From Aquamicrobium sp. (GTDB taxonomy: Bacteria > Pseudomonadota > Alphaproteobacteria > Rhizobiales > Rhizobiaceae): a stretch of 64,000 nt of DNA. Below, in pieces: positions 1 to 64,000 of this stretch. Within the stretch, counting starts at the first letter, position 1. Every line of letters begins with the position of its first letter. The notes under the pieces were generated by a model. That model searched no databases. It was not told the DNA's origin and saw only the letters and a program-made list of their open reading frames with translations. Position numbers and translations under genes: made by a program. Location: NCBI GenBank assembly GCA_019739225.1, contig JAHHDT010000001.1, positions 1 to 64,000 of the forward strand, read 5' to 3'.

Positions 1-399
1 ATGTCCATGAGTGATCCTCTCGGCGATATGCTGACCCGCATCCGCAACGCCTATGGCCGCCGCAAGAACAAGGTGACGACGCCGGCTTCGAGCCTGCGCG
101 CCCGCGTTCTCGAAGTGCTGAAGTCCGAAGGCTACATCCGCGACTACGCCAAGGTCGACTACGACAATGGCAAGTCGGAGCTGGAGATCGAGCTGAAGTA
201 CTACGAAGGCACCCCGGTGATCCGCGAGATCGCCCGCGTCTCCAAGCCCGGTCGTCGCGTCTACGTGTCGGTCAAGTCGATCCCGTCGGTGGCCAACGGC
301 CTCGGCATCTCGATCCTGTCGACGCCCAAGGGCGTGATGGCAGACCATCAGGCGCGCGAGCAGAATGTCGGCGGCGAAGTGCTCTGCCAGATCTTCTGA
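1..399 (+). CDS. rpsH: 30S ribosomal protein S8
   Basis: S8 is a primary 16S rRNA-binding protein of the small-subunit platform; in enterobacteria it also represses its own operon. The 132-residue product opens with [15 protein letters not shown], a family signature, and ends with the conserved C-terminal beta region ([23 protein letters not shown]). The length is normal. The reading frame begins at the first base of the window, so the ATG is visible but its ribosome binding site and the upstream spc genes are not; an alternative start three codons in (MSDPL) is possible. It is the first of a same-strand run of ribosomal genes with 40-110 bp spacers. Confidence 0.97.
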
Positions 400-442
400 T
401 CGGGCCGGCTGACTGAAGAACAAGAAGGACGAGGACAGCAAC

Positions 443-976
443 ATGTCTCGTATTGGAAAGAAACCGGTCGCTGTTCCGCAGGGCGTCACCGCCAGCGTCG
501 ACGGCCAGACCGTTACCGCCAAGGGCCCCAAGGGCGAGCTCAAGTTCGTCGTCAACGACGAAGTTCTGGTGAAGCTGGACGATGGCGCGATCGCCGTCGA
601 GCCGCGCGACCAGAGCAAGGACGCCCGCTCCAAGTGGGGCATGTCGCGCACGCAGATCGAGAACATCGTGACCGGCGTGAAGGAAGGTTTCGAGCGCAGG
701 CTCGAGATCACCGGCGTCGGCTACCGCGCCGCGATGCAGGGCAAGAACCTGCAGCTCGCTCTTGGCTTCAGCCACGACGTGGTCTATGAGGCGCCCGAAG
801 GCGTGACGATCTCCGTGCCGAAGCCGACCGAAATCGTGGTCAACGGCATCGACAAGCAGGTCGTCGGCCAGGTTGCCGCGGAGATCCGCAAGTATCGCGG
901 TCCCGAGCCCTACAAGGGCAAGGGTGTCCGTTATGCCGGCGAGCGCATCGTCCGCAAGGAAGGCAAGAAGAAGTAA
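443..976 (+). CDS. rplF: 50S ribosomal protein L6
   Basis: L6 binds domain VI of 23S rRNA near the sarcin-ricin loop and the factor-binding site. The 177-residue protein has the usual start MSRIGKKPV, two tandem alpha/beta repeats, and the C-terminal signature [15 protein letters not shown] before a lysine-rich tail. The length matches the bacterial family. An AAGGACGAGG-like purine stretch precedes the ATG. It sits 43 bp after rpsH and upstream of rplR, the standard spc order. Confidence 0.97.
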
Positions 977-1062
977 GAACTGCAACGCCACGGGGTGTGG
1001 TCGCGGGAAGCCCAGCTTACCGCATATGGCCAGCCCCGTTTTACAAGGCAAGGAATCAGGCC

Positions 1063-1422
1063 ATGGCCTCCAAGGAATCCATCCAGCGCCGCGCCCAGCG
1101 CGTGCGTCGTCAGTTGAAGAAGGTTGCCGGCGAGCGTCCGCGCCTGTCGGTCTACCGTTCTTCGAAGAACATCTACGCCCAGGTTATCGACGATTCGAAG
1201 GGCCACACGCTGGCTTCCGCGTCGACGCTGGAGAAGGACCTCAAGGGTTCGCTCAAGACGGGCGCGGACGCTGCCGCTGCTGCTGCAGTCGGCAAGCTGC
1301 TTGCCGAGCGCGCCGCCAAGGCCGGTGTAAAGGAAGTCGTGTTCGATCGCGGACCTTACATCTATCACGGCCGCGTCAAGGCACTCGCCGACGCTGCCCG
1401 CGAAGGCGGCCTCAGCTTCTAA
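1063..1422 (+). CDS. rplR: 50S ribosomal protein L18
   Basis: L18 binds 5S rRNA and anchors it in the central protuberance with L5 and L25. The 119-residue product has the family's basic N-terminus ([15 protein letters not shown]), the [20 protein letters not shown] core and the C-terminal [24 protein letters not shown] signature region. The ATG at 1063 was chosen because an in-frame ORF extension to 997 adds a non-homologous segment; MASKES is the typical alphaproteobacterial start. It follows rplF after 86 bp. Confidence 0.97.
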
Positions 1423-1501
1423 ATTCGCCGCCGCCCGCGCATGACGTCGTGGCGGCATTTCCCATCAACCGTGCTACCGGAAAAGAATAAGGATCAGGGC
1501 A

Positions 1502-2068
1502 ATGGCACAGGAACGTAGGGACGGCGGTCGCGATCGCCGTGACCGTGAAGAGCGCGACAGCGAATTCGTCGACAAGCTCGTTCATATCAATCGCGTCGCG
1601 AAGGTGGTGAAGGGTGGTCGTCGCTTCGGCTTCGCCGCGCTCGTCGTCGTCGGCGACCAGAAGGGCCGCGTCGGCTTCGGCCACGGCAAGGCCCGTGAGG
1701 TGCCGGAGGCCATCCGCAAGGCTACCGAAAGCGCCAAGCGCGACATGATCTTCGTGCCGCTTCGCTCGGCCCGTACGCTGCATCACGACGTCGAGGGCCG
1801 CCACGGTGCGGGCCGCGTCCTGCTGCGAGCGGCCAAGGCCGGTACCGGCATCATCGCAGGCGGCCCGATGCGCGCTGTCTTCGAGACGCTGGGCGTGCAT
1901 GACGTCGTTGCCAAGTCGATGGGTTCGTCGAACCCGTACAACATGGTGCGCGCCACCTTCGATGCGCTGAAGAGCCAGATGCATCCGAAGGACATCGCTG
2001 CGCAGCGCGGCATCAAGTATTCGGCCCTGCAGGCGCGCCGTGGCGCCGCCGCGACGGCTGAAGAATAG
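1502..2068 (+). CDS. rpsE: 30S ribosomal protein S5
   Basis: S5 acts in decoding fidelity and in mRNA helicase activity at the entry channel. The 188-residue product has an arginine-rich, charged N-terminal extension ([16 protein letters not shown]), then the S5 double-stranded-RNA-binding-like domain with [18 protein letters not shown] and the C-terminal [24 protein letters not shown] region. The charged extension is common in rhizobia. A purine-rich AAGAATAAGGATCAGGGCA leader precedes the ATG. It lies 79 bp after rplR and 17 bp before rpmD. Confidence 0.97.
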
Positions 2069-2085
2069 GGCAGGGATTTGCGATC

Positions 2086-2283
2086 ATGGCCAAGAAACAG
2101 GGCAAGACGCTGACGGTCGAACAGATCGGCAGCCCAATCCGCCGCCCGGTCGAACAGCGCGCGACGCTGATCGGCCTGGGTCTCAACAAGATGCATCGTC
2201 GCTCGACGCTGGAGGACACTCCCTCCGTGCGCGGCATGATTGCGAAGGTGCAGCATCTCGTCCGCGTCGTGGACGAGGCATAG
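2086..2283 (+). CDS. rpmD: 50S ribosomal protein L30
   Basis: L30 is a small large-subunit protein that is absent from some bacterial lineages but usual in alphaproteobacteria. The 65-residue product shows the family core: [15 protein letters not shown], then [13 protein letters not shown] and the [15 protein letters not shown] strand-helix. The length is normal. It lies 17 bp downstream of rpsE and 19 bp upstream of rplO, so it is almost certainly co-transcribed. Confidence 0.96.
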
Positions 2284-2302
2284 CACCGCAGGAGCGCTAA
2301 CG

Positions 2303-2778
2303 ATGAAACTCAACGAATTGCGTGATCGCGACGGCGCCACGAAGTCCCGCAAGCGCGTGGGCCGTGGCATCGGCTCCGGTTCCGGCAAGACCGGCGGCCG
2401 CGGCGTCAAGGGTCAGAAGTCCCGCTCGGGCGTCGCTCAATCAACGGCTTCGAGGGCGGCCAGATGCCGCTCTACCGCCGCCTGCCCAAGCGTGGCTTCA
2501 AGAACATCTTCGGCAAGGACTATAACGAAGTCTCGCTCGGCCGCATTCAGGCGGCGATCGACGCCAAGAAGCTCGACGCCAAGGAGACCGTGACGGTCGA
2601 GGCGCTCGTCAAGGCCGGCGTCGTCCGCCGCGCCAAGGACGGCGTGCGCCTGCTGGGCGGCGGCGAGCTGAAGACGAAAGTCAACTTCGACATCGCCGGT
2701 GCTTCCAAGCCGGCGCTCGAACAGGTTGAGAAGGCCGGGGGATCGGTGAAGCTGCCAGAAGCAGCCGCAGCCGAGTAA
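2303..2778 (+). pseudogene. rplO: 50S ribosomal protein L15, frameshifted
   Basis: L15 is a late-assembling 23S rRNA-binding protein. The reading frame starts at 2303 ([12 protein letters not shown], then [20 protein letters not shown] and SRSGVA) but breaks at about 2437-2440. The expected family continuation, [20 protein letters not shown], resumes from 2440 in another frame and runs to the stop at 2778. Two extra bases, or one missing base, in the stretch gtcgctcaatcaac explain it. Without repair, frame one runs on as arginine- and serine-rich nonsense to 2593. Both halves are otherwise well conserved. L15 is important in most bacteria and the flanking genes are intact, so a sequencing or assembly error is more likely than a real null allele; recoding is not excluded. 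Confidence 0.85.
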
Positions 2779-2792
2779 CGGGCTTCCACGAG

Positions 2793-2862
2793 GCGGCGGC
2801 CTGCCCATGCTACAGCCCGGTTGAAAACCATCAATCGGACGAAAGCATGAGCAGGCCGCCGC
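2793..2862. other. Large stem-loop between rplO and secY
   Basis: Arms 2793-2811 (GCGGCGGCCTGCCCATGCT) and 2844-2862 are inverted complements at 18 of 19 positions, with a 32-base loop. No T-run follows, so it is not a standard intrinsic terminator. It occupies the 178-bp gap before secY, the widest gap so far in an otherwise compact operon. A processing or attenuation element, or a decayed palindromic repeat, are the plausible readings. Confidence 0.6.
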
Positions 2863-2956
2863 TTGCATCTTTGCCGGCCGGAGCCTATCTCGTGGCTTCG
2901 GCGACACGCGGTTCGCGCTGGCGGACACCCTCGCGTGACGAAGCGGAGAATTTTCC

Positions 2957-4293
<1,337 letters not shown>

Positions 4294-4297
<4 letters not shown>

Positions 4298-4893
4298 GGC
4301 TTATTCTGCTCGGGCCGCCGGGAGCGGGGAAGGGGACGCAGGCCCAGAGGCTTGTCGAGAAACACGGCATACCGCAGCTTTCCACGGGGGACATGCTGCG
4401 CGCCGCCGTCGCAAACGGCACCGAGGTCGGCAAGCGCGCGAAAGCCGTGATGGATGCCGGTGAGCTCGTCTCCGACGACATCGTCAATGCCATCGTGGCA
4501 GAGCGTATCGACCAGCCCGACTGCGCCAATGGCTTCATTCTGGATGGCTATCCGCGCACGCTCGCCCAGGCGGATGCCGTGGAGACGATGCTCGCCAAGC
4601 GCGACTTGAACCTGAATGTCGCCATCGAGCTCGTCGTCGACGACAAGGCGCTGGTCGGCCGGATCGTCAAGCGCGCCGAGGACGCAAAGGCCGCGGGTCA
4701 GCCGGTGCGCAAGGACGACAACCCCGAGGTGTTCGACGAGCGGCTGCGCGAGTACTACAAGAAGACTGCGCCGCTGATCGGCTACTACTATGCCAAGGGG
4801 CTGCTGAAGGGTGTCGACGGCATGGCCGACATCGATGCGGTAACCAGGCAGATCGACGCGCTGCTGGACCGGAAGGCGGTGGCAGCGCAATAA
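4294..4893 (+). CDS. adk: Adenylate kinase
   Basis: Adenylate kinase catalyses ATP + AMP to 2 ADP in the cytosol and sets adenylate energy charge. The 199-residue product has the P-loop [12 protein letters not shown] (residues about 7-18), the AMP-binding STGDMLR segment, the DGYPRT motif and the LID region around [14 protein letters not shown]. The LID is the short form without zinc-binding cysteines, as in most alphaproteobacteria. The ATG overlaps the secY stop by four bases, the classical secY-adk linkage. Confidence 0.98.
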
Positions 4894-5091
4894 GTCCCGC
4901 CAGGTGTTGACTGTTGCCGCTTTCTGGATTAAAGCGGCCCGTCTTCCATCCAGGCACGGTGCCGCCGGTCCTTCCGGACCGAGCGGTCGCTTTGATGAGA
5001 AATCCCCGCAAGGGCCGGCCTCCACCGGACGCGGGAAAACAAGAACGCGCCGGTTCGACGTGGACGTCGGCCGGCCTACATGGAGAAGAGA

Positions 5092-5460
5092 ATGGCCCGT
5101 ATAGCAGGCGTCAATATCCCGACCAACAAGCGCGTCGTCATCGCGCTGCAGTACATTCACGGCATCGGCGCGAAGTTCGCTTCCGAAATCGTCGAGAAAG
5201 TGGGCATCCCGGCCGACCGCCGCGTGAACCAGCTCACCGACGCAGAGGTGCTGCAGATCCGCGAAGCCATCGACCGCGATTACCACGTCGAGGGTGACCT
5301 GCGCCGCGAAGTCTCGATGAACATCAAGCGCCTGATGGATCTCGGCTGCTACCGCGGCCTGCGCCATCGTCGTTCGCTGCCGGTCCGCGGCCAGCGCACG
5401 CACACCAACGCCCGTACCCGCAAGGGCCCGGCCAAGGCGATTGCTGGCAAGAAGAAGTAA
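5092..5460 (+). CDS. rpsM: 30S ribosomal protein S13
   Basis: S13 sits in the head of the 30S subunit and forms intersubunit bridges while contacting the P-site tRNA. The 122-residue product begins [15 protein letters not shown] and ends in the basic tail [28 protein letters not shown], both family hallmarks. ATG 5092 was preferred to the in-frame ATG at 5080, because MARIAGV is the conserved start. The 198-bp gap after adk holds no convincing gene; infA and rpmJ, present here in some bacteria, are absent. Confidence 0.97.
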
Positions 5461-5606
5461 TTCGAGGGGTAGGCAAGCCCGCGCGGCGTAGCGATTTCGG
5501 ATAGCGGCCAGCCGCTTTCCTTATGCCACGCGCCGATTGCCCTACTGCCATCGAGGTGTAGCCGCTGGCACTACGGCGGCGTTGATATCAACTGGAAGGA
5601 AAATAA

Positions 5607-5996
5607 ATGGCCAAGGAAGCCGGGCGTATTCGCCGTCGCGAACGCAAGAACATCTCGTCGGGCGTTGCGCACGTCAACTCGACGTTCAACAACACGATGA
5701 TCACCATCACCGACGCGCAGGGAAACGCGATTGCCTGGTCGTCGGCCGGTGCGCAGGGCTTCAAGGGGTCGCGCAAGTCGACGCCGTTCGCCGCGCAGGT
5801 CGCTGCCGAGGACGTCGCCAAGAAGGCGCAGGACCACGGCATGCGCATGCTCGAGGTCGAGGTTTGCGGGCCCGGTTCCGGTCGCGAGTCGGCGCTGCGC
5901 GCTCTGCAGGCCGCCGGCTTCACCATCACCTCGATCCGCGACGTAACGCCGATCCCGCACAATGGCTGCCGTCCGCGCAAGAAGCGCCGCGTCTAG
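5607..5996 (+). CDS. rpsK: 30S ribosomal protein S11
   Basis: S11 lies on the 30S platform and helps form the E-site and the Shine-Dalgarno cleft. The 129-residue protein has the conserved core [18 protein letters not shown], the region [22 protein letters not shown], and the C-terminal [27 protein letters not shown] leader precedes the ATG. It follows rpsM after 146 bp and precedes rpoA, as usual for the alphaproteobacterial alpha operon, which lacks rpsD at this point. Confidence 0.98.
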
Positions 5997-6101
5997 GCCG
6001 AAGCAACATACCCTGACGAGCTCCATCGCGGCGCTCCTCTCTCGGTTTCCAGATTTGCCCGCCACGATTGGATGGTGGCGGGAAACGGAAGGAAAACCTG
6101 A

Positions 6102-7112
6102 ATGATCCAGAAAAACTGGCAGGAACTGATCAAGCCCAACAAGATCGAGTTCTCCTCCAAGGGCAAGACGCTCACCACTCTGGTGGCAGAGCCTCTGGAG
6201 CGTGGCTACGGCCTGACGCTCGGCAACGCGCTGCGCCGCGTGCTTCTGTCCTCGCTGCGCGGCGCTGCCGTGACGGCGGTGCAGATCGACGGCGTGCTGC
6301 ATGAATTCTCCTCGATCGCCGGCGTGCGCGAGGATGTGACCGACATCGTACTCAACATTAAGGAAATCGCCATCCGCATGGAAGGCGACGGCCCCAAGCG
6401 CATGGTCGTGCGCAAGCAGGGCCCGGGTGTGGTCACGGCCGGCGACATCCAGACTGTAGGCGACGTCGAGATCCTGAACCCCGACCACGTGATCTGTACG
6501 CTCGATGAGGGCGCGGAGATCCGCATGGAGTTCACGGTCGACACCGGCAAGGGTTACGTGCCCGCCGAGCGCAACCGCGCCGAGGATGCGCCGATCGGGC
6601 TCATCCCGGTCGACAGCCTCTACTCGCCGGTCAAGAAGGTCTCCTACAAGGTCGAGAACACCCGCGAGGGCCAGGTTCTCGATTATGACAAGCTGACCAT
6701 GACCATTGAGACTAACGGTGCCGTCACTGGCGAGGATGCCGTGGCGTTCGCCGCGCGCATCCTGCAGGACCAGCTCGGCCTCTTCGTCAACTTCGACGAG
6801 CCGCAGAAGGAAGTTGCTTCGGAGCAGGTTACCGAGCTCGCCTTCAACCCGGCGCTGCTCAAGAAGGTCGACGAGCTGGAGCTTTCGGTCCGTTCGGCCA
6901 ACTGCCTGAAGAACGACAACATCGTCTACATCGGCGACCTGATCCAGAAGACGGAAGCCGAGATGCTGCGTACGCCGAACTTCGGCCGCAAGTCGCTCAA
7001 CGAGATCAAGGAAGTTCTGGCCGCCATGGGCCTTCACCTCGGAATGGAGGTGCAGGACTGGCCGCCGGAGAACATCGAAGACCTCGCAAAACGCTACGAA
7101 GATCAATACTGA
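6102..7112 (+). CDS. rpoA: DNA-directed RNA polymerase alpha subunit
   Basis: The alpha subunit dimerises to nucleate RNA polymerase assembly; its C-terminal domain contacts UP elements and activators. The 336-residue product has the N-terminal assembly domain ([36 protein letters not shown]) and the C-terminal domain with [15 protein letters not shown] and [21 protein letters not shown], which form the helix-hairpin-helix DNA-binding surface. The length is normal. GGAAGGAAAACCTGA precedes the ATG. It lies between rpsK and rplQ. Confidence 0.98.
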
Positions 7113-7147
7113 GGCTCGGCCTCGGACCAAACTGAAGGAGAAGGCCA

Positions 7148-7579
7148 ATGCGCCACGGAAAATCCGGCCGCCGGCTGAACCGTACCGTTAGCCACCGCAA
7201 GGCGCTGTTTTCGAACATGGCCGCCTCGCTGATCGAACACGAGCAGATCACCACCACGCTGCCCAAGGCCAAGGAGCTTCGCCCCATCGTGGAGAAGCTC
7301 GTCACCCTCGGCAAGCGCGGCGACCTGCACGCACGTCGTCAGGTGATCTCGGCGATTGGTTCGGACGAGCTTGCCAAGCGTCTGTTCGACACCATTGCGC
7401 CGCGCTACGCCACCCGCAACGGCGGCTACCTGCGCATCATGAAGGCCGGCTTCCGTCACGGCGACAACGCCGCGATGGCGGTGATCGAGTTCGTCGATCG
7501 CGACGTCTCGGCCAAGGGCGCCGCCGACCGCGCGCGCCTTGAGGCTGAGGAAGCCAATGGCGAGGCCGAGGCCGCGTAA
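7148..7579 (+). CDS. rplQ: 50S ribosomal protein L17
   Basis: L17 is a large-subunit protein near the peptide exit tunnel. The 143-residue product has the N-terminal signature [20 protein letters not shown], the [18 protein letters not shown] segment and [18 protein letters not shown], followed by an acidic alanine-rich tail ([12 protein letters not shown]) that is common in rhizobia. It is the last gene of the ribosomal cluster: 35 bp after rpoA and directly before an intrinsic terminator at 7607-7630. Confidence 0.97.
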
Positions 7580-7606
7580 GACCGGCCCCGATCTTGATTT
7601 GACGGG

Positions 7607-7630
7607 AAGGGGGCCTTGCGCCCCCTTTTT
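7607..7630 (+). terminator. Rho-independent terminator after rplQ
   Basis: A perfect 8-bp stem (AAGGGGGC at 7607-7614 and GCCCCCTT at 7620-7627) closes a 5-base loop and runs into a T-tract (7626-7630). It lies 28 bp after the rplQ stop and ends the spc-alpha transcription unit. Confidence 0.92.
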
Positions 7631-7653
7631 CGTTTATGGGGAGGTCTGGCGTA

Positions 7654-8319
7654 ATGCCCTGCCATAAAGGCTGGCGCGTGATGGCTGTTGCGGTCGGCCT
7701 CTTGGCCGCCATGCTTGGCCATGGATTCGCTGGAGGAGACAGTCCCATGCTGCGGGCGGTGGAAAAGGGCGATCTCGCGCGCGTGAACGCGATGCTGGCC
7801 GCCGGTGAAGAGCTGGAGCAACGCGACCCGGCGCGCCGCACGCCGCTCCTGATTGCCACGCGGCTCGACCATGTCGACATCGCGCTGGCGCTGATTGCCG
7901 CCGGCGCCGACGTCAACGCCAGGGACAACATCCGCGATACGCCATTCCTCTACGCCGGGGCCGAGGGGCGCAATGAGATACTCCGCGCGGTCCTGGCGTC
8001 GGGCCGCGCGGATCTGGCGAGCACCAACCGCTATGGCGGCACCGCGCTGATCCCGGCAGCCCATCACGGGCACCCCGAAACGGTGCGCATTCTGCTGGCT
8101 ACTGACATCGACATAGACCACGTGAATCGTCTCGGCTGGACTGCGCTCATGGAGGCAGTGATCCTTGGCGACGGCGGCGCTGTTTACCAGGAGATCGTCG
8201 GCGAACTGGTCCGCGCCGGAGCGCGGGACATTCCCGACAATGACGGCATTTCGGCTCTGGAGCATGCGAGACGCCGTGGCTACACGGAGATCGAAAGGCT
8301 GATCGCATCGGCTGGTTGA
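7654..8319 (+). CDS. Ankyrin-repeat protein, probably exported
   Basis: Ankyrin repeats mediate protein-protein contacts; no specific partner can be named. After a basic start (MPCHKGWRV) comes a hydrophobic stretch that resembles a signal peptide. Then there are about five ankyrin repeats, seen as RRTPLLIATRLDHVDIALALIAAGADVN, RDTPFLYAGAEGRNEIL, GGTALIPAAHHGHPETVRILL and GWTALMEAV segments. ATG 7654 was preferred to the ATG at 7636 because GGGAGG lies nine bases upstream. It is the first gene after the ribosomal terminator and reads toward the DegP-like protease 77 bp further on, a neighbour that also acts in the envelope. Confidence 0.85.
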   Translation: MPCHKGWRVMAVAVGLLAAMLGHGFAGGDSPMLRAVEKGDLARVNAMLAAGEELEQRDPARRTPLLIATRLDHVDIALALIAAGADVNARDNIRDTPFLYAGAEGRNEILRAVLASGRADLASTNRYGGTALIPAAHHGHPETVRILLATDIDIDHVNRLGWTALMEAVILGDGGAVYQEIVGELVRAGARDIPDNDGISALEHARRRGYTEIERLIASAG

Positions 8320-8358
8320 CGCGACGCGGTGCCCGGCCTTTCAATTTGCACAATCATT

Positions 8359-8371
8359 CGCACAATGTGCG
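8359..8371. promoter_or_regulatory. Small palindrome upstream of the DegP-like gene
   Basis: CGCACAATGTGCG is a perfect 6-bp inverted repeat around one central base, 25 bases before the ATG at 8397. It could be an operator, or chance. No known regulator can be assigned. Confidence 0.25.
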
Positions 8372-8396
8372 CGCCTGCCATTGAAGGGGAGTCGTC

Positions 8397-9872
8397 ATGC
8401 ATCGAGCCTCACCGCTGTCCACCTTGTTCGCCGCGTTTGTCATCTGCGTCCTGAGCGCTCCCGCCTTGGCGCAGGACGCGGGCGGCAAGGGGCTAGCGGA
8501 CGCGTTGAGCGATCTTCTGCGCGGTGGCGAGGCGCAGGTGCCCGCCCGTCGGGTGCCGTTTGGCCAGCAGGAGATGCAGCTTTCCTTTGCCCCGCTTGTC
8601 AAGGCGACCGCGCCCGCAGTCGTCAACGTCTATGCCTCGCAGCAGGTGTCGGTGCGCTCGCCTTTTGCTGGCGATCCCTTCTTCGAACAGTTCTTCGGAC
8701 GGCAGCAGATGCCGCCGCGCGTCCAGTCCGCGCTGGGGTCGGGGGTGCTGGTCGATCCGTCGGGCTACGTCGTGACCAACAACCACGTCATCAGCAACGC
8801 CGACGAGGTGCGGGTCGCGATGTCCGACGGGCGCGAGTTTACCAGCAGCATCCTGCTCAAGGACGAATCGCTCGATCTCGCGATCCTGAAGATCGATGCG
8901 CCGGAGCCTTTCCCGATCGCGCCGCTGGGCGATTCCGACGCGCTGGAGGTCGGCGATCTTGTGCTGGCCATCGGCAACCCCTTTGGTGTCGGCCAGACCA
9001 CGACGAGCGGCATCGTTTCGGCGCTGGCGCGCAGCCATATCGGCGTCAACGATTTCGGTTTCTTCATCCAGACCGACGCTGCGATCAACCCGGGCAATTC
9101 CGGCGGCGCGCTGGTCAACATGCGCGGCGAGGTTATCGGCATCAACACCGCCATATACAGCCAGTCGGGTGGCTCGATCGGCATCGGTTTCGCCATTCCG
9201 GCCAACATCGTTCGGGCGGTGGTGGATGCCGCAAAGAGCGGCCTCGATTATTTCGAGCGTCCGTTTGTTGGCGCCACCTTCGAAAACGTCACGGCCCAGA
9301 TGGCCGAGGCGCTCGGCATGGCAAGGCCGACCGGCGCCCTGGTCAAGTCGGTGGCACCGGGAGGGCCGGCCGAAAAAGCCGGCCTCAGGCCGGGTGACGT
9401 GGTTCTGGCAATGAATGGCGCGTCGATCGAACACCCCGATGCGCTGGGCTATCGCCTGGCGACCCAGGCAATCGGCAGTCAGGCGACCCTCAACGTTCTC
9501 AGCCAGGGCAGCGAGGTCGAGGTTGATGTCGAACTGATCCGCGCGCCCGAGGGCCAGTCGACGGCCGAGATAATCATCGACGGGCGCAGCCCGTTTGCCG
9601 GCGCGAAGGTGGCCGAGCTCTCGCCGCGTCTGGCCCAGCGGCTCGGCATCCGCGGTCAGGCGCGCGGCAAGGGCGTGGCCATCGTCGAGGTGGGGCGCAA
9701 CTCGCCTGCGGCCAGCTTCGGCTTTCGCCCGCGCGACATCGTGCGCGAGGTCAACGGCGAGGAGATCGACACGCCGGAGAAGCTCCGCGAAGTGGCCATG
9801 AGCAATTCGCGCTGGTGGCGCTTCACGGTCGAGCGCGACGGGCGCGTCACCAACCAGATTCTGCGATACTGA
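8397..9872 (+). CDS. Periplasmic serine protease, DegP/DegQ (Do) family
   Basis: HtrA proteases degrade or refold damaged envelope proteins in the periplasm. The 491-residue product has a signal peptide ending near APALAQ (residue 26) and a trypsin-like domain with catalytic His130 (VVTNNHV), Asp160 (SLDLAIL) and Ser235 (NPGNSGGAL). Two PDZ domains follow, with visible GGPAEKAGLRPGDVVL (first) and NSPAASFGFRPRDIVREVNG (second) segments. The length fits the two-PDZ DegP/DegQ group. It lies 6 bp before rarA, so the two are probably co-transcribed. Paralogue-level naming (degP versus degQ or mucD) is not possible from this sequence. Confidence 0.95.
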   Translation: MHRASPLSTLFAAFVICVLSAPALAQDAGGKGLADALSDLLRGGEAQVPARRVPFGQQEMQLSFAPLVKATAPAVVNVYASQQVSVRSPFAGDPFFEQFFGRQQMPPRVQSALGSGVLVDPSGYVVTNNHVISNADEVRVAMSDGREFTSSILLKDESLDLAILKIDAPEPFPIAPLGDSDALEVGDLVLAIGNPFGVGQTTTSGIVSALARSHIGVNDFGFFIQTDAAINPGNSGGALVNMRGEVIGINTAIYSQSGGSIGIGFAIPANIVRAVVDAAKSGLDYFERPFVGATFENVTAQMAEALGMARPTGALVKSVAPGGPAEKAGLRPGDVVLAMNGASIEHPDALGYRLATQAIGSQATLNVLSQGSEVEVDVELIRAPEGQSTAEIIIDGRSPFAGAKVAELSPRLAQRLGIRGQARGKGVAIVEVGRNSPAASFGFRPRDIVREVNGEEIDTPEKLREVAMSNSRWWRFTVERDGRVTNQILRY

Positions 9873-9878
9873 TACGCA

Positions 9879-11189
9879 ATGGCAGACTTATTCGAGTCCG
9901 AGACACTGCGCTCCGAGCCGCCGGGCCGGCCGCTGGCCGATCGGCTGCGACCGAAGACGCTTTCGCTCGTCGTCGGGCAGGAGCATCTGACCGGGACCGA
10001 CGGCGCGCTGACGCGCATGATCCGTTCGGGCTCGCTCGGATCGATGATCTTCTGGGGACCGCCCGGCACCGGCAAGACCACGGTCGCGCGTCTGCTGGCC
10101 GGGGAGACCGGTCTGGCATTCGAGCAGATTTCGGCGATCTTCTCCGGCGTGGCCGATCTGAAGAAGGTTTTCGAGACGGCTCGCATGCGCCGGGCTGACG
10201 GCCGTCAGACCCTGCTCTTCGTCGACGAGATCCACCGCTTCAACCGCGCCCAGCAGGATAGCTTCCTGCCTGTGATGGAAGACGGAACCGTCATTCTCGT
10301 TGGCGCGACCACCGAGAACCCGTCCTTCGAACTGAATGCCGCCCTTTTGTCGCGTGCGCGTGTCCTGACCTTTCGGTCGCTGGAGCCGGAGAGCATTGGC
10401 GCGCTGCTCGAACGCGCGGAGGCCGAGGAAGGCCGGCCGCTGCCGCTTGACGATGAAGCTCGGGCGGTTCTCATCCGCATGGCCGACGGCGACGGACGTG
10501 CATCCCTGACATTGGCGGAGGAGGCCTGGCGTGCGGCGGGGGAGGGCGAAGTCTTCGACGCCGAGGGGCTGCAACGCATCGTCCAGCGCCGCGCACCGAT
10601 CTACGACAAGAGCCAGGACGGCCACTACAATCTGATCTCCGCCCTGCACAAGGCCGTGCGCGGCTCCGATCCCGATGCGGCGCTCTACTATCTGGCGCGC
10701 ATGTTCGACGCGGGCGAGGACCCGCTCTATCTCGGTCGTCGCATGGTTCGCATGGCCTCCGAGGACATCGGCATGGCCGATCCGCAGGCGCTCGTGATCG
10801 CTAACGCGGCCAAGGACGCCTACGACTATCTGGGCTCGCCGGAGGGCGAACTGGCACTGGCCCAGGCCTGCGTCTATCTCGCCACCGCGCCGAAATCGAA
10901 CGCGCTCTACACCGCTTTCAAGTCGGCCATGCGCACCGCCAAGGAGCATGGCTCGCTGGCGCCGCCCAAGCATATTCTCAATGCGCCCACAAAGCTCATG
11001 AAGTCGGAGGGCTACGGCACCGGCTACCGCTACGACCACGACGAACCGGATGCGTTTTCCGGCCAGGACTATTTTCCCGAGGCGCTGGGCCGCCAGAAGT
11101 TCTACGATCCCCCGGATAGAGGCTTCGAGCGCGAGGTCAGAAAGCGGCTGGATTACTGGGCGAAGTTGCGCAAGGAACGCGGCAATTGA
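9879..11189 (+). CDS. rarA: Replication-associated recombination protein A (RarA/MgsA) AAA+ ATPase
   Basis: RarA is a clamp-loader-like ATPase acting at stalled replication forks. The 436-residue product has Walker A FWGPPGTGKTTVARLLAG, Walker B LLFVDEIHRFNRAQQD and sensor-1 GATTENPSFELN. The C-terminal tetramerisation region includes AVRGSDPDAALYYLARMFDAGEDP and the conserved GYRYDHDEPDAFSGQDYFPE. The length is typical. Only six bases separate it from the upstream protease gene, an arrangement that suggests co-transcription. Confidence 0.95.
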   Translation: MADLFESETLRSEPPGRPLADRLRPKTLSLVVGQEHLTGTDGALTRMIRSGSLGSMIFWGPPGTGKTTVARLLAGETGLAFEQISAIFSGVADLKKVFETARMRRADGRQTLLFVDEIHRFNRAQQDSFLPVMEDGTVILVGATTENPSFELNAALLSRARVLTFRSLEPESIGALLERAEAEEGRPLPLDDEARAVLIRMADGDGRASLTLAEEAWRAAGEGEVFDAEGLQRIVQRRAPIYDKSQDGHYNLISALHKAVRGSDPDAALYYLARMFDAGEDPLYLGRRMVRMASEDIGMADPQALVIANAAKDAYDYLGSPEGELALAQACVYLATAPKSNALYTAFKSAMRTAKEHGSLAPPKHILNAPTKLMKSEGYGTGYRYDHDEPDAFSGQDYFPEALGRQKFYDPPDRGFEREVRKRLDYWAKLRKERGN

Positions 11190-11193
11190 TTCA

Positions 11194-11327
11194 GTGTGTC
11201 CTTCGAGGCTCTCTTCGCTCGCACCTCAGGATGAGGAAGGTTGGTTCTCGAAACCACCGCACTGTTGGCTGGATGCACAACATCCCTCATCGTGAGGTGG
11301 GAGTAAAGCGAGCCTCTAAGGACGCAC
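11194..11327. repeat. Long imperfect inverted repeat, probably a dispersed intergenic element
   Basis: Two 43-base arms (11194-11236 and 11285-11327) are inverted complements with a few mismatches, and both contain a CGAGGCTC-like and a CACCTCA core. They fill the rarA-fluC gap. Similar palindromes ending in CCTCAGGATGAGG are common between genes in rhizobia; that comparison is from memory. No other copy is seen in this window. Confidence 0.75.
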
Positions 11328-11376
11328 GAAGACGACCGGCCGCATCTCTGAACTATTCCGGTTTCAGGAGACGTTG

Positions 11377-11754
11377 ATGTACCATCTTGTCCTCGTTGCG
11401 GCTGGCGGCGCCGTTGGGGCGGGGCTGCGCCACCTCGTGAACCTTGCCACGCTGCGCCTGTTCGGATCCGCCTTTCCCTGGGGCACGTTGACCGTCAACG
11501 TGGTTGGCAGCCTGGCCATGGGGCTGTTCATGGCCTGGCTGGTGCGCCGCACAGGCAGTTCGGCGGAACTCAGGCTGCTGGTGGCGACCGGATTGTTCGG
11601 CGGGTTTACCACGTTTTCGGCCTTTTCGCTCGATTTTGCCGTGCTTTACGAACGCGGCGCGCTCATGCAGGCGTTTTCTTATGTAGCCGCCAGCGTGTTG
11701 CTCTCGATCGGCGCGCTGTTTGTCGGATTGTGGGTCGCGCGAAACCTCGCCTGA
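11377..11754 (+). CDS. crcB: Fluoride ion channel CrcB/FluC
   Basis: Fluc proteins are small dual-topology membrane channels that export fluoride. The 125-residue product has four hydrophobic segments and the family motifs GAGLRHLVN, the GTLTVNVVGS segment (residues about 44-53, with the conserved Asn) and GLFGGFTTFSAFSLD. ATG 11377 has AGGAG nine bases upstream; the overlapping TTG at 11374 is less likely. It sits 37 bp before rluC. No fluoride riboswitch can be recognised upstream; that space is taken by a long inverted repeat. Confidence 0.94.
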   Translation: MYHLVLVAAGGAVGAGLRHLVNLATLRLFGSAFPWGTLTVNVVGSLAMGLFMAWLVRRTGSSAELRLLVATGLFGGFTTFSAFSLDFAVLYERGALMQAFSYVAASVLLSIGALFVGLWVARNLA

Positions 11755-11791
11755 TGCTATCTGGCGCACGCGACACAGAGATTGGCGAAGA

Positions 11792-12778
11792 ATGGCAGGC
11801 GTAGAGCAGATAACGGTTGAAGCCGGCGAAGCGGGCATGCGGCTCGACCGCTGGTTCAAGACCCATTTCCCCGGCCTTGGCTTCGGTCATTTGCAGAAGC
11901 TGCTGCGCTCCGGCCAGGTGCGCGTCGACGGCGGCCGCGCCAAGGCCGATACGCGCGTCGAGCCGGGGCAGGTGATCCGCATTCCGCCGCTCGGCGTCGA
12001 TCGCAAGGGCAGCGAGCCGCTGACGGCGCGCACGATGCGCGGTCAGGACGACGGCGCCGTGCTATCGAAGATGATGCTCTACGAGGACCCCGCCGTCTTC
12101 GTCTTCAACAAGCCGTCCGGCCTCGCCGTGCAGGGCGGATCGGGCGTCAATCGCCATGTCGACGACATGCTGGAAGCCTTCCGCAGCAAGAAGGGCGAGA
12201 AGCCGCGTCTTGTCCACCGCCTCGACCGCGATACGTCGGGCGTCTTGGTCGTTGCCCGCACGCGTCTTGCCGCGATGAAGCTGGCCGAAGCTTTCCGCGG
12301 CCGCGACGCCAAGAAGACCTACTGGGCGCTCGTCAAGGGTGTGCCGAAGAAGCGCGAGGACAAGATTTCGACCTGGCTGGTGAAGGAGCAGACGCTCGAC
12401 GGCGACCGGATGCGCGTTGCCCGCCACGGCGAGCCGGGTGCGGACCATGCCGTGTCCTACTATCGGGTGATCGAGCAGGCGGGACAAACTCTTTCCTGGC
12501 TCGAGATGGAGCCGTACACCGGCCGTACGCACCAGCTTCGCGTCCACGCCGCATATATCGACTGCCCGATCATCGGTGACCCGAAATATTTTGAGGCCGA
12601 TCAGAACTGGGAATTTCCAGGCGGTTTGCAGAACCGCCTGCACCTGCATGCGCGCCGCATCGTGATACCGCATCCCAATGGCGGGGTGATCGACGTCACC
12701 GCGCCGATCCCGCCGCATATGCGCCAGAGCTGGAACCTTCTCGGCTTTGACGAGCAGAGCGCCGGGGAAAACGGGTGA
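11792..12778 (+). CDS. rluC: Large-subunit rRNA pseudouridine synthase, RluC/RluD family
   Basis: These enzymes isomerise uridines in 23S rRNA. The 328-residue protein has an N-terminal S4 RNA-binding domain (MRLDRWFKTHFPGLGFGHLQKLLRSGQVRVDG) and a catalytic domain with the signature PRLVHRLDRDTSGVLVVAR, which holds the nucleophilic Asp, and GRTHQLRVHAAY. ATG 11792 fits the S4 domain start. The final four bases (GTGA) overlap the next gene's GTG start. RluC rather than RluD or RluB specificity is a family-level guess. Confidence 0.92.
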   Translation: MAGVEQITVEAGEAGMRLDRWFKTHFPGLGFGHLQKLLRSGQVRVDGGRAKADTRVEPGQVIRIPPLGVDRKGSEPLTARTMRGQDDGAVLSKMMLYEDPAVFVFNKPSGLAVQGGSGVNRHVDDMLEAFRSKKGEKPRLVHRLDRDTSGVLVVARTRLAAMKLAEAFRGRDAKKTYWALVKGVPKKREDKISTWLVKEQTLDGDRMRVARHGEPGADHAVSYYRVIEQAGQTLSWLEMEPYTGRTHQLRVHAAYIDCPIIGDPKYFEADQNWEFPGGLQNRLHLHARRIVIPHPNGGVIDVTAPIPPHMRQSWNLLGFDEQSAGENG

Positions 12779-13695
12779 GCAACGCGCCTGCCGCAACGTT
12801 TGCGAGACCCGCGATCGACGGTTTCGCCGCCGCGCTGATGATCGGCTTGACCTTCTCATGGGGCTTCAACCAGGTCGCGGTGAAGTTTTCCAACGCCGGC
12901 TACAATCCAATATTCGCCGCGCTCCTGCGCTCGGCCATCGCGTGCGTGCTGGTATGGCTATGGTGCCGCTACCGACGTATCCCCTTGTTCGAGCGCGATG
13001 GTACGTTCTGGCCCGGCATCGCAGTGGGCGTGCTCTTCGGCGCCGAGTTCGCGCTGATCTTCCTCGGGCTCGATTACACGAGTGCTGCCCGGGCCACGCT
13101 GATGGTCAACACCATGCCTTTCTGGGTGCTGATCGGCGGCCATTTCCTGCTCGGCGAACGCATCACGATGCAGAAGTTCTGTGGTCTTGCGCTGGCCTTT
13201 GGCGGTGTTGCGCTGGTGTTTTCAGACAAGCTCAGCCTGCCTGGCCCCGAGGCGCTTCGCGGCGATCTCATGTGCCTGGCCGGTGGCGTCCTGTGGGCCG
13301 CGACCACGCTGGTCATCAAGGGCTCGAAGCTTTCGGTCGCGAGCGCCGAGAAGACCCTGCTTTATCAGCTTATCGTATCGGCGTTCTTCCTCGTGCCCTT
13401 CGTGCCTCTGGCGGGGCCGCTCCTGCGCGACGTGACGCCGCTGGCCACCGGCGCACTGCTGTTCCAGGCGGTCTATGTCGTCGCCTTCACCTATCTGCTG
13501 TGGTTCTGGCTGATGCGGCGTTATCCCGCGTCCGGTTTGTCCAGCTTCGCCTTCCTGACGCCTGCTTTTGGCGTTCTTTGCGCGGGTCTGGTGTTGAACG
13601 AGCCGCTGTCGATGCGCATCTTTGCGGCATTGATCCTGATTGCGGTCGGCCTGCTGCTCGTCAACCGGCCGCTAAGGCGCACACTGCCGGGCTGA
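12775..13695 (+). CDS. EamA-family DMT transporter
   Basis: Drug/metabolite transporters of the EamA type have ten membrane helices in two EamA repeats and export diverse small molecules; the substrate here cannot be read from sequence. The 306-residue product has repeat one from GLTFSWGFNQVAVKFS to LVFSDKLSL, and repeat two from LMCLAGGVLWAATTLVIKG to the C-terminus, which ends LLLVNRPLRR. It starts with GTG in a GTGA overlap with the rluC stop, so translation is probably coupled. A second, distinct EamA protein lies at 50224-51183. Confidence 0.9.
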   Translation: MSNAPAATFARPAIDGFAAALMIGLTFSWGFNQVAVKFSNAGYNPIFAALLRSAIACVLVWLWCRYRRIPLFERDGTFWPGIAVGVLFGAEFALIFLGLDYTSAARATLMVNTMPFWVLIGGHFLLGERITMQKFCGLALAFGGVALVFSDKLSLPGPEALRGDLMCLAGGVLWAATTLVIKGSKLSVASAEKTLLYQLIVSAFFLVPFVPLAGPLLRDVTPLATGALLFQAVYVVAFTYLLWFWLMRRYPASGLSSFAFLTPAFGVLCAGLVLNEPLSMRIFAALILIAVGLLLVNRPLRRTLPG

Positions 13696-13723
13696 ACCCG
13701 GACTGAAACTCGAAGGATTTACG

Positions 13724-14515
13724 ATGCGCGATCTGCTCGGCGATCTCGATAGCGGCAATCACCTGTCCGATCCGGACCCCGTGCGCCGCGCACAGATCCA
13801 GATGCGGCAGCCTCTGCCGAAACGCTTCTACAAGCTGGCCGAGGTGGCCGAAGTGCCTGAGGGCTTTGCCGTGCGCCTCGACGGCAAGCCGGTGCGCACG
13901 CCCGGCAAGGCGGTGCTGGCCCTGTCAACCGCGCCGGCTGCCGAACTTGTCGCCGGCGAGTTTTCCGCCCAGGGCGAAACTATCGATCCCGTCTCGATGC
14001 CGATCCTGCGGCTGGCAAACACGGCCATCGATGGCGTGGCAAACGAAATGCAGGCGGTTCTGGAAGACGTGATGCGTTTTTCCTCGTCCGACCTGCTCTG
14101 CTACCGGGCGGATGCGCCGGAGCGGCTGATCGAAAGGCAGGCCGAGCTTTGGGACCCGGTACTCGACTGGGCGCAGGCCACGCTCGGTGCCCGCTTCTTC
14201 CTGGCCGAAGGTGTCATGCACGTCGAGCAGCCGCGTGAATCGGTTGCCGCGGTCGGCCTCTGGCTGCGCCAGAGAGCGGAGCCGTTCCGGCTGTCCGCGA
14301 TCCATCTGATGACGACGCTGACGGGGTCGGCACTTCTGGCGCTTGCGGTCGAGGCCCGGATGCTGGAACCGGATGCCGCCTGGGCCGCGGCCCACGTGGA
14401 CGAGGACTGGAACATCGCCCAGTGGGGCGAGGATGCGGAAGCCGCCGAGCGCCGCAAGGCGCGCCGGCGCGACTTCGACGCCGCGGTGGCGCTGCTGCGA
14501 GCGCTCGACGACTGA
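13724..14515 (+). CDS. ATP12-family F1-ATPase assembly chaperone
   Basis: ATP12 proteins bind free F1 alpha subunit and prevent aggregation during ATP synthase assembly. In bacteria the family is concentrated in alphaproteobacteria, in line with mitochondrial ancestry. The 263-residue product has PKRFYKLAEVAEVPEGFAVRLDGKPVRTP at residues about 31-60, the central VSMPILRLANTAID and RFSSSDLLCYRAD, and a C-terminal DEDWNIAQWGEDAEAAERRKARRRDF helix. All are typical of the family. It is the last gene of this plus-strand run and converges with the minus-strand symporter group. Confidence 0.93.
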   Translation: MRDLLGDLDSGNHLSDPDPVRRAQIQMRQPLPKRFYKLAEVAEVPEGFAVRLDGKPVRTPGKAVLALSTAPAAELVAGEFSAQGETIDPVSMPILRLANTAIDGVANEMQAVLEDVMRFSSSDLLCYRADAPERLIERQAELWDPVLDWAQATLGARFFLAEGVMHVEQPRESVAAVGLWLRQRAEPFRLSAIHLMTTLTGSALLALAVEARMLEPDAAWAAAHVDEDWNIAQWGEDAEAAERRKARRRDFDAAVALLRALDD

Positions 14516-14543
14516 TAGTCAGCTCCCCGCACTCAGATAACCA

Positions 14544-14903
14544 TCACCATCGGCCGAAGAGCTCGTAGAGCCCCTGGGCGACGTCGCTTTCCAGCGGAAA
14601 CGACAGCATGCCCATGACGGAATAGCCGAGCAGCCAGGGCATCAGGTAGAAGCGGATCATGTAGAAGAACCAGGCGACGAAGAGCGGCACCAGCGGCTCG
14701 ATCAGGAAGCCTGGAATGATCGGCCGAAAGACCGCGATGATCGGGTTGGTCGCCCGTACGAAGAACCGCATGAAGAAGAAGTCGGAATCCTCGGCCAGGA
14801 ATATGTTCATCGCGGCGCGGCCGATGAGCGTCCACATCACCAGGCCCAGCACATAGTCGAGCACGATCACCCAGAGCGGGTGGACGAAAATCAGGTCTTC
14901 CAC
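14544..14903 (-). CDS. Small integral membrane protein, YggT-like
   Basis: The product has about 119 residues and two or three hydrophobic helices: WVIVLDYVLGLVMWTLIG, and the region from FRPIIPGFLIEPLVPLFVAW to FYLMPWLLGYSVMG. The proline-rich inter-helix part recalls YggT-family proteins, but the match is loose. GTG 14903 was chosen because GGGAGG lies seven bases upstream; an in-frame GTG at 14918 is part of that same site. It follows the sodium:solute symporter in the same orientation by 64 bp, so it may be the last gene of that operon. Function unknown. Confidence 0.65.
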   Translation of the reverse strand: MEDLIFVHPLWVIVLDYVLGLVMWTLIGRAAMNIFLAEDSDFFFMRFFVRATNPIIAVFRPIIPGFLIEPLVPLFVAWFFYMIRFYLMPWLLGYSVMGMLSFPLESDVAQGLYELFGRW

Positions 14904-14967
14904 GCATTTGCCTCCCACGTGAAAGGGGCGGACCGAAGCCCGCCCCCTTTGTCTGCATTAGTCCCAA

Positions 14968-16785
14968 TCAGTGATGGGAAGCAAGGATCGGCTTGCCGCT
15001 CGGGATACGGACTTCGTCGACCATATCCTGAATTTCCTTGCTGGGCGCCGGCGTGAGCAGGCTCACGACGACCATGCACACCAGGCTGACCGGCATGCCG
15101 ATGATGCCGAAGCGGAGATGGTCGATGCCCCACCAGGGCTCCATCAGGCCGTTATAGACCATGTAGAGGTACCAGGAGCCGGCAACGAAACCGCCGATCA
15201 TGCCTGCGATCGCGCCTGCCGTGTTGGCGCGTTTCCACCAAACGCCGAGCACCAGCGGGAAGAACAGGCCTGAACAGGCGAAGTCGAATGCCCAGGCCAC
15301 CGCACCAAGGATGCCAGTCAGTTTGAGTGACGCCACCACCGCGCCAGCCGCACCGATGAAGAGCAGCAGGATGCGCGCGACGATAAGGCGCCGCGCGGTG
15401 TCCGCCTTCGGGTCGATGATCTTGTAGTAGAGATCGTGCGACAGTGCGTTGGCGATCGCGAGCAGCAGTCCGTCTGCCGTCGACATGGCGGCGGCAAGAC
15501 CACCGGCAGCCACCAGGCCGGATATGACGTAAGGCAGGCCAGCGATTTCCGGTGTTGCGAGCACGACGATGTCGGGCCGCATGAAGAACTCGTTGAGCTG
15601 CAATATGCCGTCACCGTTCTGGTCGGCCACTGCCAGCATCCCCACCGAGCTCCAGTGCTTGATCCACTCGAGATTGGCGACCTCCTCGAACGACTTGCCG
15701 ATGATCGACGTCGCCAGGTTCGGATCGAGAAGCTGCAGCTTGGTCAGCGTCGCAAGCGCGGGCGCCGAGAAGTAGAGCAGGAAGATGAAGGTGAGCGACC
15801 AACCAACCGAACGGCGAGCCGAACGGACGGAAGGCGTGGTGAAGTAGCGCATCAGGATGTGTGGCAGCGAGGCCGTGCCGGCCATCATGCAGATGGCGAG
15901 CGAAACCATCGCCCAGCCCTTGCCTGTCGGCTCGTTTTGCGGTGTCGTCAGGACCGATACGCCGGGAATGGCTTCAGCCGCTGGCGCTAGGCCGTACATC
16001 GCTTCAAGCTCGGCGATTCTCCCGATTGCGTCTCCATAGGAGAAGTGCGGGATGATGCCGAAGCCCTGCTTGTTGGACATCCAGATGATCGGAACCAGGT
16101 AGGCGATGATGAGCACGATGTACTGCGCCACCTGCGTCCACGTCACGCCACGCATGCCGCCCAGCATCGAGCAGATGAAGATGCCGGTCAGGCCGAGCCA
16201 AACGCCGAGTTCGAACGGGATTCCCAGCGTCTGCGCGGCGATCGTGCCGGTGGCATCGATCTGCGCCGTCACATAGGTGAACGACGCAACCACGAGCACG
16301 ATGACCGCGCACAGGCGCGCCGTGTTGCCGCCATACCGCGTGCCGATGAAGTCAGGCACCGTGTAGCAACCGAACTTGCGCAGGTAGGGCGCAAGCAGCG
16401 AGTTCACCAGTACGTAGCCGCCCGTCCACCCGACGATGAAGCCGAGATAGGGATAGCCGCCGAAATAGACACCGCCCGCCAGCGCCACGAACGATGCGCC
16501 GGACATCCAGTCCGCCGCCGTCGCCATGCCGTTGTAGAGCGCCGGGACTTCGCGTCCGGCCACGTAATATGCATCGACTTCCGCGGTGCGCGAAAGCCAG
16601 CCGATGACGGCGTAGATGCCGATCGTGAAAAGCAGGAAGCCGATGCCGATCGCCTGGGCGCCCATGCCCATGCGTTCGAGGATCGCCATCAGCGCGAAGA
16701 ATGCCAGGAAACCCAGCGTGTAGAGCGCATAGACCTTTCCGAGATTGTCTATGAAACGCCCGCTTTTTGCTTGTTCGACTGCCAT
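14968..16785 (-). CDS. Sodium:solute symporter (SSS), large subunit, VC_2705-like
   Basis: SSS proteins couple sodium influx to uptake of organic solutes; members paired with a DUF4212 subunit are often linked to acetate or other short carboxylates, which is an inference here. The 605-residue product has about 13 membrane segments, the sodium-site region DWMSGASFVALAGGVYFGGYPY (residues 92-113) and the GGLAAAMSTADGLLLAIANA helix. A hydrophilic insert holds an EF-hand-like loop DQNGDGILQLNE at residues 388-399. It starts 9 bp after the DUF4212 gene and heads toward the YggT-like gene. Neither a promoter nor a terminator is evident. Confidence 0.93.
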   Translation of the reverse strand: MAVEQAKSGRFIDNLGKVYALYTLGFLAFFALMAILERMGMGAQAIGIGFLLFTIGIYAVIGWLSRTAEVDAYYVAGREVPALYNGMATAADWMSGASFVALAGGVYFGGYPYLGFIVGWTGGYVLVNSLLAPYLRKFGCYTVPDFIGTRYGGNTARLCAVIVLVVASFTYVTAQIDATGTIAAQTLGIPFELGVWLGLTGIFICSMLGGMRGVTWTQVAQYIVLIIAYLVPIIWMSNKQGFGIIPHFSYGDAIGRIAELEAMYGLAPAAEAIPGVSVLTTPQNEPTGKGWAMVSLAICMMAGTASLPHILMRYFTTPSVRSARRSVGWSLTFIFLLYFSAPALATLTKLQLLDPNLATSIIGKSFEEVANLEWIKHWSSVGMLAVADQNGDGILQLNEFFMRPDIVVLATPEIAGLPYVISGLVAAGGLAAAMSTADGLLLAIANALSHDLYYKIIDPKADTARRLIVARILLLFIGAAGAVVASLKLTGILGAVAWAFDFACSGLFFPLVLGVWWKRANTAGAIAGMIGGFVAGSWYLYMVYNGLMEPWWGIDHLRFGIIGMPVSLVCMVVVSLLTPAPSKEIQDMVDEVRIPSGKPILASHH

Positions 16786-16794
16786 CGCGCCCTC

Positions 16795-17055
16795 CTACTC
16801 GTCGACGCCGAATTCGTCGTCGATCTGGTCCTGACGGAAATTCTGGATCCAGATGATGGCGACGAAGGCGATGAGCGAACCCTGGACACACATGTAGTAG
16901 CCAAGCGGGAAGCCCAGGAAGGTGATGGAGTTCAATGGGCCGGCCATCCAGGGAATGATGATGGCGAAGATCACCCAGAGGATCATGACCAGCGTATTGA
17001 GATTTCTGGTCTTCTCCCAGTGACGTTCCCTGGCGCCAGCGTCGGTGCTGGACAT
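16795..17055 (-). CDS. DUF4212 sodium/substrate symporter small subunit
   Basis: DUF4212 proteins are two-helix membrane proteins encoded next to VC_2705-type SSS transporters and treated as their small subunit. The 86-residue product has the family's HWEKTRNLN start, helix one (LVMILWVIFAIIIPWM), the FLGFPLGYYMCVQGS signature and helix two, then an acidic C-terminus. ATG 17055 has the AGGGGAGGAAATTCC purine stretch just upstream. Nine bases separate its stop from the symporter start, so the pair is one operon reading away from 17222. Confidence 0.92.
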   Translation of the reverse strand: MSSTDAGARERHWEKTRNLNTLVMILWVIFAIIIPWMAGPLNSITFLGFPLGYYMCVQGSLIAFVAIIWIQNFRQDQIDDEFGVDE

Positions 17056-17221
17056 GGAATTTCCTCCCCTCGATTGTGTGCGGGCAGGATGCCCGCAATC
17101 CTCCACGCCGGGTCTCCGTGGATGGAATCGGCGCTGAACGATGATTACAGACAGTCATCAAACGCGAAAATACTGCTATGGTAGCATTCAGAAGCGCGTC
17201 CGGATCGGTCATCTGGTTCTC

Positions 17222-17893
17222 ATGAACGACTTTGCAAAGCAGATTTCCGAGGCGGTCGGCTGGCTGCGTGACGCGACCTCGAAGCTAACCTTGCGCCGCG
17301 ACCGCGCGCCGATCGGCACGGTCGAGCGCGTCGACCATTTCGTTCGAACCCGCGCCGCGCTGATCACGCAGAAGAAGCTCTACGGCTACCTCAAGGAGCG
17401 CATCGGCACACGCTATCCTAAGATGTTCGACGACGAACTGTTCGCGCAGTCCATCAACGTCGCGAAGATGCATGTCTTCGCCGCGTCGCTGTCCGATATG
17501 ACGATCTATGCGGTTGCCCAGGTCAGCGCGGACGGCCGCCTCGAAGGGGCGGAACGCCGTGAATGGGCTCTGACCTGCTATCACGCCGGACTGGCCGAAA
17601 ATGCAGATCAGATGACCGACGCCCATGATGCTCGGAGCTGGATCGAAGCATTTGTCCAGCGCGTGGATGCGACGCTTTGGGAAAACGTCGCCGTTGGCGG
17701 GCGGGCATTTACGGAGAGCCCGAAGGCGCTCATCAAATGGGCTCCCATCGCCGACGAGTTGAAGATGCGCGACCGCGAAATCGTGGAAAATTCGATCCGT
17801 TTCGCCTGGAACGAGGTAATCCAGGATTTCCGCGCCCGGCTCGATGCCGATGCGGCCGCCGCTGACTGGCGCAGTCGGCATTCCCGGAGCTGA
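17222..17893 (+). CDS. Conserved-looking protein of unknown function
   Basis: I do not recognise this 223-residue protein. It is soluble and mixed alpha-helical with no signal peptide. Notable segments are VERVDHFVRTRAALITQKKLYGYLKERIGTRYPKMF at residues about 40-75 and the C-terminal RDREIVENSIRFAWNEVIQDFRARLD. ATG 17222 is preferred over the ORF start at 17141 because the upstream part looks non-coding. It is divergent from the DUF4212-symporter operon, and the shared 166-bp gap may hold both promoters. It converges on glnA, with a terminator between. The codon use matches its neighbours, so it is probably a genuine gene. Confidence 0.75.
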   Translation: MNDFAKQISEAVGWLRDATSKLTLRRDRAPIGTVERVDHFVRTRAALITQKKLYGYLKERIGTRYPKMFDDELFAQSINVAKMHVFAASLSDMTIYAVAQVSADGRLEGAERREWALTCYHAGLAENADQMTDAHDARSWIEAFVQRVDATLWENVAVGGRAFTESPKALIKWAPIADELKMRDREIVENSIRFAWNEVIQDFRARLDADAAAADWRSRHSRS

Positions 17894-17910
17894 GTTCGCT
17901 ATTCAGCCGC

Positions 17911-17932
17911 AGGCTGCGGGATGCCGCAGCCT
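17911..17932. other. Hairpin next to the glnA terminator
   Basis: AGGCTGCGG and CCGCAGCCT (17911-17919, 17924-17932) form a perfect 9-bp stem with a 4-base loop. On the minus strand it follows the glnA terminator hairpin; on the plus strand it follows the 17893 stop, but A-rich sequence rather than T comes next. Confidence 0.6.
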
Positions 17933-17941
17933 AAAAGAAAA

Positions 17942-17961
17942 CCCCCGGTCGAAACCGGGGG
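17942..17961 (-). terminator. Terminator of glnA, probably bidirectional
   Basis: CCCCCGGT (17942-17949) and ACCGGGGG (17954-17961) make a perfect 8-bp stem with loop CGAA. Read on the minus strand after glnA it is followed by GTTTTCTTTT, a good terminator tail. On the plus strand CTTTGTTTG follows, so it can also end the 17222-17893 gene. Confidence 0.88.
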
Positions 17962-17985
17962 CTTTGTTTGCCGTCGAAGTCTGGA

Positions 17986-19395
17986 TCAGACCGAGTAGTA
18001 CATGTCGTACTCGACCGGGTGCGGCGTCATCTCGAAGCGCATCACCTCAGCCATCTTCAGTTCGATATAGGCGTCGATCTGGTCGTCGTCGAACACGCCG
18101 CCGGCCTTGAGGAAGCCGCGATCCTTGTCGAGCGACTGAAGCGCTTCACGCAGGCTGCCGCAGACGGTCGGGATCTTCTTGAGTTCCTTCGGCGGCAGGT
18201 CGTAGAGGTCCTTGTCCATGGCCTGGCCGGGATGGATCTTGTTCTTGATGCCGTCGAGGCCGGCCATCAGCATCGCGGCGAAGGCGAGGTACGGATTCGC
18301 CGTCGGGTCGGGGAAGCGAACCTCGACACGCTTGGCCTTGGGGTTGGAGCCGAATGGGATGCGGCACGAAGCCGAGCGGTTGCGGGCCGAATAGGCGAGC
18401 AGCACCGGAGCCTCATAGCCCGGAACAAGGCGCTTGTAGGAGTTGGTCGACGGGTTGGTGAAAGCGTTAAGCGCCTTGGCATGCTTGATGATGCCGCCGA
18501 TGTAAAACAGGCACGACTCCGAAAGGCCCGCATATTCGTTGCCCGCAAACGTCGGCTTGCCACCCTTCCAGATCGACTGGTGGACGTGCATGCCCGAGCC
18601 GTTGTCGCCGAAGATCGGCTTCGGCATGAAGGTAGCGGTCTTGCCGTAGGCGTTGGCGACCTGATGCACGGCATACTTGTAGATCTGCATCTTGTCGGCG
18701 TTGCGGATCAGCGTGTCGAACTTGATGCCGAGTTCGTGCTGGGCTGCAGCCACCTCGTGGTGATGCTTTTCGACGACGACGCCCATCTCGGAGAGGACCG
18801 TCAGCATCTCGGAACGCATGTCCTGAAGCGAATCCACCGGCGGAACGGGGAAGTAGCCGCCCTTGACGCGCGGACGGTGGCCGAGGTTGCCGGTCTCGTA
18901 ATCGGTGTCGTCGTTGGACGGCAGTTCCGAGGAATCCAGCTTGAACCCGGTGTTGTAGGGGTCAGCCTTGTACTTGACGTCGTCGAAGACGAAGAACTCG
19001 GCTTCCGGACCCACGAAGACGGTGTCGCCGATGCCTTCGGACTTCATGTAGGCTTCGGCCTTCTTGGCCGTGCCGCGCGGGTCGCGGTTGTATGATTCGC
19101 CGGAAACCGGGTCGAGGATGTCGCAGACGATCACCATGGTGGACTGCGCGAAGAACGGATCCATGTGAGCCGTCTCGGTGTCGGGCATCAGCACCATGTC
19201 GGATTCGTTGATGGCCTTCCAGCCGGCGATCGAGGAGCCGTCGAACATGACGCCATCGGCGAACATGTCTTCGTCCACGGCCACCACGTCCATCGTCACG
19301 TGCTGAAGTTTGCCTTTCGGATCCGTGAAGCGGAGGTCGACGAACTTAACGTCGTTGTCCTTGATCTGCTTCATGATGTCGTTTGCTGTCGTCAT
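17986..19395 (-). CDS. glnA: Glutamine synthetase type I
   Basis: GSI condenses ammonium with glutamate using ATP, the main ammonium assimilation route. The 469-residue product has [17 protein letters not shown] at residues about 51-67, the metal-binding PEAEFFVF (130-137), the ATP-site [16 protein letters not shown] (259-274) and the C-terminal DKDLYDLPP with Tyr398, the expected adenylylation site. The length fits the adenylylated GSI-beta class. It lies 49 bp downstream of glnB in the same direction, forming the classical glnBA operon, so its activity is probably tuned by PII through GlnE. A strong terminator follows. Confidence 0.97.
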
Positions 19396-19444
19396 TTCCT
19401 ATTTCCCTGTGATGACATTGCGGAATTGAGTGGCGGCGTAGTGG

Positions 19445-19834
<390 letters not shown>

Positions 19835-19998
19835 TTAACGAAAGCATGAAGCATGCCAGATGCTGCTTCTGGAAGGGCGAAACCGCAAAACGGGACATGA
19901 CGCAGGGCAATTCGCTGGTTGGAGAGTTTGTCCTGCGATTCCACGGCGCTGCCGCCCGCATCACGTGCAGCGGTCATAGTGAAGGCTGATGAAAAATT

Positions 19999-21510
19999 AT
20001 GCAATCTGCATATGAAACAGGCACTCCCGTCGAGCTGTTGTCGCCTCAGGAAATGGCAGAGGCCGACAGCCTGTCGATGGCGGCAGGTCCACATGACGGC
20101 TACACGCTCATGCGCAATGCCGGCGCTGCCGTCGCCGCCAAGGTCCTTCGGCGCTTCCCAGGCTTCGCCGGTGCTGCGGTTCTCTGCGGCCCCGGAAACA
20201 ATGGCGGCGACGGCTATGTGGTTGCGCGGCTGCTCCGAGAGGCGGGCATTGCCATCCGCGTTTTCGCGCAGGGCAAACCGCGCGATGGCTCGGACGCAGC
20301 GCTGGCGGCGAAGGAGTGTCCCGTCGCGGCCGAACCGCTCGAAGCGTTCGAACCGGCGGTAGACACGCTGGTGGTCGATGCGTTGTACGGCGCCGGCCTT
20401 GCCCGGCCGCTCGATGGGCTAGCTCTGGCTGCCGCGCAACGCTGCCGCGCTGTTGGCGCGACCGTCGTCGCAATCGACCTGCCGTCAGGCGTTGCGGGAG
20501 CGAGCGGCAAGAACTGGGAGCGCTCGTTCGAAGCCGCGCTGACCGTCACCTTCTTCCGCCTCAAGCCCGGCCACCTGCTGGAACCCGGCCGCGCGGCGTG
20601 TGGCGAGACGGTTGTGGCCGATATCGGCATACCGGCCTCGGTGCTGGACGAGATCGCCCCGAAGACATTCGCCAACGTGCCCGACCTCTGGCGCAAAGCC
20701 TTCCCCCAACCGGCACACGCGCAGCACAAATATTCGCGGGGCCATGCGGCGGTGTTCTCCGGTGGGCCGGCCTCCACGGGTGCGGCGCGGCTGGCAGCGC
20801 TCGCGGCTGCGCGGGTGGGGGCAGGGGCGGTGACCGTGCTGGCGCCGGGCAACGCGCTGGCGGCCAACGCGGCGCATCTTACTTCGATCATGCTGAAGCG
20901 TTTGGACGACGATGACGAGGGCGAAGCGTTTATGGCGGCGCATGCGCCCGACGCATTCGTGCTCGGCCCCGGCTACGGGCTGGAGCGGCCGGTACGCGGG
21001 CGGGTGCTGGCGCTGCTGTCGAGGATGGAGCGCGGCGCGCTGGTACTCGATGCCGACGGCATCACCGCCTTCCGCGATGCGCCCGAATGTCTGTTCGATG
21101 TCGCGAAGGAGGCCAGGGCCGCGCTGGTGCTGACGCCGCATGAAGGCGAGTTCGGCCGGCTATTCCCCGATCTCGCCGGCGACGACGCGCTGTCCAAGCT
21201 CGACAGGGCGCGCGCGGCGGCGGAGCGGGCGGGGGCGGTGGTGGTGCTGAAGGGCCCCGACACGGTGATCGCCGCGCCCGACGGCCGGGCGGCGATCAAC
21301 TGCAACGGAAGCCCGTGGCTGGCGACGGCGGGGTCGGGCGACGTGCTCGCCGGCCTGATCGCCGGGCTGGCCGCGCAGAGGATGCCGGCCTTCGAGGCGG
21401 CGTGCGCGGCTGTCTGGCTACACGCCGAGGCCGCGTCCCGCTTCGGCCCCGGCCTCATCGCGGAGGACCTGCCGGGCCTGATGTCGCCGCTGCTCAGCGA
21501 ACTCCTATGA
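19999..21510 (+). CDS. nnr: Bifunctional NAD(P)H-hydrate epimerase and ADP-dependent NAD(P)H-hydrate dehydratase
   Basis: This enzyme repairs NADHX and NADPHX. The N-terminal YjeF domain epimerises the hydrate, and the C-terminal ribokinase-like domain dehydrates the S form using ADP. The 503-residue product shows the epimerase motifs GPGNNGGDGYVVARLL at residues about 64-79 and VDALYGAGL, then the dehydratase motifs HKYSRGHAAVFSG, LGPGYG, LTPHEGEFGRLFPD and the catalytic NGSPWLATAGSGDVLAGLIAGL. The length is typical of the fused form. It is divergent from glnB and its stop overlaps the convergent DUF72 gene by six bases. Confidence 0.95.
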   Translation: MQSAYETGTPVELLSPQEMAEADSLSMAAGPHDGYTLMRNAGAAVAAKVLRRFPGFAGAAVLCGPGNNGGDGYVVARLLREAGIAIRVFAQGKPRDGSDAALAAKECPVAAEPLEAFEPAVDTLVVDALYGAGLARPLDGLALAAAQRCRAVGATVVAIDLPSGVAGASGKNWERSFEAALTVTFFRLKPGHLLEPGRAACGETVVADIGIPASVLDEIAPKTFANVPDLWRKAFPQPAHAQHKYSRGHAAVFSGGPASTGAARLAALAAARVGAGAVTVLAPGNALAANAAHLTSIMLKRLDDDDEGEAFMAAHAPDAFVLGPGYGLERPVRGRVLALLSRMERGALVLDADGITAFRDAPECLFDVAKEARAALVLTPHEGEFGRLFPDLAGDDALSKLDRARAAAERAGAVVVLKGPDTVIAAPDGRAAINCNGSPWLATAGSGDVLAGLIAGLAAQRMPAFEAACAAVWLHAEAASRFGPGLIAEDLPGLMSPLLSELL

Positions 21511-22323
21511 ATCCACCCTTTTCTGCAACGCCATCGCGCCAAACGGCGCGCGCACCTTGCCCTCGGTGATGAAGTAGACGAACACGTCGCGCGGCGTGTT
21601 CTCAGCCTTGGTGCCGGGGTCGACATAGGGCAGGTCGTCCGGCTGGCCGCCCTCGGCCCAGAGCGCGGTGCGCTTCGCCCAGCCGTCCAGTTCCTTCTCC
21701 GTGTAGCAGGCCTCGTCGTCGTCGCTGCCGCGCTGCAGCCGCGCATAGACGAAGTCGCCGGTGACGTCGGCGATCTCGGGATACTTTTCGTGGTGCGCGT
21801 AGACGATGGCCGCACCGTATTTGCGGGCGAGTGCTGCGAATTCGGGAACGGCGAAACTGTCGTTGCGCACCTCGAGCGCATGGCGCAGCCTCACGCCGTC
21901 CTGTTTCTCCGGCAGCAGCTTCAAAAAACCCTCGAAATCGTCGGGATCGTATTTCTTCGTCGGCGCGAACTGCCAGACGATCGGCCCCAGCTTGTCGCCG
22001 AGCTCGGAGACACCCGAGCCCAGAAAACGCTGCACCGACTCGCCGGCCTCCGCCAGCACGCGGCGGTTGCTCGAGAAGCGGATTGCCTTGAGCGCGAAGA
22101 TGCAGTTGTCGTCGGACTCCTTCGCCCATTTGGCGAAGGTCGGCGGCTTGAAGGTCGAATAATAGGTGCCGTTGACCTCGATGGTCCTGACCTGCTGCGA
22201 GGCATAGCCAAGCTGCTTCGCCTTGGCGAGCTTGTCGGGATAGAAGGTGCCTTCCCACGGCTCGAACGTCCAGCCGCCCATGCCCGCCCGAACCTGGCCG
22301 GCGCCGCTTTTTCCGGATTGCAT
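21505..22323 (-). CDS. DUF72 family protein
   Basis: DUF72 proteins (YecE family) adopt a TIM-barrel fold; their biochemical role is not established. The 272-residue product has the N-terminal GMGGWTFEPWEGTFYPDKL, the IEVNGTYYSTFKPPTFAKW segment (residues about 48-66) and the ALEVRNDSFAVPEF strand region, all family features. ATG 22323 was chosen because the much longer in-frame ORF (to 22866) is low-complexity, arginine- and alanine-rich sequence. It converges on nnr with a six-base overlap of the stop codons. Confidence 0.9.
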   Translation of the reverse strand: MQSGKSGAGQVRAGMGGWTFEPWEGTFYPDKLAKAKQLGYASQQVRTIEVNGTYYSTFKPPTFAKWAKESDDNCIFALKAIRFSSNRRVLAEAGESVQRFLGSGVSELGDKLGPIVWQFAPTKKYDPDDFEGFLKLLPEKQDGVRLRHALEVRNDSFAVPEFAALARKYGAAIVYAHHEKYPEIADVTGDFVYARLQRGSDDDEACYTEKELDGWAKRTALWAEGGQPDDLPYVDPGTKAENTPRDVFVYFITEGKVRAPFGAMALQKRVDS

Positions 22324-22555
22324 CGTGTCGTTTCCTCGTTTGCCCCGGGAAAATGCGTCCGCCCGACGGCTTTGTCCACCCGATCCCTGCGCGCTCCTGA
22401 CAGGTTTGCCCGTCGCCACGACTGCGGGCGCCGGTCGCGCGAAAGGCCCGTTAGGGGGCTCGCCATGGCTTTCGACCAGCAGGGATCGTCGCCACGCTGC
22501 GCGAACCCGCCCTGGCCATTGATGATTGCCGCGTAAGCCGGAGACTGCGGCGCGG

Positions 22556-23416
22556 TCATGAGGTGTCGGCGGGCTCCAGCACCCACAGCGCGAGGCCGTG
22601 GACGTCGTCCAGGACGGTGTGGACCGGATGGGCGGGCGCGCGGCTGCGCGCCGGTCGCTGGCCGTGCGGCCGGCCTGGGCGCAACGGCCAGATTCGGCGC
22701 ACGCGGGCAAGAGCCTTCGCCTGCCTGCCTGCGGCATCGCCGATGTTGCGCGGCGGAGCGGGCGCGGCGATGCGGGCCTGCCAGAGCGCGAAGCGCCGGG
22801 CCGCAACCGGCAGGTCGTCCAGCGTGCGCGCGAGTGCCGCGAGCCGCAGGGCAAGGCGCGTCGCATCGAGCGGGTCGAGCGGCGAGGGCGGAGCCGGAAC
22901 GGGAAACGGCGCGGCGATGCCGGGCACCGAGATGCGCGGCACGCCGCCGGCCGCCGGCCGCCGCGTGCGCCAGCGGGGCAGCGGATCGAACAGGGGCAGG
23001 GCAGACGCGACGCCGGTTCCTCCCCTGTTTGCGGCGCGTCCGAAGGACGGGCGAGACAAGCGGCCCGCCCCGGCAGGAGACCACGCCAAGCGTGGTGGAG
23101 AGGGCGTTGGTGTTTCCCGCTTTCGCGCCTGCGGCGTCACGACCAGCCCGCGCGCGACGACGATCACCAACCGCCGCACCGCCGCCTCGGCGGGACGCAA
23201 CAGGCGCAGCACGGCGCGGTGGAGATGGCGCGGCAGGGTGGGGCGGTCGGCAATTGGCGATGGGCAATCGGTCGGACCATCGGGGGCCGGTGCCGATCCC
23301 GACTGCCGACCGGCGATTGCCGGCTGCCCGTTTCGCAGTCCGGCCATGGCAACAAGCATCGCCAGAATGCGCGTCAGCGCCGCGCGGTGATGCTCGATCG
23401 CAGCATTCCAGTCCAT
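22556..23416 (-). CDS. Unrecognised proline/arginine/alanine-rich protein
   Basis: The product has 286 residues and no domain I can name. It has a helical N-terminus (MDWNAAIEHHRAALTRILAMLVAMAGL), a basic central segment (LPRHLHRAVLRLLRPAEAAVRRLVIVVARGLVV), the motif LPLFDPLPRW, ISVPGI followed by proline, and an ordered C-terminal part ending VHTVLDDVHGLALWVLEPADTS. I recall similar uncharacterised proteins in Mesorhizobium, but cannot confirm this. Very high GC opens several frames on both strands here; this one is preferred for its ordered ends. It lies 232 bp upstream of the DUF72 gene in the same direction. Confidence 0.6.
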   Translation of the reverse strand: MDWNAAIEHHRAALTRILAMLVAMAGLRNGQPAIAGRQSGSAPAPDGPTDCPSPIADRPTLPRHLHRAVLRLLRPAEAAVRRLVIVVARGLVVTPQARKRETPTPSPPRLAWSPAGAGRLSRPSFGRAANRGGTGVASALPLFDPLPRWRTRRPAAGGVPRISVPGIAAPFPVPAPPSPLDPLDATRLALRLAALARTLDDLPVAARRFALWQARIAAPAPPRNIGDAAGRQAKALARVRRIWPLRPGRPHGQRPARSRAPAHPVHTVLDDVHGLALWVLEPADTS

Positions 23417-23530
23417 CGCCGCCTCCGTCCGCTCAGGGCGACGGATTGTGGCGGAAGGATGGGAGGGGTGGATAGATGTGGGAAAGACAGTCAGCAGATG
23501 TTCGCCGGGCAGTCGCAGCGGCGAGGAAAT

Positions 23531-23730
23531 TGCCCCTCACCCTTACCCTCTCCCCGCACGCGGGGAGAGGGTGGCGTCTACGTCGGCTCCTGCGCTTGCT
23601 GGGCGCCGGGGCTCCCGCTCTGCTCGTGCGCGGAGAGATGCACTCACCGATGGCACTCATGGAGGGTGAGCGTTGCGCTGGTGTCTCCCTCTCCCCGCGA
23701 GCGGGGAGAGGGCAAGGGTGAAGGGCAGCG
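23531..23730. repeat. Dispersed palindromic element, copy A
   Basis: Two outward palindromes frame about 110 bases: one near 23547-23571 (CCCTCTCCCC, then GC-rich, then GGGGAGAGGG) and one at 23687-23712. They are flanked by CCCCTCACCCTTA (from 23533) and AAGGGTGAAGGGCAGCG (to 23730) in inverted orientation. The ends match copies at 54629-54799 and 60856-61028 in design. The element fills the gap between the 22556-23416 gene and a decayed toxin-antitoxin pair, and abuts what remains of the antitoxin. Confidence 0.75.
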
Positions 23731-23762
23731 CCCCCGGCCGTTTCGCCCGCCTACGCTCGACG

Positions 23763-23858
23763 ATGCGGGAAAGCGACTGGTTTGTGCCGCTGCCCGAGGA
23801 CGAATTGCAGGCGTGGGAAGGCAAGCATTCGCTTGACGCGGACAAACCTGACAGGTGA
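23763..23858 (+). pseudogene. Antitoxin remnant of a toxin-antitoxin pair
   Basis: Only a 31-residue C-terminal-looking piece is visible: MRESDWFVPLPEDELQAWEG, then a short tail. The frame stays open upstream into the palindromic element (from 23673) but encodes repeat sequence there. A WF-P-LPEDEL-AWEG tail is what one expects of an antitoxin C-terminus that binds its toxin. The stop overlaps the GTG of the PIN-domain gene as GTGA, the usual coupling. The simplest view is an antitoxin whose N-terminal DNA-binding part was lost when the repeat inserted. Confidence 0.5.
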
Positions 23859-24262
23859 GCCTTCTCCTCGATACCCATACTTTCGCGTGGTTCTACCTGG
23901 GCGAAGGACTGCCGCGCCGTGTGCGCGAACTCATCGAGGACTATCAGGCTGAGATCTTCGTCAGCGCCATTTCAGCCTAGGAGACGGCGCTGAAATACCG
24001 CCTCGGGCTTTGGCCGGACGCCGGCCCGCTTGTCGCCGACTTCGAGGCCCTGATCGAGCAGGCACATTTTAGGACACTGGACGTCTCGGTACGCCATGCC
24101 ATCCGCGCCGGACTGCTTGCGACCGTCCATCGCGATCCGTTCGACCGGATTATCGCCGCGCAGGCGGAAGCCGAGGGGTTGCGGGTGGTGTCGAAGGACC
24201 GGCGGCTCGAGGCGCTGGGGGCGGAGGTGGTATGGGGTAGGGGGGACATGAGCATTGCATGA
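23855..24262 (+). pseudogene. PIN-domain toxin (VapC-like), interrupted by an in-frame stop
   Basis: PIN toxins are Mg-dependent ribonucleases that often cleave tRNA or rRNA. Starting from GTG 23855, the frame reads SLLLDTHTFAWFY with the first acidic residue, then EIFVSAISA. A TAG follows at 23978-23980, then ETALKYRLGLWPD, VHRDPFDRIIAAQAEAEG and SKDRRLEALG to a TGA at 24260. The expected residue at the stop is Trp (the common SAWE-ALK motif), so a single TGG to TAG change would explain it. All other PIN motifs are intact. The product is therefore truncated at 41 residues unless the stop is read through or is a sequencing error. Confidence 0.8.
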
Positions 24263-24316
24263 ACAATCACTACACTCCCGACTGCCGGAGCCGGACGCAG
24301 CGCTGTCGCGGATTTT

Positions 24317-24331
24317 GTTCACTAAATGTTC
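24317..24331. promoter_or_regulatory. LexA-box-like direct repeat upstream of the methyltransferase
   Basis: GTTC-ACTAAAT-GTTC matches the alphaproteobacterial LexA box GTTC-N7-GTTC. It lies 96 bases before the methyltransferase ATG in an AT-richer stretch. One or two chance matches are expected in 64 kb, so the function is uncertain. Confidence 0.4.
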
Positions 24332-24427
24332 TTGATACGCCAATGAAAATAGTTCACTCTTTCAAACCAACCATTTGGGCTTGCGAATCGATAAGCTGTA
24401 GCCTCTACGTTCCACTGGGGAGATTCG

Positions 24428-25597
24428 ATGCGTAGTGTAGAGATGTTTAGCGGTTGTGGGGGGCTTGCTCTGGGCTTAGCCCGTGCGGGTTTCGACCACT
24501 TGCTGCTTGTCGAGCGCGATAAGTACTCTGTGGAGAATGTACGACACAATATCGCTCGGGGCATCGATCATATCGGCCACTGGCAAGTCCATTCGGACGA
24601 TGTTCGAGCAGTGAGATGGGGAGTCTTCAAGGAGCTTGTCGACTTTGTGGCCGGTGGCCCCCCCTGCCAACCTTTCTCAATTGGTGGTTTGCATCGCGGC
24701 GAAGAGGATGCCCGCGATATGTGGCCGGAGGCTGTCCGGGCGGTTCGCCAGATTGCGCCTCAAGCATTCCTTTTCGAGAACGTACGTGGCCTGCTTCGTC
24801 CGAAGTTTGCAGACCATCTCGACTGGATTAGGCTGTCGCTAATGGCACCCAATGTGGCGCAGGGCGTGGACGAGGATCGCGGTAGTCATCTAGCGCGGCT
24901 GCGCGAGAACGATACCGATGGTTTGTACCAGGTCATCGTTGTGAAGGTGAACGCCGCCGACTTCGGCGCGCCGCAAAAGCGGCATCGCGTTCTCTTCTTG
25001 GGGATCCACAGAAACGCCGCGTCATTCGTTGAACCGCCCAGACCGACTCATTCGAGAGAGAGATTACTTTGGGATCAATACATTACGGGGGACTATTGGC
25101 GCAGGCATCGAGTCAAGAATCCCCCCAGCCAACCCGCCAATGCGACGGATCGCCTAAAGGTTGAAGCTTTGCGGACCGACGGCCGGCTGCCGGAAGGATT
25201 GCCTTGGGTTACGGTTCGTGATGCAATCTCGGACCTTGGCGTGCCGGGTTCCCGCGCGGACATCTCAAATCACGTATTGCAGGCTGGCGCCCGGGCGTAT
25301 CCCGGACACACGGGCAGCCCGATCGACGAACCTGCGAAGGCGCTGAAAGCGGGCGTGCATGGCGTGCCTGGCGGTGAGAACATGATTGCCTTCGCTGATG
25401 GCTCTGTCCGCTATTTCACGGTTCGCGAGGCCGCTCGTCTGCAGGGACTACCAGACGACTACGAGTTTGTCGGCAGTTGGACCGAGAATATGCGCCAGCT
25501 TGGCAACGCCGCGCCTGTGCAGCTAGCCGAATCCTTCGGCCTCCACATTCAAGACGTCCTTTCGAAGGCTAGCGGGCCATCTCGCAGGGCAGCATAA
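24428..25597 (+). CDS. DNA (cytosine-5-)-methyltransferase of a type II restriction-modification system
   Basis: This enzyme transfers methyl groups from S-adenosylmethionine to C5 of cytosine, protecting host DNA. The 389-residue protein has motif I EMFSGCGGLALGLARAGF (SAM binding), motif IV GGPPCQPFSIGG with the catalytic Cys near residue 79, motif VI ENVRGLL, motif VIII QKRHRVLFLG, then the target-recognition region, motif IX ARLQGLPDDYEF and motif X RQLGNAAPVQLAE. The stop is one base before the nuclease ATG. The codon use and base composition are less GC-rich than the neighbouring housekeeping genes, in line with transfer. Pairing with an Eco29kI-like nuclease suggests, but does not prove, CCGCGG specificity. 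Confidence 0.93.
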   Translation: MRSVEMFSGCGGLALGLARAGFDHLLLVERDKYSVENVRHNIARGIDHIGHWQVHSDDVRAVRWGVFKELVDFVAGGPPCQPFSIGGLHRGEEDARDMWPEAVRAVRQIAPQAFLFENVRGLLRPKFADHLDWIRLSLMAPNVAQGVDEDRGSHLARLRENDTDGLYQVIVVKVNAADFGAPQKRHRVLFLGIHRNAASFVEPPRPTHSRERLLWDQYITGDYWRRHRVKNPPSQPANATDRLKVEALRTDGRLPEGLPWVTVRDAISDLGVPGSRADISNHVLQAGARAYPGHTGSPIDEPAKALKAGVHGVPGGENMIAFADGSVRYFTVREAARLQGLPDDYEFVGSWTENMRQLGNAAPVQLAESFGLHIQDVLSKASGPSRRAA

Positions 25598-25598
25598 G

Positions 25599-26372
25599 AT
25601 GAGCTACGCGGAGTTTGAACTCGACATCCCGGCGGTGATGCGAGCAGAGCTGCCGAAGTATTTCGACGCCTTGCCTGAGACACTGCTGACAGAAGAAAAC
25701 GTCCGCAATGCGATCCCGGACGGTGCCCAGGGGGCTTACCTCCTCTTCCTGAAGGGCACGCTCGTTTACATTGGGAAGACCGACTCGAAGGCTGGTTTCC
25801 GGAACAGGCTTATCAGGCACCTGAACTTCGTCCGCCACCGCCGGAACATCGATCCCTGCGACATCACTTTCAAGGCCGTTCGTATCTTCGTCTTCTCGAA
25901 TTTCGATCTAGAAGCAATGCTGATTGAGGAATACACGAAACAGCGCGAGGCTCGTCCGGTGTGGAACTATTCCGGCTTCGGATCGAACGATCCAGGCCGC
26001 CGCCGAGAAGGTCAGGACCCGGCTGTCTACGATCTCGAATACCCGGTTGACATTGACAAGGAAGTTCCGTTCATCGATCCGGGCGAGCACAAGTTGCTGA
26101 CGGCTGTCCTCGTTCTCAAAAACAACCTGCCTTACATCTTTCGATACCACACCGACGGAGCTCATTGGTCAAAAGGCCATGAACTCATGCGGGAAGTGAC
26201 CATAGTTGTACCCGAGGGACCGATGACTACTCGAAAGGCACTAAAACTGTTTCTTGGCGCTCTCCCCGACGGATGGCGGGCGACGGTCCTCCCGAACAGG
26301 GTGATCCTGTACCCGGAGAAAGATGGCGTGTCCTATCCTGGTCAGGTGGAAGCGCTTTCGACAAGCGCGTGA
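25599..26372 (+). CDS. Eco29kI-like GIY-YIG restriction endonuclease
   Basis: It is probably the cleaving partner of the upstream methyltransferase. The 257-residue product has a GIY-YIG core: GAYLLFLKGTLVYIGK (Tyr47 and Tyr57), FRNRLIRH with Arg70 and His74 in the R-x3-H spacing known from Eco29kI, a candidate catalytic Glu in FDLEAMLIEEY, and RPVWNYSGFGSNDPGRRR, which matches the conserved end of that family. A C-terminal region of about 110 residues goes beyond the usual 214-residue Eco29kI. The start is one base after the methyltransferase stop; the end overlaps the vsr start. The identification comes from recalled motifs, not from a search. Confidence 0.82.
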   Translation: MSYAEFELDIPAVMRAELPKYFDALPETLLTEENVRNAIPDGAQGAYLLFLKGTLVYIGKTDSKAGFRNRLIRHLNFVRHRRNIDPCDITFKAVRIFVFSNFDLEAMLIEEYTKQREARPVWNYSGFGSNDPGRRREGQDPAVYDLEYPVDIDKEVPFIDPGEHKLLTAVLVLKNNLPYIFRYHTDGAHWSKGHELMREVTIVVPEGPMTTRKALKLFLGALPDGWRATVLPNRVILYPEKDGVSYPGQVEALSTSA

Positions 26373-26782
26373 CTGACCCCGTCCGCAGCGCCCAGATGGC
26401 GCTCGTCAGGGACAAGGACACCAAGCCGGAGATGGTTGTTCGTCGCCTGGTTCACTCCTTTGGGTACCGCTTTCGCCTCCACCGGAATGACCTTCCTGGT
26501 AAGCCCGACATCGTTCTTCCGCGCCACCGCATAGCTATTGAGGTAAGAGGCTGCTTCTGGCACCAGCATCCTGATCCGTCGTGCTGGCGTTCGCGACTGC
26601 CGAAAACTCGGCCCGAATTTTGGTTGCCGAAACTGACAGGCAACGTCGCCCGTGATCGAACCAACGAAGCCGCTCTGAAAAACCTAGGCTGGGAGCTACT
26701 AGTCGTGTGGGAATGCGAGACCGTGCCCACTCGGCGCAAAAAATTAAAGCAGCAGCTGTGGGAATTTCTCCAATCTGGTTAA
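26369..26782 (+). CDS. vsr: Very short patch repair endonuclease
   Basis: Vsr nicks 5' of the T in T:G mismatches that arise when 5-methylcytosine deaminates, so it offsets the mutagenic cost of the adjacent C5 methyltransferase. The 137-residue product has RSAQMALVRDKDTKPEMVVRR, the HRNDLPGKPDIVLPRHRIAIEVRGCFWHQH core with catalytic Asp47 and the GCFWHQH metal/zinc region, PDPSCWRSRLPKTRPEFW, and LGWELLVVWECE. GTG 26369 was chosen for its GTGA overlap with the nuclease stop and because it places the family start correctly; ATG 26396 would cut conserved residues. Confidence 0.93.
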   Translation: MTDPVRSAQMALVRDKDTKPEMVVRRLVHSFGYRFRLHRNDLPGKPDIVLPRHRIAIEVRGCFWHQHPDPSCWRSRLPKTRPEFWLPKLTGNVARDRTNEAALKNLGWELLVVWECETVPTRRKKLKQQLWEFLQSG

Positions 26783-26802
26783 GGCAATGGGAGTCGCGAC
26801 AT

Positions 26803-29727
<2,925 letters not shown>

Positions 29728-29878
29728 GGTCCCGTGTGCCGCCTTACATCAGAACGGCCGGCATCGTAGCCGGCCAGACCCCGGATATGGTGTTGTTGGT
29801 GCCGTCCGTCGAGGCCGGCGGCCTCCGGAAAACCGCCTCTGGCTTTTCACGCGTTTTCGCACACAGGGCAAGCAGAAA

Positions 29879-29893
29879 GAACAGAGAGCGAAC
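29879..29893 (-). promoter_or_regulatory. LexA box upstream of uvrA
   Basis: GAAC-AGAGAGC-GAAC, the reverse complement of GTTC-N7-GTTC, is the LexA recognition sequence known from alphaproteobacteria. It lies 152 bases upstream of the uvrA start. uvrA is a conserved SOS gene, so the position supports function. Confidence 0.75.
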
Positions 29894-30410
29894 AGCTCCT
29901 GACAATCCGTTGGCAGGAGGACGCGGCCACCGGCGATCACGAATTGTTGCCGGATCAGCCTCGACGGTTGACGTTGGGGCAGGGCGGAGGCATGCTCTCC
30001 CGGTCAGATGAAGCTCGCCTCGGCGGTCGTCCTGGTACGCCCAAGAGGTGTCGGAAACACGGCAGGGCTTGAGCGCGTCTGCGACAGGAGAAACTGCAAA
30101 GGGAGATGAGGCATGACCCCGCCGGACAGTCCCAGCAGGCTCCGCCATGGTGCGGAGCCACGATAGCCTGAAGGCCTGCGCACAGCGCGGCCCCGTTATC
30201 GATCAACTTACAATCTGACTCATAGTCGGATCTTCGGGCGACGTTCCGAGACGCATCCGAAAAAAGTGCCGGTAATCCACTCCCGGCAACAGAGCAAAGG
30301 CTCTCAACGGCCCCGACCACGTCGCGAACGTGGCGGGGCTTCCTTCGTCGCCGGCAGCGTCCGAACCGCCGAGGCGGCTGGGATTGTCAGGTGGTGCATT
30401 CTCCTGTAAA

Positions 30411-30425
30411 GAACAAATAAAGAAC
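30411..30425 (+). promoter_or_regulatory. LexA box upstream of ssb
   Basis: GAAC-AAATAAA-GAAC is an exact alphaproteobacterial LexA direct repeat in an A-rich stretch, 116 bases before the ssb ATG. The flanking AAA before each half-site resembles strong LexA sites. Confidence 0.8.
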
Positions 30426-30541
30426 AACGAAAGCTGTGGAGATGTCGCCAGGCGGGCGGCCGGCGGGGCGAATCCGCGAGGGCGTTCGGATAATGTGCCG
30501 CGACATCGATTTCAGGTTTAGGACGAGCGCAGGAGAGCGTC

Positions 30542-31051
30542 ATGGCGGGTAGCGTCAACAAGGTCATTCTGGTGGGTAATCTGGGCGCGGACCCGGAAAT
30601 CCGCCGGCTCAATTCCGGCGACCCGGTCGTCAACCTTCGCATCGCCACCTCCGAGACATGGCGTGACAAGCAGTCCGGCGAGCGGCGCGAGAAGACCGAG
30701 TGGCACAACGTCGTCATCTTCAACGACAACCTTGCCAAGGTCGCCGAGCAGTATCTGAAGAAGGGCGCGAAGGTCTATCTCGAGGGCCAGCTCCAGACCC
30801 GCAAATGGCAGGACCAGCAGGGACAGGATCGCTACACGACCGAGGTCGTGCTGCAGAAGTTCCGCGGCGAGCTGCAGATGCTCGACACACGCGGTGAGGG
30901 CGGCGGCGGCCAGGTCGGCTATGATCGCGGCGGCTCGCAGGGCGGCGGGCGCGGATCCGATTTCGGCCAGTCCGGACCAGGCGATCAGGGTCGCGGCGGC
31001 GGCGGTGGCGGCGGATACTCGCGCGACCTGGACGACGAGATCCCCTTCTAA
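30542..31051 (+). CDS. ssb: Single-stranded DNA-binding protein
   Basis: SSB coats single-stranded DNA as a tetramer during replication, recombination and repair. The 169-residue product has the OB fold ([54 protein letters not shown]), a long glycine-rich flexible linker and the acidic tip DLDDEIPF that recruits partner proteins. The length is normal. Divergent from uvrA, with a LexA box at 30411-30425. The next gene starts 9 bp downstream and is probably co-transcribed. Confidence 0.97.
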
Positions 31052-31060
31052 GGCTCTCCC

Positions 31061-31567
31061 ATGTGCCTTCTGTGCAGCGAAGCCGCAGCAGCGGATCAGG
31101 GCATTGCCCTGACCGAGCGGCCCGCGCACAGGCTCTGCGGCCTTCATTGGCAGGGCACCTACGGGGCAGCGGCGCGAGGCGCGATCCATTCGGTCATCAG
31201 GGATGTGCAGGCCTTCGCGGCGCGGCGGGAAAGCGGCTGGCGCAGCCCGATCGTCGGGCTGTCGTGGAACGACCGGCCGGACGGTTTCCGCTACTTCGTC
31301 GGCATCGCGATGGACGACGCAGACGAACTGCCGGAGGGGTTCGGATCGCTTGTTCTGCCTGAAATGACGCTGGCGAGTTCCTGGCATGGAGCCGGCAACG
31401 GCGAGGTGGTTGCGCACTATTTGCGGATGATCGACTGGCTGAAGGCCGGAAACCTCAACTGGGACAAGCACCACTTCCACCATCGCGAAGAATACCCGCA
31501 CGATGTGGACCTGACGCAGCCGCCGGCGCTGCGGCTCCTCATGCCGGTCTCGTCGGGCCGCGCCTGA
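31061..31567 (+). CDS. GyrI-like small-molecule-binding domain protein with N-terminal cysteines
   Basis: The 168-residue product starts with CLLC at residues 2-5 and a later RLCGLHW, a possible C-x2-C...C-x2-H metal site. The rest resembles the GyrI/AraC effector-binding fold: PIVGLSWNDRPDGFRYFVGIAMDD (strand pair), SSWHGAGNGEVVAHYLRMIDWLKAG (helix) and HREEYPHDVDLTQPPALRLLMPV. Such domains bind drugs or signal molecules, and stand-alone forms can inhibit gyrase; none of this is demonstrated here. It starts 9 bp after ssb, so it would be expressed with it, possibly under LexA. The fold assignment is moderately sure; the function is unknown. Confidence 0.65.
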   Translation: MCLLCSEAAAADQGIALTERPAHRLCGLHWQGTYGAAARGAIHSVIRDVQAFAARRESGWRSPIVGLSWNDRPDGFRYFVGIAMDDADELPEGFGSLVLPEMTLASSWHGAGNGEVVAHYLRMIDWLKAGNLNWDKHHFHHREEYPHDVDLTQPPALRLLMPVSSGRA

Positions 31568-31854
31568 TTTCGCCGGGCCTGAAGCGGATACGCAATGCTC
31601 AGGCGAGGATAACCGCGCTTATCTGCAAATCCACTGCTCTGGCGTGATGACGGCGAGGTCCTTGTGGCCGCCGCAGTAAATAAATGTCTCGCCGGTTCGG
31701 ACAAAGTGACCGCGTCTCGGGCGCGAATTTGTCCGCTTGCCACAGTCTCGGCAGCTTCCGGCGTTTCGGTCGGCCGCAGGTTCCCGAGCCCGGCCCGCGA
31801 GTCGGAGCTGCGAGGGCCTTTTCCGTCCACCCGGACCAAGAAGAGGAATTGAGC

Positions 31855-32286
31855 ATGACTTTCAACAGAATCCTGCTGTCGGGCTTTTCCGCATTTGCTA
31901 TCGCCACGGGCGCCGCGCTTGGCACTGCCGGCGCGCAGGATGCGCCTGCCCCAGCCCCCGCCCCGCAGATGGAGGCGCCCACCCAAGCGGCACCTGCGAT
32001 GGATGACGGCAAGCTGAAGTCGTTCGCCGTCGCCTTTCTCGAAGTGACTAAGGTCACCGAGAGCTACAAGCCGCAGATCGAGGCCGCCTCCGGCAACGCC
32101 GAAGACCAGCAGCGCCTGCAGCAGGAGGCCGGCGAGAAAATGGTCGAGGCAGTCAACAGCGCCGAAGGCATCTCGGTCGACGAATACAACATGATCATCC
32201 AAGCGGCGCAGACCGATCCCGATCTCGCGCAGAAGATCAACGGCCACATCACCGAGGCGGCCGGAGCCCAGCAGCCGGCACAGTAA
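31855..32286 (+). CDS. DUF4168 exported protein
   Basis: The product is 143 residues with a signal peptide (MTFNRILLSGFSAFAIATGAALGTAGA) followed by a Pro/Ala linker. The DUF4168 domain follows: DDGKLKSFAVAFLEVTKVTESYKPQIEAASGNAEDQQRLQQEA, then EGISVDEYNMIIQAAQTDPDLAQKINGHI. The domain is helical and its function is unknown. AAGAGGAATTGAGC precedes the ATG. It stands alone: 287 bp from the gene upstream, and a GC-rich hairpin follows. The 287-bp upstream gap shows nothing else that I can support. Confidence 0.85.
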   Translation: MTFNRILLSGFSAFAIATGAALGTAGAQDAPAPAPAPQMEAPTQAAPAMDDGKLKSFAVAFLEVTKVTESYKPQIEAASGNAEDQQRLQQEAGEKMVEAVNSAEGISVDEYNMIIQAAQTDPDLAQKINGHITEAAGAQQPAQ

Positions 32287-32299
32287 ACGCCGGGGCAGC

Positions 32300-32334
32300 G
32301 CCGTCCCGGCTGTTCTCCTTGCGGCCGGGACGGC
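32300..32334 (+). terminator. Possible terminator hairpin after the DUF4168 gene
   Basis: GCCGTCCCGGC (32300-32310) and GCCGGGACGGC (32324-32334) form a perfect 11-bp stem with a 13-base loop, 13 bp after the stop. No T-run follows, so it may act with Rho or as a 3'-end stabiliser. Confidence 0.45.
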
Positions 32335-32522
32335 GACCTCAGGCCGCCGACGCCAACGCCATATGGCCGGACGCTCTCCGGTCAATCGTCTTGCAGGCAG
32401 TGAACCGTGCCGAAGACCGCAGCGGCTCTGGCGCGGAAATCGGAAGCGGTTCGATCTCCCGATCATCCAAATTCACAAAGCCGATAGTGTTGTGGGCCGG
32501 CTGACGCCTTGCGCGGCGGTTG

Positions 32523-33059
32523 TCAGGAAAGTCGGTACGATCCGCTTTGCAGCGCGGCCATCACTCGCAGGACCAGCGTTTCCCGATCGTCGTGCCCGGT
32601 CGCGAGCACGTGTTTCTCCAGAACGCCGAGGGCCGAAAACTGACCGTGCAGCGCGGTGATGGGCCCCGGATCGGACAGGGTGTCGCCGCCACGGTCTTGG
32701 CAGCGCTCGATTGCAGTTTCGAGCGGCGGGCGAAGAACGATGTAATGGATCGGCAGGCTGATGGTTCTGAACGGATCGAGAAACCAGGGGCCGATGATGC
32801 CGTCCACGATGACGAAGTAGCCGCCCCTGGCGTAACCAGCCGCGGCATTCGCCAGAACATCGAGCACGACCTGATTCTGCCCGTGGGCTTCCGGCAGGTA
32901 GGGCTGGACCATGCCGTGCTTGATGAAGTGCCAGAAATCGTCTGCGTGCAGATGCACTTTCGGCGATCCACCGAGAGCGGCCAGGGCAGAGGCGGTGGTG
33001 GTCTTTCCCGCTCCGGGCGGTCCCGTCAGTATGAGAATGTTACCGCTGTGATCGACCAT
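32523..33059 (-). CDS. P-loop nucleotide kinase-like ATP-binding protein
   Basis: The 178-residue product has Walker A LTGPPGAGKTTTASALAAL near residues 10-28, a helical substrate side (KVHLHADDFWHFIKHG), GGYFVIVDGIIGPWFLDPF, which contains a DG-type Walker B strand, and the lid-like RPPLETAIERCQDRGGD. This layout is that of small AAA/zeta-toxin-like or chloramphenicol-phosphotransferase-like kinases. The substrate cannot be named. No toxin-antitoxin partner is adjacent. ATG 33059 places the P-loop correctly. It lies 108 bp downstream of the same-strand marC gene. Confidence 0.8.
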   Translation of the reverse strand: MVDHSGNILILTGPPGAGKTTTASALAALGGSPKVHLHADDFWHFIKHGMVQPYLPEAHGQNQVVLDVLANAAAGYARGGYFVIVDGIIGPWFLDPFRTISLPIHYIVLRPPLETAIERCQDRGGDTLSDPGPITALHGQFSALGVLEKHVLATGHDDRETLVLRVMAALQSGSYRLS

Positions 33060-33167
33060 TCGCGATCGTCTCCCGTGCAATGCCGGGCGATGCCCGATGG
33101 CAGCGTGATGACCCGAAATGCGATCCTTGCCAATACCGACGATGTCGCATGGTGGCCGCGGCGCGCT

Positions 33168-33797
33168 CTACGCCGCGATCAGCGCCTTGATGCCATCTGC
33201 AACGAACTGGACGGCAAGTGCCGCGAGAATGACGCCCAGAAGCCTCGTCAGGATCGAGCGGCCGGTCTCGCCAAGGAAACCGTCGATGCGCTCGGCGGCG
33301 ACGAATGTCAGCCACGTGAGCACGATGCAGGCGGCGATGATGGCGACCAGCACGAGGTGCCCGGTTGCACCCGCGAACGTTCCTGACAGCAGCACCGTCG
33401 CCGAAATCGCGCCCGGGCCCGCGATCAGCGGGATTGCCAGCGGGAAGGCCGCGATGTTGCGGATGTGGTCCTTCGTGACGGCGGTGTCGGCGCTTTTTTC
33501 CTTCCGCTCCTGCCTGCGCTCGAAGATCATCTCGAAGGCGATGTAGAACAGCAGCAGCCCGCCGGCGACACGGAAGGCGGGCAGGGTGATGCCGAAGACC
33601 GCGAGGATGGCGGCGCCGGCGAGCGCGAACAGCGCCAGAACGCCGAAGCCGATAATCGACGAGCGGATCGCCACCTGCTGGCGTTCGGAGCGATTCATGC
33701 CTCCGGTCAGCGCCAGGAACAGAGGTGCGAGCCCTGGGGGGTCGATCGTCACCAGGATCGTGACGAAGGCATTGAAGATATGGTCGAGGCTCGGCAT
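33168..33797 (-). CDS. MarC-family integral membrane protein
   Basis: The 209-residue product has six predicted membrane helices and MarC family hallmarks: the N-terminal FVTILVTIDPPGLAPLFLALTGGMN, the central AFPLAIPLIAGPGAISATVLL (residues about 116-136, the family's conserved PL-AGPG region) and a C-terminal RLLGVILAALAVQFVADGIKAL. The family was once linked to antibiotic resistance but its function is unproven. It is divergent from gyrA across a 386-bp gap. Confidence 0.93.
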   Translation of the reverse strand: MPSLDHIFNAFVTILVTIDPPGLAPLFLALTGGMNRSERQQVAIRSSIIGFGVLALFALAGAAILAVFGITLPAFRVAGGLLLFYIAFEMIFERRQERKEKSADTAVTKDHIRNIAAFPLAIPLIAGPGAISATVLLSGTFAGATGHLVLVAIIAACIVLTWLTFVAAERIDGFLGETGRSILTRLLGVILAALAVQFVADGIKALIAA

Positions 33798-34183
33798 CGG
33801 TGAAATCCCCCGGCGTCATCGGCGGCCTGACCCGCCGCTGGACAGGACACAGGCAGTGCCGACTGGAGGCTATACGGTCGACGTGCCGTTCGCCAGCGGC
33901 GGCGTTTCGGCAGGGTGCGAAGAAGCGGGCGCAGCTGCGCGCGAGCGTTGCGCCATGCCGAAGTATCTGACCGAATCGGGCGGGTCGCGGAGCCCTGTCA
34001 CGGGCGATTTCCGGCGTGATGCGGCAAATTACGCGGCGCAGGATGGCGCGGCAATTCGCTTCACCTTGTATCTCATTGAAATAGCAAGGAAAAACGGCGC
34101 TTAAAAACGGCGTTCCGCGTTGGAATCACCGTCACGCTTCCTATATAAGGGGACAGTGATTCCCAACATGATCGTGACTGCAA
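33798..34183. other. marC-gyrA intergenic region
   Basis: This is a 386-base divergent gap. It contains a probable gyrA promoter (34120-34147) and a short direct repeat, AAAAACGGCG, near 34091-34112. A 49-codon ORF from 33955 has no ribosome binding site and is not accepted. Confidence 0.5.
34120..34147 (+). promoter_or_regulatory. Putative gyrA promoter
   Basis: TTGGAA (34120-34125), a 16-base spacer and TATATA (34142-34147) lie 36 bases before the gyrA TTG start, in the AT-richest part of the gap. Pattern match only. Confidence 0.4.
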
Positions 34184-36991
<2,808 letters not shown>

Positions 36992-36994
36992 GGA

Positions 36995-37129
36995 TCAGCC
37001 GAAGCGGTTGCGGACGGTGCGACGGCGGGTTTCGAGGCGGACGGTCTGCGCTTCGTTATGAAGTCCGAAGGCCGTCGCGATCAGCATGGCCAGGGTCATG
37101 GCGGCTGCGAGCATGAAGATCATCATCAT
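36995..37129 (-). CDS. Small single-helix membrane protein, 44 residues
   Basis: A short minus-strand ORF encodes a hydrophobic helix (IFMLAAAMTLAMLIATAFGL) followed by a very basic tail (RLETRRRTVRNRFG). The start is clear: three consecutive ATG codons at 37121-37129, with AAGGAG five bases upstream. The stop lies three bases from the gyrA stop, so the two genes converge. It looks like a small inner-membrane protein with a cytoplasmic positively charged tail. I know of no homologue, and composition alone cannot prove translation. Confidence 0.6.
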   Translation of the reverse strand: MMMIFMLAAAMTLAMLIATAFGLHNEAQTVRLETRRRTVRNRFG

Positions 37130-37301
37130 CGTGTCTCCTTCTTGCCTCAACAACGAGTGAAGCGCGGATTGGTTTCATTTCGGTGTCTTTCTTGAAGGAT
37201 GACGTTTGAACCGTGCCTGATCCGACCGTTCATCTGCCGTTCACCAGAACGGGCGCGTTGGTCGATTGCCTTTGTCCGTGGCGACCGCTAGAAGCGCTGC
37301 C

Positions 37302-37802
37302 ATGACGAAGCGCATAGCCTTTTATGCGGGCTCCTTCGACCCGCTGACCAATGGCCATCTCGACGTGCTGAAGGGCGCGCTGACCATCGCCGACGAAATC
37401 ATCGTCGGCATCGGCGTACAGGCCTCGAAGCAGCCCCTATTCTCTTTCGAGGAGCGGGTGGAACTCATCGAGGCCTGGGCGAGGGACGAACTGGGTGAAG
37501 ACGCCTCGCGGCTGCGGATCGTCTCGTTCTCGGGCCTTCTAGTCGAAGCCGCCCGCCATGAAGGCGCGTCGATCCTCATCCGCGGCCTGCGGGACGGTAC
37601 CGATCTCGATTACGAGATGCAGATGGCGGGCATGAACGAAACGATGGCGCCGGACCTGCAGACGATCTTTCTGCCTGCAAGTCCCTCCGTGCGCACCATT
37701 ACCGCCACACTTGTCCGCCAGATAGCGTCGATGGGCGGCGACATCAGGCCGTTCGTTCCGGCCGTGGTTGCGACCGCGCTGGATGCCAAGTTCAAATCCT
37801 GA
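37302..37802 (+). CDS. coaD: Phosphopantetheine adenylyltransferase
   Basis: CoaD transfers AMP to 4'-phosphopantetheine, the penultimate step of coenzyme A synthesis. The 166-residue product has [22 protein letters not shown] with the T-x-GH nucleotidyltransferase motif at residues about 15-18, [22 protein letters not shown] and the C-terminal [27 protein letters not shown]. The length is typical. ATG 37302 is preferred to the in-frame ATG at 37266. The cyclophilin gene follows 14 bp downstream. Confidence 0.96.
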
Positions 37803-37816
37803 AACGGGAGTCGTTC

Positions 37817-38395
37817 ATGCAGTTTCTGAGGGCAGCCTCGTCGCTGATTTTTGCCGCCGGCGTGCTTGCCGGTTCCGCAGCACTCGCCGCCGAGCCCGAG
37901 AACACGATGATCATCGAGCTCAAGGACGGCGAGGTGGTGATCGCGCTGCGCCCCGACCTCGCGCCCAAGCATGTCGAGCAGATCAAGGCGCTGGTGCGCG
38001 CCGGCGAATATGACAACGTCGCGTTCCACCGCGTCATCGAGGGCTTCATGGCCCAGACCGGCGACGTACAGTACGGCGACATGGAAGACGGCTACAACAG
38101 CCAGCTCGCCGGCACCGGCGGCTCGTCCATGGGCAACATCCCGGCCGAGTTCTCGAACGAGGACTATGCGCGCGGAACCGTCGGCATGGCGCGGGCGCAG
38201 AGCCCCGATTCCGCCAACTCGCAGTTCTTCATCATGTTCGCCCCGGCTCCCTCGCTCAATGGCGGCTACACGATCGTCGGCAATGTGGAGAGCGGCATGG
38301 AATTCGTCGACAACATCAAGCGCGGCAACGCGGCCCAGAACGGGGTCGTGACCGACCCCGACCGTATGGTTTCGGTTCGCATCGCGGCCGACTAA
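37817..38395 (+). CDS. Periplasmic peptidyl-prolyl cis-trans isomerase, cyclophilin type
   Basis: This enzyme speeds proline isomerisation during folding of exported proteins. The 192-residue product begins with a signal peptide (MQFLRAASSLIFAAGVLAGSAALA). The cyclophilin fold follows with [16 protein letters not shown] (the catalytic Arg near residue 76), [32 protein letters not shown] and a GGYTIVGNVESGMEFVD segment. GGGAG precedes the ATG. It lies 14 bp after coaD and 29 bp before a second, cytoplasmic cyclophilin; the two are clearly related. Confidence 0.93.
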   Translation: MQFLRAASSLIFAAGVLAGSAALAAEPENTMIIELKDGEVVIALRPDLAPKHVEQIKALVRAGEYDNVAFHRVIEGFMAQTGDVQYGDMEDGYNSQLAGTGGSSMGNIPAEFSNEDYARGTVGMARAQSPDSANSQFFIMFAPAPSLNGGYTIVGNVESGMEFVDNIKRGNAAQNGVVTDPDRMVSVRIAAD

Positions 38396-38424
38396 CAGAC
38401 AAACAAGATCAGGAAGGAAGCCAG

Positions 38425-38898
38425 ATGGCCGAGATCAAGGACCCCGAAAACACGATTGTCATGGAAACCACGAAGGGCAAGGTGGTGATCGAGCTGCTGC
38501 CCGATCTGGCGCCGAACCATGTTGCGCGCATCAAGGAACTGGCGCGCGAGAACTTCTATGATGGCATCGTGTTCCACCGTGTCATCGACGGCTTCATGGC
38601 GCAGACCGGCGATCCGACGGGCACCGGCATGGGCAGCTCGGACAAGCCCGATCTCAAGGCAGAGTTCTCGAACATGAACCACGTGCGCGGCACCTGCTCG
38701 ATGGCGCGTTCGCAGAACCCCAATTCGGCCAACTCCCAGTTCTTCATCTGCTTCGACGACGCCCCGTGGCTGAACAAGCAGTATTCGGTCTGGGGCCAGG
38801 TGATCGAAGGCATGGACGTGATCGACCAGATCAAGAAGGGCGAGCCCGTTCGCGACCCCGACTCGATCGTCACCATGCGCGTTGCCGCCGACGTCTGA
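38425..38898 (+). CDS. ppiB: Cytoplasmic peptidyl-prolyl cis-trans isomerase B
   Basis: This is a cyclophilin without a signal peptide, acting on cytosolic proteins. The 157-residue product has [20 protein letters not shown] with the catalytic Arg, the region [32 protein letters not shown] and [22 protein letters not shown] full active site is present. AGGAAGGAAGCC precedes the ATG. It is very similar to the preceding periplasmic copy in layout and motif spacing, in line with tandem duplication followed by a change of location. queA follows 29 bp later. Confidence 0.95.
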
Positions 38899-38927
38899 TT
38901 CCTCGACGCGACACGACGGAGAGCGCC

Positions 38928-40013
38928 GTGCGCGTCGACCTTTTCGATTTCGAGTTGCCGGATGAGCGCATCGCGCTGCGTCCGGCCGAGCCGCGCGATA
39001 CGGCAAGGCTGCTGCTCGTGCGCCCGGGCCAGTCGCCGGAAGATCGCATCGTAAGCGAGCTGCCCGGATTGCTGCGGCCGGGCGACGCCCTGGTCTTCAA
39101 CGACACCAAGGTCATACCCGCACAGCTCACCGGGCTGCGCCGCCGCGACGACGCGGTCGCGCAGATCGACGCCACCTTGCACATGCGGGTCGACGAAAAC
39201 CGCTGGAAGGCGTTCGCACGCCCTGCCAAGCGCCTCGTCGTTGGCGACCGCATCCGCTTCGGCCATCAGAACAATCTCTGCCTGCTCGGCTCGCTTGACG
39301 CGACCGTGGCCGAGAAGGGTGAGGCCGGCGAAGTCACGCTCGAATTCGACCTGACCGGTCCTGCGCTGGACGATGCCTTGCGCGAGGTCGGCCACATTCC
39401 GCTGCCGCCCTATATTGCCGGCAAGCGCGCCGAGGACGAGCGCGACCGCACCGACTACCAGACGATCTACGCGCGGGAGGAGGGCGCGGTCGCAGCACCC
39501 ACGGCGGGGCTGCATTTCACGCCCGACCTCTTCCAGGCACTGGAACAGGCCGGCATTGAGCGCCATTTCGTGACGCTGCATGTCGGCGCAGGGACGTTTC
39601 TGCCGGTCAAGGCCAACGACACAGACGACCATCGCATGCATGCAGAAATCGGCGAGGTGAGCGCGGAGACGGCGGCGTCGCTGAACGCGGTGCGCGCGCG
39701 GGGCGGGCGCATCGTCGCGGTCGGGACGACTTCGCTGCGGTTGCTGGAAAGCGCTGCGACCGATGAAACGAACTTTCGCGAATGGCGGGGGGCCACCGAG
39801 ATCTTCATCACGCCCGGCTACCGCTTCCGCACCGCCGATATTCTGATGACCAATTTCCACCTGCCGCGCTCGACGCTGTTCATGCTGGTTTCGGCATTCA
39901 GCGGGCTGGAGACGATGCATGCGGCCTATGCCCATGCGATCGCTGCGGATTACCGATTTTACTCCTATGGTGACAGCAGCCTGTTGTTCAGGGAGAGCGA
40001 GGATGGACGATGA
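38928..40013 (+). CDS. queA: S-adenosylmethionine:tRNA ribosyltransferase-isomerase
   Basis: QueA adds an epoxycyclopentane ring from SAM to 7-aminomethyl-7-deazaguanine in tRNA, making epoxyqueuosine. The 361-residue product begins [23 protein letters not shown], has [51 protein letters not shown] and the C-terminal [33 protein letters not shown] 38928 was chosen because it places the conserved start and follows GACGGAGAGC; the upstream ORF extension overlaps ppiB. It is linked to tgt through a small gene. Confidence 0.95.
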
Positions 40014-40275
40014 TCTTGAAGCGATGAGCCGCGCGCGACTGATTGAAGAAGTGAAACGGCTCCGGGCCGGCATCCGCAGCCACCGCGACTTAACCGGGCA
40101 CGATCTTTGTTGGCATCATCCTGATCTTTGGGACCTGCTACCGGAAAAGGTCGAGCCGAAGATAGCGGTTCCTCCATGGCCAAAGTTCATGCGCGGGTGT
40201 GTCAGGTATCGGCAGTCTCTCGATCGCCAGGTGCCGGATGCGCCGATCCACGACAAGGAATTTGATGAGCGATAG
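40003..40275 (+). CDS. Small conserved-looking protein between queA and tgt
   Basis: The product is 90 residues, starting inside the last codons of queA (11-base overlap) and ending inside the start of tgt (11-base overlap), so it is tightly embedded in the queuosine operon. Its sequence is ordered: [20 protein letters not shown] (helix), [17 protein letters not shown] and [19 protein letters not shown] recall similar short proteins in other proteobacteria, but with no known function. The overlaps imply translational coupling. A role near tRNA modification is only inference from position. Confidence 0.75.
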
Positions 40276-41395
40276 TTTTGGGTTCCGCCTTCTCGCAACC
40301 GACGGCGCGGCGCGGCGCGGTGAGGTGACCATGCCGCGTGGCGTGATCCGCACGCCGGCCTTCATGCCGGTGGGCACCGGCGGCACGGTCAAGGCCATGT
40401 ATATGGACCAGGTGAGGGGCGTGGGGGCCGACATCATCCTTGGCAACACCTATCACCTGATGTTGCGGCCCGGCGCCGAACGCGTGGCGCGGCTGGGCGG
40501 TCTGCACGAGTTCGCGCGCTGGCCCTGGCCGATCCTGACCGATTCCGGCGGGTTTCAGGTCATGTCTCTGTCGAAGCTGCGCAAGCTGAACGAGACCGGC
40601 GTCACGTTCCGCTCCCATATCGATGGAGCGCCCTACGAGCTGACGCCGGAACGCTCGATCGAGATACAGGGGCTGCTCGATTCCGACATCCAGATGCAGC
40701 TCGACGAATGCGTGGCGCTTCCGGCTTCCGAAAAGGAGATCGAGCGCGGCATGGAACTGTCGCTGCGCTGGGCCGAACGCTGCAAGACGGCTTTCGGCGA
40801 CCAGCCGGCGCGGGCTATGTTCGGGATCGTGCAGGGCGGCGACGTGCCAGAGTTGCGTGAACGCTCCGCGCTTGCGCTCAAGGCGATGGACCTCAAGGGG
40901 TATGCCGTCGGCGGCCTTGCCGTGGGCGAGCCGCAGGAAGTGATGCTCGACATGCTGGGCGTGACGTGCCCGCTGCTGCCGGCCGACAAGCCGCGTTACC
41001 TTATGGGCGTGGGGACGCCCGACGACATCCTCAAGTCAGTTGCGCGGGGCATCGACATGTTCGACTGCGTGATGCCCACCCGCGCCGGCCGGCACGGCCT
41101 CGCCTATACGAGGCGCGGCAAGGTGAACCTGCGTAATGCGCGCCATGCTGACGATCCGCGACCGCTCGACGAGGAAAGCGATTGCCCCGCGGCGCGGGAT
41201 TATTCGCGCGCCTACCTGCACCATCTGGTGAAATCGGGCGAGGCACTCGGCGGGATGCTTCTGACCTGGAACAACCTTGCCTACTACCAGCGCTTGATGG
41301 CCGACATTCGCGCTGGGATCGAGGAAGGCAAATTTGCCGATCGCGCCGCGGACATCTCAGAAGGGTGGGCAAAAGGCGATCTGCCGCCGCTCTAG
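40265..41395 (+). CDS. tgt: tRNA-guanine transglycosylase, with an altered zinc site
   Basis: TGT swaps guanine 34 for preQ1 in GUN tRNAs, the step before QueA. The 376-residue product has the substrate-site [10 protein letters not shown] at residues 93-102 (catalytic Asp93), [24 protein letters not shown] and [10 protein letters not shown]. The usual zinc ligands C-x-C-x2-C...H are mostly missing: the stretch reads [17 protein letters not shown] (Ser305, Cys307, Ala310), and the His of the family's TIHNL motif is Asn336 in TWNNL. Enzymes of relatives may share this, which I cannot check. ATG 40265 matches the conserved start. Confidence 0.94.
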
Positions 41396-41402
41396 ATGTG
41401 GC

Positions 41403-41825
41403 TCAGGTGCTGGGCAGGTTTGCCGCGCGCAGGCTGACCGACACGATGCGGTAGACGCCGTCGTCCTGCAGGTCCAGCACGTAGAGCGCCTCGTAATCCT
41501 TGCCGTCGGGGCCAAGCACGAACACGCTCTGCGCGACGCGCCCGGGCGCCAGCGCCTCGAACTTGCCGAAGGCGTAGTTGCGCGGGCGGTGCACCGGGGC
41601 GTAGCCGTTGCGCACCATGGCCATGAAGCCGCCCGGCGTCGGGTACATCTGCCTGATATTGGGTGCGGCATAGGAATAGGCGGCCTGATCGTCGCCGCCG
41701 AGGAATGCCTTCAACTGCCCCTCGATCGTCTGCTGCGCCGCCTTGGCGGCGTCGTCGGCCAGCGCGGCCGGTACCCAGCCGACCGCAAGCACCAAGACGA
41801 GACAAAGACGATGTATCGTTTTCAT
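41403..41825 (-). CDS. DUF4864 exported protein
   Basis: The product is 140 residues: a signal peptide (MKTIHRLCLVLVLAVGWVPAALA) followed by a DUF4864-like domain with AKAAQQTIEGQLKAFLGGDDQAAYSYAAPNIRQMYPTPGGFMAMVRNGYAPVHRP and the C-terminal DGKDYEALYVLDLQDDGVYRIVSVSL. The fold belongs to the NTF2-like group; the function is unknown. ATG 41825 gives the best signal peptide; ATG 41837 (MEEVMKT) is an alternative. It converges on tgt, with a 7-bp gap between stops. The 235 bp upstream lead to the divergent ATP-grasp operon. Confidence 0.82.
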   Translation of the reverse strand: MKTIHRLCLVLVLAVGWVPAALADDAAKAAQQTIEGQLKAFLGGDDQAAYSYAAPNIRQMYPTPGGFMAMVRNGYAPVHRPRNYAFGKFEALAPGRVAQSVFVLGPDGKDYEALYVLDLQDDGVYRIVSVSLRAANLPST

Positions 41826-42060
41826 GACCTCCTCCATTGTTATCGGCAGCCTGAATCCGACAGCCTCTGGAAGATACGCAGTCAAAGCTTCGACGGTTTC
41901 ATGCCCGCGCGCAATAGCGGCTGCACGGCACGTCGGCAGTTGGCTGTGACGACTGCCGGTTTGTTGGGCATCGGCCCAAATCGGTGCCGACGTCACGATC
42001 AAATGACGGTTTCCCCTTGATTTTACGCTCGCGGCTCTTTGTTATGGAGGGCAGAGGAGT

Positions 42061-43479
42061 ATGCGCTTGGTTGCATTCGATGAAATGCGCCCGCACGGAA
42101 ACGGGCTGAGACAACCCTACGCTGGCTATGACGGCTGGCTGCAGACGCAAGACCCCGCCCGCCTAACCGAAAAGATGGAGGATGCCGAGCGCGTCTTCAG
42201 GCGCACCGGCATCACCTTTGCCGTGTACGGCCAGGAGGAGGCAGCCGAACGCCTCATTCCCTTCGACATTGTGCCTCGCATCATTTCGGGCGCGGAGTGG
42301 CGCCGGCTCACCCAGGGTATCGAGCAGCGCGTTCAGGCGCTGAACGCATTTCTGGACGACATCTACCATCGCCAGGAGATCCTGCGCGCCGGGCGCATCC
42401 CGCGCGAGCTGATTGCGGCCAACGAGGCCTTTCTGCCGGAGATGATCGGCGTGCGCCCGCCGGCGGGCGTCTATACCCACATCATCGGCGTCGACATCGT
42501 GCGCACCAGCGAGAACGAGTTCTTCGTGCTGGAGGACAATGCGCGCACGCCGTCCGGCGTCTCGTACATGATCGAGAACCGGGAAACGATGATGCAGCTC
42601 TTTCCGGAGCTGTTCCAGGCGGTCAAGGTGCGGCCGGTCGAAAACTACCCGCAGCTCCTGCGCCAGTCGCTCTCGGCGGTTGCGCCGCGCGGAACGGAAG
42701 GATCTCCCACGGTCGCGGTGCTGACCCCCGGCAGCTACAATTCGGCCTATTTCGAGCATGCCTTCCTCGCCGACCAGATGGGTGTCGAGCTGGTCGAGGG
42801 GCACGACCTTCGGGTCGTCGACGGTCATGTCGCGATGCGCACGACGCAGGGCTACAAGCGCATCGACGTGCTCTACCGCCGCGTCGACGACGACTATCTC
42901 GACCCGCTGACGTTCCGCCCGGATTCGGCGCTTGGCGTGCCGGGCATCATGGACGTATTCCGCGCCGGCAACATCACCATCGCCAACGCGCCGGGCACTG
43001 GCATCGCCGACGATAAGGCGATCTATTCCTACATGCCCGAGATCGTGGAGTTCTATACGGGCCGCAAGGCGATCCTCGGCAACATCCCGACATGGCGCTG
43101 CTCCGAGGCCGACAGCCTGAAATACGTGCTCGAACATCTTGAGGAGCTGGTCGTGAAGGAGGTTCACGGCTCCGGCGGCTACGGCATGCTGGTCGGCCCG
43201 GCCGCGTCGAAGGCGGAGCGCGAAACCTTCGCGGCCAAGCTCAAGGCCAAGCCTTCCAACTACATCGCCCAGCCGACGCTGGCGCTTTCGACATGCCCGA
43301 TCCTGACCGAGAAGGGGCTGGCACCCCGCCATGTCGACCTGCGGCCCTTCGTCCTGGTCTCCGACCGCATCCGCATTGTGCCCGGCGGGCTCACGCGGGT
43401 GGCGTTGAAGGAAGGGTCGCTGGTGGTGAATTCGTCGCAGGGTGGCGGGACGAAGGACACATGGGTTCTCGATGACTAG
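42061..43479 (+). CDS. Circularly permuted ATP-grasp protein of the Anbu operon
   Basis: This ATP-grasp class (DUF404/DUF407) is predicted to form amide or peptide bonds; its substrate is unknown. The 472-residue product begins RLVAFDEMRPHGNGLRQPY, then has RTGITFAVYG, LIPFDIVPRIISGAEW, QALNAFLDDIYHRQEILRAGRIPRELI, DIVRTSENEFFVLEDNARTPSGVSYMIENR, EFYTGRKAILGNIPTWRC and the ATP-site VVKEVHGSGGYGMLVGP near residues 361-377. The length is typical. An AGAGGAG lies directly before the ATG. It is the first gene of a four-gene operon with the alpha-E protein, a transglutaminase-like protease and Anbu, a set repeatedly found together in proteobacteria. Confidence 0.93.
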   Translation: MRLVAFDEMRPHGNGLRQPYAGYDGWLQTQDPARLTEKMEDAERVFRRTGITFAVYGQEEAAERLIPFDIVPRIISGAEWRRLTQGIEQRVQALNAFLDDIYHRQEILRAGRIPRELIAANEAFLPEMIGVRPPAGVYTHIIGVDIVRTSENEFFVLEDNARTPSGVSYMIENRETMMQLFPELFQAVKVRPVENYPQLLRQSLSAVAPRGTEGSPTVAVLTPGSYNSAYFEHAFLADQMGVELVEGHDLRVVDGHVAMRTTQGYKRIDVLYRRVDDDYLDPLTFRPDSALGVPGIMDVFRAGNITIANAPGTGIADDKAIYSYMPEIVEFYTGRKAILGNIPTWRCSEADSLKYVLEHLEELVVKEVHGSGGYGMLVGPAASKAERETFAAKLKAKPSNYIAQPTLALSTCPILTEKGLAPRHVDLRPFVLVSDRIRIVPGGLTRVALKEGSLVVNSSQGGGTKDTWVLDD

Positions 43480-43500
43480 GAATGGGGAGGGAGCCTGACA

Positions 43501-44442
43501 GTGCTGCTCGGTCGCACCGCAAACGGCCTCTACTGGATGACGCGCTATATCGAGCGGGTCGAGAACATGGCGCGCATCGTCGACGCCGGGCTGCGGCTGG
43601 CGCTGACACGCACCGACTCTTCGGCCGACGAGTGGGCGTCGGTCGTGATGAGCGCTGGCGCCGACCAGGCTTTTCGCGAGCGCCATAGCGAATATACGGC
43701 CGACACTGTCTCGGACTTCCTCCTGCGAGACGTGACCAACCCGTCGAGCGTGCTCTCGTCCATCGAGACGGCGCGCACCAATGCGCGCATGGTGCGTACC
43801 GCACTGACGCGGGAAACCTGGGAAAGCATCAACGAAGCGTGGATGACATGCCGGCGCATGCTGGCCGCCCCGATCGACCAGCGCGAGCTACCCAAGATCC
43901 TCGACGCCATCAAGCGTGAGACGGCGCTGATCCGCGGCGCGTTCCACGGCACGATGCTGCGCAACGAGATATTCGACTTCGCCCAGCTCGGCATCTATGT
44001 CGAGCGGGCTGACAACACCGCCCGCATCCTCGATGTCAAATATTACGTGCTTCTTCCGTCGATCTCCTGGGTGGGGTCGTCGCTGGACAACTACCAGTGG
44101 GAATCGATCCTGCGCTCTGTTTCGGCCCACCGGTCCTATCGATGGGTGTACGAGGCCGACTACAAGCCCACCAACATCGCCGATTTCCTCATCCTCAACA
44201 GGCGCATGCCGCGATCGCTGGCCTATTGCTACCATATGATCGCGGAGAGCCTGGACTTCCTTGCCGACGACTATGGCGAGCGCCACGTCTGCCACGGCAC
44301 GCTGGCTGACATCAGGGCGAAGCTGAAGCCGGGCAGCATTGCGTCCATCTTCGACGGCGGGCTGCACGAATTCCTGCGTGACTTCATTCGCAGCAACAAC
44401 AGGCTGGGCAACGAGGTTGCCGAGAATTACCGGTTCTTCTGA
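43501..44442 (+). CDS. Alpha-E domain protein (DUF403)
   Basis: Alpha-E proteins are all-helical, rich in conserved Glu/Arg, and occur almost only beside circularly permuted ATP-grasp and transglutaminase genes; they may scaffold the ligase. The 313-residue product has MLLGRTANGLYWMTRYIERVENMARIVDAGLRLAL with the family's ANGLYWMxRYIER signature, then GTMLRNEIFDFAQLGIYVERADNTARILDVKYYVLLPS and NRRMPRSLAYCYHMIAESL. It starts with GTG 21 bp after the ATP-grasp gene. Its stop overlaps the next ATG by one base (TGATG), so translation is coupled. Confidence 0.94.
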   Translation: MLLGRTANGLYWMTRYIERVENMARIVDAGLRLALTRTDSSADEWASVVMSAGADQAFRERHSEYTADTVSDFLLRDVTNPSSVLSSIETARTNARMVRTALTRETWESINEAWMTCRRMLAAPIDQRELPKILDAIKRETALIRGAFHGTMLRNEIFDFAQLGIYVERADNTARILDVKYYVLLPSISWVGSSLDNYQWESILRSVSAHRSYRWVYEADYKPTNIADFLILNRRMPRSLAYCYHMIAESLDFLADDYGERHVCHGTLADIRAKLKPGSIASIFDGGLHEFLRDFIRSNNRLGNEVAENYRFF

Positions 44443-45236
44443 TGCTGCTCAAGATTTCCCACCGAACGGTCTATTCCTACGACGCGCCAGTGCCTTACGC
44501 GCTGCAGCGCATCCGCCTGTCGCCGCCAAGTGGTGGGATACAGACGGTTCATGCGTGGTCGCTGGAGGTGACCGGCGCGACGGAAGAGGTGCGCTTCTTC
44601 GACCAGTTCGGCAATGACACCCGCCTGCTGAGCGTTTCCGGCGACGCCCAGGCAATCGAAATCGCGGTCCGCGGCGAGGTGGAGGTGCGCGATGCGTCAG
44701 GTGTTACGGGGCCGCATTCGGGTTTCGCGCCGCTGTGGCTGTTCGAACGCCCGACATCGCTGACGACGGCCGGAGCGCAGATCCGGGAAATCGCCGGGAG
44801 CATCGCGGGCGGGGAGGATCTTGGGCGGCTGCACGCCCTGTCCGCCGCCGTCCGCGACAGGGTCGCCTATACGGTGGGCGCAACCGATGCCGCGACGAGC
44901 GCCGAGGATGCCGTCTCGCAGGGCGAGGGGGTCTGCCAGGACCATTCGCACATCTTCCTCGCCGCGGCGCGCAGCCTGGGTTTTCCGGCCCGTTACGTCA
45001 GCGGCTACCTGCGCCTCGACGACACGGTCGAGCAGGTCGCGACCCATGCGTGGGCCGAAGCGCACCTGGCGGGGCTCGGCTGGGTCGGCTTCGACGTTTC
45101 CAACGGCATTTCGCCCGACGCGCGCTATGTGCGGCTCGCGACCGGGCGCGACTATCGCGATGCGATGCCGGTTTCCGGCATAAGGCTGGGCCAGGCGCAG
45201 GAACAGCTTGAAGTTCACATCACTGTCGAGCAGTAA
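44442..45236 (+). CDS. Transglutaminase-like cysteine protease of the Anbu operon
   Basis: The product is a 264-residue papain-fold protein. The N-terminal beta region (LLKISHRTVYSYDAPVPYALQRIRLSP) is typical of bacterial transglutaminase-like proteins. The catalytic triad is Cys165 (GEGVCQDHSHIFLAAARSLGFPARYVSGY), His202 (THAWAEAHL) and Asp218 (WVGFDVSNG). Family members are predicted proteases or amidases, and here one may process the product of the ATP-grasp ligase. The start overlaps the alpha-E stop by one base. Anbu follows 33 bp later. Confidence 0.93.
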   Translation: MLLKISHRTVYSYDAPVPYALQRIRLSPPSGGIQTVHAWSLEVTGATEEVRFFDQFGNDTRLLSVSGDAQAIEIAVRGEVEVRDASGVTGPHSGFAPLWLFERPTSLTTAGAQIREIAGSIAGGEDLGRLHALSAAVRDRVAYTVGATDAATSAEDAVSQGEGVCQDHSHIFLAAARSLGFPARYVSGYLRLDDTVEQVATHAWAEAHLAGLGWVGFDVSNGISPDARYVRLATGRDYRDAMPVSGIRLGQAQEQLEVHITVEQ

Positions 45237-45269
45237 TCAGGTTTGCTCAAACTCCGAAGTGCCTGATTC

Positions 45270-45998
45270 ATGACCTATTGCGTGGGCCTCAAGATCGACC
45301 GCGGTCTCGTCTTCATGTCGGACACGCGCACCAATGCCGGGGTCGACTCGATCTCGACCTTCCGCAAGATGTATACGTGGGAGATGCCGGGAGAACGCGT
45401 GCTGGTACTGCTCGCGGCCGGAAACCTGGCCACCACGCAGGCGGTTGTGAGCCTGCTCGACGAGCGCTCCAAGGCGCCGGAGGACCGGGAACCGTCGATC
45501 CTCAAGACGCCGTCGATGTACCAGACCGCGCGGCTGATCGGCGATACGGTGAAGGAGGTGATCTCCAGCTCCGCCCCGGTTGGCCAGAGCGCCGACGCCT
45601 TCGGCGCCTCCTTTATTCTGGGCGGGCAGATCAAGGGGACCGAGCCGCGGCTTTTCATGGTCTATCCGGAAGGCAATTTCATCGAGGTGAGCGATGACAC
45701 GCCGTTTTTCCAGATCGGCGAGACGAAATACGGCAAGCCGATCCTCGTTCGCGCCTACGACCAGTCCATGACCTTCGCCGAAACCGTCAAGCTGCTGATG
45801 GTGTCGTTCGATTCGACGGTGAAGTCGAACCTGTCGGTGGGCCTGCCTCTCGACCTGCTTTTCTACGAGCGGGATACGTTCGAGGTGACCTACAGAAAGC
45901 GCATCGGCGCCGACGATGCGTATTATCGCGAGATTTCCGATGGTTGGTCGGACGCGCTGAAGTCTGCGTTCAAGAGCTTGCCTGATTTCAAGGCCTGA
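45270..45998 (+). CDS. Anbu, proteasome-type protease
   Basis: Anbu (ancestral beta subunit) is a bacterial Ntn-hydrolase related to proteasome beta subunits and HslV. The 242-residue product begins MTYCVGLKIDRGLVFMSDTR; removal of Met would expose Thr as the nucleophile, with Asp18 and Lys33 (unprocessed numbering) as the expected active-site partners. DAFGASFILGGQIKG and SVGLPLDLLFYERDTFEV are family segments. It lacks a propeptide and has no regulatory ATPase nearby, unlike HslV. As last gene of the ATP-grasp/alpha-E/transglutaminase operon, it fits the known Anbu context. Physiological substrates are not established. Confidence 0.93.
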   Translation: MTYCVGLKIDRGLVFMSDTRTNAGVDSISTFRKMYTWEMPGERVLVLLAAGNLATTQAVVSLLDERSKAPEDREPSILKTPSMYQTARLIGDTVKEVISSSAPVGQSADAFGASFILGGQIKGTEPRLFMVYPEGNFIEVSDDTPFFQIGETKYGKPILVRAYDQSMTFAETVKLLMVSFDSTVKSNLSVGLPLDLLFYERDTFEVTYRKRIGADDAYYREISDGWSDALKSAFKSLPDFKA

Positions 45999-46025
45999 GC
46001 GGACCTGCTGGGTCGCGGCGCTATC

Positions 46026-47627
46026 TCAGTCGATTTCCAGCCGTTCCGGCGGGCATGCCGGGATCAGGACCTGCCCTCCCGAGACGGACGCTGGTTGCAT
46101 GAAGTATTCGACCCCCGCCCACTCCACGCTCTCGGCACCGGGATTGCGGCTGTCGCCTTCGTCGATGCTGAAGAGGAAGTCTGTCGAAAGCCCGTCGGCC
46201 CACGTGTAGGAGTTGCCGCCCGCCTCCATCTCGAAGCGGGTGAATGTTTCGTTATCCGGACTGTACATATTGAAAGTCACGGCGTGGTCGCAGGCGTTTC
46301 GCAGCAGGAGCGTCCGGTCCTGCGGCAGAGGCTTGCCGGAGAAGTTGATCTTCCTGGCTGCCTCTAACGTCCGGCCGTCGCGGGCTGCCTTGATATGATC
46401 CAGGTCGCCTGACCCGAACAGCGCCCCGTGCGCGACGACCGCGTCGGGATCTGGCTCGCCTTCGGGCGGGCGGGCAAGGAAGTAGAAGCCGGCAAAAAGG
46501 TGTCCATTCTCGCCGGCGAACTTCAGGGCTCCGGCGTCCCCGACCTCGCAGTGGGAGAGGTCGACCTGCAGCGACCTGATCTCGCCGTCGGAGTCGATTT
46601 CCGGCGCTTCTACTGCCCAGTATCTGCATCCTTCAGCGGACTGCATCACGGTCTTCTGGATGTCCGCCACCCGATCGGCGATGACGAAGGGAGACGAATT
46701 CTTATCGCCGCCGAGGAATTCCCAGCCGGACCGGCCGGTTCGGTCGGTCACGCTCTCAGCGCCGGCCGGGGCCAGCCGGGCCATCGCGACCAGCATCCGC
46801 ACGCCGTCTTCGTGCTCCCAATAGTTCAATTCCGTGACGGGATAGGCGTCGGCGGAGACGTGGCCGTCCATCTCGCGGTTGTAATGAAACCACCCCGTCG
46901 GACGCTGCCCAGGCTCCAGGTTGTCGAAGCGCGAGCCTTCAAGACATCCGCTGTCGAATGCGGCCGCGTTGGGGCCGACGACAATGGCCTCACAGGCCGT
47001 GTAGCGGTTTGGTTTGTCGTGCGAATACACCACCAGAAGTCCTTGTCCGGCCGAAAGGCTGCCCGGCGTTACGAGGCGCATCGGCGCCTCTTGACCGGTT
47101 TGCCGCGCTGCCATGTTCTCTTTGGACATAGGACCTGTGTAGGGGCCGAATTGCTGATCGAGGTAGCTGTATGCCCCAATCACGATCACCAGCAGCAAGC
47201 TCAGAACCAAGAGCTTCTCGATGAAGGTTGTCCGTTCCTTGGTCTTCCGGTGCCGGGGTGGTTTCCCGGCGGCGGGAGCGGGGGCCGGGGTGGGGTCCGA
47301 CGATGCCTGCGGCGCTGCAGGAATCTCGCCTTCCGTTATCATGCTCAGCAGCAAGGCTGCCGCTGGAAGCCGTGTTCCTCTCGGCAGATGGGCGCTGCCC
47401 ACCCTGCCGTCGAGCGGTGACGAGACCTTGACCTCGCCTTTGGGTGTGTCCAGCAGCGCAATGATGTCGCCGCGAGCGACCCGGTGGTCGGCCCGTCCTT
47501 CCACCCAAAGCACCGTCATCGGATAGTATTTGGAATCCTCGGGAGTCCTGATGTCCGCCTTGCCCAACTGCCTTCCCCTCGGCACCACCCAATACGACCG
47601 ATAGTGGAATCTTGCCGTTGAGTCCAA
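46026..47627 (-). CDS. Membrane-anchored protein with an N-terminal lipoyl/biotinyl-like domain
   Basis: I do not recognise the whole protein (about 533 residues). Residues about 37-85 resemble a biotinyl/lipoyl domain: RGDIIALLDTPKGEVKVSSPLDGRV, with Lys63 where lipoyl domains carry the modified lysine. A Pro/Ala linker, a basic patch and one membrane helix (LLVLSLLLVIVIGAYSYL, about 139-156) follow. The large outer domain has six cysteines, suggesting disulfides. The start is uncertain: the longest frame opens with TTG 47627 without a good ribosome binding site, and a GTG around codons 14-15 is possible. It converges on anbu, 27 bp between stops. Confidence 0.65.
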   Translation of the reverse strand: MDSTARFHYRSYWVVPRGRQLGKADIRTPEDSKYYPMTVLWVEGRADHRVARGDIIALLDTPKGEVKVSSPLDGRVGSAHLPRGTRLPAAALLLSMITEGEIPAAPQASSDPTPAPAPAAGKPPRHRKTKERTTFIEKLLVLSLLLVIVIGAYSYLDQQFGPYTGPMSKENMAARQTGQEAPMRLVTPGSLSAGQGLLVVYSHDKPNRYTACEAIVVGPNAAAFDSGCLEGSRFDNLEPGQRPTGWFHYNREMDGHVSADAYPVTELNYWEHEDGVRMLVAMARLAPAGAESVTDRTGRSGWEFLGGDKNSSPFVIADRVADIQKTVMQSAEGCRYWAVEAPEIDSDGEIRSLQVDLSHCEVGDAGALKFAGENGHLFAGFYFLARPPEGEPDPDAVVAHGALFGSGDLDHIKAARDGRTLEAARKINFSGKPLPQDRTLLLRNACDHAVTFNMYSPDNETFTRFEMEAGGNSYTWADGLSTDFLFSIDEGDSRNPGAESVEWAGVEYFMQPASVSGGQVLIPACPPERLEID

Positions 47628-47819
47628 CCATGTCGAGAGAGGTCTCGCTTACGCGCATCGCGCGTCGCATGGCCGCGCGGATCAGGCGTCGGACGTGTGT
47701 TCAGCCGCTATCACGCTTTGCCGGCTTTCATGATGCAAAATGTGGAGCCGGATGGCTCCACATTTCGTCTGCTAGCCTGCCGCCGGGCGGGCCTTCTGAT
47801 TGACGTACTCAGCTTCGGC

Positions 47820-48269
47820 TTAGCCGTAAGGCGAGCGGCATTGGCGGCGCGGCCCATTATAGGGCTGGAAGGTATTGTCATAGGCCCTGTACGACCGATA
47901 ACGCGCATAGCACCAGTCTACATGGGTGCTGGCGCCGCGCGGGCGGTAACGGATCGGTGGTTCCTGCGCTATCGCGCCACCGATGATCGCACCTGCAATG
48001 AATGCAGCCGGCGGGAACCAGTAGCCGTTGTGATAGCGATAGCCATGCCTGCGATCACGATAGCCGCGGTGTCCACGATAGAAACCACGCCGGTCGCCGC
48101 GATAATGGTGGCGATAGCCGTGCCGGTGGCGGTCGCGATATTGTACTTCGGTCGGTCCAAGCCTCTCCCAAGAGGGCGCGGGCGCGGGCATCGCGGCGGC
48201 CGCAGGTGCGACGAACGGCACCGAAAGCGCCATCGCCGCAGCGCAGATACTGGAAACGATCTTCAACAT
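47820..48269 (-). CDS. BA14K family protein
   Basis: BA14K proteins are small exported immunoreactive proteins first described in Brucella and confined mainly to Hyphomicrobiales; a lectin-like activity has been reported. The 149-residue product has a signal peptide ([26 protein letters not shown]), a His/Arg/Tyr-rich middle ([20 protein letters not shown]), a hydrophobic stretch [12 protein letters not shown] and the C-terminal signature [17 protein letters not shown] followed by [20 protein letters not shown] 48269 gives a good signal peptide and follows GGAGACCCGGC. The gene stands alone. Confidence 0.9.
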
Positions 48270-48420
48270 GCCGGGTCTCCTTGCGTCCAACAAATCGTGC
48301 GTTCCAATCCCTTCAAGTGTTTAAACGGTTATCGTAGCGGAACGTTCCGGCAGGGTATGTCTCTTTGGATGCATCGACAAGCTACGCGGTTGTATTAGTC
48401 GCACCCAAGGTGAAGTAGCT

Positions 48421-48720
48421 TCAAACGTCATCTTCCGCGATGATACCGCCTTCGGTCTCCAGCGTCGCGATGCGCGCCACTTCCGACCGCGTGAACTTGA
48501 GCCGCACGCCGGCCCCGCCGCCATTTTCCGGGATGAGGCGGACGCCGCCATGCTCGAGCGCCGCCGCCATGGCTTCGACCAGCGCCGGTTCGACCGTCGC
48601 GCGGGCCGTTTCGAAGTCGACGATCGCGGCTGCGGGCACGTCGGAAGCCTTGGCCAGGTCCTCGACAGTCCATTCGATCAGCGCGCGGCCAGCGCGGCAT
48701 TGTGCAGGCAGCAAATCCAA
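48421..48720 (-). CDS. XRE-type helix-turn-helix transcriptional regulator
   Basis: The product is about 97-99 residues. The segment QCRAGRALIEWTVEDLAKASDVPAAAIVDFETARATVEPALVEAMAAALEHGGVRLIPENGGGAGVRLKF matches the small rhizobial XRE regulator group, with helices two and three of the HTH at EDLAKASDVPAAAIVDFE. A short extra C-terminal extension (TRSEVARIATLETEGGIIAEDDV) is less usual. No ATG exists; TTG 48720 and TTG 48714 are both possible, and AAGGAAGG upstream is better spaced for 48714. Target genes are unknown. It is divergent from the tRNA-Lys gene. Confidence 0.8.
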   Translation of the reverse strand: MDLLPAQCRAGRALIEWTVEDLAKASDVPAAAIVDFETARATVEPALVEAMAAALEHGGVRLIPENGGGAGVRLKFTRSEVARIATLETEGGIIAEDDV

Positions 48721-48913
48721 TGCCTTCCTTCAGGTTGAGAAGCCGAATCGTATCAAGCGGCAGCCCGGCCTGCAACGCGCCGATCCGCATGCGCATATCG
48801 GCACTCTGGCCCCGGTTTCATCGTGCGTTGGTTGCCTGTTTTTGCGGTTGACCGCGTCAGGCGCGCTCCCTATGTTCGCGCGCAATTTCCAGGCCGCTTC
48901 GGGCGCGCCACGG

Positions 48914-48989
48914 GAGCGCGTAGCTCAGTTGGTAGAGCAACTGACTTTTAATCAGTAGGTCCAGGGTTCGAGCCCCTGCGCGCTCACCA
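48914..48989 (+). tRNA. tRNA-Lys (anticodon TTT)
   Basis: A 76-base cloverleaf: acceptor GAGCGCG pairs with CGCGCTC, D-arm region GCTCAGTTGGTAGAGC, anticodon stem ACTGA/TCAGT with loop CTTTTAA (anticodon TTT at 48947-48949), T-arm GGGTTCGAGCCC around 48964, discriminator A and an encoded CCA (48987-48989). Confidence 0.97.
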
Positions 48990-48996
48990 GACAATC

Positions 48997-49212
48997 CTAG
49001 AGATTTCCAAGATTCCGTTCGGCTTCGACAGCAGCCGGCCCACCATCCGGGTCGTTGAGTTTGCTGCAAAGTATGGACGCCGAGCTGTAGGACAGGCCTA
49101 TCAGGGCGAGGGCGCCCAGTTCCGCCGGGCGCTCATGGGCGTTGTCCCATATCATCCAGGTGTCGAAAGGTTCCTCGACGCACTCGAAGCGATTGTTGTC
49201 CTGAACAGGCAT
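48997..49212 (-). CDS. Small hypothetical protein
   Basis: The product is 71 residues: MPVQDNNRFECVEEPFDTWMIWDN, then AHERPAELGALALIGLSYSSASILCSKLND. It is acidic with no membrane segment. I recall no named family, but the ordered aromatic N-terminus and a GGGAGACGGA ribosome-binding-like stretch before the ATG favour a real gene. It lies antisense-adjacent to the tRNA-Lys 3' end. The 250 bases from its start to ccdA contain nothing that I can support. Confidence 0.6.
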   Translation of the reverse strand: MPVQDNNRFECVEEPFDTWMIWDNAHERPAELGALALIGLSYSSASILCSKLNDPDGGPAAVEAERNLGNL

Positions 49213-49462
49213 TCCGTCTCCCGTCTTTGGCGACGGGGCCTATCGCAGCGTCAGGGTTTATGAAGCGTTAACGGCTGCGCGTATTTGTCTTGTTTTGGGA
49301 CAAAGAGCACGCGAAACGTGCAGAATGTCACGGTCGACCACGGCGTCTGGCGGCGTGATGCAAGCCGCCCAGCGACCCTTTGACACGTTTTGATGATTGG
49401 AGCGCGCGCGCGCCAGCGTCTATATCGGTGGCCGGAATCGAACGGACCCAGGTAGAGCTCAC

Positions 49463-50227
49463 ATGGCAGTGGATGTCGGCTATCTCAGCGCTGTCGGAGC
49501 AGGCGCGATCTCGTTCCTGTCGCCATGCGTCTTGCCGCTGGTGCCGCCCTATCTCTGCTACATGGCGGGGGTCTCGATGGACGACTTCCGGGCCAGCGAG
49601 ACGACATCCGGCAGCGCTGCGACCGTTGCGGCAAGTCCGGCGCGCCTAGCGCTGATGAACGCCTCTTTCGCTTTCGTGCTGGGGTTCACCACCGTCTTCG
49701 TGGCGCTCGGCGCGGGGGCCTCGACGATCGGCGGACTGCTGCGCGTGTGGCAGCAGGAACTGGCGATGGTGGCGGGCGTGCTCATTATCGTCATGGGGCT
49801 CAATTTCCTCGGCGTGATCCGCATTCCGCTGCTGTCGCGCGAGGCCCGTTTCCAGCCCGGCGGCAAGCCGGCCAGCATGGCCGCCGCCTATGTGATGGGC
49901 CTTGCCTTCGCGTTCGGCTGGACGCCTTGCATCGGGCCGGTGCTTGGCCCGATCCTGACCCTTGCCGGCGGGCGCGATACCGTTGGCGAGGGCGCGCTGC
50001 TTCTCGCCGCCTATTCGCTGGGCCTCGGCATCCCGTTCCTGCTGGCCGCGCTGTTCTCAGGCGCGTTCATGCGGTTCCTCGGGCGTTTCCGCATGCATCT
50101 CGGTCGCGTGGAAAAGGTGATGGGCGTGCTGCTGGTGATTGCCGGCGTGCTGTTCCTGACCGGTGGGATCCAGGCGGCATCCTACTGGCTGCTCGAAACC
50201 TTTCCGACGCTCGGCACGCTCGGCTAG
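49463..50227 (+). CDS. ccdA: Cytochrome c biogenesis protein CcdA
   Basis: CcdA is a membrane thiol-disulfide carrier that moves electrons from cytoplasmic thioredoxin to periplasmic partners for haem attachment. The 254-residue product has six membrane helices, with VGYLSAVGAGAISFLSPCVLPLVPPYLCYMAG at the start and GLAFAFGWTPCIGPVLGPIL in the middle. These hold the two conserved redox cysteines (in SPCVLP and TPCIGP). ATG 49463 is chosen because the longer frame from 49397 lacks conserved sequence; GGTAGAGCTC lies upstream. It converges on the next EamA gene with overlapping stops. Confidence 0.94.
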   Translation: MAVDVGYLSAVGAGAISFLSPCVLPLVPPYLCYMAGVSMDDFRASETTSGSAATVAASPARLALMNASFAFVLGFTTVFVALGAGASTIGGLLRVWQQELAMVAGVLIIVMGLNFLGVIRIPLLSREARFQPGGKPASMAAAYVMGLAFAFGWTPCIGPVLGPILTLAGGRDTVGEGALLLAAYSLGLGIPFLLAALFSGAFMRFLGRFRMHLGRVEKVMGVLLVIAGVLFLTGGIQAASYWLLETFPTLGTLG

Positions 50228-51183
50228 GCGCGCCGCAGTCTTTCGCGCAGCCATGCCACCGGAAAGGTGGCAAGCACGATGCCGGCCATGACCAGTGCAA
50301 TGCCGGCGATGTGGAACGCCTCCAGCCTTTCGCCCAGCAAACCCACGGCCATGAGCACGCCGTAAGGCGGCATCAGGTACATGAAGACGCCGGTGAGCGA
50401 AGGCCCGAGCTGGCGCAGGCCGAACTGGAAGCTCGAGAATGCCAGCAGCGAGGCGAAGACGACGATGCCGGCGATGCCGCCCCATGCGGAGCCGGTGGAA
50501 GGGATTGCTGCGCCGTTGAACCACTCGAGTGCGGCAGCCGGCAGGAGAAGCGTGGCTCCGATTGCCGCAAGCAGGCCGAGAAGCGTGGCATTGGAAAGGC
50601 GCTGAAGGTAGGGCGCGCGATAAATGATCGAATAGGTCGCCCAGGCGATGGCTGCCGCCACGAACAAAAGGTCGCCGAGATTGAAGTCGAGGGAGAAAAG
50701 CGCCAGCGGGTCGCCGCGCAGCACGATGGTTGCGATGCCGACAAAGGCGATGAGGGAACCGACGCCCTCGCGCAGGCCGATTCGCCGGCCCCTGAACATG
50801 GCTTCCAGAAGAAGGATGATGACCGGGGAGGTGGTGTAGATCAGCGTGCCGTTGGTGGCCGAGGTCCACCGAAGCGCGAGATAGACCCCGGCGCCGCATA
50901 CGCACATGCCCAGGAAGGCGAGCAGCGCCAGCGTTTTCCAATGTGCGCGCACGACACTGCCGACGACCGTCCGTTCGCGCAGCATGAAGGGGGAGAGTGC
51001 CAAGGCTACCGCCAGCCAGCGCAGGAAGGCCAGCATGAAAGGCGAGACTTCGCCGATCGTGCCACGGCCGAACACCAGATTGCTCGAGAAGAACAGCGGC
51101 GCGAGCAACATGATCGGCAATGCAAGCCGGGTCATGCGGGAGGTGTTGTCGGTCAAGGCATGATTCCGGTAGCTGGAGTTCAT
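50224..51183 (-). CDS. EamA-family DMT transporter
   Basis: This is a ten-helix permease with two EamA repeats. Visible are [40 protein letters not shown] in repeat one, [45 protein letters not shown] at its end, and [20 protein letters not shown] with [34 protein letters not shown] in repeat two. The substrate is unknown. The start is uncertain: ATG 51183 is used, but ATG 51135 (MTRLALP) would sit closer to the first helix. The stop overlaps the ccdA stop by three bases. It is divergent from glmU. Confidence 0.9.
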
Positions 51184-51290
51184 TCGCCGCCGTTGCATCG
51201 TCTGGCAACGAACCGGGAGGATTGGAGCGGGCCGATCGTGGTGTTACAGAGGATCGGATTCCCGTTCAATCGATAAGCCGGAACGCCTCA

Positions 51291-52640
51291 ATGAGCCAAA
51301 GAACGTGCCTGTCCGTCATTCTCGCCGCCGGCGAAGGAACCCGCATGAAGAGCGCACTGCCCAAGGTGCTGCATCCGATCGCGGGGCTGCCGATGGTTGC
51401 GCATGTCGTCAAGGCCGCAAGGCGCGACGAGGCGACCGAGGTGGCGGTGGTGGTCGGCCGCGAGGCCGACACGGTGCGCGAGGCGGTGCTGCCCTTTGCG
51501 CCGGAGGCCGAGGTTTTCCTGCAGTCCGAGCGGCTGGGCACGGCGCATGCGGTGCTGGCGGCCCGCGAAAAGATTGGGCGCGGTTATGACGACGTTCTCG
51601 TCGTCTTCGGCGATACGCCGCTGGTGCAGGCCGAGGCGCTCGCGGACCTGCGTGCGGAACTGGCCAAGGGCGCTGCGGTCGTCGTCATGGGATTTCGCGC
51701 GCCGGACCCGACAGGCTACGGCCGGCTGATCGAGGAGAATGGCGCGCTGGTTGCGATTCGCGAGGAACGTGACGCGAGCGCTGCCGAGCGCGCCATCGAT
51801 TTCTGCAATGGCGGCCTGATGGCGATTGCCGGCGCGCATGCGCTGCCGCTTCTCGACGCGGTGAAGAACGACAACGCCAAGGGCGAGTATTATCTGACCG
51901 ACATCGTCGAGATCGCCGCGGGACAGGGGCTGAAGGTGGCGGCGACGGAAGCGCCTTACGAAAACGTGCTCGGCATCAACAACCGGCTCGAACTCTCCGA
52001 GGCCGAGGCGATCTGGCAGCGCCGGCGGCGGCGGGAGCTGATGCTGGACGGCGTGTCGATGCTCGACCCCGACAGCGTGCATCTTTCGCATGACACTGAG
52101 ATCGCGCCGGACGCGATGCTGGAGCCGAACCTGTTCTTCGGCCCGGGGGTCAAGGTGTCCGCCGGCGCGCGCATCCGCGCCTTTTCGCATCTTGAGAAGG
52201 CGATCGTCGCCGAGAATGCCGAAATCGGCCCGTTCGCGCGACTGCGCCCCGGCGCGCAGATCGGCACCAAGGCCAAGGTCGGCAATTTCTGCGAGGTGAA
52301 GAACGCGGTCGTCGACGCGGGCGCCAAGGTCAACCACCTGTCCTATGTGGGCGACGCCCATGTCGGCGCCAAGGCCAATCTCGGCGCCGGCACGATCACC
52401 TGCAATTATGACGGCTATGCCAAGCACCATACGGAGATCGGGGCCGGCGCATTCGTGGGAACGAATACCTCCTTGGTCGCACCGGTGACGATCGGCGAGG
52501 GGGCCTACATCGCTTCCGGCAGCGTGATTACGGCGAACGTGCCCGACGATGCCCTTGCCTTCGGCCGCGCGCGGCAGGAGAACAAGGAAGGGTTAGGCCG
52601 CCGGCTGCGCGAGAAGCTGGCGGCCCAGGCGGGCAAGTAA
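51291..52640 (+). CDS. glmU: Bifunctional GlcNAc-1-phosphate uridyltransferase and glucosamine-1-phosphate acetyltransferase
   Basis: GlmU makes UDP-GlcNAc for peptidoglycan and lipopolysaccharide. The 449-residue product has the N-terminal pyrophosphorylase motif [19 protein letters not shown] (residues about 12-30), GDTPLV, and a C-terminal left-handed beta helix with repeated hexapeptides ([76 protein letters not shown]). The length is typical. ATG 51291 places the catalytic loop correctly. It is followed after 139 bp by glmS, an arrangement that groups two steps of the pathway. Confidence 0.97.
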
Positions 52641-52779
52641 CCGTATCGTCAGGCCTTTGTTGTAGGCGGCGTCTGCTGCATTTATTGGATATGAACTGAA
52701 ACCATATGTGATTTCTGCGTAAGTCTCCGGAACACTATCAATCCGGCGGATCGGGGCGGAACGGGAAGGGTTTGGAAAG

Positions 52780-54603
52780 ATGTGCGGAATCGTTGGGATC
52801 GTCGGGCGCGCGCCCGTTGCGCCGCTGATTGTCGACGCGCTCAAGCGGCTGGAATATCGCGGATACGATTCCGCGGGCGTGGCGACCATTGACCACGGAC
52901 GGCTGGGTCGCCGCCGGGCCGAGGGCAAGCTCGTCAACCTGGAGAAGCGGCTGGGCGAGGAGCCGCTCGACGGCACCATCGGCATCGGCCACACGCGCTG
53001 GGCCACCCATGGCGTGCCGAACGAGACCAACGCGCATCCGCATTTCTCCAACGACGTCGCCATCGTCCACAACGGCATCATCGAGAACTTCGCCGAACTG
53101 CGCTCGTCGCTGATCGCGGACGGCTATGAATTCGCCTCGCAGACCGACACCGAAGTCGTGGCGCATCTCGTCTCGCGCGAACTGGCGAAGGGGCTCGGCC
53201 CTGTCGAGGCCGCGCACAATGCGCTGAAGCAGCTCGAAGGCGCCTTCGCGCTCGCCATCATGTTCCGGGGTGACGAGGACATGATCATCGGCGCGCGCAA
53301 CGGTCCGCCGCTGGCCGTGGGCCATGGCGAGGGCGAGATGTATCTGGGCTCGGACGCCATCGCGCTCGCTCCGTTCACCAACGCCATCACCTATCTGGAA
53401 GACGGCGACTGGGCGGTGGTGCGCCGCGGCGGAATGGAGATCTTCGACATCGACGGCAATCCGGTCGACCGCAAGCGCCAGCAGTCCGTCGGCAGCAGCT
53501 ACCTCGTCGACAAGGGCAACTATCGCCACTTCATGGAGAAGGAGATCTACGAGCAGCCGGAGGTGGTTTCCCACACGCTGGCGCATTATCTCGACTTCGC
53601 CAACGGTGTCGCCAAGGATTTCGAGACGCCGTTCGATTTCGGCAAGATCGACCGCCTCGCCATCTCCGCCTGCGGCACGGCCTATCTGGCGGGCCTGATC
53701 GGCAAATACTGGTTCGAGCGCCATGCGCGCCTGCCGGTCGACATCGATATCGCTTCGGAATTCCGCTACCGGGAAATGCCGCTGTCGAAGCAGAGCGGGG
53801 CACTCTTCATCTCGCAGTCGGGCGAGACCGCCGACACGCTGGCCTCGCTGCGCTACTGCCGGCAGGAAGGCCTGCCTATCGGAGCGATCGTCAATGTGCG
53901 CGAATCGACCATCGCACGCGAATCCGACGGCATCTTCCCGACGCTCGCGGGCCCCGAGATCGGCGTCGCGTCCACCAAGGCGTTCACCTGCCAGCTTTCG
54001 GTTCTGGCCTCGCTGGCCGTCAAGGCGGCCGCCGCGCGCGGCGAGATCGACGCCGAGGGCGAGAAACTGCTGGTGCGCCAGCTTTCGGAGGCGCCGAAGC
54101 TTGCCAACCAGACGCTGAAGCTCGCCGGACAGATCGAGAAGCTGGCGCGCGACCTCTCGCACTACAAGCACGTGCTCTATCTCGGCCGCGACACCAACTA
54201 TCCGCTGGCGATGGAAGGCGCGCTCAAGCTCAAGGAAATCTCCTACATCCACGCCGAGGGCTATGCGGCGGGCGAGCTCAAGCACGGGCCGATCGCGCTG
54301 ATCGACGAGCAGATGCCGGTGATCGTGATTGCGCCGCATGACCGCATCTTCGAGAAGACCGTGTCGAACATGCAGGAGGTGGCGGCACGCGGCGGCAAGA
54401 TCATCCTGATTACCGATGCCAACGGCGCCAAGCACTCGACCATCGACACTCTCGACACCATCATCGTGCCCGACGTGCCGGAGATCATCTCGCCGATTGT
54501 CTATTCGTTGCCGATCCAGATGCTGGCCTATTACACGGCCGTGTTTATGGGCACCGACGTCGACCAGCCGCGCAACCTCGCCAAGTCGGTGACGGTGGAG
54601 TAG
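52780..54603 (+). CDS. glmS: Glutamine-fructose-6-phosphate aminotransferase (isomerizing)
   Basis: GlmS produces glucosamine-6-phosphate from fructose-6-phosphate and glutamine. The 607-residue product has the class II glutaminase domain with the nucleophile Cys2 (MCGIVGIVGR), RLEYRGYDSAGVAT, GIGHTRWATHGVPNETNAHPH, and two SIS domains (RLAISACGTAYLAGLIGKYWFE; SQSGETADTLASLR; YPLAMEGALKLKEISYIHAEGYAAGELKHGP). It ends with the expected NLAKSVTVE. Alphaproteobacteria lack the glmS ribozyme, and none is recognisable upstream. A MITE-like palindromic element lies just downstream. Confidence 0.97.
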   Translation: MCGIVGIVGRAPVAPLIVDALKRLEYRGYDSAGVATIDHGRLGRRRAEGKLVNLEKRLGEEPLDGTIGIGHTRWATHGVPNETNAHPHFSNDVAIVHNGIIENFAELRSSLIADGYEFASQTDTEVVAHLVSRELAKGLGPVEAAHNALKQLEGAFALAIMFRGDEDMIIGARNGPPLAVGHGEGEMYLGSDAIALAPFTNAITYLEDGDWAVVRRGGMEIFDIDGNPVDRKRQQSVGSSYLVDKGNYRHFMEKEIYEQPEVVSHTLAHYLDFANGVAKDFETPFDFGKIDRLAISACGTAYLAGLIGKYWFERHARLPVDIDIASEFRYREMPLSKQSGALFISQSGETADTLASLRYCRQEGLPIGAIVNVRESTIARESDGIFPTLAGPEIGVASTKAFTCQLSVLASLAVKAAAARGEIDAEGEKLLVRQLSEAPKLANQTLKLAGQIEKLARDLSHYKHVLYLGRDTNYPLAMEGALKLKEISYIHAEGYAAGELKHGPIALIDEQMPVIVIAPHDRIFEKTVSNMQEVAARGGKIILITDANGAKHSTIDTLDTIIVPDVPEIISPIVYSLPIQMLAYYTAVFMGTDVDQPRNLAKSVTVE

Positions 54604-54628
54604 GGCGCAGCTTATTCTTCTGGTGTTC

Positions 54629-54799
54629 GCGCTGCCCCTCACCTGCCTGCCGGCATCCTCTCCCCGTGAACGGGGAGAGGAGAGCTGTCGCAGCCGTCTT
54701 CGCCAATCACACACGTGGCAGGAATAGCGAAGGGGTGCGGCCGTCTTCCCTTCTCCCCGTTTACGGGGAGAAGGTCCCGGCAGGGGGATGAGGGGCGGC
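54629..54799. repeat. MITE-like palindromic element, copy B
   Basis: The element is about 171 bp and begins GCGCTGCCCCTCACCTGCCTG; its other end is the near reverse complement (CCCGGCAGGGGGATGAGGGG). Each end also holds its own hairpin: CCTCTCCCCGT/ACGGGGAGAGG at about 54656-54680 and CTTCTCCCCGT/ACGGGGAGAAG at about 54750-54773. The core contains CTTCGCCAATCAC. It lies between the convergent glmS and recG genes. Confidence 0.85.
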
Positions 54800-54813
54800 T
54801 CCGGCGTCGCCGA

Positions 54814-56922
54814 CTACCCCGCCCTGAGCAGTCGCACGGCGTCGTCGCGGCCGTAGAGGTAGAGCAGGACCCGCAACGCCTCGCCGCGGGGGGAGCGCAG
54901 GTCGGCGTCGCGCTCCAGCATGAGGCGCGCGTCGTCGCGGGCGATCTCCAGCAGGTCGGAATGGTGGTCGAGCCGCGCCACGCGGAAACCCGGCGTGCCC
55001 GACTGGCGGGTTCCGAGCAACTCGCCTTCGCCGCGCAGCTTCAGGTCTTCCTCGGCGATGCGGAACCCGTCTTCCGTCTCGCGCATCACCGACAGGCGCT
55101 GCTTGGCGACGAGGCCGAGCGGCTCCTTGTAGAGGAGCACGCAGGTCGACGGCTTGTCGCCGCGCCCGACACGGCCGCGCAACTGATGTAGCTGCGCAAG
55201 GCCGAAGCGCTCGGCGTGCTCGATGACGATGATGGTGGCGTCCGGCACGTCAACGCCGACCTCAACCACCGTCGTGCCGACCAGAAGCCGTGTTTCGCCT
55301 TCCTTGAAGGCGCGCATGGCCTCGTCCTTGTCGCGGCCGTTCATGCGGCCATGGATCAGGCCGACTTTTTCCCCGAAGACCGGCTGCAAGCTGGCAAAGC
55401 GGTCTTCCGCCGACATCAGCTTCACTTCCTCGGATTCTTCCACCAGCGGGCAGATCCAGTAGACCTTCTGGCCTTCGGCAACGGCGTTGCGCATGCGCTC
55501 GACCAGTTCGGCGAGCCGCTCCAGCGGCAGCGTCACCGTCTGGATCGGACGGCGGCCGGCCGGCTTTTCGGTCAGCGGCGACACGTCCATGTCGCCGAAC
55601 GCGGTCAGCACCAGCGTGCGCGGGATGGGTGTCGCGGTCATCACAAGCATGTCGACGGCCTCGCCCTTGGCCGAGATCGCCAGACGCTGGTGGACGCCGA
55701 ACCGATGCTGTTCGTCGATGATCGCCAGCGCGAGATCGTGGAAGACGACGCTTTCCTGGAACAGGGCGTGGGTGCCGAGCACGAAATGGATGGCGCCAGA
55801 TGCGATGCCTGCGAGGATTTCGGCCCTCTCGCGACCCTTTTCGCGACCAGTCAGCACGACGGCGCGCAAGCCGGCGCGTGCGGCAAGCGGCGCGATGGTG
55901 GCGAGATGCTGGCGGGCGAGGATTTCGGTCGGCGCCATGAGCGCCGCCTGTCCGCCGGCTTCGGCCGCCCGCGCCATGGCGAGCAGGGCGACAACCGTCT
56001 TCCCGGAACCGACGTCGCCCTGCAGCAGCCGCAGCATTCGGTCGGGCGAGGCGAGATCTGCATGAATCTCCTCGAGCGCAGCTTCCTGCGAGCCGGTAAG
56101 CGAATAGGGCAGTGCGGCGCGGATCGCCGCCTCGAGCCTGCCGTCACCGACGAGCGGCCGCCCGGTCGTTCGCCTGATCCGGGCCCGCACGAGCGCCAGG
56201 GCGAGTTGCCCCGCCAGCAACTCGTCATAGGCGAGACGCCGCCAGGCAGCGCCTTCCGGTGAAATGTCGAGCGGGTCGGCGGGTTCGTGCAGCCGGTGCA
56301 GCGCCATGCGAATGGCCGGAAAACTGTGCCGCCGCATCAGTTCGCCATCCAGCCATTCCGGCAGATCGGGCAGGCGGGCGACGGAACCGAGAATCGCGCG
56401 GCGAAGCACCTTGCCGGAAAGTCCCGCCGTCAGTGGATAGACGGGTTCCACCAGCGGCAGGTCGCCCGCGCGTGCCACCGGCACCATATGGTCGGGATGG
56501 ACCATGGAGGGGCGGCCGTTGAACCACTCCATGCGACCTGAAACCAGCATGCGCTCGCCTTCCGGCAGGGATTTGGCGAGCCACTCCTGCCTGGCATGGA
56601 AAAAGGTCAGCGCGATCTCGTCGCTCTCGTCATGGGCATAGACGCGATAAGGCACCGAGCGGTTGCCGCGCGGCGGCGGCTGATGCCGGCCGATCGTCAC
56701 CTCCAAAGTGACCACGACGCTCTCCGGCGCATCGGCGATCAGATAGCGCGTGCGCCGGTCGATCATCGAATGCGGCAGCACGAACAGCAGGTCGCCGACG
56801 CGCGCCTCGCGCCCGCCTGTATCCATAGGCACCACATTGGCGATCAGGCCGGCCACTTTCGGGCCGACGCCGTCGAGCGTCGTGACGGGTGCGAACAGCG
56901 GATCGAGCAGGGAAGGGCGCAT
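54814..56922 (-). CDS. recG: ATP-dependent DNA helicase RecG
   Basis: RecG reverses stalled forks and migrates branched DNA. The 702-residue product has the N-terminal wedge/OB region (GDLLFVLPHSMIDRRTRYLI; RMLVSGRMEWFNGRPSMVHPDH), Walker A LLQGDVGSGKTVVALLAM, the DEQHRFGVHQR box, motif III MTATPIPRTL, and the helicase C domain with GTTVVEVGVDVPDATIIVIEHAERFGLAQLHQLRGRVGRG. ATG 56922 is chosen because an in-frame extension to 56994 has no conserved sequence. It is divergent from sdhE across about 113 bp and converges on glmS over the repeat element. Confidence 0.97.
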   Translation of the reverse strand: MRPSLLDPLFAPVTTLDGVGPKVAGLIANVVPMDTGGREARVGDLLFVLPHSMIDRRTRYLIADAPESVVVTLEVTIGRHQPPPRGNRSVPYRVYAHDESDEIALTFFHARQEWLAKSLPEGERMLVSGRMEWFNGRPSMVHPDHMVPVARAGDLPLVEPVYPLTAGLSGKVLRRAILGSVARLPDLPEWLDGELMRRHSFPAIRMALHRLHEPADPLDISPEGAAWRRLAYDELLAGQLALALVRARIRRTTGRPLVGDGRLEAAIRAALPYSLTGSQEAALEEIHADLASPDRMLRLLQGDVGSGKTVVALLAMARAAEAGGQAALMAPTEILARQHLATIAPLAARAGLRAVVLTGREKGRERAEILAGIASGAIHFVLGTHALFQESVVFHDLALAIIDEQHRFGVHQRLAISAKGEAVDMLVMTATPIPRTLVLTAFGDMDVSPLTEKPAGRRPIQTVTLPLERLAELVERMRNAVAEGQKVYWICPLVEESEEVKLMSAEDRFASLQPVFGEKVGLIHGRMNGRDKDEAMRAFKEGETRLLVGTTVVEVGVDVPDATIIVIEHAERFGLAQLHQLRGRVGRGDKPSTCVLLYKEPLGLVAKQRLSVMRETEDGFRIAEEDLKLRGEGELLGTRQSGTPGFRVARLDHHSDLLEIARDDARLMLERDADLRSPRGEALRVLLYLYGRDDAVRLLRAG

Positions 56923-57035
56923 CGGCCGACCATATGTCGGCAGACCGTGTCCGCAAAGGCTGACATTGGCGTCGCCAGCCGCTATATGCGCCATTCATCC
57001 ATGGCTTTCCACAGACCCTTGGGGTTTTCCCGATC

Positions 57036-57323
57036 ATGACCGGAACAACGCGGTCCAGCGCCGATCTCGACATCCGCCGCCGCAAGGCGCTTTTCCGCTC
57101 CTGGCACCGGGGCATGCGCGAGGTCGACCTGATCCTCGGCAGCTTCGCCGACGGCGAGATCGGCCGGCTTAGCGACGGCGAGCTGACGGCCTATGAGGCG
57201 CTGATGGCGGAGCCGGATGCCGATATCCTGAAATGGGTGACGGGCGAGGCCGCCGTGCCGACCCGCCACGACAACGAGGTGTTCGCGAAAATCCTCACAT
57301 ACCGCGAAGCGCCGCTTGCCTGA
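57036..57323 (+). CDS. sdhE: FAD assembly factor SdhE (succinate dehydrogenase assembly factor 2)
   Basis: SdhE promotes covalent FAD attachment to the SdhA subunit of succinate dehydrogenase. The 95-residue product has RRKALFRSWHRGMREVDLILGSFADGEIGRLSDGELTAYEALMAEPDADILKWVTG, containing the RGM-E signature (residues about 25-29) that contacts SdhA, and the typical LMAEPDADI-KW segment. The length is normal. It is divergent from recG and lies 14 bp before mfd, the common alphaproteobacterial order recG-sdhE-mfd. Confidence 0.93.
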   Translation: MTGTTRSSADLDIRRRKALFRSWHRGMREVDLILGSFADGEIGRLSDGELTAYEALMAEPDADILKWVTGEAAVPTRHDNEVFAKILTYREAPLA

Positions 57324-57337
57324 GTGACGACCGAACC

Positions 57338-60300
57338 ATGAGCCTTATCGACCCCATCCGCCTTGCGCAGGACGGCCCCACCGTCGTCGACGGCGTTGCC
57401 GACGGATATGAAGCCTTCGCGGTGGCGGCTATTGCCGCCGGGCTGGGCGAGCAACCGCTGGTCTTCGTCGTGCGCGACGGGCAGCGGCTGCCGTCCATTG
57501 CCGAAACGCTCGCTTTCGTCGCGCCCGACCTGCCGGTTCTCGAACTGCCTGCGTGGGACTGCCTGCCCTATGACCGCGTTTCGCCGGGTTCCGATGCCGC
57601 CGCGCGGCGGCTCGACGCCATGGCCGCGATGGCGGCACTGGCCGAGAAGCCTCATCGTGCGGTGATTCTCGCCAGCGCCAACGCGCTTTTGCAGCGCATG
57701 CCGCCTGCGGATGCGATCGCTGCGCAGAGTTTCGTGGCGAAGCCGGGCAACCAGGTCGACATGAACGAGCTTGCCGCCCGACTGGAAACCAGCGGTTTCG
57801 AGCGCGTTCCGACCGTGCGCGATGTCGGCGAGTTCGCCGTCCGCGGCGGCATTCTCGATCTATACGCGCCGGGCGACGATCCGCTGCGGCTGGATTTCTT
57901 CGGCGATACGCTGGAATCGATCCGCGCCTTCGACGTGGCGAGCCAGCGCACGACCGGCCAGCGCCCGTCGCTGACGCTCAAGCCGATGAGCGAGGTGACG
58001 CTGACGCCCGACACGATCAGCCGTTTCCGCCGCGCCTATATCGAGGCCTTCGGCGCGCCCTCGCGCGACGACGCGCTCTATGCGGCGGTCAGCGAGGGCC
58101 GGCGCTTTGCCGGCATGGAGCACTGGCTGCCGCTGTTCTACGAGCGGCTCGACACGGTGTTCGACTATCTGCCGGACGTTCCGGTCATCTTCGACCACCT
58201 GACGCGCGAGGCGATCGGCGAGCGCCATGCTCTGATCGAGGACCATTACGAGGCGCGCGTGCGCCAGCCGGCCGCCGGCATGGGCGAGGCCGTGCCCTAC
58301 AAGCCGGTGAAGCCGGACCTGCTCTACCTGACGCCGGAGGAGGTTGCAGGCCGCACAGCCAGCCGCCGATCCGCGGAGTTCACCCCGTTCGAGGTGCCGG
58401 AGACGAGCGGCCGCACGCTGCGCCACGCCGGCGCGCATGGCGGACGGAATTTTGCCGAGGAGCGCGCCGACCCCAAGGCGAACGTGTTCGACCACGCCGT
58501 GCGCCATATTGCGTCCTTGCGCGCCGCGGGGCGTCGCGTGCTGGTTGCGGGCTGGAGCGAGGGCTCGCTCGACCGGCTGACCCAGATCCTTGCCGAACAC
58601 CAGCTCGAAAACCTGAAGCGCATCGGCTCGCTGGCGGAAGCAGCGAAGCTCAAACCGGGCGAGGCCGGCCTCGTGGTGCTGCCGCTCGAAGCGGGTTTCG
58701 AGACCCAGCAACTCGTCGTCGTCGCCGAACAGGACATTCTCGGCGACAGGCTGATTCGGCGCAGCAAGAAGCGGCGCAAGGCGTCTGATTTCATTGCGGA
58801 AGTCGCCGCGCTTTCTGCGGGTGACATCGTCGTGCATGCGGACCACGGCATCGGCCGGTTCGTGGGCTTGCGCACCATCGAGGCGGCGGGCGCGCCGCAC
58901 GATTGCCTCGAAATCCGCTATGCGGGCGACGACCGGCTTTTCCTGCCGGTCGAGAATATCGAACTTCTGTCGCGCTACGGATCGGATGCTGCCGAAACGG
59001 TGCTCGACAAGCTGGGCGGCGTTGCCTGGCAGTCGCGCAAGGCGAAGCTTAAGCGCCGGCTGCTGGAGATGGCGGGGCAGCTCATCAATCTCGCCGCCGA
59101 GCGCCAGATGCGGCCGGCGCCGGTGATCACGCCGCCCGACGGGCTCTACGGCGAGTTCGCCGCGCGTTTCCCCTACGACGAGACGGACGACCAGCAGGCA
59201 GCGATCGATGCCGTGAGCGACGATCTCGCGGCCGGCCGGCCGATGGACCGGCTGATCTGTGGCGACGTGGGCTTCGGCAAGACCGAGGTTGCGCTGCGCG
59301 CCGCCTTCCTCGCCGCGATGGAAGGGTTCCAGGTCGCAGTGGTGGTGCCGACGACGCTTCTGGCCCGCCAGCACTTCCGCACCTTCAGCCAGCGCTTTTC
59401 CGGCCTGCCTGTCACCGTACGGCAGGCCTCGCGACTGGTGGGCTCCAAGGAGCTGGCCGAGACGAAGAAGGGGATAACCGACGGCACCGTCGACATCGTG
59501 GTCGGCACCCACGCGCTGCTGGGCTCATCGATCACGTTCAAGAACCTCGGCCTGCTGATCGTCGACGAGGAGCAACATTTCGGCGTCAAGCACAAGGAGC
59601 GGCTGAAGGAGCTGAAGTCCGACGTGCACGTGCTCACACTTTCGGCGACGCCGATCCCTCGCACGCTGCAGCTTGCGTTGACCGGCGTGCGGGAACTGTC
59701 GCTGATCACCACGCCGCCGGTGGACCGCATGGCGGTGCGCACCTTCATCTCGCCCTTCGACCCGCTGGTGATCCGCGAGACGCTGCTGCGCGAGCGCTAT
59801 CGCGGCGGCCAGAGCTTTTATGTCGTGCCGCGCATCTCCGATCTCGCCGAGGTGCGGCAGTTTCTGGAGGAGCAGGTGCCGGAACTGAAGATCGCCACCG
59901 CGCACGGCCAGATGCCGGCGGGCGAGCTCGACGACATCATGAACGCCTTTTACGACGGGCAGTACGACGTGCTCTTGTCGACCACCATCGTCGAATCCGG
60001 CCTCGACATCCCGACCGCCAACACGATGATCGTGCACCGGGCCGATATGTTCGGACTGGCGCAGCTCTACCAGTTGCGCGGCCGGGTGGGGCGCTCCAAG
60101 CTGCGCGCCTATGCGCTGTTCACGCTGCCGGCCAACCGGACGCTGACGCAGCTTGCAGAGCGCCGGCTCAAGGTGCTGCAGTCGCTGGACACGCTTGGTG
60201 CGGGCTTCCAGCTTGCCAGCCACGATCTCGACATTCGCGGCGCCGGCAACCTGCTGGGGGAGGAGCAGTCGGGCCACATCAAGGAAGTCGGCTTCGAGCT

Positions 60301-60826
60301 CTACCAGCAGATGCTGGAGGAAGCCGTCGCGGAACTGCGCGGCTCGGGCGAGGTGGCCGACGGAAGCTGGTCGCCGCAGATCGCCATCGGCACTTCGGTG
60401 ATGATCCCCGAAGGCTATGTGCCGGACCTTCAGCTTCGCCTTGCGCTCTATCGCCGGCTTGCCGATCTGGAGACGCCGGAGGAGATCGACGGGTTCGGCG
60501 CGGAACTCATCGACCGCTTCGGCTCGCTGCCCGAGGAGGTCGACCACCTGCTCAAGATCGTGTTCATCAAGGCGCTGTGCCGCAAGGCCAATGTCGAGAA
60601 GCTCGACGCCGGACCCAAGGGCGTGGTCATCCACTTCCGCAACAAGGCGTTCCCCGACCCGGCCGGGCTGGTGCGCTTCATCGGCGAGCAGGGGTCGCTG
60701 GCCAAGATCAGGCCCGACCATTCGATCGTGCTGATGCGCGAATGGCCGACCGCACAGAAGCGGCTGGCCGGATCGGCGGTGGTGATGACGCAGCTCGCGC
60801 GGCTGGCGGAGAAGGTGGCGGCGTGA
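57338..60826 (+). CDS. mfd: Transcription-repair coupling factor Mfd
   Basis: Mfd removes RNA polymerase stalled at lesions and recruits UvrA. The 1162-residue product has a UvrB-like N-terminal module (PAWDCLPYDRVSPG; ETSGFERVPTVRDVGEFAVRGGILDLY), an RNA-polymerase interaction domain (LSAGDIVVHADHGIGRFVGL), the translocase with Walker A CGDVGFGKTEVALRAAF, DEEQHFGVKHKERLK and LSATPIPRTLQLALTG, and the C-terminal TRCF domain. The length is normal. ATG 57338 matches the domain start; the longer frame overlaps sdhE. It works with uvrA, also in this window. Confidence 0.97.
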   Translation: MSLIDPIRLAQDGPTVVDGVADGYEAFAVAAIAAGLGEQPLVFVVRDGQRLPSIAETLAFVAPDLPVLELPAWDCLPYDRVSPGSDAAARRLDAMAAMAALAEKPHRAVILASANALLQRMPPADAIAAQSFVAKPGNQVDMNELAARLETSGFERVPTVRDVGEFAVRGGILDLYAPGDDPLRLDFFGDTLESIRAFDVASQRTTGQRPSLTLKPMSEVTLTPDTISRFRRAYIEAFGAPSRDDALYAAVSEGRRFAGMEHWLPLFYERLDTVFDYLPDVPVIFDHLTREAIGERHALIEDHYEARVRQPAAGMGEAVPYKPVKPDLLYLTPEEVAGRTASRRSAEFTPFEVPETSGRTLRHAGAHGGRNFAEERADPKANVFDHAVRHIASLRAAGRRVLVAGWSEGSLDRLTQILAEHQLENLKRIGSLAEAAKLKPGEAGLVVLPLEAGFETQQLVVVAEQDILGDRLIRRSKKRRKASDFIAEVAALSAGDIVVHADHGIGRFVGLRTIEAAGAPHDCLEIRYAGDDRLFLPVENIELLSRYGSDAAETVLDKLGGVAWQSRKAKLKRRLLEMAGQLINLAAERQMRPAPVITPPDGLYGEFAARFPYDETDDQQAAIDAVSDDLAAGRPMDRLICGDVGFGKTEVALRAAFLAAMEGFQVAVVVPTTLLARQHFRTFSQRFSGLPVTVRQASRLVGSKELAETKKGITDGTVDIVVGTHALLGSSITFKNLGLLIVDEEQHFGVKHKERLKELKSDVHVLTLSATPIPRTLQLALTGVRELSLITTPPVDRMAVRTFISPFDPLVIRETLLRERYRGGQSFYVVPRISDLAEVRQFLEEQVPELKIATAHGQMPAGELDDIMNAFYDGQYDVLLSTTIVESGLDIPTANTMIVHRADMFGLAQLYQLRGRVGRSKLRAYALFTLPANRTLTQLAERRLKVLQSLDTLGAGFQLASHDLDIRGAGNLLGEEQSGHIKEVGFELYQQMLEEAVAELRGSGEVADGSWSPQIAIGTSVMIPEGYVPDLQLRLALYRRLADLETPEEIDGFGAELIDRFGSLPEEVDHLLKIVFIKALCRKANVEKLDAGPKGVVIHFRNKAFPDPAGLVRFIGEQGSLAKIRPDHSIVLMREWPTAQKRLAGSAVVMTQLARLAEKVAA

Positions 60827-60855
60827 TCTGGCGCTGATGCTAACCGTTTGCGTTC

Positions 60856-61028
60856 GCGCTGCCCCTCACCTGCCTGCCGGCATCCTCTCCCCGTAAACGG
60901 GGAGAGGAGCGCCTGCCGCTTACCCGGCGGCGGCTCTTCGACGTTGGTGATTGGCGAAAGGAACGAAGAAAGCTCACTTCTCCCCGTTTACGGGGAGAAG
61001 TGCCCGGCAGGGCGATGAGGGGCAGCGC
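60856..61028. repeat. MITE-like palindromic element, copy C
   Basis: The element is 173 bp with perfect 13-base ends (GCGCTGCCCCTCA and its complement TGAGGGGCAGCGC at 61016-61028), and about 50 bases of further near-complementarity. Both ends contain a nested hairpin (CCTCTCCCCGT/ACGGGGAGAGG; CTTCTCCCCGT/ACGGGGAGAAG). The core carries GTGATTGGCGAAAG, the reverse complement of the copy B core. It lies between the convergent mfd and FrnE-like genes. Confidence 0.88.
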
Positions 61029-61046
61029 AGGCGTGGCCGGTCCTGC

Positions 61047-61733
61047 TCACACCTCTTTCGGAAGCTCGCCCTTGGCCTTCGCCGTCGCGACCTGGCGGAT
61101 GGCGTCGGCGAGTGTTTCGGCGTCCTGCGCGCCCATCACGGCGTATTTGCCTTCGAGCAGGAAGCAGGGCACGCCGCGCACGCCCATCTGGGCGGCGGTC
61201 GCGATCTCGCTCTGCACGGATTCGGCGTCGGCGTTGGATGACAGCAGCGCCTCGACCAGCGGGCCGTCCATGCCGGCTTCGACGGCGGTTTCCACGAGCA
61301 CGGCGCGGTCGCCGATGTCGCGGGCTTCCTCGAAGAACTGCTCGAACAGCCGGCGCACCACCGGCGTCTGCATGCCTGTCGGAGCCTTGGGCGATGCCGC
61401 CCAGCGGATCAGCCGGTGCGCGTCGAGCGTGTTAGGCGAGGTCTCGATGGCCTCGAAATTGAAGCGGATGCCTTCGACTTCGCCAAGCTGCGAGACCTGC
61501 GCGTGGATTTCCTTGAGGCGCTCCGCGCTGCCGAACTTGTTCAGCATGTATTCCTTGCGCGGCAGGCCGCCGGCCGGAATGGTGGGGTCGAGCTGGTAGG
61601 GACGCCAGCGGACGCTTACCGGAACGTCGCCGGCGAGCGTCATCGCCGCTTCCAGCCGCTTCATGCCGATGAAGCACCACGGGCAGACGACGTCGGAAAT
61701 GACGTCGACGGTGATGCCGTTTTCTTCGCTCAT
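61047..61733 (-). CDS. DsbA-family oxidoreductase, FrnE-like
   Basis: FrnE-type proteins are thioredoxin-fold disulfide oxidoreductases of the cytoplasm. The 228-residue product has VDVISDVVCPWCFIGMKRLEAAM with the redox pair Cys17 and Cys20, RWRPYQLDPTIPAGG, NTLDAHRLIRWA, the helical insert, and the cis-Pro loop GVRGVPCFLLEGKYAVMGAQ. The length matches the family. There is no signal peptide. It is 27 bp downstream of the peptide-binding protein gene stop-to-start in the same direction, so the two may be co-transcribed; a functional link is not obvious. It converges on mfd over a repeat. Confidence 0.93.
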   Translation of the reverse strand: MSEENGITVDVISDVVCPWCFIGMKRLEAAMTLAGDVPVSVRWRPYQLDPTIPAGGLPRKEYMLNKFGSAERLKEIHAQVSQLGEVEGIRFNFEAIETSPNTLDAHRLIRWAASPKAPTGMQTPVVRRLFEQFFEEARDIGDRAVLVETAVEAGMDGPLVEALLSSNADAESVQSEIATAAQMGVRGVPCFLLEGKYAVMGAQDAETLADAIRQVATAKAKGELPKEV

Positions 61734-61760
61734 GTCGATCTCCTTCGGCTGCTGGCCGCC

Positions 61761-63575
61761 CTATTCGGCCGCATGCCACCAGGTGGGGAACTGCGGCCCG
61801 TAGACGGGGGTCGCTTCCGGGCGCTCGATCTGCTTCCAGCGCGCCACCCACTTGTTGGGTTGATGATAGAGCGGAACGACGTAGGCGCCACTCATCAGAA
61901 CCCGGTCGAAGGCGCGCACGGCCGTCTCGAACGTTTCGCGCGTGCGGGCGGCAAGCAGGGCCTCGATCATCGCATCGACGGCGGGGTCGGCCACGCCGGC
62001 GAAATTGTAGGTGCCGTCGAGGTCGCGCGTCACCGAGCCCCAGCGGCCGATCTGCTCGGCGCCGGGCGACAGCGAGGAAGTGTAGCGCATCAGCATGATG
62101 TCGAAATCGTAGGTGCGCTGGCGCTGGAGATATTGGGCGCTGTCGACGATGCGGACCGTGGCGCGGATGCCGAGGCGCTCGAGCGTCCGGGCCCAGGCCA
62201 TGGCCAGCGCCTGGCCGGACGGGCCGTTGAGCATGATCTCGAACGTCACCGGACGACCGTTAGCGTCGACGAGCTGCCGCCCGTCGAGCCTGTAGCCGGC
62301 GGCTTTCAGCGCATCCATGCCGGTGCGCAGGAACTCCCGGTCGCGGCCGGAGCCGTCGGAGGCGGGAAGGGCGTAGGTGCCCTCCATGATCTCGGGCAGC
62401 ACGGCGTCGGGGAAGTGGGCGAGCAGCGCGCGCTCGGCTGCACTTGCGGGCACGCCATGCGAGGAAAGCGACGATCCGTCATAATAGCTGCGCGTGCGCG
62501 TATAGGCGCCATTGAACAGGTTGCGGTTCGCCCATTCGAAATCGAACAGGCCGGCCAGCGCCTGGCGGAAGGCGCGGTCCTCGAAGACCGGACGGCGGGT
62601 GTTCATTACGAAACCGTACATGCCCGACGGCTGTTCGATCGGGAACGCGTCCTTTATCACCCGCCCGGCATTGGCGGCGGGGAAGTCGTAGCCGGTCGAC
62701 CAGCGCCCGGTGTCGGTCTCCTCGAAAAGCGTGACGACGCCCTTCTTGAAGGCCTCGAACATCGTGTTGTCGTCGCGGATGTAGTTGATCCGGACCTCGT
62801 CGTAATTGTCGAAGCCGCGCTTGGAGGGAATGTCCTTCGCCCAATAGTCCGGGTTGCGCTTCATTACGACCAGTTCGCCGGGACGCACGCTCTCGACCAC
62901 GTAGGGGCCGGAGCCGATCATCGGTTCGAGCGACGACTTGTCGAAGCGGTCGCGGTCGGTCGCGTGTTCAGGCAGGATCGGCAGCATGGCGAGCAGCAGC
63001 GGCGCCTCGCGTCCCGCATCCGGCTTGAAGGTGAAACGCACCCCGTTCTCGCCGACTTTCTCGATCTTCTGCGCCGCCTTGATCCAGTTCTGGTAGATCG
63101 GCCGGGCCTTTTCCAGCAGGAGTTCCATCGAGAAGATGACATCGTCGGCCGTCACCGGCTCGCCATCGGAGAATTTCGCGCGCGGATCGAGCGTGAACTC
63201 GATGAAGCTGCGCTCCTCATCGGTTTCCACGGTTTTGGCGAGCAGCGGGTAGAGCGTGAAGGCCTCGTCGCGCGAGCGCGCCATGAGCGTCTCGAAGACG
63301 TTGTTGCCGAGGAACTGGTCGAACAGGCCCCGTGCGCCGTCGCCCTGGACGATGAACGGATTGAGGCTGTCGAAGGTGCCCTGCAGCGCATAGTCGATGC
63401 GCCCGCCCTTTGGCGCGTCCGGGTTCGCGTAGGGAAAATGCTGGAAGTCGGCCGGAAGGTCCGGCTCGCCATGCATGGCGATCGCGTGGCTCGGTCCTCC
63501 TGCCGCAGCGTCCGCCAGCGGGATAGGCAGCAGGAGGGCAAGCGCCAGGATGGCGGAAAGAGGCGACAGGCGCAT
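61761..63575 (-). CDS. ABC transporter extracellular solute-binding protein, family 5 (YejA-like)
   Basis: This is a periplasmic receptor for oligopeptide-type ABC importers. The 604-residue product has a signal peptide (MRLSPLSAILALALLLPIPLADAAAG), then HAIAMHGEPDLPADFQHFPYANPDAPKGGRIDYALQGTFDSLNPF, the early part typical of YejA, and DPRAKFSDGEPVTADDVIFSMELLL, the SBP_bac_5 signature. ATG 63575 was chosen because GGAG lies seven bases upstream and the signal peptide is optimal; ATGs at 63581 and 63599 are in frame. The membrane and ATPase subunits (yejB/E/F) are not next to it. This could mean orphan use, or genes outside the window only if the order is unusual. Confidence 0.92.
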   Translation of the reverse strand: MRLSPLSAILALALLLPIPLADAAAGGPSHAIAMHGEPDLPADFQHFPYANPDAPKGGRIDYALQGTFDSLNPFIVQGDGARGLFDQFLGNNVFETLMARSRDEAFTLYPLLAKTVETDEERSFIEFTLDPRAKFSDGEPVTADDVIFSMELLLEKARPIYQNWIKAAQKIEKVGENGVRFTFKPDAGREAPLLLAMLPILPEHATDRDRFDKSSLEPMIGSGPYVVESVRPGELVVMKRNPDYWAKDIPSKRGFDNYDEVRINYIRDDNTMFEAFKKGVVTLFEETDTGRWSTGYDFPAANAGRVIKDAFPIEQPSGMYGFVMNTRRPVFEDRAFRQALAGLFDFEWANRNLFNGAYTRTRSYYDGSSLSSHGVPASAAERALLAHFPDAVLPEIMEGTYALPASDGSGRDREFLRTGMDALKAAGYRLDGRQLVDANGRPVTFEIMLNGPSGQALAMAWARTLERLGIRATVRIVDSAQYLQRQRTYDFDIMLMRYTSSLSPGAEQIGRWGSVTRDLDGTYNFAGVADPAVDAMIEALLAARTRETFETAVRAFDRVLMSGAYVVPLYHQPNKWVARWKQIERPEATPVYGPQFPTWWHAAE

Positions 63576-63813
63576 GACCATGCTCCGGCACTGACCCATG
63601 TTGAAACGGCTGATTCGCCGGCACCGTAACATGGGAGGCGCGCGGGCAGGAATCCCCGCCTTGCGCGCCGCCAAATTTCGCCGCAGGTCTGGATTCCGGC
63701 AAGCTGGCGGTGTAACAGGCGCGAGGAGTCATGCTGTCGCCGCAATTGATCCGCAGTAGCGGGCCGACCGTCGGCGCGCGCCACAGCTCACTTTCTGAGA
63801 GGAAAACGACCCA

Positions 63814-64000
63814 ATGAACCGCCGCAAAACCAATGCGACCCGACTTTCCATCCTGGCCGCCGGTGCTCTTGGCGTCGCCGTGACCGCCACGCTGCCGGCC
63901 GCTGCGCAGCAACAGCAGCAGCAGCAGCTCCCGGAAGGCTGGTTCAAGGCCTGCAGCAAGCAGGAAGACGTGGACATCTGCAACGTGCAGAACATCAAGG
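63814..64000 (+). CDS. Invasion-associated locus B (IalB) family protein, 3' end outside window
   Basis: IalB-type proteins are small exported proteins first linked to erythrocyte invasion by Bartonella; in non-pathogens their role is unclear. Only about 62 residues are visible: a signal peptide (MNRRKTNATRLSILAAGALGVAVTATLPAAAQ), a run of seven glutamines encoded by CAG/CAA codons, then LPEGWFKACSKQEDVDICNVQNIK, which matches the family start (GW-K-CSKQEDVDICNVQN). GAGAGGAAAACGACCCA precedes the ATG. The gene runs off the window end. It is divergent from the peptide-binding protein gene. Confidence 0.85.
   Translation, partial: MNRRKTNATRLSILAAGALGVAVTATLPAAAQQQQQQQLPEGWFKACSKQEDVDICNVQNIK

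Follow-up and report, generated by a model that had tools for sequence, protein, structure and literature searches.

Anbu, proposed to be a relic of the first proteasome, is encoded in an operon that has already been published with the gene order seen here, in a paper whose accessible text leaves the function undemonstrated (PMC6376114). The copy studied here lies in a window of 64,000 nucleotides from Aquamicrobium sp. and, given that earlier publication, is not new. All four genes are on the + strand, starting with CP_ATPgrasp_2, encoding a circularly permuted ATP-grasp ligase (42061..43479; 472 aa; open reading frame and family match, E 1e-167), and continuing with genes for a helical Alpha-E protein (43501..44442; 313 aa, GTG start; family match E 5e-93), a transglutaminase-like protein or TG (44442..45236; 264 aa; Transglut_core E 2e-22, Bact_transglu_N E 9e-19), and an Ntn peptidase of the Anbu-1 type (45270..45998; 242 aa; Proteasome family E 1e-8). 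The reading frames and family matches bore out the four genes and the tight gaps (21, -1, and 33 bp) of the original prediction, and its naming of an Anbu operon agrees with the published families and order. Gaps of this size would be compatible with cotranscription of the four genes. A possible sigma-70-type promoter (CTTG ... TGTTATG; 42016..42046, + strand) was picked out by eye in an alignment of five loci (the window, L002, L009, L008, and L055); a consensus scan gave no promoter-like site before the operon at its threshold. In the source genome, the window genes are the single matches to CP_ATPgrasp_2 and to Transglut_core. Caulobacter vibrioides likewise carries CP_ATPgrasp_2. The sole PDB sequence match of the ATP-grasp protein was 3n6x (E 1e-200), and Anbu had five distinct PDB matches at E 0.001, all of them Anbu structures (5loy, 5nyj, 5nyf, 5nyw, and 5lox), with E values between 3e-66 and 1e-92 for the solved structures. 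The window operon is confirmed as an intact, ordinary copy of the known four-gene set; it had been presented as the best candidate in the window for an incompletely described system, and nothing special to this window was supported.

The active sites proved to be conserved in relatives. The predicted Thr directly after Met, Asp18, and Lys33 of Anbu were present in 80 of 81 sequences (the window and 80 relatives); the single row that deviates at all three positions was taken as L011, a MAG with broken frames. This Met-Thr start with D18 and K33 corresponds to Thr1/Asp17/Lys32 without a propeptide. The S1 residue is Ala49 in the window, Thr or Ser in 73/81 sequences, and Ala in 7/81. The triad predicted for TG also held (Cys165 in 79/79, His202 in 79/79, and Asp218 in 78/79 sequences), and the AlphaFold model of this protein (pLDDT 94) has 3ISR as its nearest fold (TM 0.77-0.78), followed by transglutaminase 3 and arylamine N-acetyltransferases. 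The description of TG as a "transglutaminase-like protease" needs one correction of wording, as the Cys-His-Asp triad denotes the transglutaminase/papain-like fold and not a protease. Alpha-E consists of two homologous halves (hhalign E 2e-11, against 0.26 for the reversed control), each with an ER motif (E18-R19 and E168-R169). Its AlphaFold model (pLDDT 89) gave no significant match among PDB structures (best E 0.42), and a profile search of PDB sequences returned nothing below E 0.43.

In 76 of 80 related loci the four families were all found and kept this gene order, far beyond chance. These 76 include L011 and also L026, which has only a piece of the ATP-grasp gene, and both were left out of distance correlations. 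The remaining four loci are either cut by contig ends (L018 and L047) or lack TG (L038 and L077). The alignments used 42/79 loci for Alpha-E (A1), 38/78 for TG (A2), and 29/80 for Anbu (A3), the other loci being set aside for redundancy, for odd length, for coming from Brucella-named or kin genomes, or to limit alignment size. A fifth conserved gene or a small peptide gene had been suggested nearby, and neither was found beyond a genus or clade. The top extra neighbor families occurred in just 12 of 81 loci, in a clustering that recovered the known operon genes in 69 to 81 of the 81 and so is not fully sensitive; 11 of those 12 loci are named Brucella or Ochrobactrum and share a chromosome block. 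Short open reading frames numbered 934 in 251 stretches, and even their three biggest conserved sets (10, 10, and 9 loci) were each confined to one genus or clade.

The original prediction treated the four genes as one machine, a view that was not supported in a survey of 144 alphaproteobacterial genomes. All 46 genomes with Anbu had CP_ATPgrasp_2, and Anbu occurred in none of the 85 genomes lacking it; conversely, 13 of the 59 genomes with ATP-grasp had no Anbu. Alpha-E adjoins or is fused to ATP-grasp in every fetched locus except L170, where the contig ends; second, fused copies of ATP-grasp mostly lie outside the fetched loci. TG is absent from eight operons, six in the class sample, where it is missing between Alpha-E and Anbu, plus L038 and L077. 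Anbu stands apart from the remaining operon genes at 16 of 50 places in the class sample (seven Anbu-1 and nine Anbu-2), besides one truncated copy; of the seven detached Anbu-1 genes, one is at a contig edge (L148) and one adjoins a DUF2126/TG gene (L145). Many assemblies are fragmented, so contig ends may conceal a few gene links. These genomes with a detached Anbu all retain ATP-grasp; it is absent only from G319, an Anbu-2 genome of a larger sample. What stays constant as the core is the ATP-grasp/Alpha-E pair, from which TG and Anbu are separable.

A different partner was seen in Anbu-2 genomes, where an arginyltransferase-family gene (ATE) follows the ATP-grasp/Alpha-E pair in 22 of 23 cases from a 387-genome draw. 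It does so in 0 of 47 controls, which come from the 144-genome draw; restricted to that second draw, the figures are 8/9 and 0/47. The slot behind Alpha-E is taken by TG or by ATE, or by neither of them; the two were never seen together, and no TG was found in the fetched stretches of the 22 ATE loci. Anbu-2 itself adjoins clpS-clpA, divergent from that block, in 16/23 loci. These 23 are all but one of 24 Anbu-2 loci, that of G211 being left out at a contig edge; G249 had been removed, since its match was weak and the locus (L179) is in fact a four-gene Anbu-1 one. ATE and ClpS/ClpA belong to N-degron pathways, in which ATE attaches amino acids to the N-termini of proteins, and the bacterial ATE/Bpt recognizes acidic N-termini. 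The S1 pocket of Anbu-2 is described as basic and is thought to allow cleavage after acidic residues, according to the accessible text of PMC5666114, which also reports both subtypes in Azospirillum brasilense. Anbu-2 is further reported from Bacteroidota, Planctomycetota, Verrucomicrobiota, and deltaproteobacterial groups. Judged by titles and abstract openings, no paper found describes a link of Anbu to ClpS or arginyltransferase, or one among ATP-grasp, ClpS, and leucyl-transferase.

An N-degron link was not accepted as proven. A phasin gene accompanies Anbu-2 in 21/23 loci, and in 17/23 a D-Ala-D-Ala carboxypeptidase gene comes after it, pairings at least as constant as that with clpS-clpA, so inherited gene order is a real alternative. 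MotA-MotB-ATE occurs without the ligase pair in L190 and L191, and the pair may therefore have been gained next to ATE or have dropped out of those two loci. On the ATP-grasp tree, which took in 13 of the 81 window-type rows, the ATE label requires six changes, two of them forced by well-supported branches. The Fisher p values for the ATE association ignore kinship, and a sign test on the only two independent pairs gave a median p of 0.5. The subtypes of the two proteins do not correspond perfectly: in four genomes (G022, G035, G036, and G144) an Anbu of the Anbu-1 type goes together with an ATP-grasp that the tree places on the ATE side. In the source genome the operon is on C1 and ATE is at G000:C4:65330-65728, so it does not adjoin the ligase pair. 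The ATE and clpS-clpA neighborhoods of Anbu-2 genomes can be explained by shared ancestry.

Several reports tie the operon to nitrogen. In the accessible text of PMC8050072, Pseudomonas putida grown on nitrate rather than ammonium shows log2 values of 4.44 for PP_2685 (Anbu) and 3.99 for PP_2688 (ATP-grasp), and the PP_2688 promoter is up 3.7-fold under nitrogen limitation. Burkholderia cenocepacia I35_5080-83 are listed among NtrC/sigma-54 targets in PMC5491218, and in marine metagenomes the operon domains are grouped with urea metabolism in PMC3597751, as far as the accessible parts of both go. In Acidithiobacillus caldus, we found one plasmid stretch that carries ntrC-glnL along with genes for Anbu, TG, ATP-grasp, and Alpha-E. 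A urease neighborhood was rejected as a general rule: ureF-ureG adjoin the operon in only five of 80 loci from two lineages (L043, L046, L050, L053, and L045), and of the 46 class-sample Anbu genomes, 32 have UreF but none has it within 20 kb of Anbu. Sigma-54 control, although in print for Burkholderia, was likewise rejected for the alphaproteobacterial operon, with signals upstream of 6/76 operons against 9.6 expected from shuffling (105/842 for other genes) and none in the window.

We tentatively propose, giving it somewhat less than an even chance, that the operon is a nitrogen-limitation protein-tagging and turnover module, still unproven. ATP-grasp with its constant partner Alpha-E would be an ATP-dependent ligase forming amide bonds on proteins or peptides. 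The attached group would be transferred or hydrolyzed by another enzyme, in most cases TG, and Anbu, as a threonine peptidase, would process the modified products. The module would be in use under nitrogen scarcity, and its likely purpose would then be controlled protein turnover to recover nitrogen. Protein ligation, the kind of tag, the parts played by TG and Anbu, and a nitrogen response of the window copy are what we infer here. A protein substrate is favored because ATE, the occupant of the slot after Alpha-E in Anbu-2 genomes, acts on protein N-termini. That a tag is synthesized, attached, or trimmed, as the original prediction had it, is a hypothesis already in print (from Iyer et al. 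2009, which the accessible text of PMC6376114 and PMC5666114 cites). P. aeruginosa Anbu is reported to be bound by epoxomicin (at Thr1) and MG132 (PMC5666114), and the ATP-grasp of Yersinia bercovieri to release phosphate from ATP (PMC6376114). The accessible text of the latter paper also reports that three proteasome substrates were not cleaved by Anbu from Y. bercovieri, P. aeruginosa, or Hyphomicrobium, that no specific binding of Anbu by operon proteins was seen, and that Anbu did not stimulate ATP-grasp. Counted against the tagging module were these cleavage, binding, and stimulation negatives, the TG-less operons, the 13/59 ATP-grasp genomes without Anbu, the lack of a sigma-54 signal, and the UreF count of 0/46.

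The nitrogen links would also suit a small-molecule pathway modeled on glutathionylspermidine synthetase, where the ligase pair makes an amide of a peptide or polyamine as a store of nitrogen or redox equivalents and TG and Anbu hydrolyze it. We regard this as possible but rather unlikely: 3n6x carries the name "putative glutathionylspermidine synthase" and no conserved small tag gene was found, but ATE, the partner of the pair in Anbu-2 genomes, has proteins as its substrates. Some Ntn hydrolases do cleave non-peptide amides (PMC6376114), yet a threonine peptidase of 12-14 subunits that reacts with epoxomicin and has a proteasome-like S1 pocket, as described in the accessible text of PMC5666114 and PMC6376114, would seem unusual for metabolite hydrolysis.

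The invariable presence of ATP-grasp with Anbu in the 144 genomes, together with the lack of an AAA+ gene in the operon, could also mean that Anbu is a plain nitrogen-starvation peptidase whose ATP-using activator, rather than ligase, is ATP-grasp plus Alpha-E. YbATP-grasp does sediment as a large multimer with a 14-mer as best fit, besides releasing phosphate (PMC6376114); the same text reports neither binding nor mutual stimulation of the two proteins, and with the 13 of 59 ATP-grasp genomes missing Anbu we find this reading improbable. A shade more doubtful still is that the Anbu system is a branch of a bacterial N-degron pathway, a reading based on the grouping of ATE with the ligase pair in one operon in Anbu-2 alphaproteobacteria. 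The pair would then generate acidic termini or tags, which ATE would cap or compete for, ClpS/ClpA would deliver, and Anbu would cut. These roles follow from the basic Anbu-2 pocket and the preference of ATE/Bpt for acidic N-termini, and in the Anbu-1 version of the window TG would stand in place of ATE, with an amphiphilic pocket. Detachment of Anbu at 16 of 50 places, with the one truncated copy, would fit separate jobs for four genes joined by inherited order only, but this is very unlikely given that the genomes concerned all carry ATP-grasp, which only G319 of the larger sample lacks. Should the ligase pair of the favored tagging module indeed produce a tag for degradation, bacteria would have a further protein-tagging system; the apparent exchange of TG for ATE, together with the reliance of Anbu on the ATP-grasp gene, offers a route to testing what the operon does.

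Among known systems, HslV and the 20S proteasome have the Ntn fold and the N-terminal Thr, Asp, and Lys in common with Anbu, and the source genome also has a separate gene reading as HslV. Unlike HslUV, the Anbu operon has no AAA+ unfoldase among its four genes and two flanking genes; unlike ubiquitin- or Pup-like tagging, it has no conserved gene for a small tag protein that we could find nearby. The bacterial N-degron pathway (ATE/Bpt, ClpS, and ClpA) shares neighbor genes only with Anbu-2 genomes, the ATE of the window genome being on another contig. Burkholderia I35_5080-83 shares the ATP-grasp, Alpha-E, and TG families with the window and adds a large TG-like protein; the cluster is nitrogen regulated, and Anbu is not named in it in the accessible text of PMC5491218. 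Large TG proteins with DUF2126 occur in some Anbu genomes, and the source genome has no second Transglut_core match. The closest system is the published Anbu-1 operon of Y. bercovieri and others, with the same four families, order, and active-site residues as the window and nothing of note that differs, the S1 residue of the window being Ala49. To that operon, the present analysis adds the conservation counts in relatives, the dependence of Anbu on ATP-grasp across genomes, and the ATE and clpS-clpA neighborhoods of Anbu-2 genomes. As a whole, the interpretation that we set out from is partly supported.

The four genes at 42061-45998 (+) were found as open reading frames at the predicted positions, with gaps of 21, -1 and 33 bp, and the original observation was confirmed. 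Pfam assigned their products to CP_ATPgrasp_2, Alpha-E, Transglut_core with Bact_transglu_N, and Proteasome, and an NCBIfam search of the four proteins gave no model above its cut-off. Just five distinct PDB sequences matched the last protein at E 0.001, each an Anbu structure, and 3n6x (PDB) matched the ATP-grasp protein nearly end to end. The upstream flank is a DUF4864 gene (41403-41825, minus strand) and the downstream flank encodes a 533-aa protein (46026-47627, minus strand) that neither Pfam nor NCBIfam matched at E 0.001; since both run opposite to the operon, the latter stands as a unit of its own. A CTTG-TGTTATG element just 5' of the operon looks conserved in an alignment of five loci, and a promoter consensus scan upstream listed no site. 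The genome holds one match each to CP_ATPgrasp_2 and Transglut_core and two to the Proteasome family, namely the Anbu of the window and a gene on another contig that reads as HslV from its sequence, with no model match behind the name. The sole tRNA found by ARAGORN in the window is a tRNA-Lys at 48914-48989 (+).

Among the best 80 of 162 relatives, 76 carried the four families in order, a count that includes L011, where frames are broken, and L026, where the ATP-grasp gene is partial. The four-gene sets of L018 and L047 were cut off at contig ends, and the gene for the transglutaminase-like protein (TG) was absent from L038 (Jiella) and L077 (Aureimonas). Catalytic residues were nearly invariant, and protein distances correlated between the four genes at 0.815-0.883, a figure that is descriptive only, the rows being related. 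A fifth conserved gene or small peptide ORF nearby, for which a search had been suggested, was not borne out: no further gene family occurred in more than 12 of the 81 loci, and no short ORF near the operon was kept beyond one genus or clade.

To place the operon more broadly, 144 alphaproteobacterial genomes were examined; Anbu was present in 46, all of which fell within the 59 encoding CP_ATPgrasp_2. Fifty Anbu places, window included, were classified by hand. Contiguous four-gene sets accounted for 21, and in four more the order was the same but TG and Anbu were separated by a gap (in L109, ATP-grasp and Alpha-E lie off the contig). In six, no TG separated Alpha-E from Anbu (in L137 a large TG-type frame lies nearby on the opposite strand), and in two Anbu was convergent with TG (L113, and L149, the latter at the end of its contig). 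Anbu-1, the subtype of the window, stood apart from the other operon genes in seven (L148 ends at the contig edge; L145 adjoins a DUF2126/TG gene), and nine were of the other subtype, Anbu-2. The last, in G062 (L120, 6727-7140), is a truncated Anbu-1-like frame of 137 aa in which Gly takes the place of Asp18; it has probably decayed. Alpha-E followed or was fused to ATP-grasp in every fetched locus but L170, where the contig ends. On these placings and this constant link, the ATP-grasp/Alpha-E ligase pair is the core and TG and Anbu are modules. On Azospirillum brasilense plasmid p2, a solitary Anbu (L205, 7001-7735), with no operon partners within the stretch shown, has ABC transporter, amidohydrolase and dihydropyrimidinase genes as neighbors.

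Alpha-E consists of two homologous halves (E 2e-11 by hhalign, against 0.26 for a reversed control), which suggests that an ER-motif unit was duplicated in tandem. Its AlphaFold model is confident (pLDDT 89, pTM 0.88), and no significant PDB match was obtained by Foldseek with this model or by profile; the fold may be one without a solved structure so far, though a single fold-comparison tool applied to an all-helical protein gives weak evidence. The TG model (pLDDT 94) was matched along its length by 3ISR, a putative cysteine protease from Cytophaga hutchinsonii.

In the nine Anbu-2 copies, Thr2 and Asp18 are retained, as is the lysine, here at position 32; their S1 region has invariant arginines, in agreement with the Anbu-2 features in the available text of PMC5666114. 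Of 387 genomes, 25 matched a profile built from them with E values of 1e-50 or lower; G249, a weak match with a four-gene Anbu-1 locus, was dropped, leaving 24. All 24 encode an arginyltransferase-family protein (ATE) and ClpS, and 23 encode CP_ATPgrasp_2 (absent from G319). In 22 of these 23, G030 being the exception, ATE lies immediately 3' of Alpha-E (co-directional, spacing -29 to 72 bp), and the three ATE proteins checked from this slot all passed an NCBIfam arginyltransferase model. The arrangement occurred in none of the 47 control genomes of the 144-genome draw (ATP-grasp and ATE, no Anbu-2); in one, G012, ATE was nearby but convergent. Within that draw alone the comparison is 8/9 versus 0/47. 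TG was found in the fetched stretch of none of the 22 ATE loci. Among 23 Anbu-2 loci examined (L114-L119, L121, L122, L153, L189, L192-L204), a phasin-query match was divergent from Anbu-2 in all except L117 and L122 (21/23); the six proteins checked all matched Phasin_2. Phasins coat carbon-storage granules formed under nitrogen limitation. In 16 of the 23 loci clpS-clpA is divergent from Anbu-2, and a D-Ala-D-Ala carboxypeptidase gene follows it in 17.

A quick-method, midpoint-rooted tree of 88 ATP-grasp rows split into sides of 51 and 37 rows: the first held all 42 sets having a co-directional Anbu, and the second held every one of the 22 ATE sets and lacked any co-directional Anbu. Four genomes (G022, G035, G036, G144) combine an Anbu-1-type Anbu with a second-side ATP-grasp, and the subtypes therefore match imperfectly. 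The ATE link may be a single event retained by descent, because MotA-MotB-ATE occurs without the ligase pair in two genomes (L190, L191), the fetched stretch includes MotB for 16 of the 22 ATE loci, and the kin-corrected tests lack power. On the other hand, ATE keeps its place where MotB was not found (6 of the 22 loci) and across nine family labels, which is modest evidence for coupling. If taken as function, the link would mean that the ligase pair cooperates with protein-modifying enzymes.

Links to nitrogen were also considered. Expression data on nitrogen appear in the available parts of PMC8050072 and PMC5491218, and co-occurrence of operon domains with urea domains in that of PMC3597751. 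An Acidithiobacillus caldus megaplasmid (L206, 645-14714) carries ntrC and glnL, a PDC-sensor gene and Anbu in one stretch, followed there by genes for a large transglutaminase, ATP-grasp and Alpha-E; IS elements are also present in it. The ureF-ureG genes (Pfam check for the L043 pair only) adjoin the operon in four Loktanella loci (L043, L046, L050, L053) and, on the opposite side, in Hoeflea marina. Weighed against this, UreF was within 20 kb of Anbu in none of the 46 class-sample Anbu genomes and no sigma-54 signal was found before the operon; together, the expression data and neighbors make nitrogen control likely in some lineages. Nine Loktanella-group loci (those four, at about 4500-6750, and L042, L044, L058, L059, L061) have an extra divergent transglutaminase gene right before ATP-grasp, preceded in the four by ureF-ureG.

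As far as the available text of PMC6376114 and PMC5666114 goes, the four-gene operon and its order, the two Anbu subtypes, an open-ring assembly (dodecameric to 14-meric), the reaction of epoxomicin at Thr1 of P. aeruginosa Anbu and phosphate release by the ATP-grasp protein have been described, with no peptidase activity on standard substrates, no complex detected between operon proteins, and a tagging hypothesis credited to Iyer et al. 2009. The system as such is already known, and the copy in the window is an ordinary Anbu-1 member. Four findings usefully extend it: across genomes, Anbu depends on the ATP-grasp gene; TG is modular; ATE is the partner where Anbu is of the Anbu-2 subtype; and Alpha-E appears to be internally duplicated.
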